Shown: piece by piece, positions 1-40,284 of the stretch
How positions within the stretch are numbered: the first letter of the stretch is position 1
Layout: each line of letters begins with the position of its first letter
DNA from: Bacteroidota bacterium
GTDB taxonomy: Bacteria; Bacteroidota; Bacteroidia; AKYH767-A; OLB10
Assembly: GCA_024643795.1 (NCBI GenBank)
Contig: JAHEMF010000025.1
Span: 1-40,284, forward strand
Direction: 5' to 3'
Length of the DNA: 40,284 nucleotides
Made by a program: the position numbers and the translations under genes
The notes under the pieces: model-generated
Database searches by the model: none
Told to the model about the DNA's origin: nothing
The model's input: only the letters and a program-made list of their open reading frames with translations

Positions 1-753
1 GGGCTGAAACGGCTGCTGAGTAAACTTTTTTATCGGGTTAAAAAAGTTGGTGAGGTCCTTTTTCGGCATATATTCATGTAATACAACCTTTTGCTTTCCC
101 AGCGTCCTTAAGAAAGTAAATGAGGAGTTTAGAACCAACGGAGCAAGTTTGGGGTTGTTGTCGCCAACAGCCGACATGATACGCAAAGGTTTTAACTGGG
201 TGCCACCCCTAATGAAAAATACAGTTAATGCAGCTGTTATTAAAAAGTATAAAACTGATTTTACCCATGATATATTTTTATGTTCACCTTCCTTTGCTTT
301 AGGATATCGTTTGTTGAAAACCCAGATCATGAAAATAAAAAGCAGCGGTACATACCAGAAATCTGCCATCATACTAAAAATGTTGTTCCTGATATCTTCA
401 CCCATCGTAATGATCTTCATCAGATCAGTTGTGCTTCGTTTTCCCTGGAATGCGAAAAAAGCAGAGTCAACCAAATTCAATAAAATAAATGGCAGGTTTA
501 GGATCAGGAATAGCCACTTAATTAATTTTTGAATGGATTTTTTGTAAAATGATCTGAAGGGAAAAGTATGCAGTAATAGTATTGGAATGTTAATGTAAAA
601 AATAGCTGACAGGTCGAAACGGATGCCTCGAATGAATGCAATTGAGATGTCGATAAGTGATGTGCCTTCGAAATAAGCAAGATTGGCAAAGAAGAATATG
701 ATCCGTAAAATGGAATATATTGTAACAAGAAAAAGGATCCTCTTAATAAGCAT
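1..753 (-). CDS. LTA synthase/sulfatase-family membrane protein, N-terminal part (runs off window)
   Basis: An open minus-strand frame of 251 codons begins at the ATG at 753 and continues without a stop to the window edge. The translation starts MLIKRILFLVTIYSILRIIF and has about five hydrophobic segments, including a GIRFDLSAIFYINIPILLL stretch and, further on, DSAFFAFQGKRSTTDLMK. This N-terminal pattern is typical of the multi-pass region of Bacteroidota LTA-synthase-like/phosphoglycerol transferase proteins of the alkaline phosphatase superfamily. The catalytic sulfatase-type domain would lie beyond the window, so the metal-binding and nucleophile residues cannot be seen. Family members transfer phosphoglycerol or phosphoethanolamine groups to envelope glycans or lipids; the substrate here is unknown. 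The frame would be missed by tools that need a stop codon. Confidence 0.8.
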   Translation of the reverse strand, partial: MLIKRILFLVTIYSILRIIFFFANLAYFEGTSLIDISIAFIRGIRFDLSAIFYINIPILLLHTFPFRSFYKKSIQKLIKWLFLILNLPFILLNLVDSAFFAFQGKRSTTDLMKIITMGEDIRNNIFSMMADFWYVPLLFIFMIWVFNKRYPKAKEGEHKNISWVKSVLYFLITAALTVFFIRGGTQLKPLRIMSAVGDNNPKLAPLVLNSSFTFLRTLGKQKVVLHEYMPKKDLTNFFNPIKKFTQQPFQP

Positions 754-810
754 CCTGTATCTGTTATTGTTTTGAACTACAGATAGCATATGCCACCAAA
801 AGTATCAATA

Positions 811-838
811 AAAAAGCCGCCTTGTGCAGGCGGCTTTC
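811..838 (-). terminator. Rho-independent terminator after the Ig-like lipoprotein gene
   Basis: A perfect 9-bp stem (AAAGCCGCC at 813-821 with GGCGGCTTT at 829-837) closes a 7-nt loop. Read on the minus strand it is followed by a T-run (the A-rich stretch at 806-815 on the plus strand). It lies 20 nt past the stop of the minus-strand gene at 858-1535. Confidence 0.85.
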
Positions 839-857
839 TAAATATATGGCTATAATA

Positions 858-1535
858 TTATTTGCTGTAAGTGGCGTTGCAAACATCGCCAACCACCCCG
901 TCTCTCCAGTTGTAGTTAATAAAGAATTCAACCGGATTGGCATTGTTGGTAACACTGGCAATATTTAACGACTCCAGAACCACAGTTCCACCTAGTGATT
1001 GGCCGGTAGTGGCTGATATCTGGTTATTGTTCTTGTTGTAGCTGCACTCTATAGTAACGGTGTTTCCAAATCCACCAAAGTTGGTGATGAAGAACTTCCC
1101 GTTCTCTGTGTCTGATCCATGGATCTCTGCATTGAAGGTGTTAACAGGTGTGGTCTGGCATGAATTGCTACAGTTGGTATAAGTGCCTGATAAAAAATCA
1201 GCCGAATTTCTTACTGCAACACTACGCTCCGCCATCCCGGTATTACCGGCATTATCAGTTACCTTATAAGTAACGGTGTAAGTTCCGGTATGATCCTTAT
1301 CTACATTGGTAGTAACAGTTACTTTGCTATTCGGAATGGTTCCGTCCTCGTCGTCCTTTACAGTAAATCCGGGTTCGGCATATGAATCGTTCAGGTCCAT
1401 GTAAAATGGATTGTCACCTGTAAGAGTGATAATAGGTGGAGTGATATCTTCTTCGCTCTGGCATCCTGTGTAAATGACCCCACTGATGAATATCATAGTG
1501 AAGACGATTATGGCATTTCTGATTTCTTTTGACAT
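858..1535 (-). CDS. Lipoprotein with DUF5011-type Ig-like domain
   Basis: 225 aa. The N-terminus is a lipoprotein signal: a short basic start, a hydrophobic stretch and a lipobox ending IYTGC near residue 25, followed by an acidic QSEED, so the mature protein is probably lipid-anchored in the outer membrane. Residues about 33-110 form an Ig-like domain of the DUF5011 type (motifs ITLTGDNPFYMDL, EPGFTVKDDEDG, GTYTVTYKVTDNAGN). The remaining C-terminal part, rich in Asn, Thr and Gly, resembles the beta-sandwich tails found on Bacteroidota surface lipoproteins but has no motif I can name. It is a stand-alone gene with its own terminator. Such domains usually mediate surface adhesion or glycan contact; the ligand is unknown. 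Confidence 0.75.
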   Translation of the reverse strand: MSKEIRNAIIVFTMIFISGVIYTGCQSEEDITPPIITLTGDNPFYMDLNDSYAEPGFTVKDDEDGTIPNSKVTVTTNVDKDHTGTYTVTYKVTDNAGNTGMAERSVAVRNSADFLSGTYTNCSNSCQTTPVNTFNAEIHGSDTENGKFFITNFGGFGNTVTIECSYNKNNNQISATTGQSLGGTVVLESLNIASVTNNANPVEFFINYNWRDGVVGDVCNATYSK

Positions 1536-1588
1536 CTTGATGGATGATTTTGATTTGAACCTATAATACTGTGTTGAGCCAAAAAGGT

Positions 1589-1596
1589 TACTTTTG
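1589..1596 (+). promoter_or_regulatory. TAnnTTTG -7 element before the small lipoprotein gene
   Basis: TACTTTTG matches the Bacteroidota -7 consensus exactly and gives a leader of about 50 nt to the ATG at 1655. Confidence 0.55.
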
Positions 1597-1654
1597 AGAG
1601 GTATTGCCTTTTATAAAAGTTTTAATTTATTTGATTAAATAATTGAAAATCAGA

Positions 1655-1900
1655 ATGTTAAGTAAATTTAAATTCTCTACTCCGGTACCAATGTTTCTTA
1701 TCATGCTGTTTTTGGCTATTTCAGCCTTTTCATCCTGTTCAGGTCCGCAGCAAAATGCTGATAAAGAGCAGGAGCAACTCGACAGTATTGAGCGTGCAAC
1801 TGCCGCCATGGAAGCTGCGCGTGAAGCAGCGCTCATAAAAGCCAGGATGGAAGATTCACTGAGCCGGTTGCAGGTGCTCGATAGTTTGAAAGAAGAATAA
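1655..1900 (+). CDS. Small lipoprotein with charged coiled-coil-like tail
   Basis: 81 aa from the ATG at 1655; the frame also opens at a TTG at 1643, but the ATG gives a normal lipoprotein signal. The sequence has a basic start, a hydrophobic core (FLIMLFLAISAF) and a lipobox SSC, then a highly charged Glu/Ala/Arg-rich helix (EQEQLDSIERATAAMEAARE) suggesting a short coiled coil. It is unlike Lpp in sequence, and I recognise no family. Its size and layout suggest an outer-membrane-anchored helical peptide of unknown role. Confidence 0.6.
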   Translation: MLSKFKFSTPVPMFLIMLFLAISAFSSCSGPQQNADKEQEQLDSIERATAAMEAAREAALIKARMEDSLSRLQVLDSLKEE

Positions 1901-1926
1901 ACTTGAGAGGACTGGCAGTCAGCTGG

Positions 1927-2055
1927 TCAGTGTTTTCCGCAGCCATCACAGCCATCATTTCGGTGATCACCCGAACGGCCTGAAAATACCATACGACGCA
2001 CCAGAAAAAGTATAGAGGCGGCAACTACCAAAAATGTAAGTACAAGTTGAATCAT
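1927..2055 (-). CDS. FeoB-associated-type Cys-rich membrane peptide, 42 aa
   Basis: This short minus-strand frame runs from the ATG at 2055 to a TGA at 1927-1929. The protein begins MIQLVLTFLVVAASILFLVR, a single membrane segment, followed by a basic stretch and a Cys/His-rich tail, NDGCDGCGKH, at the C-terminus. One transmembrane helix followed by a short tail with C-x-x-C is the hallmark of the FeoB-associated Cys-rich membrane protein family, small partners often encoded beside ferrous-iron transporter FeoB. No feoA or feoB is in this window, so the link to iron is by family resemblance only. It is too short for most gene finders. It lies tail to tail with the small lipoprotein gene. Confidence 0.65.
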   Translation of the reverse strand: MIQLVLTFLVVAASILFLVRRMVFSGRSGDHRNDGCDGCGKH

Positions 2056-2099
2056 TACAGATCTAAAGTTCGCTGAACTCAAAGGTACCTCTTTTTTGG

Positions 2100-2107
2100 T
2101 ACTTTTG
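2100..2107 (+). promoter_or_regulatory. TAnnTTTG -7 element of the E1 dehydrogenase gene
   Basis: TACTTTTG lies 16 nt upstream of the ATG at 2124, giving a leader of only about ten nucleotides. Confidence 0.6.
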
Positions 2108-2123
2108 TCCTTTCATTTTTCCT

Positions 2124-4112
2124 ATGCCTGTACTGAATTTCGACCGTAAAAATCTGACCGACGATAAGCTTCAAGACCTTTACAGGCAACTTGTTAAACC
2201 CCGGTTGATAGAGGAGAAGATGCTGGTGTTGTTGCGCCAGGGAAGAATAGCAAAATGGTTTTCAGGAATTGGTCAAGAGGCCATTTCTGTTGGTACGGTT
2301 GCTGCTCTGGACCATTCAGAATATATACTTCCCATGCACCGTAATCTGGGAGTGTTTACTGGAAGAAATATTCCGCTTCACAAACTATTCTCTCAAATTC
2401 AGGGTAAGAGTGGTGGGTTCACCAAGGCAAGAGATCGTTCATTCCATTTTGGAACCAATGAGTACCACATTGTGGGTATGATTTCACATTTGGGTCCGCA
2501 ACTTGGTGTTGCAGATGGAATTGCTCTTGGCGATAAGTTGAAGAATGAACCCAAAGTAACAGCTGTATTTACAGGTGATGGTGGTGCCAGTGAAGGCGAT
2601 TTTCATGAATCACTCAACGTAGCAGCAGTATGGGATCTGCCGGTGATCTTTATTGTGGAGAATAACGGTTATGGTTTATCCACACCATCAAGCGAACAAT
2701 TTCGTTTCCGTCAATTCATCGACAAGGCGATAGGGTATGGTATAGAAGGCGTTCAAATAGACGGAAATAATATTCTGGAGGTATACAATACCGTTAGTGA
2801 GCTTGCGCAAAGCATTAGGATCAAGCCCCGTCCGATACTTCTTGAATGTATGACCTTCCGTATGCGCGGTCATGAAGAAGCTTCCGGAACCAAATATGTT
2901 CCTCAGGAATTATTTGAAGCGTGGGGAAAGAAAGATCCGATCAAAAATTATGAAGAGTATCTGGTAGGTATCGGTGTGCTTGATCAAGCAGCTATTGAAG
3001 AGATACGTGCAGAAATAAAGCTGGAGATCAATGAAAATCTTGAGATCGCTTTCGTTGATGATGTGCCTGCTGCTGATACTTTTGTTGAGTTGCAGGATAT
3101 GTATGACAGGAATACTCCTGCCCCCATATTTCCGGTATCGGATAGTAAAACACCCAAACGGTTTGTGAATGCTGTGTCAGATGCTTTACGTCAGGCACTT
3201 CAGATCCATCCTAATCTGGTGGTGATGGGACAGGATATTGCTGAATATGGAGGAGTGTTTAAAGTAACTGAAGGGTTTGTTGATGAATTTGGCAAAGACA
3301 GGGTGCGTAACACGCCTTTGTGTGAGTCGGCTATTATAGGTGCTGCATTAGGTTTATCCATTAACGGTTATAAATCTGTTGTGGAGATGCAGTTCGCTGA
3401 TTTTGTGACCTGTGGTTTCAACCAGATCATAAACAATCTTGCCAAAACGCACTACCGGTGGGGTCAAAACGCAGATGTGGTGGTTCGTATGCCTACCGGA
3501 GCTGGTGTAGGTGCAGGTCCGTTCCATTCTCAGTCTAATGAAGCATGGTTCTTCCACACCCCCGGACTAAAAGTTGTATATCCAGCATTTCCTTCCGATG
3601 CCAAAGGTTTACTGGCAGCGGCCATTGAAGACCCTAACCCGGTGATGTATTTTGAACATAAAGCACTTTACCGATCGGTTTCTGATGAAGTGCCAAACGA
3701 CTATTATACGATACCCATAGGTGAAGCCCGTGCAGTACGTTCCGGTGGTGACCTCAGTATAATCACTTATGGTATGGGTGTACACTGGGCCATGGAAGCA
3801 CTTGATAAACACCCTCATATTTCAGCAGATCTTATTGACTTGCGTTCTCTGTTGCCATGGGATAAGGAAAAGGTTCTTTCTTCAGCAAAGAAAACAGGAA
3901 AGGTCATCATCCTTCACGAAGATACCATGACAGGTGGAATTGGAGCTGAGATCGCAGCGGTGATATCGCAGGAATGTTTCATGGATCTGGATGCACCGGT
4001 ACTGCGTAGCGCCGGATTAGACACTGCAATTCCAATGTCATCTGTGCTCGAGTGGAATTTTTTACCTAAAGACCGGTTTGAAAAACAACTATTAGAATTG
4101 GCAGCTTATTGA
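2124..4112 (+). CDS. 2-oxoacid dehydrogenase E1, fused alpha and beta subunits (branched-chain type)
   Basis: 662 aa. Residues 1-330 match the E1 alpha subunit, with the thiamine-diphosphate motif running from GDG at 151 to NN at 180-181 and an RSFHF phosphorylation-loop-like segment near 105. Residues about 345-662 match E1 beta (GQDIAEYGGVFKVTEG, RMPTGAGVGAGPFHSQS, PAFPSDAKGLL). The enzyme decarboxylates 2-oxo acids, most likely branched-chain 2-oxo acids from Val, Leu and Ile, and passes the acyl group to the lipoyl-E2 of the cytoplasmic complex. The single-chain fusion is common in Bacteroidota. The E2 and E3 genes are not in this window, so pyruvate or acetoin dehydrogenase remains possible. 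Its stop codon overlaps that of the convergent patatin gene by 7 bp. Confidence 0.9.
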   Translation: MPVLNFDRKNLTDDKLQDLYRQLVKPRLIEEKMLVLLRQGRIAKWFSGIGQEAISVGTVAALDHSEYILPMHRNLGVFTGRNIPLHKLFSQIQGKSGGFTKARDRSFHFGTNEYHIVGMISHLGPQLGVADGIALGDKLKNEPKVTAVFTGDGGASEGDFHESLNVAAVWDLPVIFIVENNGYGLSTPSSEQFRFRQFIDKAIGYGIEGVQIDGNNILEVYNTVSELAQSIRIKPRPILLECMTFRMRGHEEASGTKYVPQELFEAWGKKDPIKNYEEYLVGIGVLDQAAIEEIRAEIKLEINENLEIAFVDDVPAADTFVELQDMYDRNTPAPIFPVSDSKTPKRFVNAVSDALRQALQIHPNLVVMGQDIAEYGGVFKVTEGFVDEFGKDRVRNTPLCESAIIGAALGLSINGYKSVVEMQFADFVTCGFNQIINNLAKTHYRWGQNADVVVRMPTGAGVGAGPFHSQSNEAWFFHTPGLKVVYPAFPSDAKGLLAAAIEDPNPVMYFEHKALYRSVSDEVPNDYYTIPIGEARAVRSGGDLSIITYGMGVHWAMEALDKHPHISADLIDLRSLLPWDKEKVLSSAKKTGKVIILHEDTMTGGIGAEIAAVISQECFMDLDAPVLRSAGLDTAIPMSSVLEWNFLPKDRFEKQLLELAAY

Positions 4113-6388
4113 AGCGAATCACCGGATGCGATCGCTGTTTGATCGTGTGCAGGAACAGCAAGTACCGAATCCAGTCTGTTCATATTGTTTTGATTCTCTT
4201 TGGTAAAAGCGGCATCCTTTAAAAACTTCTTCTCTTTTTTAGTGAGGTGCCAGCTAAGAGCGATCTTTTCTTCTGTTTGTGGTAATTGAAAGAGGAAGAA
4301 GTCAAAAGGTACATCCAGCCACTCAGTAACAAATTTTAGGTAATCATCCTGTACATAATCCTGCATCAAAATAAAATTACCTGTTACATTTCTTAGAGGT
4401 GATGTGATCTTGGCCAGGATGGTGTTGGCCTCTTTCTCACGTTGCTTATACTTTTTATTGGTATCACGTATCTGTATCAACACCACACCTGATGTATTCT
4501 GTTTCATCCACGACCTTAAATGATAAATATAACGTACCGAATTTATAAGTCCATAGTTATCACGCATACCTGCATCTGTTACCTCAACATAAGGTTCTGT
4601 AGGTAAAATGGTTGTGGGCATGATGTAGGGGAATGTGGCATTCATCCTCAGCAGACTAATGAAGTTAGTGTTGTAAGGTTTGTAATCTTTAAAGAATCTT
4701 GTGAACTCAATACCATCAGGAACAGGTTCTAATCCCTGAGTGTTGGATGTTTGCTGTTTAAGCAGATAGGAGACCCCTTGCGGTGATATAAGTAATGAAC
4801 GGCCGTCGTTGTTGATGGTAGGGGCAAGGATAAGCATAGGAATCTTGGCATCTTGTTCGGGTTTACGATAGTATTCAAGAGGCACGTCCAGTATCCCGCC
4901 AAGGTTTTTATTGAGCTGCTGCTCGAAAGCATATCCTCTGTCTTTGAAATACCTGTTACTGTCCTGTTTGAAACTTTGCAGATTTAAGAACAGATCACTA
5001 ACCATAAAACTGAATGCAGTCGCGTTAAGCAGATCTTTACCTATGTTGTTGAGGTGTTCATGTGATTCATCACCCATCACCTGCTTTTTGTAAAATAATT
5101 CACGGTAATAGGATGCGCCTATAAGTCCACCCGAAGAACCTGTAATGAGCCGTGTATGGTCCATCAGAGTGCCGTTAAGGGTACTGTCAATAGATTGCAT
5201 GATGTTAAAAGCAAAGTAAGACGACCGTAAGCCACCCCCACTCACATTCAGGATAACCAGCTTAGGCTTTTCTACGCCCCTTTTATTCCAGTCGCTTTTC
5301 CACTTATCAAGAATAGCCAAGGTGTTTGCAAGGTCATTTCTTACTGTTTCTTCTGAATATTCATTTTCTATTACATCTATGGAATATGGTTTTGGATCAG
5401 GGTTATAATTGAGGCCTATGGCCTTGTTCTTTTGATTTACAAAATCAAATTGAGAGATGAAATTGAGCAGCAGGAATAAGCCTATAATTGCAGCGTTAGA
5501 CCACGACTTGAGCCAAAACCTGAATACACCCGAAAGCATCAGCAGCATGGTAAGGAATAACAATACGCTGGCCGCTGCAGGTAATTGAAAGATCTCGAAA
5601 TCGCGAAACAAACCAAGTGTTATAAAGATTCCAAAAACTATAAGCTCAACTACTGCTGCATTGATATGGTTCTGCTTGAAAACCGACTGCAACATATAGT
5701 GCTTGTAGTGTGCAGTGCTTCTAACAAGTCGTATGGAAACAGGATTCGATAAGTAAGTATCAACTCTCCAGAATGGTTTATTCCACAGATCTTCTTCCTT
5801 ATTTGAAGGAGCAGCCTCCTGACTTTCATAATCTGCTTCTGCCCTTAGGTCGGCTTGCTCAACGCCAAACAGTTTATAAATATCTTTATTAGTGAGCAGA
5901 AAATAGCGGAGGGTAAGGTTAACAATGAGATACACGCCCAACAAGAAAGCTCCCATGTTAATGGCAATTCCTATTGGCGATTCAAACTGATTCAGATACT
6001 GGAACCGTATCATGTTATATATGTATACGGCCAGAAATGTAACAGGAATCACAAAGTTGTTAAGTGAGAATTTCAGGAATGGCTTTGATAAGGTTGCCAG
6101 AAAAGGAAACCTGAAACTGTTTAGGATATAACTTGAAATATTAAAGGCCATGATGAACGATCCGCACGTGATACCCACAATAAAGAACGACAGGAAATCG
6201 ACCTCTCCTCTGTATTCAGGGTCAAGGAACAGATAGGGGATGCCAAACCGTAAGGATATGCTTTGGGTCACAAAAGCAAAGAGTAATACCCAATAGATAA
6301 GCACCAGCTGGTTCTTTTTGATGTGCATAATGACCAGCTGCACCGGAAACGAGAATATTATTCTATTCAGGAATGTCCTGATCTTCAT
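4106..6388 (-). CDS. Patatin-like phospholipase with N-terminal membrane domain
   Basis: 760 aa. About the first 320 residues hold roughly seven hydrophobic segments. The C-terminal half is a patatin lipase domain: oxyanion-hole motif SGGGLR near residue 384, nucleophile elbow GSSGG with Ser about 419, and a catalytic-dyad Asp in TDAGMRDNYG near 605 (DAG in place of the usual DGG/DGA). The Ser-Asp dyad is intact, so hydrolysis of membrane phospholipid acyl chains is likely. The membrane-anchored layout implies action at the inner membrane, unlike the secreted barrel-linked patatins such as PlpD. The protein ends with an Ala/Asp-rich tail. It stands alone, convergent with the E1 gene and downstream of ftcD on the same strand after about 100 bp. 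Confidence 0.8.
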   Translation of the reverse strand: MKIRTFLNRIIFSFPVQLVIMHIKKNQLVLIYWVLLFAFVTQSISLRFGIPYLFLDPEYRGEVDFLSFFIVGITCGSFIMAFNISSYILNSFRFPFLATLSKPFLKFSLNNFVIPVTFLAVYIYNMIRFQYLNQFESPIGIAINMGAFLLGVYLIVNLTLRYFLLTNKDIYKLFGVEQADLRAEADYESQEAAPSNKEEDLWNKPFWRVDTYLSNPVSIRLVRSTAHYKHYMLQSVFKQNHINAAVVELIVFGIFITLGLFRDFEIFQLPAAASVLLFLTMLLMLSGVFRFWLKSWSNAAIIGLFLLLNFISQFDFVNQKNKAIGLNYNPDPKPYSIDVIENEYSEETVRNDLANTLAILDKWKSDWNKRGVEKPKLVILNVSGGGLRSSYFAFNIMQSIDSTLNGTLMDHTRLITGSSGGLIGASYYRELFYKKQVMGDESHEHLNNIGKDLLNATAFSFMVSDLFLNLQSFKQDSNRYFKDRGYAFEQQLNKNLGGILDVPLEYYRKPEQDAKIPMLILAPTINNDGRSLLISPQGVSYLLKQQTSNTQGLEPVPDGIEFTRFFKDYKPYNTNFISLLRMNATFPYIMPTTILPTEPYVEVTDAGMRDNYGLINSVRYIYHLRSWMKQNTSGVVLIQIRDTNKKYKQREKEANTILAKITSPLRNVTGNFILMQDYVQDDYLKFVTEWLDVPFDFFLFQLPQTEEKIALSWHLTKKEKKFLKDAAFTKENQNNMNRLDSVLAVPAHDQTAIASGDSLQ

Positions 6389-6488
6389 TGATGTAAAATC
6401 CTATAATTATTTTAACGAAGGATTTTGAATTTAGATACCCTAGGCCAATATATGTACTATTTGGTGTAAAAAGTATAACGCTTGTCAG

Positions 6489-8177
6489 TTATTTACCCAT
6501 ATTGGCATCAACCAGCGCTAGTATTTCATCTCTTAATGTAATGGATCGTTGTTCCATCTCTTTTCCTTTTTTCAGTATCTCGTTCACATACGATTCATCT
6601 TTATACGAACCGGCATTGATCCGCACATTCAGATAAGCTCCTGATACGGCGGTTTGCGCACATAATGCACCTACACCTGCATCTGAGGCTGAGTTGGGGT
6701 TGCCTTCTTTGGCCATAGCTTTAATAACGGTCATGGAATCCAGTGCTGTCTGCATCACCTTTAACGGAACTTCAATAGCAAAACGTGTTGCATCTTGTAT
6801 TGCCTTTGAACGTATCTTTTTTTCTTCGTCTGATGATTTGGGTAACTGAAAAGCATTCATTATCCCGTTGAATGCTGCGGTATCTTCATCAACCAGGGCA
6901 AGCAATTGCGATTTGAATTGTTGTCCTTTGATGGCCCATTCACTGAATTCATTCCAACGATCTTCCCATCCTCTTTTTGAAGCACTGAGGTTGGCCACCA
7001 TGGTTGCCAGACTCACACCAAGCGCTCCGGCATAGGCCGAAATAGAACCTCCTCCCGGGGCCGGGGACTCACTTGCCGTTTCATCGGCGAAAGCAGAAAT
7101 GGTCATGCCTATCAGCTGCTTGTTGTCATCAGCATTCATGCAGTATTCAATGATACGTTTCGAAGGATCAAAAGGACCAAGCTCATCAAGACCCATAGAT
7201 TTTACTGCAATATGAATCAGTTCTGTGTCCGAAACTCCGGAGGAGAGGGATTGCTTCTCCAGAAAATATCTTCCTGCGTCTAGCATAGCTGATAGCGGAA
7301 CAAGTCCAACTAGTTCCGAACCGGTTACTCTGATTCCTCTTTCAGCGGCGCTGTTCATAGATTCATCAAACACTATATGCAGCGGTGTTTCTCTGAACTT
7401 GGTAATGTTGATAGACACCTGAGCAATACCATATTCTTCTATGTACCATCCAATGGCCTTCACACCTTTGAGTTTACCGGATATACGCACTTCATTGCCT
7501 TTCTCATCCTTAACAACCGGTCCGCTTATAGGATTTCCTTCACGTAATACCCTTCCGGCTTCACGGATATCAAACGCAACGGAGTTTGCACGCTTTACCG
7601 ATTTGGTATTAAGGTTCACATTATATGCTATCAAAAAGTCGCGGGCACCAATAACAGTAGCACCGGAATGTACGTTAAAAGTGGCAGGACCAAAATCGGG
7701 CTTCCACTCAGGTAGTTTTATCTTTTCTTCAAAACCTTCATACTCACCTGAACGGATAACGGAAAGGTTGCTTCTCTTTTTGTTAGTCTGAGCATCTTCA
7801 TACAGGTATACCGGTATCTTTAGTTCCTCACCAACTTTCTTTGCAAGCTGTTGCGACCATTTTGCAGTTTCTTCAATGGTAATGTTGGCAACAGGAATAA
7901 AAGGACAAACGTCTGTTGCTCCCATGCGGGGATGTTCGCCTTCGTGTTTTGACATGTCTATCAGGGAAGCAGCTTTGGCAATACCTCTGAAGGCAGCCTC
8001 TACTACTGCCTCTGGCTCACCTACAAAAGTAACTACAGTACGGTTGGTGGCTTTGCCGGGATCCACATTCAAAAGTTTTACTCCGTCAACAGAGGCAATA
8101 GCTTCGGTGATTGCACTGATCACTTCGCTGTTACGGCCTTCGCTGAAATTAGGAACACATTCTATAAGTTGCTTCAT
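6489..8177 (-). CDS. ftcD: Bifunctional glutamate formimidoyltransferase / formimidotetrahydrofolate cyclodeaminase
   Basis: 562 aa. Residues 1 to about 325 are the formiminotransferase (start KQLIECVPNFSEGRN, then KHEGEHPRMGATDVCPFIPV and HSGATVIGARDFLIAYNVNL). Residues about 350-562 are the cyclodeaminase (SPAPGGGSISAYAGALG). It moves the formimino group from formimino-glutamate to tetrahydrofolate, then releases ammonia to give methenyl-THF: the last step of histidine degradation by the formimino-transfer route. The two activities are fused as in animals and many Bacteroidota. It lies 17 bp downstream of hutI on the same strand, so the two are almost certainly co-transcribed; hutH and hutU must be elsewhere. 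Confidence 0.93.
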   Translation of the reverse strand: MKQLIECVPNFSEGRNSEVISAITEAIASVDGVKLLNVDPGKATNRTVVTFVGEPEAVVEAAFRGIAKAASLIDMSKHEGEHPRMGATDVCPFIPVANITIEETAKWSQQLAKKVGEELKIPVYLYEDAQTNKKRSNLSVIRSGEYEGFEEKIKLPEWKPDFGPATFNVHSGATVIGARDFLIAYNVNLNTKSVKRANSVAFDIREAGRVLREGNPISGPVVKDEKGNEVRISGKLKGVKAIGWYIEEYGIAQVSINITKFRETPLHIVFDESMNSAAERGIRVTGSELVGLVPLSAMLDAGRYFLEKQSLSSGVSDTELIHIAVKSMGLDELGPFDPSKRIIEYCMNADDNKQLIGMTISAFADETASESPAPGGGSISAYAGALGVSLATMVANLSASKRGWEDRWNEFSEWAIKGQQFKSQLLALVDEDTAAFNGIMNAFQLPKSSDEEKKIRSKAIQDATRFAIEVPLKVMQTALDSMTVIKAMAKEGNPNSASDAGVGALCAQTAVSGAYLNVRINAGSYKDESYVNEILKKGKEMEQRSITLRDEILALVDANMGK

Positions 8178-8194
8178 ATTATTAATAAGGTATT

Positions 8195-9451
8195 TTATTG
8201 TTTAATGCCGTTAACATATACGCTTTCGATGTGGCTTTTGCCGAAAGCATAAGGTATATATGAAACAGATGGTATCACATTAGTAACTATAAAGCTGGCC
8301 TTCTTGCCCGGGGTGATGCTTCCCAGCTCTTTGTTAAGATCCATCGCATATGCGCCGTTGATAGTGGCTGCATTGATGGTCTCTTCCGGATCCATACCCA
8401 TGTGGATACAACTCAGGCTTAATACAAATGACATGTTACCTGATGGGGAACTTCCCGGGTTATAGTCGGTTGCCAGAGCTACCGGTAACCCTGCATCTAT
8501 CATTTTCCGCGCAGGTGCATAGTGCAGCTTCAAGAAAAAGGCTGTGCTGGGTAGGATGGTAGGCATAGTGGAAGATGCTTTTAACACTGCGATCTCCTCT
8601 TCGCCGGTGAATTCAAGGTGATCAACCGACAATGCATTATGTTTTACTCCAACTTGTATTCCTCCAGAAGTTGCCAGTTCATTGGCATGTATCTTTGGCC
8701 GGAGGCCGAACTTGTTACCGGCTTCAAGTATGCGATCGGTCTCTTCAACGGTAAAAAATCCTTTGTCGCAAAATACGTCATTGTAATCGGCAAGCCCTTG
8801 TTCCGCTATGTCGGGTATCATTTTATTTACGATAATGTCAACATACGATTTGCGGTCTTCTTTATATTCTAACGGTATAGCATGTGCGCCAAGGAATGTG
8901 GATCGTACAGGTATGGGCGACCATGCTTTCAGGCGTTTTATTACACGAAGCATTTTCAGCTCACTCTCATAACTCAAACCGTATCCACTCTTTATCTCTA
9001 CTGCCACAGTGCCCATCTTAATGATCTCATTGATACGGGTCACTGCACCTTTTAAAAGATCGTCTTCACTTGCATGCTGCATTTTTTTAGCGGAATTCAA
9101 GATGCCTCCTCCACGTTCTGCGATCTCCACATAGGTAAGCCCGTGAATACGGTCCACAAACTCACCTTCGCGCCACTTTGGGAAAACAATATGGGTGTGC
9201 GAGTCGCACCACCCAGGTAGTACCGACCGTCCCGCAAGGTCCGTTACTTCAAAACTAGCCTTAAAACCTTTTTTGGCACTATCAAGATCGGCCATGCTAC
9301 CATACGAAACCACTTTATCACCTTCAATATACAGCCATGCATTTTCAATTATTCCACCGTCTTTCATAGCTGTACCGGTTATTTTAACGGGGTCCTGATC
9401 TCTGGCTCCTACCAAAAAACGTATGTTTAGGAATAGTTTATACTCGTTCAT
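8195..9451 (-). CDS. hutI: Imidazolonepropionase
   Basis: 418 aa, the usual length. It hydrolyses 4-imidazolone-5-propanoate to N-formimino-glutamate, the substrate of the next gene product, FtcD. It is an amidohydrolase-superfamily enzyme: metal-binding HTH at residues 85-87 in GWCDSHTHIVF, further ligands in FLGAHAIP and IHANEL, and the C-terminal Asp in LATDYNPGSSP. It is the first gene of a two-gene hutI-ftcD operon. The region upstream of 9451 has only a degenerate promoter (TAACTTCG on the minus strand, 9469-9476) and is divergent to prmA. Confidence 0.94.
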   Translation of the reverse strand: MNEYKLFLNIRFLVGARDQDPVKITGTAMKDGGIIENAWLYIEGDKVVSYGSMADLDSAKKGFKASFEVTDLAGRSVLPGWCDSHTHIVFPKWREGEFVDRIHGLTYVEIAERGGGILNSAKKMQHASEDDLLKGAVTRINEIIKMGTVAVEIKSGYGLSYESELKMLRVIKRLKAWSPIPVRSTFLGAHAIPLEYKEDRKSYVDIIVNKMIPDIAEQGLADYNDVFCDKGFFTVEETDRILEAGNKFGLRPKIHANELATSGGIQVGVKHNALSVDHLEFTGEEEIAVLKASSTMPTILPSTAFFLKLHYAPARKMIDAGLPVALATDYNPGSSPSGNMSFVLSLSCIHMGMDPEETINAATINGAYAMDLNKELGSITPGKKASFIVTNVIPSVSYIPYAFGKSHIESVYVNGIKQ

Positions 9452-9526
9452 CCACTATCAATTTTAGTGCGAAGTTAGTATTTATACAACTATGCTAATG
9501 TGCTCACATTCAACCTGCTGATTTCC

Positions 9527-9534
9527 TACTTTTG
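9527..9534 (+). promoter_or_regulatory. TAnnTTTG -7 element that fixes the prmA start
   Basis: TACTTTTG ends 4 nt before the ATG at 9539. Transcription would begin at or very near that ATG, so the longer frame starting at the GTG at 9500 is not used. Confidence 0.65.
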
Positions 9535-9538
9535 CCCG

Positions 9539-10372
9539 ATGAAATACCTTGAGCTGGAGTGCACCATTACGCCCTATGAACCATTTACTGACATTGTGAT
9601 CGCCTACCTGTCTGATGCCGGATTCACCATGTTCGACACTTCTGATGGGCTGTTAAAAGCATATATACCCGAATCGGAATACAATAAAGATGAGTTTGAA
9701 AGCCTGTCTATCCATAAAGCAGATTTTGGCGCAGCAATTGTTTATGAACTCCGCCAGGCTGATGACCGCAATTGGAATCAGATCTGGGAGGAAAGCTTTT
9801 CACCGGTAAAAGTGGATGATATGGTGGCTATCAGGGCTCAGCACCACGAGCCTGTTAAAAATGTTAAATATGAGTTGGTCATCACACCCCGCATGTCATT
9901 TGGTACAGGTCATCATGCCACCACCTGGCTAATGATGAAAATGATGTTGGGGATGGATTTCACAGACAAAAAAGTACTTGATATGGGCTGCGGAACAGGT
10001 GTGCTGGCCATTCTGGCTTCAAAACTGGGCGCCGAAAGTGCTGATGCTGTGGATATTGACGATAATGCCACCGGAAATGCCACCGAAAATATGGAACTCA
10101 ATAACATTATGAATGTGGAGGTCCACACCGGTAATGCACACACTCTTGTTGGCAAAAAGTATGAAATTGTCCTTGCCAACATTAACAGAAATATTATCCT
10201 TGAAGATATTACGTTATATAATGATTACCTGTTACCCGGTGGGGAACTGTTGGTCTCGGGATTTTACGACAACGATCTGGAAAAAATAGTAATCGCCGCA
10301 AAGGGGACAGGTTTTAGAACTATTAAAAAGCTAACCAGCAAAAACTGGTGCTGCGCTTTGTTTAAAATATAA
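9539..10372 (+). CDS. prmA: Ribosomal protein L11 methyltransferase
   Basis: 277 aa from the ATG at 9539; the frame is open from a GTG at 9500, but the -7 element lies inside that extension. It is an S-adenosylmethionine-dependent class I methyltransferase: VLDMGCGTGVLAI (motif I) near residue 146, VDIDDNA (motif II), and ANINRNI where the family has its NxN/NPPY-like motif. A TPRMSFGTGHHATT segment just before motif I is diagnostic of PrmA. The family trimethylates ribosomal protein L11 in the cytoplasm. The next gene starts 9 bp downstream, so they probably share a transcript. Confidence 0.92.
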   Translation: MKYLELECTITPYEPFTDIVIAYLSDAGFTMFDTSDGLLKAYIPESEYNKDEFESLSIHKADFGAAIVYELRQADDRNWNQIWEESFSPVKVDDMVAIRAQHHEPVKNVKYELVITPRMSFGTGHHATTWLMMKMMLGMDFTDKKVLDMGCGTGVLAILASKLGAESADAVDIDDNATGNATENMELNNIMNVEVHTGNAHTLVGKKYEIVLANINRNIILEDITLYNDYLLPGGELLVSGFYDNDLEKIVIAAKGTGFRTIKKLTSKNWCCALFKI

Positions 10373-10381
10373 ATTCAGGGA

Positions 10382-13300
10382 ATGGGTTCATTGGTCCGCA
10401 GAACAATCTTTTTTACTTTCTGTCTTGTTACCCTTACGGGGATGGTGTTTGCACAAACACCTAAAAGCTTTACTCATGATGATGTGAAGTTTGCCGAAGA
10501 GATGAAGACTTTTTTAGAAGCCACTAATAAGAAAGAGGCAGGTAAACTGATGGAACGTTTTCAGGTGCCATGGACCACCGGTAAGTTTTCTTCTGCTCAA
10601 AAAGAACAGATATACAGCACATGTGATGCCATGCTGAAAAAAAGACTTAAAGCATTTCCTGATTTTAGCAACTACCTGAATGCATTGCTGGGTTTTAGCG
10701 AGAGCGAACAGCTACCTGAAAGTTTTGATAAATGGCATGCCGGTATCAATAAATATCTGAAAGGATCAACACGACAGTTCAGTACATATCTTGAGATCTG
10801 CTACGACCTGTTCGCCACCAACACTTTGTATTCATCGCCTTCAACCACATGGAAGTCGGGCAATAACAATTACACCTTTGATTTCGATTCACTACCAAAG
10901 ATCATCTTTACCAAGACCGACCTCACTTGTCTGGCCAAGAATGACAGCAGTGTAATCTATGGTACTGCCGGAACATATTATCCAAGCCTGAAGCGTTTTA
11001 ACGGAAAAGGAGGGAAGGTGTACTGGGATAGAGCGGGACTCTCGCGTAATGAAGTTTACGCACAACTTAACAACTACAGTATCGACATCTCCGGATCAGA
11101 TTATGATGCTGATTCGGTTTCCTTTACAAACAGTACTTTGTTCAATGGTGCGTTAATAGGTTCACTTCGTGAAAAGATCCTTGCCAATGTAGATGTGGAA
11201 AGTGCTTCATACCCCAGATTCTCTTCGTATGATGTAGGACTTGAAATTCAGAAGCTCATCAAAGGAGCAACTTATGAAGGTGGTTTCTCCATGCAGGGTT
11301 CAAAGATCATTGGATCAGGAACTGCTTCCTCGCCTGCCAAACTTATTTTTTATCTGGATGGCAAACAATTCCTTGAAGCCCGTTCAAATAGTTTTGTCAT
11401 CCGCCCTGAGCGTATTGTTTCTGATAATACAAGCGTAACTTTCAAGCTCAACAACGATTCTATTTACCACCCATCAGTAGAATTTAAGTATATCACCGAA
11501 GAAAAAATGTTGAACCTGATCCGGCCAAGCGGAAAAAGTACTGGTACCCCATATTTTGATTCGTTCCATGAAATAGATATGTACTTTGATATACTCACAT
11601 GGAAGGTTGATGAAGCTTCGATAGACATGAAAATGTTCTCAGGTGCCAGCGGTGTAAAACTAACATTTGAGTCTTCCAATTATTTCAGAGAGCAGCGTTA
11701 TCAAAAGTTACAGGGCATATCGGAGGTAAATCCTTTGTACACTTTAAAGGATTATGCCGAAAAGAATAACCGCAGAGTTATTTCGGTGGAAGAGTATTCG
11801 CAACACTTGCGTGTAAACGAAGATCAGGTGAGGGGGTTGTTTGCTTGGCTCAACACTCAAGGATTTATCGCATATGACCCTTCTACAAACCTGGCAGTGA
11901 TCAAAGACCGTTTATATTATTACCTGAGTGCCAGTGTAGGTAAAACAGATTATGATATACTGGAATTCAATTCACAAATATCGTCACTCGCCAATGCAAC
12001 TTTAGATCTTGCCACATTTGATATAAAAATGCGCGGAGTACCACAGGTTGTGTTGAGCGATACGCAATATGTATATGTAGTTCCTGAAAACCAGGAGTTG
12101 ATATTAAAAGCGAACCGCGACTTTCATTTCGATGGAAGGGTACGTGCAGGTAGGTTCGACTTCAGAGGAACAGATTTTCTGTTTAGTTATGATGATTTTA
12201 ATATTCAAATGGCATCTATCGACTCGGTGAGTATTGGTATTCCTGCTGAACAACCTGATGAGAATGGACAGATACGGTTGATCAAGTTGAGCAGTGTGCT
12301 GCAGAAGTTAACCGGAACAGTAAGGATAGAGTTGCCCAACAATAAATCATCACGTAAAAAGAATCCCTCATTCCCATTGTTTGAAAGTGCAGCCACATCA
12401 TTTGTATATTATGACTATCCTTTCATTTTCGATAGTGTGTACAACAGGAATACATTTTACTTTCAGTTAGTTCCTTTCACACTTGATAGTCTCGATAATT
12501 TTGTACCGGAAGCACTTGCTTTCGATGGTAAGCTTGTTTCGGCGGGGATATTTCCTGATATCGAAGAGAAATTAAGAATACAGTCCGACTACTCCCTTGG
12601 TTTCAAACGTGCTCTGGATGATACAGGGTTGCCTGCCTACGGGGGCAAGGGTAAGTATTATGAAAAACTATCGCTCAGTAATGCCGGATTACGTGGTAGT
12701 GGTAAAGTGGAGTATCTGAGCTCGGTCACAAAATCGAAAGATTTCATCTTCTTCCCCGACTCAACTAATGCTGATGCTTACGATTTCACTATTGCTCGTA
12801 CCGTTCTTAACGGTGTAGAATATCCACAGGTGCAGGGTACCGATGTATTCATCAACTGGCGGCCTAAAGATGATAAGATGTTCGCATACAAGAAGCTGAA
12901 CGATTTCGACATGTATGTAACACAAACCATGCTCGACGGTAACCTGATCCTTGCCAATACAGGCTTGTCAGGAAATGGTGTTGCCAAGTTTGAAGAAGCA
13001 CAGCTATTGTCAAACGACTTCCGATTCAAGCAGATCACTTTCTCAGCCGATACTGCCGATTTCAAGCTGGCAAGTCAGGAAGCAGGACTCCTTGCGCTTG
13101 AGACTACCAACATGAATTCATTCATAGATCTTGAGTTGAGATTTGGTGAGTTCAAATCTAATGGCGACGGCTCGTACGTTACCTTCCCACTTAACCAGTA
13201 TATCTGCTTCATTGAGAAATTCAGGTGGAATATGGATGAGAAAGATGTTCAGTTTGGTGCTTCCACAGCCGAAACCCAGGCGCAGGGAGCAGGCAATATG

Positions 13301-14893
13301 AATATCAGCGGATCGGAATTTATATCTATAAATCCAGCTCAAGATTCATTACGTTGGTTCTCACCTTATGCAAACTATAATCTGGTCGATTATAAGATCA
13401 ACGCACACGAGGTAAAAGAGATACTTGTTGCCGATGCTAGTGTGATCCCCGGTGATGGTGAAGTAGAGATCGGCAAAAATGCTGATATGAAAACGCTTAA
13501 CGAAGCTAAGGTTATCGCCAACACTACTACTCGTTATCATACCATGATCAATGCCGATATTGATATCACAGGACGTAAGAGTTTTACAGGTGCTGGTGAT
13601 TATGAATATGTTGATCAGTTGCAGATCAAACATCAGTTGAGACTTACGCTCATAAGTGTGGATACCTCTTATCAAACCTTCGCCAAAGGTGAGGTGCCCG
13701 ATTCGCTCAACTTTTTATTGAGTCCAAACATTCAATACAAGGGAACATTTGGCATACAGGCGGCGCGGCCTAATCCATTCTTCACTGGTTTTGCACGTGC
13801 CAACCACGACTGTAGTGATCTCATAACTCCTAACTGGTTCAGCTTCTCGGCAGAGATAGATCCTAAAGGGGTAAATGTGCCGGTAGTGAACCCGGTGAAC
13901 GATGCAAGGGTTCCCCTGAGCTCTGCAATTCTTTTTGATAAAGACAGTGCGAATGTATATGCTACATTCTTGTCAGTTAAGCGACGACCGTCAGATACTG
14001 AGATATTATCAGCCGAAGGTTTGTTGTCATTTGACTCAGGCTCAAGAAGTTTTCGTATAGAACCATCGTTAGATGACGATTCTAAAAAGAAAACCAAAGA
14101 GGGTGAGACGGTACCGTTTAATCATGGCAACACTTTTATACTTGACGATGCGCGGTGTGCTTTTAAAGGGAATGGTAATATGAACCTTGGAAGCAACTTC
14201 GGGCAATTTAAAGTGGGAACAGTAGGGGATATAGATTTCAACCCTTCAAATGGAAAGACCGATCTGGATGTGATGGTTGATCTCGACTTCTTCTTTAATG
14301 ATGAAGCTTTGAAAGTGATGTCGGAGTTGATTCTTTCTTATCCAACACTTCCTCCAACTAATGATAACCGTCCGGTTTATCAGGAAGGTATGCGAGTGAT
14401 ATTAGGTAAGGAAGATGCTGACAAGTTTATTTCCGAGATCAGTTTATTCGGTATCCCTAAAAAGGTACCAGAAAAACTTTCTCACTCTATATTCCTTTCC
14501 GAAGTCAAACTAGAATGGGTGAAGGAATCTCTCAGTTTTAAATCGAACGGTAATATCGGTATCGGTATAGTAGCCAAGAATCCGGTGAACCGGAAGGTGA
14601 AGGGGTATCTGGAGATAGCTCGCAAACGTTCCGGTGACGTATTTAACTTTTACTTTGAACTCGACGGAATCACATGGTTCTATTTTAATTATTCACGAGG
14701 TGTGATGCAGGTGATCTCTTCAGAAGGAAAGTTCAACGAAATCATTAACAATATGAAACCTGAGAAAAGAGTGGCAAGCGATAAGGGAGGATTAGCACCC
14801 TACCAGTATATTTTGTCCACCGACCGTAAAAAGAATCAGTTCCTCAGTAGGTTTCTGGATGAAGGAATTGACCCTGAAGACACTGAAGAATAG
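10382..14893 (+). CDS. Very large exported protein of unknown function, 1503 aa
   Basis: I do not recognise a family. The first 26 or so residues are a clear signal peptide (RRTIFFTFCLVTLTGMVFAQ), so the protein is exported. The remainder has no further membrane segment, a short Lys/Asp-rich linker near residue 1230 (DDDSKKKTKEGE), and long stretches of alternating hydrophobic and polar residues rich in Asp, Asn, Phe and Tyr, as expected for extended beta structure. There is no OmpA, SPOR, Ig-like, T9SS C-terminal or TonB motif that I can see. It follows prmA by 9 bp and precedes plsY, which has its own promoter. A periplasmic or outer-membrane scaffold role is a guess. Confidence 0.75.
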   Translation: MGSLVRRTIFFTFCLVTLTGMVFAQTPKSFTHDDVKFAEEMKTFLEATNKKEAGKLMERFQVPWTTGKFSSAQKEQIYSTCDAMLKKRLKAFPDFSNYLNALLGFSESEQLPESFDKWHAGINKYLKGSTRQFSTYLEICYDLFATNTLYSSPSTTWKSGNNNYTFDFDSLPKIIFTKTDLTCLAKNDSSVIYGTAGTYYPSLKRFNGKGGKVYWDRAGLSRNEVYAQLNNYSIDISGSDYDADSVSFTNSTLFNGALIGSLREKILANVDVESASYPRFSSYDVGLEIQKLIKGATYEGGFSMQGSKIIGSGTASSPAKLIFYLDGKQFLEARSNSFVIRPERIVSDNTSVTFKLNNDSIYHPSVEFKYITEEKMLNLIRPSGKSTGTPYFDSFHEIDMYFDILTWKVDEASIDMKMFSGASGVKLTFESSNYFREQRYQKLQGISEVNPLYTLKDYAEKNNRRVISVEEYSQHLRVNEDQVRGLFAWLNTQGFIAYDPSTNLAVIKDRLYYYLSASVGKTDYDILEFNSQISSLANATLDLATFDIKMRGVPQVVLSDTQYVYVVPENQELILKANRDFHFDGRVRAGRFDFRGTDFLFSYDDFNIQMASIDSVSIGIPAEQPDENGQIRLIKLSSVLQKLTGTVRIELPNNKSSRKKNPSFPLFESAATSFVYYDYPFIFDSVYNRNTFYFQLVPFTLDSLDNFVPEALAFDGKLVSAGIFPDIEEKLRIQSDYSLGFKRALDDTGLPAYGGKGKYYEKLSLSNAGLRGSGKVEYLSSVTKSKDFIFFPDSTNADAYDFTIARTVLNGVEYPQVQGTDVFINWRPKDDKMFAYKKLNDFDMYVTQTMLDGNLILANTGLSGNGVAKFEEAQLLSNDFRFKQITFSADTADFKLASQEAGLLALETTNMNSFIDLELRFGEFKSNGDGSYVTFPLNQYICFIEKFRWNMDEKDVQFGASTAETQAQGAGNMNISGSEFISINPAQDSLRWFSPYANYNLVDYKINAHEVKEILVADASVIPGDGEVEIGKNADMKTLNEAKVIANTTTRYHTMINADIDITGRKSFTGAGDYEYVDQLQIKHQLRLTLISVDTSYQTFAKGEVPDSLNFLLSPNIQYKGTFGIQAARPNPFFTGFARANHDCSDLITPNWFSFSAEIDPKGVNVPVVNPVNDARVPLSSAILFDKDSANVYATFLSVKRRPSDTEILSAEGLLSFDSGSRSFRIEPSLDDDSKKKTKEGETVPFNHGNTFILDDARCAFKGNGNMNLGSNFGQFKVGTVGDIDFNPSNGKTDLDVMVDLDFFFNDEALKVMSELILSYPTLPPTNDNRPVYQEGMRVILGKEDADKFISEISLFGIPKKVPEKLSHSIFLSEVKLEWVKESLSFKSNGNIGIGIVAKNPVNRKVKGYLEIARKRSGDVFNFYFELDGITWFYFNYSRGVMQVISSEGKFNEIINNMKPEKRVASDKGGLAPYQYILSTDRKKNQFLSRFLDEGIDPEDTEE

Positions 14894-14921
14894 GTTATTT
14901 ATTCAGAAAGGACATGTTTTA

Positions 14922-14929
14922 TATATTTG
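14922..14929 (+). promoter_or_regulatory. TAnnTTTG -7 element before plsY
   Basis: TATATTTG gives a very short leader to the TTG at 14949 and supports that non-ATG start, since a stop codon lies in frame immediately before it. Confidence 0.55.
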
Positions 14930-14948
14930 ACCTAAACCCAATTGATAA

Positions 14949-15587
14949 TTGATCAACGGAGAAACACTTACTGCCATTTTTATTGCTTACCTAATAGGGT
15001 CTGTGCCTTCGGCAGTATGGGTTGGTAAGATCTTTTACGGGATCGATGTGAGGGAGTATGGTAGCGGTAACGCCGGTGCCACTAATACATTTAGGGTTTT
15101 AGGAAAAAATGCCGGTATCCCGGTACTATTGCTCGATGTCGCCAAAGGATATTTTGCCCTGCAGCTGGCTTCGGTATTCGAAAGCTATCTGCCCGGAACA
15201 CAACAATTCATAAACTTTAAACTTTCACTGGGTATAGCGGCATTGCTGGGACATATATTCCCCATTTTCGCCGGTTTCAGAGGAGGTAAAGGGGTTGCCA
15301 CCCTGTTAGGTATATTGTTAGGTGTACATCCGGGAGCTGCATTGGTATGTGCAATAGTCTTTATCATTACATTACTGCTAACTAATTATGTATCATTGAG
15401 TTCTATGTTGGCTTCAATAGTATATCCATTTGCTATCATGCTGATTTTCAATGAAACAATTCCAACAGTTAATATATTTGCAATGTCGGTAGCTGTATTG
15501 GTATTGGTAACACATCAGAAGAATATAGAGCGGCTGCTGAACGGAACAGAATCTAAAGTAGCCATATTAGGTAGGAAATCGAGTTAG
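14949..15587 (+). CDS. plsY: Acyl-phosphate:glycerol-3-phosphate acyltransferase
   Basis: 212 aa. An inner-membrane enzyme that transfers an acyl group from acyl-phosphate to glycerol-3-phosphate, the first step of phospholipid synthesis. Conserved PlsY motifs are present: YLIGSVPSAVWVGKIFYGID, GSGNAGATNTFRVLG, and FAGFRGGKGVAT, within about five membrane helices. The only usable start is the TTG at 14949, because the preceding codon is TAA and the frame has no nearby ATG. The partner PlsX is not in this window. Confidence 0.93.
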   Translation: MINGETLTAIFIAYLIGSVPSAVWVGKIFYGIDVREYGSGNAGATNTFRVLGKNAGIPVLLLDVAKGYFALQLASVFESYLPGTQQFINFKLSLGIAALLGHIFPIFAGFRGGKGVATLLGILLGVHPGAALVCAIVFIITLLLTNYVSLSSMLASIVYPFAIMLIFNETIPTVNIFAMSVAVLVLVTHQKNIERLLNGTESKVAILGRKSS

Positions 15588-15644
15588 GCGCAACCCTCCG
15601 GCGTGAGATTTCGTAAAAAAGTAATTCATTGTAAATCAATTGAT

Positions 15645-18600
15645 ATGAAAAGTGCGTGCCGCCCTGTTCTTATTGCGATCGTACTGCTTATTACCACTCC
15701 GGTAATAATGTATGCGCAAACCGACTACAAATCGGAGCAGGATCTGATCAAACAGGCCGACAAAGCCTTTGGTGCAAAGCAATATTTGCAGGCACTTCCC
15801 ATGTATTCCCAGATCGTGAGTAACCACCCTGACAATGCAAATTACAACTATGCTTTAGGAGTTTGTTTGGTAGAAGCAGGCGATAATAAAGAAGAAGCGG
15901 TCAAGTTCCTCAAACTGGCATCTACTTCGCCTCAAACACCTGACAACGTTTCCTTGTATTTGGCACGCGCCCTGCATTCGGGCGGTATCTATGAAGAAGC
16001 ACTTGTATCACTTGATGATTATAAAAACAGAGTAAGCAGTAGCAACTGGCAGCAATCGCTAGGACCTGAACTTATTTTGAATTGTAATAACGGTATCAGT
16101 ATGCGAGTTGTGAGTGGAAATGCCAAACACCGAATTGGCGAATCTTTCAGAACGCAATTCGATAATTTTCATTTGAATTATAAATTCGAAACACACCGTG
16201 GAAAATTCCTTAAGGTGCCCACTGAATATGAAACAAAAGAATCCAAAGGGTTCTCAGAAGGGCAGTATCTGTTCATCACAGCCGATGGAAAGGACATGGT
16301 GTTTGCACGCAATAATGATAAGTCTGACAACAGCTTTCACCTGGTGGGAGCTCATAAAGATATCGCCAATCGTTTCTCTGAACCACAACCTTTCACAACA
16401 CCGCTAAATCTTCCTCAAGTAAATTCTGCTTTTCCTACAATGATAAATAGTGGAAAAACGATTTATTTCAGTATGCGCGGAGCAAAGAGTATGGGAGGAT
16501 ATGATATTTTCAGAAGCGACCTTGATCCGGCAACAGGCGCCTGGGGTGCTCCTGTGAATATGGGAACTCCGGTTAATTCACCTGCCAACGACTATTATTA
16601 CATCCCATCTGAGGATGGAACATTTGCATATCTTTTAACTGACAGGGGATGTATGTTAGGTAATTATAAGGTTCTAAAAGTTACTATAACAGGTGCAGAG
16701 AAAGGGGTTGCTAAAATTGATGGCAGAATCGACTGTAAAGCTTGTCCTTCTAATATGGAGATAAAGATCTCTGTTGTATCAAATGAAGATAATACCCTTG
16801 CAAGTGAATTTAAGATACTTCCGGAGAGTCCCGACTATGTTTTGAGGCTCAACGCCCCATCAACGTATACATTTACTGTTAGTGCTCCCGGATTCCCGGT
16901 ATTCACCGAAACAGTTAATCTTGAATCGGCCGACCGTAAAGGGTATTTACAACAGATACTAATCAGCCGCTCCTCATCAGGCGAAGAAAAGATGAAACTG
17001 TTTACTCAAAAGGCCGGTAGTGATCAAATCATGGCCGGTGCTAAGAACAGTATGAATGATGAACTTGCAGCTTCGCCTTCGCTGGCTATGAAATCTGAAG
17101 CCGAAGGCAGCCGCTCTGCATTTAAAGGCGATGCCGGTGACTTGCAGCATCAAAACACAGAAGATGATGTATCCGGAAGCAATACCAAGATCGAAACAAA
17201 CACAACTAGTAAGAATAGTCAGACGCTTCATAAGAATGGTGTGCAGATCGAAGGCGATCAAGTCACTGGTTCCGGAGTTGCCGGGACAAAAAATTCAGGT
17301 GGATCTTCTTCTAATGTTGCCGGGACATCCAGTGCAGGTGGAACTTCTTCAAAGGTTGCTGGATCTACTACTATGGCAGCCGGTACAATAGGGGCTGCAA
17401 ATAACAAGAGCTCAGGACAATCATCTGATGCCCCTGCCAACTCAAATAATAACACAACAGAACAGAATCTATCCGGTTCGTCTGTTGACGCATCACAGAA
17501 CGGTAATGGAATTATCGGTACCCCGGAATCTGATAACACTACAGCTAAACAACGTGAAGCTGTTGACAACGTAAATGCAATGGCGCAAGGAAATATTGAG
17601 CTGATGGAAGGTGATGCAAACAACGAACTTATCACCGGCGAATTCACAGCCACACAGGCTGCTGCAGAAAATGAAGTAGACCGGGAAGTAAATATGATTG
17701 AAGATGGAGATGAATCTGCTACTGCTGAAAGTGTTGAATCGAATTCCGGTATTGCTGCAACAGAAATACCAGATGACAAGGGAACAAAAACTAACGGTAC
17801 AAGCATGTTTTCTGATACAAAAGATACTGCGCCGGTTACAGACACTTCCGGGGATATCAGTACAATGACATCTAGTAATACCGATCCGTTGAAAGGGGGA
17901 GCTTCAACATCGTTGATCACAGGCGAATTTACGGCCGAACAAGCCAAACTTTCTGGTGCTACGATGGCTTCAGCTGATTCTCCTGATGTTTCAAATAATG
18001 AAAGTCAGACCCCAGCAGAAACTGTTATTTCAAATGGATCAATCGTTTCTGATAACTTAAAGACAACTAACTTATCTGATGAGCAAGCTATTAATGAAAT
18101 GGGCGAAGCAGGCATTGTTGAAGGAGCAGAAACATCAGGAGCAACTTCCCGAGAAACGTTAGCCATGCAAACTGTTGGCAGTACCACTAAGGGTGTTGCC
18201 GCCAATGAAGAAGAAGCGGGTTTGATAACCGGTGAGTTTTCGGCTGAACAAGCAAAACTTAATGGTGCAAATATTACCGATGTCGATGTGCCTCCATCTG
18301 ACAAAGGAACTTCAACTTTACGTAGTGCTGATGCAAATAGTGAATCGCAAGAAGAAGAAAAAGGACAGGAACAAACCGAAGCAGTGGATCTTCAATATTC
18401 AGCTTCCGTTACTTCCGCACCTTCATCTGTTACGAATTCAGCAATTAGAGCTGAAGAAACCAAAGATGAAAATACAGAAGCCCCTGTTTCTGTAAACGCT
18501 TCTCAATTGAACAATGCAGCAACCAAGAGCAATGAAGATCTTGAAAACACAAGTACATCAGAAGCAAAACGTGAATCGTTGACTATGCAAACTGCCGGCA

Positions 18601-19064
18601 AAACTAATACCGGAGTTAATAATGATACCGATGCAGATAATGTGATCACCGGAGAATTCAACGCTTCCATGAATAAACTTTCAGGTGCAAATATGGCTGC
18701 AGGTGATACACCTCCCCCATCGGATGCTGAGAATAATGTAGTTACTACATTCACGATTATCCCTGAAGCACTGGAAAAATATCCAGACCTGGTTTTTAAA
18801 GTGCAGGTTGGTGCATTCACTCAAAAAACGGCAGAAGAGCATGTAAAATATTTCGAGACTCAGGGTCTCAAACTGGTTACAAATGCCGTGAACCAAAGCG
18901 GGATGACCACAGTTATGAGCGGTTCATTCAATAGTTATCAGGAGGCAGGAGAGAATAGAGATAAGATCCGTGCAGCAGGTTATCCCGATGCCTTTGTGGT
19001 TGCATTTTCAGGTGACAAGCGATTGGCTATTAATGAGGTGATAAGGACGGAGACTCAGGAATAA
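15645..19064 (+). CDS. Envelope protein: TPR, WD40-like propeller, regulatory domain, repeats and SPOR domain
   Basis: 1139 aa from the ATG at 15645, which starts a normal signal peptide (MKSACRPVLIAIVLLITTPV); a GTG at 15603 would add 14 residues. In order, numbered from that GTG: TPR-like helices (about 40-150); PD40/WD40-like propeller blades (about 215-360; FSEGQYLFITADGKDMVFAR, GGYDIFRSDLDPATG); a small beta-sandwich like the carboxypeptidase regulatory domain (about 368-445); a long Ser/Thr/Asn/Gly/Glu-rich linker (about 455-1045) with four ITGEF repeats; and a C-terminal SPOR domain (about 1063-1140; FKVQVGAFTQKTAEEHVKYF). SPOR domains bind peptidoglycan. The order of domains recalls the T9SS/gliding protein PorE, but SPOR replaces the OmpA-like domain. 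It probably links the outer membrane or periplasm to the wall. Confidence 0.75.
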   Translation: MKSACRPVLIAIVLLITTPVIMYAQTDYKSEQDLIKQADKAFGAKQYLQALPMYSQIVSNHPDNANYNYALGVCLVEAGDNKEEAVKFLKLASTSPQTPDNVSLYLARALHSGGIYEEALVSLDDYKNRVSSSNWQQSLGPELILNCNNGISMRVVSGNAKHRIGESFRTQFDNFHLNYKFETHRGKFLKVPTEYETKESKGFSEGQYLFITADGKDMVFARNNDKSDNSFHLVGAHKDIANRFSEPQPFTTPLNLPQVNSAFPTMINSGKTIYFSMRGAKSMGGYDIFRSDLDPATGAWGAPVNMGTPVNSPANDYYYIPSEDGTFAYLLTDRGCMLGNYKVLKVTITGAEKGVAKIDGRIDCKACPSNMEIKISVVSNEDNTLASEFKILPESPDYVLRLNAPSTYTFTVSAPGFPVFTETVNLESADRKGYLQQILISRSSSGEEKMKLFTQKAGSDQIMAGAKNSMNDELAASPSLAMKSEAEGSRSAFKGDAGDLQHQNTEDDVSGSNTKIETNTTSKNSQTLHKNGVQIEGDQVTGSGVAGTKNSGGSSSNVAGTSSAGGTSSKVAGSTTMAAGTIGAANNKSSGQSSDAPANSNNNTTEQNLSGSSVDASQNGNGIIGTPESDNTTAKQREAVDNVNAMAQGNIELMEGDANNELITGEFTATQAAAENEVDREVNMIEDGDESATAESVESNSGIAATEIPDDKGTKTNGTSMFSDTKDTAPVTDTSGDISTMTSSNTDPLKGGASTSLITGEFTAEQAKLSGATMASADSPDVSNNESQTPAETVISNGSIVSDNLKTTNLSDEQAINEMGEAGIVEGAETSGATSRETLAMQTVGSTTKGVAANEEEAGLITGEFSAEQAKLNGANITDVDVPPSDKGTSTLRSADANSESQEEEKGQEQTEAVDLQYSASVTSAPSSVTNSAIRAEETKDENTEAPVSVNASQLNNAATKSNEDLENTSTSEAKRESLTMQTAGKTNTGVNNDTDADNVITGEFNASMNKLSGANMAAGDTPPPSDAENNVVTTFTIIPEALEKYPDLVFKVQVGAFTQKTAEEHVKYFETQGLKLVTNAVNQSGMTTVMSGSFNSYQEAGENRDKIRAAGYPDAFVVAFSGDKRLAINEVIRTETQE
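17595..18710 (+). repeat. Four imperfect ITGEF-type repeats in the SPOR protein linker
   Basis: The encoded motif ITGEF(T/S/N)A, usually preceded by Leu or Val and followed by (E/T)QAKL(S/N)GA, starts at 17631, 17916, 18222 and 18645, about 95, 102 and 141 codons apart. The last two copies are also preceded by a related RE(T/S)L(A/T)MQT(V/A)G block, so the unit is longer than the core motif. They are protein-level repeats, not a DNA tandem array. Confidence 0.7.
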
Positions 19065-19113
19065 TATTGATATCCAATTGGTTACGAATCAGGCTTTTTA
19101 ATTTTCGATTGTC

Positions 19114-19121
19114 TAATTTTG
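19114..19121 (+). promoter_or_regulatory. TAnnTTTG -7 element before clpS
   Basis: TAATTTTG lies 23 nt before the ATG at 19145. It is inside the longer open frame that starts at 19067, which argues for the ATG at 19145. Confidence 0.6.
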
Positions 19122-19144
19122 TTCCTGTAACCTCACAGAAACAA

Positions 19145-19435
19145 ATGGGATCATCCAAAAATTCAGGTAGTTATCAGGAACAGCATGATGTTGCGGTTGA
19201 ACTAAAGATCAAGACCGAACATAAGATTATGTTGTACAATGATGATGTGAACACATTTGATCATGTTATCAACTGTTTGGTCGATATCTGTGACCACAGC
19301 ACCGTGCAGGCCGAACAATGTTCACTTATCATTCACTACAAAGGCCGTTGCGATGTAAAGCATGGTGAATATAGCAAACTCAGGCCGTTGTGTGAAGCTC
19401 TGCTCGACAAAGGTTTATCGGCAGCCATAGAATAG
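19145..19435 (+). CDS. clpS: ATP-dependent Clp protease adaptor
   Basis: 96 aa from the ATG at 19145; the frame opens earlier (19067), but the promoter sits inside that extension. ClpS binds N-degron substrates (proteins with Leu, Phe, Trp or Tyr at the N-terminus) and delivers them to ClpAP or ClpCP. Typical residues are present: KIMLYNDDVNTFDHVI, with the NDD/NTF motif that contacts the N-degron, then CDHSTVQAEQCSLIIHYKG in place of the usual A..A..MLxVHxxG segment. The N-terminal tail, which interacts with the Clp ATPase, is about 20 residues and polar. Confidence 0.9.
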   Translation: MGSSKNSGSYQEQHDVAVELKIKTEHKIMLYNDDVNTFDHVINCLVDICDHSTVQAEQCSLIIHYKGRCDVKHGEYSKLRPLCEALLDKGLSAAIE

Positions 19436-19497
19436 TCCTTACAGCTTTTTACTTTCCTTTTGTTTTTGCATGGTGGCATCAAGTGCCTTTAATCACC

Positions 19498-19505
19498 TAT
19501 ATTTG
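19498..19505 (+). promoter_or_regulatory. TAnnTTTG -7 element of the nfeD-floA operon
   Basis: TATATTTG is an exact match, 17 nt before the ATG at 19523. Confidence 0.6.
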
Positions 19506-19522
19506 AGGTCAGCCTAAATTCT

Positions 19523-19987
19523 ATGGTAGCCTTATTGATCGGTCTTATTGTATTGGGAGTGATTTTACTCGTATTGGAGATACTGGTGTTACCGGGTATG
19601 GTCTCCGGAATACTTGGCATAATCATGATCATTGCAGGAATTTCATTGAGCTATTCAACGTTTGGTACATCAGGAGGTAACATCACACTGGTTTCTTCGA
19701 TCACATTTACTGTAATTGCCGTGTATGCATCGCTCAAATCGCGATCGTGGAAAAAATTTGGTTTACATGAAAAAATAGATTCTCATGTAAATGATGTAGG
19801 CTTGCTGAATCTGGAACCCGGACAAGAGGGTGTTGCTATTTCTGCACTAAGGCCCTCCGGCACAGTTGAGATCAACGATCAAAGGGTAGAGGCGCAGTCG
19901 CAGGGTGAATGGATCAATGTAAACTCGAAAGTAAAAGTGATCCGTGTGTTACCCAATAAAATAATTGTAAAACCAGTTAATCCATAA
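19523..19987 (+). CDS. NfeD-like membrane protein
   Basis: 154 aa, the short form without the N-terminal ClpP-like protease domain. Two to three hydrophobic helices fill the first 70 or so residues ([40 protein letters not shown]), and residues about 95-150 form a small beta-barrel (OB-like) domain with [18 protein letters not shown], the usual NfeD signature. Its stop is 4 bp before floA. NfeD proteins pair with flotillins of the SPFH family; the domain probably binds the flotillin assembly. Confidence 0.88.
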
Positions 19988-19991
19988 TAAT

Positions 19992-20972
19992 ATGTCGTTT
20001 CCCTTTCTTATTTTGATTGTGATCGCTTCGGTAGTGGTCTTTTTTCTGTTCATGTATTTTGTACCGGTAAATCTTTGGATCACTGCCATCTTTTCCGGAG
20101 TAAAGATCAGCATCCTCGACCTTATCCTTATGCGTTTACGTAAGGTACCACCATCAGTGGTTGTGAATGCGCTCATTAATAGTACCAAAGCCGGACTCGA
20201 CATAGAGAACAACGATATAGAAACCCACTATCTGGCGGGTGGTAATGTGAATAATGTGATCAAAGCATTGATCTCTGCCGATAAGGCAAACATTCCGCTC
20301 ACCTTCAAAGTGGCAACAGCTATTGACCTTGCGGGAAGGGATGTGTTTGATGCTGTACAGCTTTCCGTGAACCCACGAGTAATAGATACTCCTCCTGTAT
20401 CGGCCATGGCCAAAAATGGTATTCAACTTCTGGTTAAAGCAAGAGTAACGGTCCGCGCAAACATCAACCAGCTCGTTGGTGGTGCGGGAGAAGAAACAGT
20501 ACTTGCACGTGTAGGTGAAGGTATTGTTACCAATATTGGTTCGGCGCTTGATCATAAGGCTGTATTGGAAAACCCTGATCAGATATCCAAGACGGTTCTT
20601 GAAAAAGGACTGGATGCGGGAACTGCTTTTGAAATATTGTCTATCGATATTGCAGATATTGATGTAGGTGAAAACATCGGCGCCAAGCTGCAGACCGAAC
20701 AGGCCAGTGCTGATCTTAAGGTTGCCCAGGCCAAAGCCGAGGAACGCCGCGCACTTGCTGTGGCTCTGGAGCAGGAAATGAAAGCCAAGGCTCAGGAAGC
20801 TAAGGCGAAGGTTATTGAAGCAGAAGCGCAGGTGCCAATTGCCATGGCTGAAGCCTTTAAAAGTGGCAATCTGGGAATCATGGACTACTACCGGATGAAG
20901 AACATCCAGTCTGATACCGATATGCGTGATGCTATTGCCAAGCCGGGTAAACCTCCCGGGAAACCGGAATAA
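19992..20972 (+). CDS. floA: Flotillin-like protein FloA
   Basis: 326 aa, close to the length of Bacillus FloA (YqfA). One N-terminal hydrophobic hairpin (about residues 5-40) is followed by an SPFH domain ([60 protein letters not shown]) and an Ala/Glu/Lys-rich coiled-coil ([20 protein letters not shown]). The C-terminus is Pro/Gly/Lys-rich. Flotillins form membrane microdomain scaffolds that organise signalling and secretion proteins. It overlaps no other gene and is coupled to nfeD by 4 bp. Confidence 0.93.
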
Positions 20973-20995
20973 GCAAAAGATTTAGATAGAAGTAT

Positions 20996-21003
20996 TATCT
21001 TTG
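20996..21003 (+). promoter_or_regulatory. TAnnTTTG -7 element of the tRNA-Arg transcription unit
   Basis: TATCTTTG is an exact match. It is 14 nt upstream of a 10-nt copy of the tRNA 5' end at 21018-21027 and 144 nt upstream of the intact tRNA. Confidence 0.6.
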
Positions 21004-21017
21004 CGCCTCATTTTACT

Positions 21018-21110
21018 GGACCCGTAGTCCCGAAAAACCGGTGATCTTAGATCACGTAGTATTTCGAGGATCCACGCTCGCAGGGCGAGCGTGACTTAAC
21101 AGGATTACGG
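21018..21110 (+). other. Structured tRNA leader: split tRNA-Arg-like relic with palindromic insert
   Basis: GGACCCGTAG at 21018-21027 is identical to the first ten bases of the intact tRNA-Arg at 21148. The next tRNA bases, CTTAAC-n-GGAT, reappear at 21095-21105. Between them are 67 bp holding two hairpins: CGAAA/TTTCG (21031-21035, 21062-21066) enclosing GTGATC-tta-GATCAC (21041-21055), and a perfect 9-bp stem CACGCTCGC/GCGAGCGTG (21073-21093) with a 3-nt loop. This looks like a broken duplicate of the tRNA 5' half interrupted by a palindromic element. A functional leader or small RNA is the alternative. Confidence 0.5.
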
Positions 21111-21147
21111 AGAAAACAGAATTTGGAGTATGCATTGATTCAATATT

Positions 21148-21221
21148 GGACCCGTAGCTTAACTGGATAGAGCACCTGACTACGGATCAGGAGGTTAGGG
21201 GTTCGACTCCCTTCGGGTTCA
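21148..21221 (+). tRNA. tRNA-Arg (anticodon ACG)
   Basis: 74 nt with all four arms. The acceptor stem pairs GGACCCG with CGGGTTC (one G-U), with discriminator A at 21221. The D arm follows GTAGCTTAACTGGATAGAGC. The anticodon stem CCTGA/TCAGG closes the loop CTACGGA, giving anticodon ACG, which is read as ICG for CGU, CGC and CGA. The T arm has GGTTCGACTCC. CCA is not encoded. It is followed by a strong terminator. Confidence 0.95.
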
Positions 21222-21240
21222 CTAAATACTTCAAAAACCA

Positions 21241-21268
21241 ACCCCGCTAATCTAGCGGGGTTTTTTTG
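21241..21268 (+). terminator. Rho-independent terminator after tRNA-Arg
   Basis: A perfect 9-bp stem ACCCCGCTA/TAGCGGGGT (21241-21249 with 21253-21261) with a 3-nt loop is followed directly by a run of seven T. Confidence 0.95.
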
Positions 21269-21519
21269 TTAAAATTTAGCATTGTTATAAGTACTATCAT
21301 TCTCACTTTTTTAGTTCAGAGCTCTTTCAATTTATCGATTGGATTTAAGATAATTTCCAGTCTGCCTTTTTATATTTAAATTGTTTCTGTTTTATTAAGC
21401 AACCGGCTTTGGTACTGATCTTATAATCATCGTAAATTATAGAGTTGAGAAATAAAAGGAATCAGATTGAAAAAAAATAAACAATAACAAAGAGATAGTA
21501 ATTTGCCAAACCAACTCAT
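21269..21519. other. Intergenic spacer, AT-rich, no feature seen
   Basis: I see no coding frame, structural RNA or clear repeat between the tRNA terminator and the PaiB-like gene. GATAGTAATTTG near 21495 is a one-base-short variant of TAnnTTTG and may serve the PaiB-like gene. Confidence 0.5.
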
Positions 21520-22152
21520 ATGTACAACCTCCCACACTTCAAAGCAGAAGATAATCGTGAAATAATAGATTTCCTGAACGATCACCCATTCGCATTTCTT
21601 ACCGGAAGTAATTCCTCTGGCCAGCTGGCAGTTACTCAGATCCCTGTCATGGTAGAAGAAAGGGATGGTAAGCTGTTTTTGCAGGGACATATTGTGCGCA
21701 AAACTGATCATCACAAAGCTTTTCTTGCTAATCCTCATGTACTGGCCGTGTTCACAGGACCTAATTGTTATGTAAGTGCCTCATGGTATTCGGATCCGAA
21801 AATGGGATCTACCTGGAATTACATGAGCGTTCATTTAAAAGGTAAAATTCAATTTTTAGGTGAAGAGGGACTTATTTCGATGTTAAAGAAATTATCATTA
21901 CGTTTTGAAAACAATGATCAGGGATCACCTACTATTTATGATAACTTGCCTGATGAGTATGTGAAACATATGATTCCTGCCATTGTGGGATTCGAAATTG
22001 AGGTGACCGAAATGAATAATGTGTTTAAGCTAAGTCAGAACAGAGACAGGAAAAGCTATGATAATATAATTGCACAACTCGAAAAAAAAGGTGGAGACAG
22101 TGCACTTATTGCAAAAGAAATGGAAAAACGTAAAGAGAAACTGTTTATTTAA
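21520..22152 (+). CDS. PaiB-family FMN-binding protein
   Basis: 210 aa, the family's usual length. It matches the PaiB/FMN-binding negative transcriptional regulator family: start MYNLPHFKAED, then FLNDHPFAFLTG, a split-barrel flavin-binding core with GHIVRKTDHHKAF and FTGPNCYVSASWYSDP, and TWNYMSVHLKGKIQF. In Bacillus PaiB was described as a regulator of sporulation and protease genes; biochemically the fold binds flavin. No helix-turn-helix is visible, so DNA binding is not supported by the sequence. Its polar C-terminal helix ends in EKRKEKLFI. It stands alone. Confidence 0.85.
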   Translation: MYNLPHFKAEDNREIIDFLNDHPFAFLTGSNSSGQLAVTQIPVMVEERDGKLFLQGHIVRKTDHHKAFLANPHVLAVFTGPNCYVSASWYSDPKMGSTWNYMSVHLKGKIQFLGEEGLISMLKKLSLRFENNDQGSPTIYDNLPDEYVKHMIPAIVGFEIEVTEMNNVFKLSQNRDRKSYDNIIAQLEKKGGDSALIAKEMEKRKEKLFI

Positions 22153-22605
22153 TGAGTAGGTATATGGATAAACGGTTGCTATGAAAATTCTAAGGTTTAA
22201 TAAAGATATTTAATCCGATTAGAAAAATCAGGTTTACTTTAAGTAGTTTAAAAATTGTTTTCGACTTTGTACTGTTGAAGTTTTATTTTCAATAATTGTA
22301 TTGATTAATCAATAAGTATTGGTGTTTTACCTTACATGATACCTGAGAATCGGTTTTAGCAAACTTTTACAGATAGTGCAAAAATATTTGATAATAGGAT
22401 TAAACAATATTATTTACTTTTATAAATAGTTGAAGGAGATGTTGTAGACATACCTTTTTTTATAATAATAATCAATAGTGTCTTTAGGATAAAAACATGA
22501 ACATTAATTTCAGTGATTAGCATATAAGTGCTTTCATCTTCGAACGATTCCATATAGGCAACACATTAGCATGAACCTTGGAAATCTATAATCAGGCAAT
22601 ATTTT
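22153..22605. other. AT-rich intergenic region with one palindrome, no gene seen
   Basis: About 450 bp of visibly lower GC than its neighbours, without a credible reading frame on either strand. It contains a perfect 16-bp palindrome, TATTGATT/AATCAATA, at 22299-22314. There is no recognisable repeat, tRNA or terminator with a T-run. Confidence 0.5.
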
Positions 22606-22613
22606 TACCTTTG
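22606..22613 (+). promoter_or_regulatory. TAnnTTTG -7 element fixing the glycosyltransferase start
   Basis: TACCTTTG ends 3 nt before the ATG at 22617, so this transcript is probably leaderless. The upstream frame extension to 22578 contains the promoter and is not used. Confidence 0.65.
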
Positions 22614-22616
22614 ACC

Positions 22617-23747
22617 ATGCGCATACTTTTTCTGGCCGACAGCAATTCCTCTCACACAAAAAAGTGGGCATTCAGCCTCAGCAAAGAGGGTGTGGAGGTA
22701 GGTGTATTCTCGCTTTCAAAATGCAGTCATCCTGAAGAATATGAAATATCAGGAATCAAACTTTTTAAAAGCCTGGAGTTGGAGGCTCATGCTTATTACG
22801 GCGGTGTTGCATCCAAATTGAAGTATGTGAGCTCAGTAAAACCTCTGAAAAAAGTATTAGAACAATTTAAACCGGATATATTACATGCACATTATGCCAG
22901 CTCGTATGGTATGATAGGCGCACTTTCAGGGTTTCATCCTTATGTGATATCAGTCTGGGGTTCGGATGTGTATGAATTCCCTGATCATAATATGATCAAC
23001 AAGCAGGCGTTGAAGTTTAATCTCAAAAATTGCGACACTATTCTTTCTACAAGTAATGTAATGAAGTTGCGCACTGCACGGTTTACCTCTAAACCTATAA
23101 TGGTAACTCCTTTCGGCATAAACCCGGAAGAGTTTTCTCCTGATGTAAAACCTGTTCTTGGATTTGAAGGGAAGTTCATCATCGGTATCATAAAGTCGAT
23201 GGAAGATAAGTATGGTATCCGGCACCTTATTGAAGCATTCAGTAAAGTTTCTAAAGATAATGGCTCATTGCCTTTGCACCTTTTGTTAGTTGGAGGTGGT
23301 TCAAAGATAGAAGCATACAAAAGTCTGGTTAGTGAATTGGGTATTGCTGATAAAGTAACCTTTGCGGGACGTATAAAGCACGAAGATATTCCGGTAGTCC
23401 ATCAGGTCATTGATATTTTTGTAAACCCTTCTACATTGGAAAGTGAAAGCTTTGGAGTTGCTGTGGTGGAGGCTATGGCAATGCAAAAGCCTGTGATAGT
23501 ATCAGAGATCGGTGGACTTAAGGATGTGGTGGTGGATAAGATCTCAGGGTTATATGTTAAACCTTCAGATACTGATTCTCTTGCTCAGGCCCTGCAATTG
23601 TTGATCACCAATGCAGATCTCCGAGATCAGTTAGGAGCAGCTGCCCGTAAAAGGGTGTTGGAGCACTTTGTATGGAATGATACTCTTAACAGGGTAATTA
23701 ATGATGTATACTACCCACTGATGGAAGGTAATAAAGCCGGGCTGTGA
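22617..23747 (+). CDS. Glycosyltransferase, family 4 (GT-B)
   Basis: 376 aa from the ATG at 22617. It has a GT-B fold layout: an N-terminal acceptor domain (MRILFLADSNSSHTKKWAFS, LHAHYASSYGMIGALSG, SVWGSDVYEFP) and a C-terminal nucleotide-sugar domain with GRIKHEDIP and the GT4 E-x7-E motif in ESFGVAVVEAMAMQKPVIVS. The enzyme transfers a sugar from a nucleotide donor, probably with retention, to a cell-surface glycan or lipid acceptor; donor and acceptor cannot be told from the sequence. It is not in a polysaccharide cluster: its neighbours are a PaiB-like gene and a secreted adhesin-like protein. Confidence 0.88.
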   Translation: MRILFLADSNSSHTKKWAFSLSKEGVEVGVFSLSKCSHPEEYEISGIKLFKSLELEAHAYYGGVASKLKYVSSVKPLKKVLEQFKPDILHAHYASSYGMIGALSGFHPYVISVWGSDVYEFPDHNMINKQALKFNLKNCDTILSTSNVMKLRTARFTSKPIMVTPFGINPEEFSPDVKPVLGFEGKFIIGIIKSMEDKYGIRHLIEAFSKVSKDNGSLPLHLLLVGGGSKIEAYKSLVSELGIADKVTFAGRIKHEDIPVVHQVIDIFVNPSTLESESFGVAVVEAMAMQKPVIVSEIGGLKDVVVDKISGLYVKPSDTDSLAQALQLLITNADLRDQLGAAARKRVLEHFVWNDTLNRVINDVYYPLMEGNKAGL

Positions 23748-23826
23748 TTTGATCTTGCTTTCCTTTTTGGATGTCATTTCCTAAATTTACCTGAACATAC
23801 TTTCCGGGCGACTTTAAATCTGAACT

Positions 23827-25653
23827 ATGAAAAAAATTACTTCACTGCTTGTCATCTTCTTTACTATTATGATCACGGATGCCAGTTCACAAGGCACATG
23901 GACACAGATCGCAAACTTTGGCGGCGGTTCAGCTACCGAAGCAAGAGCTTTTGGTATAGGTGACTTTGGCTATGTAGGTGCTGCCACACCCGATTTTTGG
24001 CAATATGATCCGTTAACGGATACCTGGACGCAAAAGGCCGCATTCATAGGAACACAACGCAACAGTGCAGTTGGGTTTTCAATTGGCACTAAAGGGTATT
24101 TCGGTACCGGAGGTAACCTGAACGACTTTTATGAATATGATCAGGCCACCAACACATGGACACAAAAAGCAAATTTCGGTGGCACAGCACGCGAAGGAGC
24201 TGTTGGATGTGCAACAAACGGAAAAGGTTATCTGGGTACCGGAGGTTCTTATAAAAAGGATTGGTGGGAATATGATCCTGTAACCGACTTCTGGACGCAA
24301 AAAGCTGATCTTACCGGACCAACAAGATACCATGGAGGGTCATTTGCAATAAATGGTTTGTGTTATGTGTCAACCGGTTTTAATGGTAGCTTTTATAACG
24401 ACTTATGGGAATATAACCCGGCTACAAATATCTGGACCGCCAAAGCACCGTTACCGGGACCCACACGCGATCGTCCGGTTGGGTTAGCAGTCAATGGTAA
24501 AGGATATATCATTACAGGATGGACTGGTAGTACTGCATTAAATGATGCTTGGGAATATGACCCTGTAGCTAATATGTGGAGTGTTATGCCTCCTATGCCG
24601 GGTGCTGCACGATATAATGCCTGTGGCTTTGTGGCCGGAAGTGCATTATATGTTGGAGTAGGATATGCAGGAGGAGCAGTAGCCGACTTTTATAAATATG
24701 CGCCTGCCTGTGCAGCACAGTTCACTCATCAGGATCCCTCTTGCTACGGAACTTGCAACGGAATTGCAACAGTCAGCTTTCCTGCTCCGGGTCCGGGAGT
24801 AAGCTATGCATGGTCAACAGGTGCTACTACACAAACAATTAATGCAATTTGTGCGGGAACCTATACAGTAACGGTTACTGACTCTGCCGGATGTACATCC
24901 ATTAATAATTTAATTATTGACCAACCGGATTCTATGGAGGTGGCACCTAATTATGTAAGTCCCACTTGCTATGGTGATAGTACCGGAGTAATTTGTATTC
25001 AAATAACAGGTGGCACACAACCCATTATATCTTATATGTGGTCAAACGGAGCTACTGCTAATTGTATTCAGGGGGTCGCAGGTGGTAGTTATCAGGTAAG
25101 TGTTACTGATAATTCAGGATGTGATCAAACTTTTCCATTGGTGCTTACGCAACCTGCTCAGATACAACTCTCATTTTTTGTGTTGGATGCATCCTGTTCT
25201 ACCTGTCCTAATGGAGTTGCCAGCGTAAATGTAAATGGTGGCATATCACCCCTTACTTACAATTGGTCTAACGGTTCTAACCAGCAGATTCAAAGTAACC
25301 TCCTTCCGGGAGTTTATTCGGTTTGTGTTACCGATAGTAATCAGTGCGTGCAGTGCGACAGCGTGGTTGTGAGTTTTACATCATCACTCCAAGATGATGG
25401 AGAAATTGTTAACCTTAATCTTGCTCCTAATCCAACGATGAACCAATTCACAATAACAGGAAATTTGCTCTGGAACAGCCTTGAGGTTGTTGAGTTGATT
25501 GATTTAAAGGGATTGATAATAACACCGGAGTTTGTGATCCAAAAGAATTCATGTCTTGTGGTGATGCCTGAAATTGCCAGTGGAGTATATGTGGTCAGAC
25601 TCATCACTGCGGATCGTTCTTTTATAACGAGGGTTGTGAAGTATAATGAATAA
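23827..25653 (+). CDS. Secreted Kelch/SprB-repeat protein with T9SS C-terminal sorting signal
   Basis: 608 aa. Signal peptide (about 1-21), then about six Kelch repeats (about 23-290; recurring GYVGxG, (W/Y)EYDP-T--WTQKA and R--A--F-ING patterns), which should form a beta-propeller. Three SprB-like repeats follow (about 306-366, 381-443, 456-515; each with (Y/F)-WS-GAT, I-------G-Y-V-VTD--GC). The end (about 530-608) is a type A T9SS sorting domain (LNLAPNPTMNQFTITG, then SGVYVVRLIT and ITRVVKYNE). It should cross the outer membrane by the type IX system and lose this tail. Role: surface or extracellular adhesin, or binding protein; no catalytic motif seen. Confidence 0.88.
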   Translation: MKKITSLLVIFFTIMITDASSQGTWTQIANFGGGSATEARAFGIGDFGYVGAATPDFWQYDPLTDTWTQKAAFIGTQRNSAVGFSIGTKGYFGTGGNLNDFYEYDQATNTWTQKANFGGTAREGAVGCATNGKGYLGTGGSYKKDWWEYDPVTDFWTQKADLTGPTRYHGGSFAINGLCYVSTGFNGSFYNDLWEYNPATNIWTAKAPLPGPTRDRPVGLAVNGKGYIITGWTGSTALNDAWEYDPVANMWSVMPPMPGAARYNACGFVAGSALYVGVGYAGGAVADFYKYAPACAAQFTHQDPSCYGTCNGIATVSFPAPGPGVSYAWSTGATTQTINAICAGTYTVTVTDSAGCTSINNLIIDQPDSMEVAPNYVSPTCYGDSTGVICIQITGGTQPIISYMWSNGATANCIQGVAGGSYQVSVTDNSGCDQTFPLVLTQPAQIQLSFFVLDASCSTCPNGVASVNVNGGISPLTYNWSNGSNQQIQSNLLPGVYSVCVTDSNQCVQCDSVVVSFTSSLQDDGEIVNLNLAPNPTMNQFTITGNLLWNSLEVVELIDLKGLIITPEFVIQKNSCLVVMPEIASGVYVVRLITADRSFITRVVKYNE

Positions 25654-25714
25654 TAACTGATTTATCCAGAAATGGCTATTCTGAGTGAACTGATTATAAG
25701 CTTTGAATAGGTTC

Positions 25715-25753
25715 TTAACAATATCATAACATTTCTTAAACTAATTGTTAATA
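25715..25753 (+). promoter_or_regulatory. PHO-box-like 11-bp repeat array before the orphan wHTH gene
   Basis: Four hexamers at 11-bp phase: TTAACA (25715), ATAACA (25726), TAAACT (25737, or TTAAAC one base earlier) and TTAATA (25748). The last starts 15 bp before the -7 element TAAGTTTG at 25763. Confidence 0.6.
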
Positions 25754-25762
25754 TCATACCTA

Positions 25763-25770
25763 TAAGTTTG
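25763..25770 (+). promoter_or_regulatory. TAnnTTTG -7 element of the orphan wHTH gene
   Basis: TAAGTTTG is an exact match and places the start of transcription about 20 nt before the ATG at 25796. Confidence 0.6.
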
Positions 25771-25795
25771 TGTATGTTAATATATACAGATACAA

Positions 25796-26188
25796 ATGGT
25801 TTTGATATCAAAAAAATTTGCACTAGATGATCACCCTGAAACGTTGAATTCGGGGGATGGTCCTGCCGATCCAACATCAGATACCAATGATAAGTCCGTA
25901 ATTAAAATAGACAACGATCTTGTTATAAACCTCACTTCCTATTCGGTATCGTACAAAGGCAACCACATCTCTTTTCCTAAAAAAGAATTCGAATTGCTTT
26001 GGTTGTTGGCTACAAATCCATTTAAAGTATTTCGACGAGATGAGATTTTACAACACGTCTGGGGTGAAGATTATAGACCCAAAGATTCACGCTCTCTGGA
26101 TGTTCACATCCGCATGATCCGTAAAAAGTTGAATGAACAATATATTACCACCATCAGAGGAGTAGGTTATAAGCTTGTAAAGGTTTAA
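25796..26188 (+). CDS. Orphan PhoB/OmpR-type winged-helix DNA-binding protein without receiver domain
   Basis: 130 aa. Residues 1-35 are an acidic, unstructured-looking tail. Residues 36-130 are a complete OmpR/PhoB C-terminal DNA-binding domain: FPKKEFELLWLLATNP, KVFRRDEILQHVWGEDY, the recognition-helix region SLDVHIRMIRKKLN and the wing TTIRGVGYKLVKV. It is clearly homologous to the C-terminal half of the response regulator at 31262 (shared KEFELL, KVF-RDEI, WG-D, DVHIR-IR-KL, TI-GVGYK). There is no Asp-phosphorylation receiver, so it should not be switched by a kinase in the usual way. Its promoter carries a four-box array like PHO boxes, suggesting self-control or control by the regulator 5 kb away. 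Confidence 0.85.
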   Translation: MVLISKKFALDDHPETLNSGDGPADPTSDTNDKSVIKIDNDLVINLTSYSVSYKGNHISFPKKEFELLWLLATNPFKVFRRDEILQHVWGEDYRPKDSRSLDVHIRMIRKKLNEQYITTIRGVGYKLVKV

Positions 26189-26281
26189 GTTCCAGAATTC
26201 TTCCATTCCACCCTTTAAGAATTATGATGAATGTCACTCTTTTGGGTGACTTGCATCACTATACTACCGTATAAAGATTTT

Positions 26282-26289
26282 TACTTTTG
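26282..26289 (+). promoter_or_regulatory. TAnnTTTG -7 element upstream of the hypothetical-trxA pair
   Basis: TACTTTTG is an exact match. Transcription from it would start near 26296 and yield a leader of about 80 nt that contains the hairpin at 26308-26349. Confidence 0.6.
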
Positions 26290-26307
26290 AATGGGTTTTT
26301 GGTTACT

Positions 26308-26359
26308 TGGGCTGCTATTAGATGCACGACCCTGCATGTAGGCAGCCCATTCTTTTATT
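26308..26359 (+). terminator. Terminator-like hairpin inside the leader (possible attenuator)
   Basis: An 8-bp stem TGGGCTGC/GCAGCCCA (26308-26315 with 26342-26349), an inner stem ATGCA/TGCAT (26322-26326 with 26333-26337) and a following TTCTTTTATT (26350-26359). It lies after a good promoter (26282) and before the ATG at 26378, so it is either an attenuator, a short stable RNA, or a late terminator for the gene ending at 26188. Confidence 0.55.
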
Positions 26360-26377
26360 AACTAACTTTAATCAATT

Positions 26378-26779
26378 ATGGATCTGGAAATCAAAGATGA
26401 ACAAACGTTGAGCGAAATAAAAGCCGCATTTAATGAGATGTTCCCGTTACTAAAGCTTGAATTTTTTAAAAAAGGACATGTTCAGGGTCAACCGAACGCT
26501 AAAGCTGACATGATTACTGATGATCCTACCATTGGTGAGATCAGAAAGTCTAAAAATGAGGGCGACTTATTGATCGGCGGGTTTATCACTGTAGGTGAAC
26601 TGGAAAGAGCTTTCCGCGACAGGTATGGGTTAAATGTTCAGGTTTTTCGTAAGTCGGGAATGGTTTGGCTTGAAACAACAACAACCGATTCATTAACACT
26701 TAGCGAACAGAACAGGATTGCGGAAGAAAAACGTAAACCGGTGGATGCACCCAAACCGGGTGATATTGATTATGATTGA
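26378..26779 (+). CDS. Conserved hypothetical protein, 133 aa
   Basis: I cannot assign a function. It is a soluble protein without signal peptide or membrane segment: an acidic N-terminal helix (DEQTLSEIKAAFNEMFPLLK), a compact middle domain (LEFFKKGHVQGQP, IGGFITVGELERAFRDRYGL, VFRKSGMVWLETTTT) and a charged, Pro/Asp-rich C-terminal tail (EEKRKPVDAPKPGDIDYD). It is joined to trxA by 5 bp, so the two are almost certainly co-translated, which hints at a redox-related or thioredoxin-linked job. The long structured leader may regulate both. Confidence 0.7.
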   Translation: MDLEIKDEQTLSEIKAAFNEMFPLLKLEFFKKGHVQGQPNAKADMITDDPTIGEIRKSKNEGDLLIGGFITVGELERAFRDRYGLNVQVFRKSGMVWLETTTTDSLTLSEQNRIAEEKRKPVDAPKPGDIDYD

Positions 26780-26784
26780 ACTGA

Positions 26785-27084
26785 ATGGCAAGCTTCAAGG
26801 AATTAATTAATTCAGGAAAACCGGTGTTGGTCGATTTTCATGCTGAATGGTGCGGACCGTGTAAGATGATGGCACCAATTATTAAAGAAGTGGCCAATAA
26901 GGTAGGAGATAAGGCTCACATTATTAAAGTAGATGTTGATAAGAATCCTAATGCTGCCAATGCCTATAAGGTGATGGGAGTTCCAACACTCATTATCTTT
27001 AAATCCGGGAGAATAGCATGGCGAAGCTCAGGAGTTACACAACCGGATGTACTGATCAACGAACTTATGAAATTACAAACTTAG
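26785..27084 (+). CDS. Thioredoxin
   Basis: 99 aa, slightly short for thioredoxin. The active site is WCGPCK with Cys23 and Cys26, within [18 protein letters not shown]. The cis-Pro segment MGVPTLIIF and the [14 protein letters not shown] segment are intact. It has no signal peptide, so it works in the cytoplasm as a disulfide reductant, fed by thioredoxin reductase (not in this window). It follows the 133-aa gene by 5 bp, and its stop overlaps that of the convergent CDF gene. Confidence 0.93.
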
Positions 27085-28067
27085 AGTCCGTGCTTTTTGT
27101 CGGGTAAAAGGTTTTCAGTGTTCCACTCAATCTTTCTCTGAAACTCGGCCTTACGGTGTGTACAATCCTTGATAAGACATACTCTGCATGAGCTGGGCAT
27201 TACGCAGGGGTCGGCATGTATGAAGAACTCAATTTCTCGTCCAGAATTCTGACGAACACATTCCTCCACTGCATTCACTTCATCGTGTGCTGCCTCAAGC
27301 GTGTCGTACCACGGTAGGGTGATGTGACAGTCAACATGTAATCTGGAGCCATACTTGATAACCCTAAGGTTATGTATATCGATCCATTTATCTCTTCTGC
27401 TTTTTTCAAGCTCACCAATAATGAATTCAACTTTTTGAAGGTCGGTTTCGTCAAGTAGTCCGGTCACCGATTTTTTAAGCAGCGAATAACCTGTTTTAAG
27501 GATGATGACACCAAAGATGATTGCCATTACACTGTCTAGCCAGAACATGTCCGTTAACCACACCACGATCAGTCCAATAACTAGTCCAACACTTGAAATG
27601 GTATCGGATATCAGGTGCCTTCCTGAAGCAACCATAAGTAATGAATGATTTTTTTCACCGGATTTTTTGAGATATGTGCCAACAAAAAAATTCACACCTC
27701 CTGCAATTGCTGTTAATATGGTACCAACATCCAGTGAATGTAATATCGGTGGTTCAAAAAAGGCATACACAGCGTTGATGACGATTGCAATTCCAGCTAT
27801 AAAGATCAATCCTCCTTCAAAGCCGGCAGAAAAAAATTCGATCTTGCCGTGACCATAAGGGTGATTCTCGTCACGTGGATGTGAAGCATACCATATGCTG
27901 TATAATGCAAAGGCCCCGGCCGCTACATTTACTATTGATTCAAGCGCATCGGTAAGGATCGCATTGGAGTGAGTACTGAAATATGCGGTGAACTTTATCC
28001 CTAATAATATAACAGACACTATAAGTGAAAGCCTTACTACCCTTATTTTCTGCTTCTCATCATTCAT
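27081..28067 (-). CDS. Cation diffusion facilitator (CDF) family transporter
   Basis: 328 aa. Six predicted membrane helices carry the CDF site-A motifs: TDALESIVN in helix 2 and [10 protein letters not shown] in helix 5, plus [15 protein letters not shown] between helices 2 and 3. The C-terminal cytoplasmic domain ([29 protein letters not shown]) matches the ferredoxin-like metal-sensing fold. It should export Zn(II), Fe(II) or Mn(II) by proton antiport. Unusually, the tail has four clustered cysteines ([20 protein letters not shown]), a possible extra metal or redox site. It is the last gene of the doxX-usp-TSUP-CDF operon; its ATG overlaps the TSUP stop (ATGA). Confidence 0.9.
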
Positions 28068-28801
28068 ACTGTAGTGTATCCGTATAAAAATTTGACGATC
28101 ATAGTTATTCCTATGAACAATATAAGTAATAGAACCAGTTTTCTAAATGTTTCTTGCTGGAATTTCCCAAGAATTAATTTCCCAATATATGAGCCGGTGA
28201 TAGCGATGAGAATGAGTCCGGGTATCATTACCAGTGATTCACTTGTGAGGTAGCCATTCCATGAATAGATAACAGAACGGCTAAAATCAACCCCAAAATC
28301 AATTGCTGCACTGGTACCCACAAACATTCCTTTGTCAAGGTTAAATGCGGCCAAGCTCAACCCTCTTACAGCACCACCGGTTCCTATAAGTCCGGCCAGA
28401 AATCCGGCTGACCCACCGGCACCGATCGCATTTTCCTTTGTTGGGGATATGGCTATACGTGGATATGATAACAATAAGATACTGAAAGCAACCAAAAATA
28501 TTCCTAATACAACTTCTGCAAATTCCAGGCTTAGTGTATTGCTGAGAACAGCACCAATGATCACACCCACAACTCCTGGTATTCCGATCATCACAAGAAG
28601 TTTCTTATTGATCTCCTTTCTGAACAAATACAATTTGGAGATGTTGCTGAATACATGAAATACTGCAGTGATACCCAGCACTGTTTTGAAATCAAAAAAA
28701 AATCCTGCTAAAGGAACAAAGAAAACACTAGACCCAAATCCACCTACTGTTCCGGCCACTTCAGCCAAAAATGCAAGAGCGAAAAAAATGAGGTGATTCA
28801 T
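28064..28801 (-). CDS. TSUP (TauE/SafE) family permease
   Basis: 245 aa with seven or eight membrane helices and the two Gly/Pro-rich half repeats of the family (AGTVGGFGSSVFFVPLAGF near the start; AGFLAGLIGTGGAVRGLSL in the middle). The family exports or imports sulfite, sulfonates, taurine or sulfoacetate, and some members have other anionic substrates; the substrate here is not predictable. It is translationally coupled to the CDF gene downstream (4-bp overlap) and lies 20 bp after usp. Confidence 0.85.
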   Translation of the reverse strand: MNHLIFFALAFLAEVAGTVGGFGSSVFFVPLAGFFFDFKTVLGITAVFHVFSNISKLYLFRKEINKKLLVMIGIPGVVGVIIGAVLSNTLSLEFAEVVLGIFLVAFSILLLSYPRIAISPTKENAIGAGGSAGFLAGLIGTGGAVRGLSLAAFNLDKGMFVGTSAAIDFGVDFSRSVIYSWNGYLTSESLVMIPGLILIAITGSYIGKLILGKFQQETFRKLVLLLILFIGITMIVKFLYGYTTV

Positions 28802-28821
28802 GGTTGCTTACCAGATTCCTT

Positions 28822-29658
28822 TCATGATGTGTGGTGCAGAACCATCAAAGGAATTTCAGGATGGTAAGAGAATCTTTTTGTTACACTGGGATCCCATAAC
28901 ATGGCAGGAAATTTTCGTTTGTGAGTAAGCATGCAAATCATTTCGGCACTTTGCTCTTTCAGAAATAATGAAATACCGTTCATCACATCAGGGTCAGTGC
29001 ATATGTAACCCGAAATTTTTTGATACTTGATCAGCGTAGGGATCTTGTCACTCATCACTTCAGCAAATTCCTCTGCATCGGCATGTAAAGTGTTGTCTAT
29101 GAAAAGAAAACTGATCTCTGCATTCATCGAATTTGCAAATGGGAGTATCTGATTAACCTCGGTGATGTTTGATTCCTTAAGGTCTGTTGTATATACGATC
29201 TTTGAAATGCCTTTAAATGCTGCTCCATCAGGAATCACCATTACGGGTATTCGTGAATTGTTGATGATGGCAGTTGTTGTGCTTCCAACAAGTGCTCTTT
29301 CAACAGCACCTGCTCCTGTTACACCGGTGACCAGAAGTTCTGCATTGAGATCGTTAACTATTTCAACAACCAGATCTGATGTGAGCCCTCGCTTTACTAC
29401 CGGTTCAAAATCAAGTTTTGGAAATTCTTTTGAAATAGATTCTTTCAGGTCATTCATCCTTCCTTCTGCCTCCTGCATGGCAACTTTCTCAGCTGCTTCA
29501 ACAGCTGTGTAGGGCATCTCAGAAGTAAAAAAAACAGGCGATTCATATACATGAACTATGTATAACCTTGCATTGAAATGTAAAGCAAGTTCCGCTGCAT
29601 ACCTTACAGCATTACCTGAAACATCTGAATAGTCAGTAGCTACTGATATTTTTTTCAT
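28822..29658 (-). CDS. Universal stress protein, tandem UspA domains
   Basis: 278 aa with two UspA domains. The first (1 to about 140) starts MKKISVATDYSDVSGNAVRY and has the ATP-binding signature G-x2-G-x9-GS in TGVTGAGAVERALVGSTT followed by PVMVIP. The second (about 150-278; SKIVYTTDLKESNITEVNQI) lacks that signature, so only the first is predicted to bind ATP. Usp proteins accumulate in stress, starvation or low oxygen. It lies between doxX (11 bp) and the TSUP gene. Confidence 0.92.
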   Translation of the reverse strand: MKKISVATDYSDVSGNAVRYAAELALHFNARLYIVHVYESPVFFTSEMPYTAVEAAEKVAMQEAEGRMNDLKESISKEFPKLDFEPVVKRGLTSDLVVEIVNDLNAELLVTGVTGAGAVERALVGSTTTAIINNSRIPVMVIPDGAAFKGISKIVYTTDLKESNITEVNQILPFANSMNAEISFLFIDNTLHADAEEFAEVMSDKIPTLIKYQKISGYICTDPDVMNGISLFLKEQSAEMICMLTHKRKFPAMLWDPSVTKRFSYHPEIPLMVLHHTS

Positions 29659-29669
29659 AGGTGTATTTG

Positions 29670-30101
29670 TTAAGGTTTTGATAAACCAGAGATCGAGAAT
29701 AAATGGTCAACCGAAAGTACGTCCCATGCACTTGGGGCTATGAGGATAAATAATAGTAATGCTACCCTTATAAGCACATGCGAAGAATCCCACATCGGTT
29801 TAGCCATACTAAATCCTGCCGATACCATTAATATGTTAAAGCATAAGATATATGAGGCGTAAAGTTTAAAGAATCCAAGTATTAGAAGGAAGCCACATAT
29901 CAGTTCTGCATAACTTGAAAAGTATGCCACAAATCCCACCAACCCGGGACTCATATTTTTCCCCGAAAGGGTGGCCTTCATGGTTGCCGATACCTGCGGA
30001 ATCCCAATTTTGAAAACTTTGTCATATCCCTGGAAAAAGAAAAGGATGCCTGCTAATACCCGAGCAGTAAGGATGGCTATAGCTAACTGTGGTTCATTCA
30101 T
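29670..30101 (-). CDS. DoxX-family membrane protein
   Basis: 143 aa with four hydrophobic helices (ILTARVLAGILFFFQGYDKV, YFSSYAELICGFLLILGFFK, YILCFNILMVSAGFSMAKP, LLLFILIAPSAWDVL). The family includes DoxX of thiosulfate:quinone oxidoreductase and many uncharacterised quinone-linked or stress proteins. With a permease of the TSUP (sulfite/thiosulfate) type downstream, a role in sulfur-compound or redox handling is possible but unproven. It is the first gene of a four-gene minus-strand operon; the intergenic region upstream carries two inverted repeats. Confidence 0.82.
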   Translation of the reverse strand: MNEPQLAIAILTARVLAGILFFFQGYDKVFKIGIPQVSATMKATLSGKNMSPGLVGFVAYFSSYAELICGFLLILGFFKLYASYILCFNILMVSAGFSMAKPMWDSSHVLIRVALLLFILIAPSAWDVLSVDHLFSISGLSKP

Positions 30102-30155
30102 TTTCAGTTACTCAAAAATTTTGTTGAAGTTAATCAATTGGTTTTAGTAGGGTTA

Positions 30156-30218
30156 TGATAATTATCAGCCACCCTGTATCCTACAACACATTAAAATTAC
30201 TGCCAAAAGGTAGTAATT
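30156..30218. promoter_or_regulatory. Two inverted repeats between the doxX operon and the barrel gene
   Basis: TGATAATTATCA (30156-30167) is a perfect 12-bp palindrome. AATTACTGCC (30195-30204) and GGTAGTAATT (30209-30218) form a 10-bp inverted repeat with one G-U and a 4-nt AAAA centre. Both lie in the divergent promoter region, so they are candidate operators. TACCTTTTG (minus strand, 30204-30212) is a near match to a -7 element for doxX. Confidence 0.5.
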
Positions 30219-30306
30219 GAAAGGCATTTATCCGGAATCGGTCATTTTTAGTTTTTCTTTTGAACACAATATCAATCAGTTATGGTAGAAAACCATGATT
30301 TAACCT

Positions 30307-30314
30307 TAAATTTG
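30307..30314 (+). promoter_or_regulatory. TAnnTTTG -7 element before the outer-membrane barrel gene
   Basis: TAAATTTG is exact and ends 5 nt before the ATG at 30320, so the transcript is nearly leaderless. Confidence 0.6.
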
Positions 30315-30319
30315 CGTAC

Positions 30320-31120
30320 ATGATGCTGAATCAATGCTTCAGAACTTATTTTGGTAATTCCCTTGCGGGATGGATGGCAGTAAGATCTTTTCTTGTGGTC
30401 GTTTTATGTGGGTGCTTCATTGAAAATACCAATGCACAAGATCGGATCATCACTGCCGGCTTTCAATTCAAACCTATTTTCTCAAGCAGCTTTTTTCGTA
30501 CCGGACCAGTAGATGAAACAATTAATGGAGTGGATTTTCATCTCGATCAGCGTTCAGGATTCTGCTTGGGTATGGTGGTAAGAAAAGGTATCACCAACAC
30601 TATTTCATTTGAAACAGGAATCAACCTCGTTAAAAGAAATTTTGGACTTTCAGTTACCGTACCGGACAGTGCAGTGGATGAATCATCAACATATTCTATA
30701 ACCAGTTACGAGGTTCCTTTACAGGGACTTGTGTTCATTCAGTTAAGTGACAGAATCTTTATGGATGTAGCGCTTGGGTTTTCACTTGATTTCTATCCAA
30801 ATGATTTTAAAACTTACGGCGATAATTATGTGCACTTTTCCGCACGTGAAAAATGGGTGTCTACCGCTTTACTTGCCAATATTGGATGGGAGTACAGAAC
30901 TGAAAAAAGCGGATTCATATACCTGGGTGCATCCTTTCACCGTCCATTCGATTTTATCTATTACAGTTACATTCTTTATCCGAATGATATGTTACCTACA
31001 GCTGAGTTTCAAACACAGATCCAGGGTAATTATCTTACATTCGATATTCGCTATTTCTTTCCTTCAAAGCCGGAGAAAATGAACAAGCGTAAAAAGAGAA
31101 ACGACCCTAGGCAGGGATGA
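30320..31120 (+). CDS. Outer-membrane beta-barrel family protein (PorT-like)
   Basis: 266 aa. A long N-region followed by a hydrophobic stretch and cleavage-like end (VRSFLVVVLCGCFIENTNAQ) acts as a signal peptide. The mature part has regular alternating strands (AGFQFKPIFSSSFF, FCLGMVVRKGITNTISFETG, FMDVALGFSLDFYP, ALLANIGWEYRTEKSG, FIYLGASFH, YLTFDIRYFF), as in 8-stranded outer-membrane barrels of the PorT/OMP_b-brl family. Instead of ending at the last aromatic residue, it carries a basic tail (KPEKMNKRKKRNDPRQG). Function unknown. Its own promoter is divergent to the doxX operon. Confidence 0.65.
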   Translation: MMLNQCFRTYFGNSLAGWMAVRSFLVVVLCGCFIENTNAQDRIITAGFQFKPIFSSSFFRTGPVDETINGVDFHLDQRSGFCLGMVVRKGITNTISFETGINLVKRNFGLSVTVPDSAVDESSTYSITSYEVPLQGLVFIQLSDRIFMDVALGFSLDFYPNDFKTYGDNYVHFSAREKWVSTALLANIGWEYRTEKSGFIYLGASFHRPFDFIYYSYILYPNDMLPTAEFQTQIQGNYLTFDIRYFFPSKPEKMNKRKKRNDPRQG

Positions 31121-31208
31121 TATCACCATCCCGGTAACGGATGCACTGGAAACACTGCAAATAAAAGAGTGCTATGTGGCTGGAAAATAAGATTTTGAAC
31201 ACATTTTG

Positions 31209-31236
31209 TTAACATTAATTTAACTTTAAAGGTTTG
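31209..31236 (+). promoter_or_regulatory. PHO-box-like array before the response regulator
   Basis: TTAACA (31209) and TTAACT (31220) are 11 bp apart. The next 11-bp position (31231, GGTTTG) is degenerate but begins 15 bp before the -7 element TACTTTTG at 31246, the same phase as at the other arrays. Confidence 0.5.
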
Positions 31237-31245
31237 TAGCTGTGG

Positions 31246-31253
31246 TACTTTTG
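31246..31253 (+). promoter_or_regulatory. TAnnTTTG -7 element of the response regulator
   Basis: TACTTTTG is followed by CACC and an ATG at 31258 that opens an 8-codon frame ending at 31284, out of frame with the regulator. Confidence 0.6.
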
Positions 31254-31261
31254 CACCATGA

Positions 31262-31957
31262 ATGAATTACCGGATGAATCCTGATAAGATCAAAATACTT
31301 TTAGTAGATGATGAACCCGATATTGTGGAGTTCATGGAATATAACCTGGTAAAAGAGGGGTATGAGGTGATAACATCAAATAATGGTGCCGATGCCATTA
31401 AACTTGCCGAACAGAATAAACCTCAGCTTATCATTCTTGATATTATGATGCCGGTCATGGATGGTATAGAAACTTGCCGGGTGCTTCGATCCAAATCAGA
31501 ATTTCAAAATACTCTCATCGCTTTTTTAACAGCACGCAATGAGGATTATTCGCAGATTGCCGGCTTTGATGTAGGTGCTGATGATTATATCAACAAACCT
31601 ATCAAACCTAGAGTGTTGGTGAGTAGAATAAGAGCTATACTCAGAAGGCTGAATGGGCAGGCGAAAGAAGAAAATCTGGTTAGAATAGGTGACCTGGAAA
31701 TTGACCGAGAACAATATAATGTGAGAAAAAATGGTAAAGATCTTACTTTACCACGAAAGGAATTTGAATTGCTATCATTATTGATCTCCAAACCCGGGAA
31801 AGTATTTACCCGTGATGAGATCATGAATAGAATATGGGGTAACGACATCATTGTTGGCGATCGCACCATAGACGTGCATATCCGCAAGATCCGCGAGAAG
31901 CTGGGCGATGAGTACATCAAAACCATTAAAGGAGTAGGGTATAAATTCGACTCCTGA
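31262..31957 (+). CDS. PhoB/PhoP-type response regulator
   Basis: 231 aa; an ATG at 31274 gives the more usual start NPDKIKILLVDDEPDI and would remove four residues. The receiver domain has the acidic pair DDE, the phospho-acceptor Asp60 in LIILDIMMP, the Thr in FLTAR and Lys in NKPIKP. The C-terminal domain (about 135-231) is an OmpR/PhoB winged helix (RKEFELLSLLIS, TIDVHIRKIREKLG, IKTIKGVGYKF). The kinase gene follows at 59 bp, and sixA, ppk and ppx lie downstream, which supports a phosphate-starvation (PhoB/PhoP) role. The promoter has PHO-like repeats, so autoregulation is likely. Confidence 0.93.
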   Translation: MNYRMNPDKIKILLVDDEPDIVEFMEYNLVKEGYEVITSNNGADAIKLAEQNKPQLIILDIMMPVMDGIETCRVLRSKSEFQNTLIAFLTARNEDYSQIAGFDVGADDYINKPIKPRVLVSRIRAILRRLNGQAKEENLVRIGDLEIDREQYNVRKNGKDLTLPRKEFELLSLLISKPGKVFTRDEIMNRIWGNDIIVGDRTIDVHIRKIREKLGDEYIKTIKGVGYKFDS

Positions 31958-31984
31958 ATCCTCAGGTTTTCCTCATATTTAGGT

Positions 31985-31992
31985 TAATTTTG
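31985..31992 (+). promoter_or_regulatory. Secondary TAnnTTTG -7 element before the kinase gene
   Basis: TAATTTTG lies between the regulator and kinase genes, 24 nt upstream of the GTG at 32017, and may give the kinase extra transcription. Confidence 0.4.
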
Positions 31993-32016
31993 CGTTAAAT
32001 CTCATTTGATCGTACA

Positions 32017-33066
32017 GTGAAGATCTTTCCACCAAAGAAAATTGTTTTTTATACCAGCCTGCTTATTGCAGTTATTTCCTTTGGTATCATCCTTTTATCA
32101 CTTTTATTAAATAATGTTCAGCATGCAGTTATCATTTCCCTTATTTCTGCAACAACTCTTTTTATAGCTGTTTTGATTTCCGTTGGCGTTGCATTGGATA
32201 AATTCTTTTATTCTAATATTCGATTGATCTATAGGAATATTATTCAGCTTCGTTCACACGGACTGAAAAAAGTTGAAAGACAGATCAGGGATGAAAAAGT
32301 TCTGGGTGAGATAAACAGGTTACTCATAGAATGGGAAAAAGATAATCAGGAGGAGATAGGTCACCTGAAAGAACTGGAAGAATACAGGAGAGAGTTTCTG
32401 GGTAATGTATCACATGAACTCAAGACGCCGATCTTCACGGTTCAAGGTTATGTACACACCTTATTGGATGGAGGTATTGAAGACCAGGACATCAATCTGC
32501 TGTATTTAAAAAAGGCAGGAAAAAGTATTGACAGACTCATATCCATTGTAGATGATCTTGAGTCTATATCAAAACTTGAAGCCGGAGAAATGATACTTGA
32601 GAACCGGACCTTTGACTTCACCGAACTTGCACAGGAAGTGATTGAATCACTTGAACTGCGCGCAGCAGAAAGAAATATAACACTTGAGGTAGATGAAGAA
32701 AGCCTTTACCCGCACTATGTTTTTGCAGACAAGGACCGTATAAGACAGGTGCTCGATAATTTGTTGGTAAACTCCATAAAGTATGGTAAGCAAGGTGGTA
32801 AAACAAAAATTTCTATCGAAGAAGGAAATGATACCATCACTGTGGATATAAATGATGATGGGATAGGTATCTCCAAACAACATCTTGGGCGTTTATTTGA
32901 AAGGTTTTACCGGGTAGATAAAAGCAGGTCAAGAGAGCAGGGTGGTACCGGACTTGGATTAGCAATCGTAAAACATATCCTTGAGGCACATAAACAAAAT
33001 ATAACCGTTGAAAGTGAGCCCGGAAAAGGGACATTATTCACTTTCACCTTAAGAAAAAGTAAATAA
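32017..33066 (+). CDS. PhoR-like sensor histidine kinase
   Basis: 349 aa, starting at a GTG. Two membrane helices (about 10-30 and 36-58) are separated by only about six residues, so there is no periplasmic sensor domain. A short linker is followed by the HisKA domain (EFLGNVSHELKTPIFTVQGY, His133) and the ATPase domain (DRIRQVLDNLLVNSIKYG N box, DDGIGI G1, LFERFYRVD F box, GGTGLGLAIVKHI G2). It pairs with the regulator upstream. The layout resembles PhoR or intramembrane-sensing kinases, which take their signal from a membrane partner (such as the Pst/PhoU system). Its stop abuts the sixA start. Confidence 0.93.
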   Translation: MKIFPPKKIVFYTSLLIAVISFGIILLSLLLNNVQHAVIISLISATTLFIAVLISVGVALDKFFYSNIRLIYRNIIQLRSHGLKKVERQIRDEKVLGEINRLLIEWEKDNQEEIGHLKELEEYRREFLGNVSHELKTPIFTVQGYVHTLLDGGIEDQDINLLYLKKAGKSIDRLISIVDDLESISKLEAGEMILENRTFDFTELAQEVIESLELRAAERNITLEVDEESLYPHYVFADKDRIRQVLDNLLVNSIKYGKQGGKTKISIEEGNDTITVDINDDGIGISKQHLGRLFERFYRVDKSRSREQGGTGLGLAIVKHILEAHKQNITVESEPGKGTLFTFTLRKSK

Positions 33067-33558
33067 ATGAAACACGATAAAAGAACGCTTTATCTGGTCA
33101 GGCATGCCAAAGCATCCAGAAGTATAGGAGGGCTTACAGATATTGACCGGCCATTGGCAGAGTTGGGTACGGAAGAGGCCTATCGCGTTGCCGAAGAGTT
33201 GTTCAATAAACAAGAGATCCCTGAATTGATCATTTCGAGTACTGCTGTGAGAGCGTTTTCAACAGCACTTATATTCAGACGTGTGTTGCAGGTTCCTATA
33301 ACCATGTTCAAGGTAACAGACAGGCTATATGAGATTGATATCAATGATCTTGTTGAATTTATTGCAGATCTTGATGATCGCTATCATTCCATTATGCTGG
33401 TCGGTCATAACCCATCATTCAGCATGCTGGCATCAAAACTCCAGAATGGAATAAGCCATGTTTCCACCGCAGGAGTAGTTAAATTTGAATTTGATGTAGA
33501 GAAATGGAGACATGCAAGCTATATAAATGCTGAAAACACTCTCTTTCTGGTACCATGA
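33067..33558 (+). CDS. SixA-family histidine phosphatase
   Basis: 163 aa. A phosphoglycerate-mutase-fold enzyme: RHA with catalytic His13 in LYLVRHAKAS, DRPLAELGTEEA, SSTAVRAFSTALI, and the second His in MLVGHNPSFS. E. coli SixA dephosphorylates phospho-histidine proteins (ArcB and the PTS NPr). Here it begins one base after the kinase stop, so a histidine-phosphatase function on this kinase or on polyphosphate enzymes is plausible but inferred only from context. Confidence 0.9.
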   Translation: MKHDKRTLYLVRHAKASRSIGGLTDIDRPLAELGTEEAYRVAEELFNKQEIPELIISSTAVRAFSTALIFRRVLQVPITMFKVTDRLYEIDINDLVEFIADLDDRYHSIMLVGHNPSFSMLASKLQNGISHVSTAGVVKFEFDVEKWRHASYINAENTLFLVP

Positions 33559-33564
33559 TCATTG

Positions 33565-33610
33565 TTAAGTGAATATTAAATCTTAACTTTAAATGTCGTA
33601 GGTACCTTAT
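33565..33610 (+). promoter_or_regulatory. Weak PHO-box-like repeats and -7-like element before the H1-like gene
   Basis: TTAAGT (33565) and TTAAAT (33576) are 11 bp apart, followed off-phase by TTAACTTTAAA (33583), an 11-mer also found before the response regulator (31220). TACCTTAT (33603) is a partial -7 match, one base off the phase of the other arrays. Confidence 0.35.
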
Positions 33611-33655
33611 TATTTATAAATTACGCTTCTAACTTGTATAGAATTTCATTATAGC

Positions 33656-34018
33656 ATGAAAAAAGTTTTACGTAAATCCATACAAACTGATATTGAGTCA
33701 GAGCTTAGTGCTTTCTTTTATCAGAAAGACCCTATGGTATCGGGTCTGATGACCAAGCATATCACAGCGGCTGCTAAATTACTTTCTAAAAAATTCATCA
33801 AGCTTGCTACCAAGCCTGACAAGCTTGTAAAACAAGGAAAAGTTTATAGCAAACTCAGAAAAGGTGCTGCAAAATCTGCTTCTCAAAAGACCACAACTAC
33901 AAAGGCAGGGACATCAGCTAAAAAAAAGGTTTCCGGAACTACGGCAACAAAAAAGAAAGCAGGAGCAAGACGTAAAGTTAATACAAGGTCTGCCAAGGCA
34001 GCAAAAAAAACCACCTAA
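33656..34018 (+). CDS. Histone-H1-like lysine-rich protein
   Basis: 120 aa. Residues 1-65 are predicted helical (MKKVLRKSIQTDIESELSAF, HITAAAKLLSKKFIKLAT); residues 66-120 are a Lys/Thr/Ala/Ser tail (TTTTKAGTSAKKKVSGTTAT, KKKAGARR) typical of bacterial H1-like proteins. Such tails bind polyanions: DNA, or possibly polyphosphate. No signal peptide, so it is cytoplasmic. It sits between sixA (97 bp) and ppk (41 bp), in the polyphosphate gene set. I infer nucleoid or polyphosphate-granule association; I recognise no specific family. Confidence 0.7.
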   Translation: MKKVLRKSIQTDIESELSAFFYQKDPMVSGLMTKHITAAAKLLSKKFIKLATKPDKLVKQGKVYSKLRKGAAKSASQKTTTTKAGTSAKKKVSGTTATKKKAGARRKVNTRSAKAAKKTT

Positions 34019-34059
34019 TACCTTTTCAGCCCTTTCCAAAAATTTCCTAACGTTAGTAT

Positions 34060-36120
34060 ATGTCGAAGAAAAAGAATGCTCTTGTAAATAGGGAATTGAG
34101 TTGGCTTTCATTCAACGAAAGAGTTTTACAAGAAGCCGAAGATGCGAGTGTTCCTTTGATAGAACGACTTAGGTTTCTGGGTATTTTTTCAAATAACAGA
34201 GATGAATTTTTTAGAGTAAGAGTTGCTACAGTAAAAAGATTGTCGCGTTTCAAAAAGAAACTCGATATTCTGCAAGGCTATCAACCTACCGATTTGCTGA
34301 ACAAGATCCAAAAAGTGATCATTCAACAACAAAACAGGTTTGAGAGGATATATACACAGGTAAAAAAAGAACTGGCTAACAACCGGATATTTCTTATTGA
34401 CGAAAAGCAGATCACTCAGAAGCAGGGTGAATATGTCAGGAGTTATTTTAAAGATGTGGTAAGGCCTCACCTTTTCCCGATCATACTGGACAATGCCAAG
34501 TCGTTCCCTTACCTGAAAGATAAGTCCATTTATTTGGTCATTAAAATGTACAAAGAAAAGACCGGTGGAAGGGCAAGGTTTGCTCTGGTAGAGGTGCCTA
34601 CCCGTGTGGTCTCTAGATTTGTGATTTTGCCACAAGAAAAAGACCAGAAGTTTGTAATGTTACTTGATGATGTGATCAGGTATAACCTCGATGCAATTTT
34701 CTCAATTTTCGAATTTGATCAAATAGAAGCATATATAATTAAGATCACCAGAGATGCCGAGCTGGATCTTGATGACGATGTTTCAAAAAGTTATCTGGAA
34801 AAGATCTCAAAATCGCTTAAGAATCGCAAAAAAGGTAGTCCGGTAAGATTAACCTATGATGCAGCAATATCCACTGATATTATGGATATGCTGATCTCAA
34901 AAATGAAATTCAGAAAGCAGGATAACCTTATCCCCGGAGGTCGTTATCATAACTTTAAAGATTTTATCAATTTCCCCGATCTTGGTGCTTCAAACCTCAG
35001 GTATCGAAAGAACGAACCCTTACAACATCCTGACCTGATCAATCAGGCTTCAATTTTTCCGGTCATTAAAGCTAAAGATGTTTTACTGTTCTTTCCATAT
35101 CATTCATACAACTACATTTTAGATCTGTTGCGCGAAGCCTCTATCGATCCTAAGGTAGAATCGATCAAGATCACAATGTACCGTATGGCAAAGGAGTCGA
35201 TCATCGTAAACTCACTCATAAATGCTATTAAGAATGGTAAGTCGGTAACGGTTGTAGTGGAATTACAGGCGCGCTTTGATGAAGAAGCCAATATTAATTG
35301 GGCTAACCAGCTGCAGGAGGAAGGAGCTACAGTTATATTTGGTGTACCGGGGTTAAAAGTTCATTCAAAGTTATTTGTGATCTCACGCCGTGAAAAGACC
35401 AAGCTGGTAAATTATGTCCACACAGGTACCGGTAATTTCAATGAAGAAACTGCGAAGATCTACAGTGATATCAGCCTGCTAACCACGGATACTCGTATCT
35501 CAATAGAGGTGATGAAGTTGTTTAACTTTTACGCCAATAATTACAAAACCGGAACCTATCGTAATTTACTTGTGGCTCCCTGGTCGATGAGGAACAGATT
35601 TCATCAACTTATAAATCAGGAGATTCAAAATGCCAAAAATGGAAAACCTGCCTATATCTATGCCAAACTCAACAGTGTGGTGGATGAAGAGATCATCGAA
35701 AAGCTATATCTGGCAAGTAGAGCAGGGGTTAAGATCAAAATGATTGTAAGAGGTATTTGCTCACTGGTGCCCGGAGTGAAAAGAATGAGTGAGAATATTG
35801 AAGTCATCAGCATTGTAGATAAGTTTCTGGAACATGCCAGGGTGTTTGTATTTTGTAATGACGGTAATGAGAAATACTATATTTCTTCAGCCGACTGGAT
35901 GTCGCGTAATCTGGATCACCGGTCCGAAGCAGCTATTCCTATTTATGACCCCGGTTTACAGTCAGATCTGATGAACTTTTTAAGTATCCAGTTCAAGGAC
36001 AATGCAAAGGCCAGATTAATAGATTCCAAGCAATCCAATACTTATGTCAAGGATAACCGATTGGTAAAATCAAGGTCTCAGATCGAATTTTATCGCTATT
36101 TGCAGCGAAAAAATCCTTGA
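34060..36120 (+). CDS. ppk1: Polyphosphate kinase 1
   Basis: 686 aa, the standard length. It polymerises the gamma-phosphate of ATP into polyphosphate, reversibly. The N-terminal domain starts LVNRELSWLSFNERVLQEAE, and the phospholipase-D-like core has the phospho-histidine motif YVHTGTGNFNEETAKIYSDI with His454, and the second catalytic segment WMSRNLDHRSEAAIPI with His620; conserved ATP-contacting regions (NRDEFFRVRVA, LQARFDEEANINWA) are intact. ppx follows at 31 bp, so synthesis and degradation are co-encoded with the two-component system. Confidence 0.95.
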   Translation: MSKKKNALVNRELSWLSFNERVLQEAEDASVPLIERLRFLGIFSNNRDEFFRVRVATVKRLSRFKKKLDILQGYQPTDLLNKIQKVIIQQQNRFERIYTQVKKELANNRIFLIDEKQITQKQGEYVRSYFKDVVRPHLFPIILDNAKSFPYLKDKSIYLVIKMYKEKTGGRARFALVEVPTRVVSRFVILPQEKDQKFVMLLDDVIRYNLDAIFSIFEFDQIEAYIIKITRDAELDLDDDVSKSYLEKISKSLKNRKKGSPVRLTYDAAISTDIMDMLISKMKFRKQDNLIPGGRYHNFKDFINFPDLGASNLRYRKNEPLQHPDLINQASIFPVIKAKDVLLFFPYHSYNYILDLLREASIDPKVESIKITMYRMAKESIIVNSLINAIKNGKSVTVVVELQARFDEEANINWANQLQEEGATVIFGVPGLKVHSKLFVISRREKTKLVNYVHTGTGNFNEETAKIYSDISLLTTDTRISIEVMKLFNFYANNYKTGTYRNLLVAPWSMRNRFHQLINQEIQNAKNGKPAYIYAKLNSVVDEEIIEKLYLASRAGVKIKMIVRGICSLVPGVKRMSENIEVISIVDKFLEHARVFVFCNDGNEKYYISSADWMSRNLDHRSEAAIPIYDPGLQSDLMNFLSIQFKDNAKARLIDSKQSNTYVKDNRLVKSRSQIEFYRYLQRKNP

Positions 36121-36151
36121 TTAGTTATATTTATCAACTAATTTATTTTTA

Positions 36152-37057
36152 GTGGGGAAAGATAATATCATAAAATTAGCCTCAGTTGATATCGGATCCA
36201 ATGCGATCAGGTTGATGCTTTGTAATGTTTATGAAGGCGATGATGAGCCTCTTTTCAAGAAGGTTGAACTTATCAGGTTTCCACTCAGGCTGGGTGAAGA
36301 CAGTTTTCTTAAAGGATTCATAACTGATGAAACTTTAGCCAGACTTTGCAATGTGATGGGAGCTTTTCGGTTGCTCATTGAAGCTTTTGGAGCGGAACAA
36401 TATCGGGTTTGTGCCACCTCTGCCATGCGGGAAGCGGCTAACAGACACGAGGTGATAAAAAAGGTAAAAGATCAAACAGGAATTTTGATTGAGATAATTG
36501 AAGGGAAACTGGAAGCTGAGATCATTTATTCTAATCACATTGCCGAACATCTTGAAACAAGTAATTCATATCTGTATATTGATGTGGGTGGCGGAAGCAC
36601 GGAATTGACCCTTTTCTCGAATGGTAAAACAAAATCTTCCAACTCATTCAATATTGGTACCATCAGAATGTTGCATCATAGGGTCACCAAAGATCAATGG
36701 AACGCTTTTAAAAATGAGGTTCATGATATCTGTGAGGGTTATGATCCTGTGGTGGCTATTGGTTCAGGTGGTAATATCAATAAGATCTTTAAGATGACCG
36801 GTAAAAAAGATTATAAATATCTTACCCAAGCCAAGCTAAAAGATAGCTATAACTATGTTAAAGGGTTTACGCTTGAGCAGCGTATCAAGGAATTGAAACT
36901 TAATCCTGATCGCGCAGATGTTATCATACCCGCTTATCGCATTTTTCTGGCCATCATGAAATCTGCCAGAATAGACAAGATAATGATACCCCAGATCGGA
37001 CTGTCTGATGGGATCATTCATCAGCTATATGAGAGTAGCAGTGCAAAAGTGATTTGA
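36152..37057 (+). CDS. Exopolyphosphatase / GppA-type phosphatase
   Basis: 301 aa, starting at GTG. This is the two-lobe ASKHA catalytic part: phosphate-1 loop LASVDIGSNAIRLM, ATSAMREAANRHEVI, phosphate-2 loop YIDVGGGSTELTLF, and GSGGNINKIF. It lacks the HD-like C-terminal domains of the longer E. coli Ppx, which is usual for Bacteroidota. It removes terminal phosphates from polyphosphate, or the gamma-phosphate of pppGpp. It is the last gene of the group before the TonB receptor. Confidence 0.92.
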   Translation: MGKDNIIKLASVDIGSNAIRLMLCNVYEGDDEPLFKKVELIRFPLRLGEDSFLKGFITDETLARLCNVMGAFRLLIEAFGAEQYRVCATSAMREAANRHEVIKKVKDQTGILIEIIEGKLEAEIIYSNHIAEHLETSNSYLYIDVGGGSTELTLFSNGKTKSSNSFNIGTIRMLHHRVTKDQWNAFKNEVHDICEGYDPVVAIGSGGNINKIFKMTGKKDYKYLTQAKLKDSYNYVKGFTLEQRIKELKLNPDRADVIIPAYRIFLAIMKSARIDKIMIPQIGLSDGIIHQLYESSSAKVI

Positions 37058-37171
37058 AGTGAATTACCGCTACCTTAATTCAATGTTAATTCAACTTATT
37101 TCTTGAAATTCACTATAACCTATACGGTTCTTTTTTAGCGTGTTCCAATTTAATTTTCACTGAGTTTACAT

Positions 37172-37210
37172 TTAACATCTAATTAACAGGATGGTAACAA
37201 GTAATTAATG
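37172..37210 (+). promoter_or_regulatory. PHO-box-like four-repeat array before the TonB receptor
   Basis: TTAACA (37172), TTAACA (37183), GTAACA (37194) and TTAATG (37205) are spaced exactly 11 bp. A -7-like TTTTTTTG begins at 37220, 15 bp after the last hexamer starts. An additional near-repeat (11-bp period, TTAATTCAATG/TTAATTCAACT) lies at 37076-37097. This is the clearest array in the window. Confidence 0.65.
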
Positions 37211-37219
37211 TTAAGCTAC

Positions 37220-37227
37220 TTTTTTTG
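37220..37227 (+). promoter_or_regulatory. -7-like element with T7 tract before the TonB receptor
   Basis: TAC followed by seven T and G, then CACCATGAA. The same sequence before the response regulator has TAC, four T and G, an exact TAnnTTTG. A leader frame of 8 codons starts at 37232 and ends at 37258. Confidence 0.45.
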
Positions 37228-37279
37228 CACCATGAAATTTCCCGTTTCATTAAACTAAAAAGCAGCTAATATTTATACA

Positions 37280-40108
37280 ATGAGATACCATTTAAATACA
37301 AAGGTCTTCTTACTTATATTCTTATCAATTATCAATGTTGATCTGGCATGGTCGCAAACCGGTAAGATCAGCGGTAATATCACTAACGCAAGTGGAACGG
37401 AGCCGCTTATTGGAGCCAGTGTGGTCATTGATGGTACTACACAAGGTAGTGTTACCGATCTGGATGGTAATTATACAATCACAGCAATAGCTCCCGGTGT
37501 GTATAAGGTTAATGTGAGCTTCATAGGATTTGTAACATACTCAGTAGAGGAAGTGGTGGTAAAAGCAGATCAAACGAGTACTCTCAATGGCAAGTTAAAA
37601 GAGAATGTGGAGATGCTTCAAGGGGCTGATATTGTAGCACAGCGTACCACCAATACAGAGAATGCGGTTTTAATGGAAGTTAAACAAGCCGAACAGGTTG
37701 TAAATGGTATTTCGAGTCAGCAAATAGCACGTTCGCAGGATCGTACTGCGGGTGAAGTGATCCGGAGAGTTCCCGGCGTTACGGTTATGAACAACGGTTT
37801 TGTGCTTATCAGAGGATTGAATGAGAGATACAACACCACACTGTTTAATGGAACCTTAGCACCAAGCATGGAGTCGGATAAGAAAGCGTTTGCATTTGAT
37901 CTTATCCCAAGTCAGATGCTCGACAGAATAATGGTTTACAAGACCGGTGCACCGGAATTACCGGGTGAATTTGCGGGTGGTGTGATCAAGATCTACACCA
38001 AAAATATATCAGATGAAGATAACCTGAGTGTGGGATATAGTACCGGATTTTTGACAAATACAACTTTCAACGACTTTTATCAGGCACCAAAAGGTGGTAC
38101 TGATTGGTTAGGTAAGGATGATGGCACCCGTACGTTGCCTACTGCATTTCCCAAAAGTCTTTTTGATGTTCAGGATCAGCAGCAGCTGGCAGATCTTGGA
38201 AAATCACTACCCAATGCATGGACCACTGCTAAGATTCAGGCCGGACCTGATCAGAAATTCAACATGTCGTTCATAAAGAATTTCCAGGCCGGACAAACAA
38301 AGGTTGGTAATGTAACCTCCATCAAATACGATTTCACACACGAGTCTTTTGAAGGAGATAACTATGGATACAATGCATACAATGAAGTAGCCGGTACCAG
38401 TGATACCATATACTCTTATAAAGATGGTGTGTACAATGAAAAAGTGAGACTCTCTCTCATTCACAACTGGTCGTTCATTGTGAACCCTAATACCAAATTC
38501 GAGTTCCGAAATTTCTTTAATCAGCAAGGTAATAACCAGTCTATCATCAGATCAGGTGTAAACATCGAAGAAGGAAGTTATGTTCAGAATTATGCATACC
38601 GCTACGAAGAGCGGACGATATATTCAGGACAGTTGAGCGGATCACATGATCTTAATGCGCAACAAAGTAATATTAGCTGGACAGCCGGTTACTCCTATAC
38701 ACATTCCGCGGAGCCGGATTTCAGACGCATACGTACTGTAAAGGATGTCAATGATACCACATCAGATCCTTATCAGGTTATCATTGCACCAACGGCCTCA
38801 ACGCTGGATGCCGGACGTTTTTATTCAGACCTGACTGAAAGCACTGTTACAGCAGCCCTTGACTTTGAGCATAAACTCAAGTCGAGAGATGAAGTACTGA
38901 TCCCGAAGATCAGAGCAGGGTTTTATACAGAGCACAAAGACCGGTCATTTAGTGCACGATGGATGTCGTATAAAAAATCTAAGATTGCTCAGTTTGACAA
39001 TACACTGATTTATCTCCCGTTGGATGAGATCTTCAGTGCTTCACATATCAACGACAGTACAGGTTTTAAACTTGAAGAAGGAACCAATCCAAGCGACCAC
39101 TATGATGCAAGTAATACATTGCTTGCCGGCTATCTAGGTACTACTGTACCTTTAACAGACAGGTGGAATGTATCAGGTGGAGTAAGGGTTGAGTATAACA
39201 GACAGGTTTTGACCAGTGCTACCTTCACAGGAGCAACCATTGAAGTTGATAATCCCATCCTTAGCATTTTGCCATCTGTAAACGTTTCATTTGCAACTGC
39301 TGAAAAAAGTTTGATCAGGTTCGCATGGTCTATGTCGGTTAACCGTCCTGAGTTTCGTGAGCTGGCGCCATTCTCATACTATGACTTTACATTCAACAAC
39401 ATCCTGATAGGTAACAGTGAACTGGAAACACCATCTATCCAGAACTTCGATCTCAGGTATGAGATCTACCCAAGAGTTAATGAGCAGATCAGCATAGCTG
39501 CATTCTACAAGAATTTCACCAACCCAATTGAAATGTTCTTTGTACCCGGAACCGGTTCAGGTGGTACACGAAATTTCACCTTCGGAAATGCACAGTCTGC
39601 TTCCAGTATTGGATTGGAATTTGAAGTGAGGAAATCTTTTTCAAGTATTCGTGAAACAGGAATTCTTAGCAAAACAGGTGTAACCTTTAATGTAGCCTGG
39701 ATCGAAAGTAATGTTGACTTAGGATCTTCTGCTGTAGGGCAGAGCTCAGAAAGGCCAATGATGGGCCAGTCGCCTTATATAATCAACACAGGAATTTTTT
39801 ATATAGATAACGACCATAAAGTACAGGTGAATGCACTATACAATGTTATAGGCAAGAGATTATTTGCTGTTGGCACATTCGGCACACCCGATATTTATTT
39901 CATGCCACGGCATTCGGTAGACCTCACAGTATCCAAAGGATTTGGAAAGCACTTGGTAGTTAAGGCAGGGGTACAGGATCTACTGGCTCAGGATATGCTA
40001 TATGTTCAGGATTCAAATGAAGATGGTATGATCACATCCTCTGACGATGAGATCATCCGCATGCGAAAAGGAGCATATTATACAATGGGGTTATCCTTCA
40101 ACTTCTAA
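37280..40108 (+). CDS. TonB-dependent outer-membrane receptor with CarboxypepD-reg-like domain
   Basis: 942 aa. Signal peptide (about 1-26, ending LAWSQ), a carboxypeptidase-regulatory-like Ig domain (about 28-110; GKISGNITNASGTEPLIGAS, SVTDLDGNYTI), a plug domain (about 120-235; RTAGEVIRRVPGVTVMNNGF, FVLIRGLNERYNTTLFNG, AFDLIPSQMLDRIMVYKTGA, PGEFAGGVIKIYTK) and a 22-stranded-type barrel with TonB-receptor features and terminal Phe (YTMGLSFNF). It should import a large or scarce nutrient across the outer membrane using the Ton complex. The upstream PHO-like array and phosphate-linked neighbours suggest an organophosphate or phosphate-containing substrate, but this is inference. No SusD-like gene follows within the visible sequence. 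Confidence 0.9.
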   Translation: MRYHLNTKVFLLIFLSIINVDLAWSQTGKISGNITNASGTEPLIGASVVIDGTTQGSVTDLDGNYTITAIAPGVYKVNVSFIGFVTYSVEEVVVKADQTSTLNGKLKENVEMLQGADIVAQRTTNTENAVLMEVKQAEQVVNGISSQQIARSQDRTAGEVIRRVPGVTVMNNGFVLIRGLNERYNTTLFNGTLAPSMESDKKAFAFDLIPSQMLDRIMVYKTGAPELPGEFAGGVIKIYTKNISDEDNLSVGYSTGFLTNTTFNDFYQAPKGGTDWLGKDDGTRTLPTAFPKSLFDVQDQQQLADLGKSLPNAWTTAKIQAGPDQKFNMSFIKNFQAGQTKVGNVTSIKYDFTHESFEGDNYGYNAYNEVAGTSDTIYSYKDGVYNEKVRLSLIHNWSFIVNPNTKFEFRNFFNQQGNNQSIIRSGVNIEEGSYVQNYAYRYEERTIYSGQLSGSHDLNAQQSNISWTAGYSYTHSAEPDFRRIRTVKDVNDTTSDPYQVIIAPTASTLDAGRFYSDLTESTVTAALDFEHKLKSRDEVLIPKIRAGFYTEHKDRSFSARWMSYKKSKIAQFDNTLIYLPLDEIFSASHINDSTGFKLEEGTNPSDHYDASNTLLAGYLGTTVPLTDRWNVSGGVRVEYNRQVLTSATFTGATIEVDNPILSILPSVNVSFATAEKSLIRFAWSMSVNRPEFRELAPFSYYDFTFNNILIGNSELETPSIQNFDLRYEIYPRVNEQISIAAFYKNFTNPIEMFFVPGTGSGGTRNFTFGNAQSASSIGLEFEVRKSFSSIRETGILSKTGVTFNVAWIESNVDLGSSAVGQSSERPMMGQSPYIINTGIFYIDNDHKVQVNALYNVIGKRLFAVGTFGTPDIYFMPRHSVDLTVSKGFGKHLVVKAGVQDLLAQDMLYVQDSNEDGMITSSDDEIIRMRKGAYYTMGLSFNF

Positions 40109-40115
40109 GAATAGT

Positions 40116-40171
40116 TTAACCTAATCACCACCTTAAATTAACAATGACTTAAACCGCAGTGTATTTCTTTG
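40116..40171 (+). promoter_or_regulatory. PHO-box-like array and -7-like element before the last gene
   Basis: TTAACC (40116), TTAACA (40138) and TTAAAC (40149) fall on an 11-bp grid (the position at 40127 is degenerate). TTTCTTTG begins at 40164, 15 bp after the last hexamer starts, as at the other three arrays. Confidence 0.5.
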
Positions 40172-40204
40172 CAGAGTAAATCAAAATCAAATCAATAATT
40201 TATC

Positions 40205-40284
40205 ATGAACATGAAAATTCAAGATCTCAAAAAGAAAGCTAACAGCCTAATGGGATTGTTTCTCTCATTTGCGTTAGTATCCGC
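40205..40284 (+). CDS. Start of an exported protein (runs off window)
   Basis: 26 codons from the ATG at 40205 to the edge. The translation MNMKIQDLKKKANSLMGLFL followed by SFALVSA is a basic N-region and hydrophobic core, the start of a signal peptide. It lies 96 bp downstream of the TonB receptor and has its own PHO-like promoter array. Exported partners, such as a phosphatase or a T9SS-secreted protein, are often encoded beside such receptors, but what it is cannot be told here. Confidence 0.55.
   Translation, partial: MNMKIQDLKKKANSLMGLFLSFALVS

Follow-up and report, generated by a model that had tools for sequence, protein, structure and literature searches.

A receiver-less PhoB-like protein in a Pho island of a Bacteroidota genome is a candidate competitor or feedback brake of PhoB

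What could a PhoB-type DNA-binding protein do that has no receiver domain and is encoded near a PhoB with an intact receiver? This question is raised by a gene for a protein of 130 amino acids in a contig sequence of 40,284 nucleotides from a Bacteroidota bacterium, which as a whole is referred to as the window. A first-pass annotation had described the OmpR/PhoB winged helix as the only domain of this protein, and the Pfam search agrees: Trans_reg_C (PF00486) is the sole match (residues 56–127, 86.6 bits vs. a cut-off of 26.2), which makes the protein a member of the OmpR/PhoB-type DNA-binding domain (DBD) family, and a receiver (Response_reg), which in a two-component response regulator carries the phosphorylatable Asp, is absent even at E ≤ 10. 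The gene and its parts are as follows:

25796..26188, + strand: receiver-less PhoB-like protein, 130 amino acids (intact open reading frame, orthologues, AlphaFold2)
25796..25900, + strand: N-terminal extension of about 35 residues, disordered and not conserved (pLDDT about 46)
25961..26176, + strand: OmpR/PhoB winged-helix DNA-binding domain, Trans_reg_C (Pfam; fold match to the PhoB effector domain)

AlphaFold2 predicted a complete OmpR/PhoB winged helix-turn-helix with a pLDDT above 90 over most of residues 41–130 and a disordered N-terminus (residues 1–30), and the PhoB entries 1gxq and 1gxp are among the top PDB matches to the predicted fold (rmsd 1.7–1.9 Å). The proposed match to the DNA-binding half of the response regulator at 31262 was borne out with 50% identity over residues 32–127. 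As to the 35-residue acidic tail that had also been described, additional residues do exist, but these about 38 residues are N-terminal and, with 7 acidic vs. 4 basic side chains, only mildly acidic, and the idea of a conserved acidic tail was rejected because the N-termini of the orthologues do not align. By its scores (69 vs. 270 bits for NF053854 and 63.7 vs. 296 for TIGR02154) and its place outside the PhoBs in a DBD tree (93/84) the protein does not class as a PhoB orthologue. It is also not a ToxR-, CadC-, HilA- or SARP-like protein, as Pfam shows Trans_reg_C only, and PADLOC returned no match. The window genome has five Trans_reg_C places, and the four besides the 25796 gene sit in frames of full response-regulator length.

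The Pho-related neighbourhood of the gene in the window comprises the following genes:

31262..31957, + strand: PhoB-type response regulator with intact receiver (top NCBIfam matches TIGR02154, 224 bits, and NF053854, 219 bits, both below cut-off)
32017..33066, + strand: PhoR-type histidine kinase, the presumed partner of the 31262 regulator (HisKA and HATPase_c; PnpS/PhoR models among the best matches, below cut-off)
33067..37057, + strand: genes for a SixA-like phosphatase (SixA the best NCBIfam match, below cut-off), a lysine-rich protein, and polyphosphate kinase-like and Ppx/GppA-like proteins (the latter two named by eye)
37280..40108, + strand: TonB-dependent receptor, a putative member of the Pho regulon (Pfam TonB_dep_Rec_b-barrel and Plug)

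The order from the SixA-like to the Ppx-like gene, including the lysine-rich and the polyphosphate kinase-like gene, is shared by two genomes of the same family, G014 and G009. The lysine-rich protein (33656–34018, + strand), located between the SixA-like and polyphosphate kinase-like genes, is histone H1-like, 120 amino acids long and without NCBIfam match. Two other genes lie near the 25796 gene: a Kelch/SprB protein that carries a type IX secretion sorting domain is encoded just upstream (23827–25653, + strand), and a 133-amino-acid protein without Pfam or NCBIfam match is encoded at 26378–26779 (+ strand) and has equally long homologues next to pstS in G014 and G009.

A survey of relatives, as suggested in the first-pass annotation, revealed receiver-less orthologues in three further genomes, each next to pst or phoB and preceded by a similar promoter array, and in addition a wider Pho-linked family and a stand-alone receiver. 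The orthologues of G014 and G009 are 67–68% identical over the DBD and their genes are arranged tail-to-tail with pstA of pstSCA. The contig of G014 continues, like the window, with the genes for PhoB, PhoR, SixA, Ppk and Ppx, which G009 has in unchanged order on another contig. The third orthologue, in a Bacteroidia metagenome-assembled genome of another family (G122, locus L057), has 141 residues and its gene overlaps convergently by 4 bp with that of a full-length PhoB. No other orthologue of comparable score was present in 395 genomes of the class, and none besides that of the window in 395 genomes of the phylum; a short homologue at the start of G007:C256 was left out as a probable contig-edge truncation, since its match starts at base 18. 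In G014 (L007:1130-1310) and G009 (L008) the orthologous gene is closely preceded by short imperfect repeats (TTCACTGATTACTTTTCACTGCTAACTG-like).

Further PhoB-like genes with an absent or degenerate receiver turned up, for the most part in phoB, pst or ppk/ppx loci, and many of them are preceded by such arrays (the names in these gene runs were read by eye, except for PBP/pstS, receiver and DBD genes). The receiver-less gene of G032 heads a porin-like/pstSCAB-phoU run, that of G029 is embedded in the order porin-like – pstS – winged helix-turn-helix – stand-alone receiver – pstCAB – phoU, and that of G056 lies beside phoB and a stand-alone receiver. G035 has two copies, one after ppk/ppx and a second elsewhere. 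In several f3 genomes a stand-alone receiver is followed by a pseudo-receiver regulator and in some of these by a pstS-like gene, and in Flavobacteriales a pseudo-receiver regulator is located within a phoB/TonB locus. A DBD tree of 84 rows and 92 columns unites 21 receiver-defective rows in one clade apart from the PhoBs (93/84), in which the 130-amino-acid protein groups with degenerate-receiver paralogues. Within this clade the window gene belongs to a receiver-less subclade with G014, G009, L057 and G032 (99/77), which adjoins two members from one genus, G056 with a lost receiver and G166 with a degenerate one. G029 and L204 are outliers of the tree, and the support for the family with G029 included (22 rows, without L204) is low (60/0). 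A recent duplication of the local PhoB is disfavoured by the tree, with no formal rejection in the AU test, in which the f1 short proteins were grouped with the PhoBs of the same genome (p 0.069) or with all f1 PhoBs (p 0.221). Taking the clade, its low support with G029 and the AU test together, an ancient paralogue family is favoured but not proven.

These data also bear on the reading that the gene is a decayed pseudogene of PhoB, which we regard as very improbable. The receiver has been lost, the AU test leaves a grouping with PhoBs of the same genome formally unrejected, and the L057 relative keeps what looks like a receiver remnant: its N-terminus (KYLIINDGDNITEKLKSALHKEGYRIFVSDEE) resembles by eye the first third of a receiver (β1-α1-β2), which suggests from the sequence that this gene arose by internal deletion. 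Pfam gave no receiver match at E ≤ 10 in the N-terminus of the window, G014, G009 or L057 protein. Decay is contradicted by the intact reading frame in four genomes, by a dN/dS between the G014 and G009 genes of 0.06 overall and 0.012 in the DBD, and by the conservation of the promoter array and of family-specific residues.

The promoter was analyzed using a scan for TTAACA boxes with an 11-bp period and 20 shuffles of the whole window as control, which together with a sequence match downstream of the first array yielded these elements:

25715..25753, + strand: four-box, 11-bp-period Pho-box-like array (TTAACA/ATAACA/TAAACT/TTAATA) upstream of the receiver-less gene (4-box score 18.8)
25763..25770, + strand: TAAGTTTG, a match to TAnnTTTG directly downstream of this array
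31209..31225, + strand: two strong array boxes before phoB (TTAACATTAATTTAACT), with TACTTTTG at 31246
37172..37210, + strand: four-box array before the TonB-dependent receptor (score 22.5, the highest of the window; similar in G014 and G009)

The array that had been noticed before the 25796 gene is real: its boxes start at 25715, 25726, 25737 and 25748, it begins 81 bp upstream of the start codon and ranks second among the arrays of the window, with a score above the maximum of 15.3 in the shuffles. A weaker array (40116–40154, + strand) between the TonB receptor and a gene cut by the contig end scores 15.25, which equals the shuffle maximum, and on the minus strand two TTAAC boxes form an array in the gap that separates the phoB stop from the phoR start (31983–31998). 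As the consensus was picked after viewing the window, tests outside of it weigh more. Array boxes were found before pstS on contig C67 of the window genome, before pstS, phoB and the TonB receptor gene of G014, and before the receiver-less genes of G014, G009, L057 and G032. The position relative to the start is −75 to −81 for the receiver-less gene in four genomes, −78 for the G032 homologue and −56 to −67 for the pseudo-receiver members of Flavobacteriales. The −7 element of Bacteroidota has the sequence TAnnTTTG, and a match is present downstream of the array, 27–33 bp before the start codon, in the receiver-less genes of the window, G014, G009, L057 and G032. Ranked against a background of 1291 upstream regions that are themselves rich in Pho genes, the single promoters of the window, L057, G032 and six Flavobacteriales members reach the top 0.8–2.6%, whereas those of G014 and G009 are only within the top 11% by 3-box score. 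The two-box pattern alone was rejected as proof of a regulon, since TTAACN6TTAAC occurs 16 times in the genome and 16 times in a reversed control. Of these 16 matches three lie within the window, one before pstS and another before a Porin_O_P gene; it is the placement of the arrays (phoB, pstS, TonB receptor, Porin_O_P) and not the two-box count that carries the information. The promoter array, conserved across the orthologues, makes the 25796 gene a candidate member of the Pho regulon.

To what extent the protein could read the same sites as PhoB was addressed by comparing the residues of 23 family members with those of 111 canonical PhoB DBDs in E. coli PhoB numbering (sequence checked vs. 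1gxp/3t72). All 23 members retain the DNA-contact framework (equivalents of R193, D196, V197, R203, T217, G220 and Y223). At the positions that contact bases in E. coli PhoB (T194, V197, R201 and R219; PMC3264566) the 130-amino-acid protein has S, V, M and R and the local PhoB T, V, K and K. Among these, V197 is shared and T194 to S is conservative, but M replaces K at the R201 position, which is K or R in 111/111 PhoBs and M in the window protein and its three closest orthologues. From these residues we infer a binding preference that overlaps with that of the local PhoB but is probably not identical, and the Met may change affinity or preference. The exchange at R201, together with the variation at this position across the receiver-less members, could also mean that the protein binds other sites and controls a different regulon, its Pho linkage consisting merely in being a Pho target itself. 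With conservative residues at the equivalents of T194, V197 and R219 (S/V/R) and genomic neighbours that are consistently Pho genes, we consider this distinctly unlikely.

A different picture emerged for the residues W184, G185, V190 and D192, which contact the polymerase in E. coli PhoB (PMC3348028). The V190 equivalent is V or I in 111/111 PhoBs and in 0/23 family members, the G185 equivalent is G in 110/111 PhoBs vs. 5/23 family members, and six of nine receiver-less members, including the window protein, have a one-residue insertion in the α2-α3 loop. In PhoBs the identity of this loop to the PhoB consensus is 0.66, and it drops to 0.38 for the window protein, 0.19 for the receiver-less and 0.08 for the pseudo-receiver members, whereas recognition helix and wing stay at about 0.7. 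Kept DNA-contact residues in combination with a lost polymerase contact are the pattern expected of an anti-activator, and with W184 and G185 equivalents retained but V190 lost the window protein does not show the full set of residues of a PhoB-like activator. An always-on activator, another role proposed in the first-pass annotation, is disfavoured because the polymerase-contacting loop has diverged. Such a constitutive or feed-forward activator would bind unphosphorylated, contact the polymerase differently and sustain or extend the Pho response at some promoters. We judge this unlikely, with some points in its favour: removal of the receiver frees the effector domain for DNA binding in E. 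coli (PMC4415409), the −7 element follows shortly after the arrays, which are thus in an activator-like position, and the retained W184 and, in the window protein, G185 may preserve some polymerase contact. Loss of the E. coli-type contact need not abolish activation, since the Bacteroidota polymerase may be contacted differently.

The best of the proposed roles is that of a competitor or feedback repressor, as the protein probably reads the same arrays, though with base contacts that are not identical, and its own gene sits behind one. On this reading the gene encodes a PhoB paralogue that has lost its receiver domain, and phosphorylated PhoB would switch it on via its own Pho-box array. The protein would then bind Pho-box arrays through its intact winged helix without phosphorylation. 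As it has no PhoB-like polymerase-contact loop, it would occupy the sites without recruiting RNA polymerase and could therefore act as a starvation-induced competitor or feedback brake on PhoB. Induction by PhoB, array binding and the sign of the effect are inferred here, whereas the receiver-less architecture, the conserved gene and array, the Pho neighbourhoods, the purifying selection, the retained DNA-contact framework and the loss of polymerase-contact residues are seen in the sequences themselves. Overall, we see about an even chance that the protein is a PhoB-induced, phosphorylation-independent Pho-box binder which acts mainly as competitor or brake. This is in line with the constitutive DNA binding of the isolated PhoB effector domain of E. 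coli (Ellison and McCleary, 2000, as covered in the review PMC4415409) and with the coupled negative autoregulation of E. coli PhoB (PMC6194859). On the other hand, DNA occupancy might be too weak to compete without a receiver dimer.

Furthermore, the pst contig of the window genome encodes a stand-alone receiver of 127 amino acids with intact active-site residues (G000:C67:7554-7937; L174:7554-7937). Stand-alone receivers, with their active-site residues kept, form one clade (16 rows, 100/100), in which this copy groups with those of G014 and G009 (100/96), and this clade of Bacteroidia is Pho-linked. In G041 a second, degenerate stand-alone receiver-like protein (L204:7430-7822) is encoded right after a stand-alone receiver and before the SixA-like gene. 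The co-occurrence of the stand-alone receiver leaves room for a split response regulator, in which the receiver, phosphorylated by PhoR or another kinase, would control the DNA-binding protein in trans. Within the family the receiver is present in 3/3 genomes with the receiver-less gene vs. 1/21 others (p 0.002), and the order-wide table (12, 2, 3, 25) gives p 3e-6; this table was compiled manually, and its p value is uncorrected for phylogeny, which acts as a confounder. The partner genes are adjacent in G029 and G056, and in several f3 genomes the receiver lies beside a pseudo-receiver regulator. Nevertheless, we think such a split rather unlikely: the window genome, G014 and G009 have the two genes on separate contigs, either gene also occurs without the other (the receiver in G005, G027 and G030, the DNA-binding partner in G032 and G035), no receiver-receiver interface is left, and the receiver's own promoter in the window genome has only a weak array. 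The wider idea that Bacteroidia repeatedly split a PhoB-like regulator of the Pho regulon into two proteins that work together in trans, one a lone receiver and the other a DNA-binding protein without receiver, seems similarly doubtful.

Among the papers listed in an open-access library we found no description of a Bacteroidota Pho-box motif or of a receiver-less PhoB. If the brake model is true, the protein would be a natural and conserved Pho regulator freed from phosphorylation, and also a natural test of the roles of the PhoB halves, with DNA-contact residues kept and polymerase-contact residues lost. To check the sequence-level prediction of a starvation-induced anti-activator, a single protein and three promoters would suffice. 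In addition, the data point to an unnamed Pho-linked paralogue family and a co-occurring stand-alone receiver in Bacteroidia.

The protein shares with PhoB the winged-helix fold, the DNA-contact framework, the 11-bp direct-repeat arrays and the Pho gene neighbourhood, but differs in the missing receiver, the diverged polymerase-contact loop, the Met at the R201 position and a score of 69 bits against the 270-bit cut-off for Bacteroidota PhoB. An OmpR-type winged helix that is not attached to a receiver is also known from ToxR, CadC, HilA and the SARPs, which carry membrane, TPR or BTAD domains, whereas the window protein has nothing but a short disordered N-terminus besides its winged helix and is encoded in a Pho island. 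ChxR, GlnR, RitR and CmrT are atypical or pseudo-receiver regulators of the OmpR family that act independently of phosphorylation (PMC12632262, PMC12548384). The degenerate receivers of the window protein's relatives resemble this group, and CmrT is likewise encoded beside a canonical partner regulator (PMC12632262, PMC12548384), but in the window protein the receiver is wholly gone, the canonical neighbour is PhoB and a separate stand-alone receiver co-occurs. The autoregulation of E. coli PhoB is comparable as a brake on the Pho response via DNA binding at a Pho promoter; there, however, PhoB itself acts at a weak −10 site (PMC6194859), whereas here a dedicated receiver-less paralogue is proposed.
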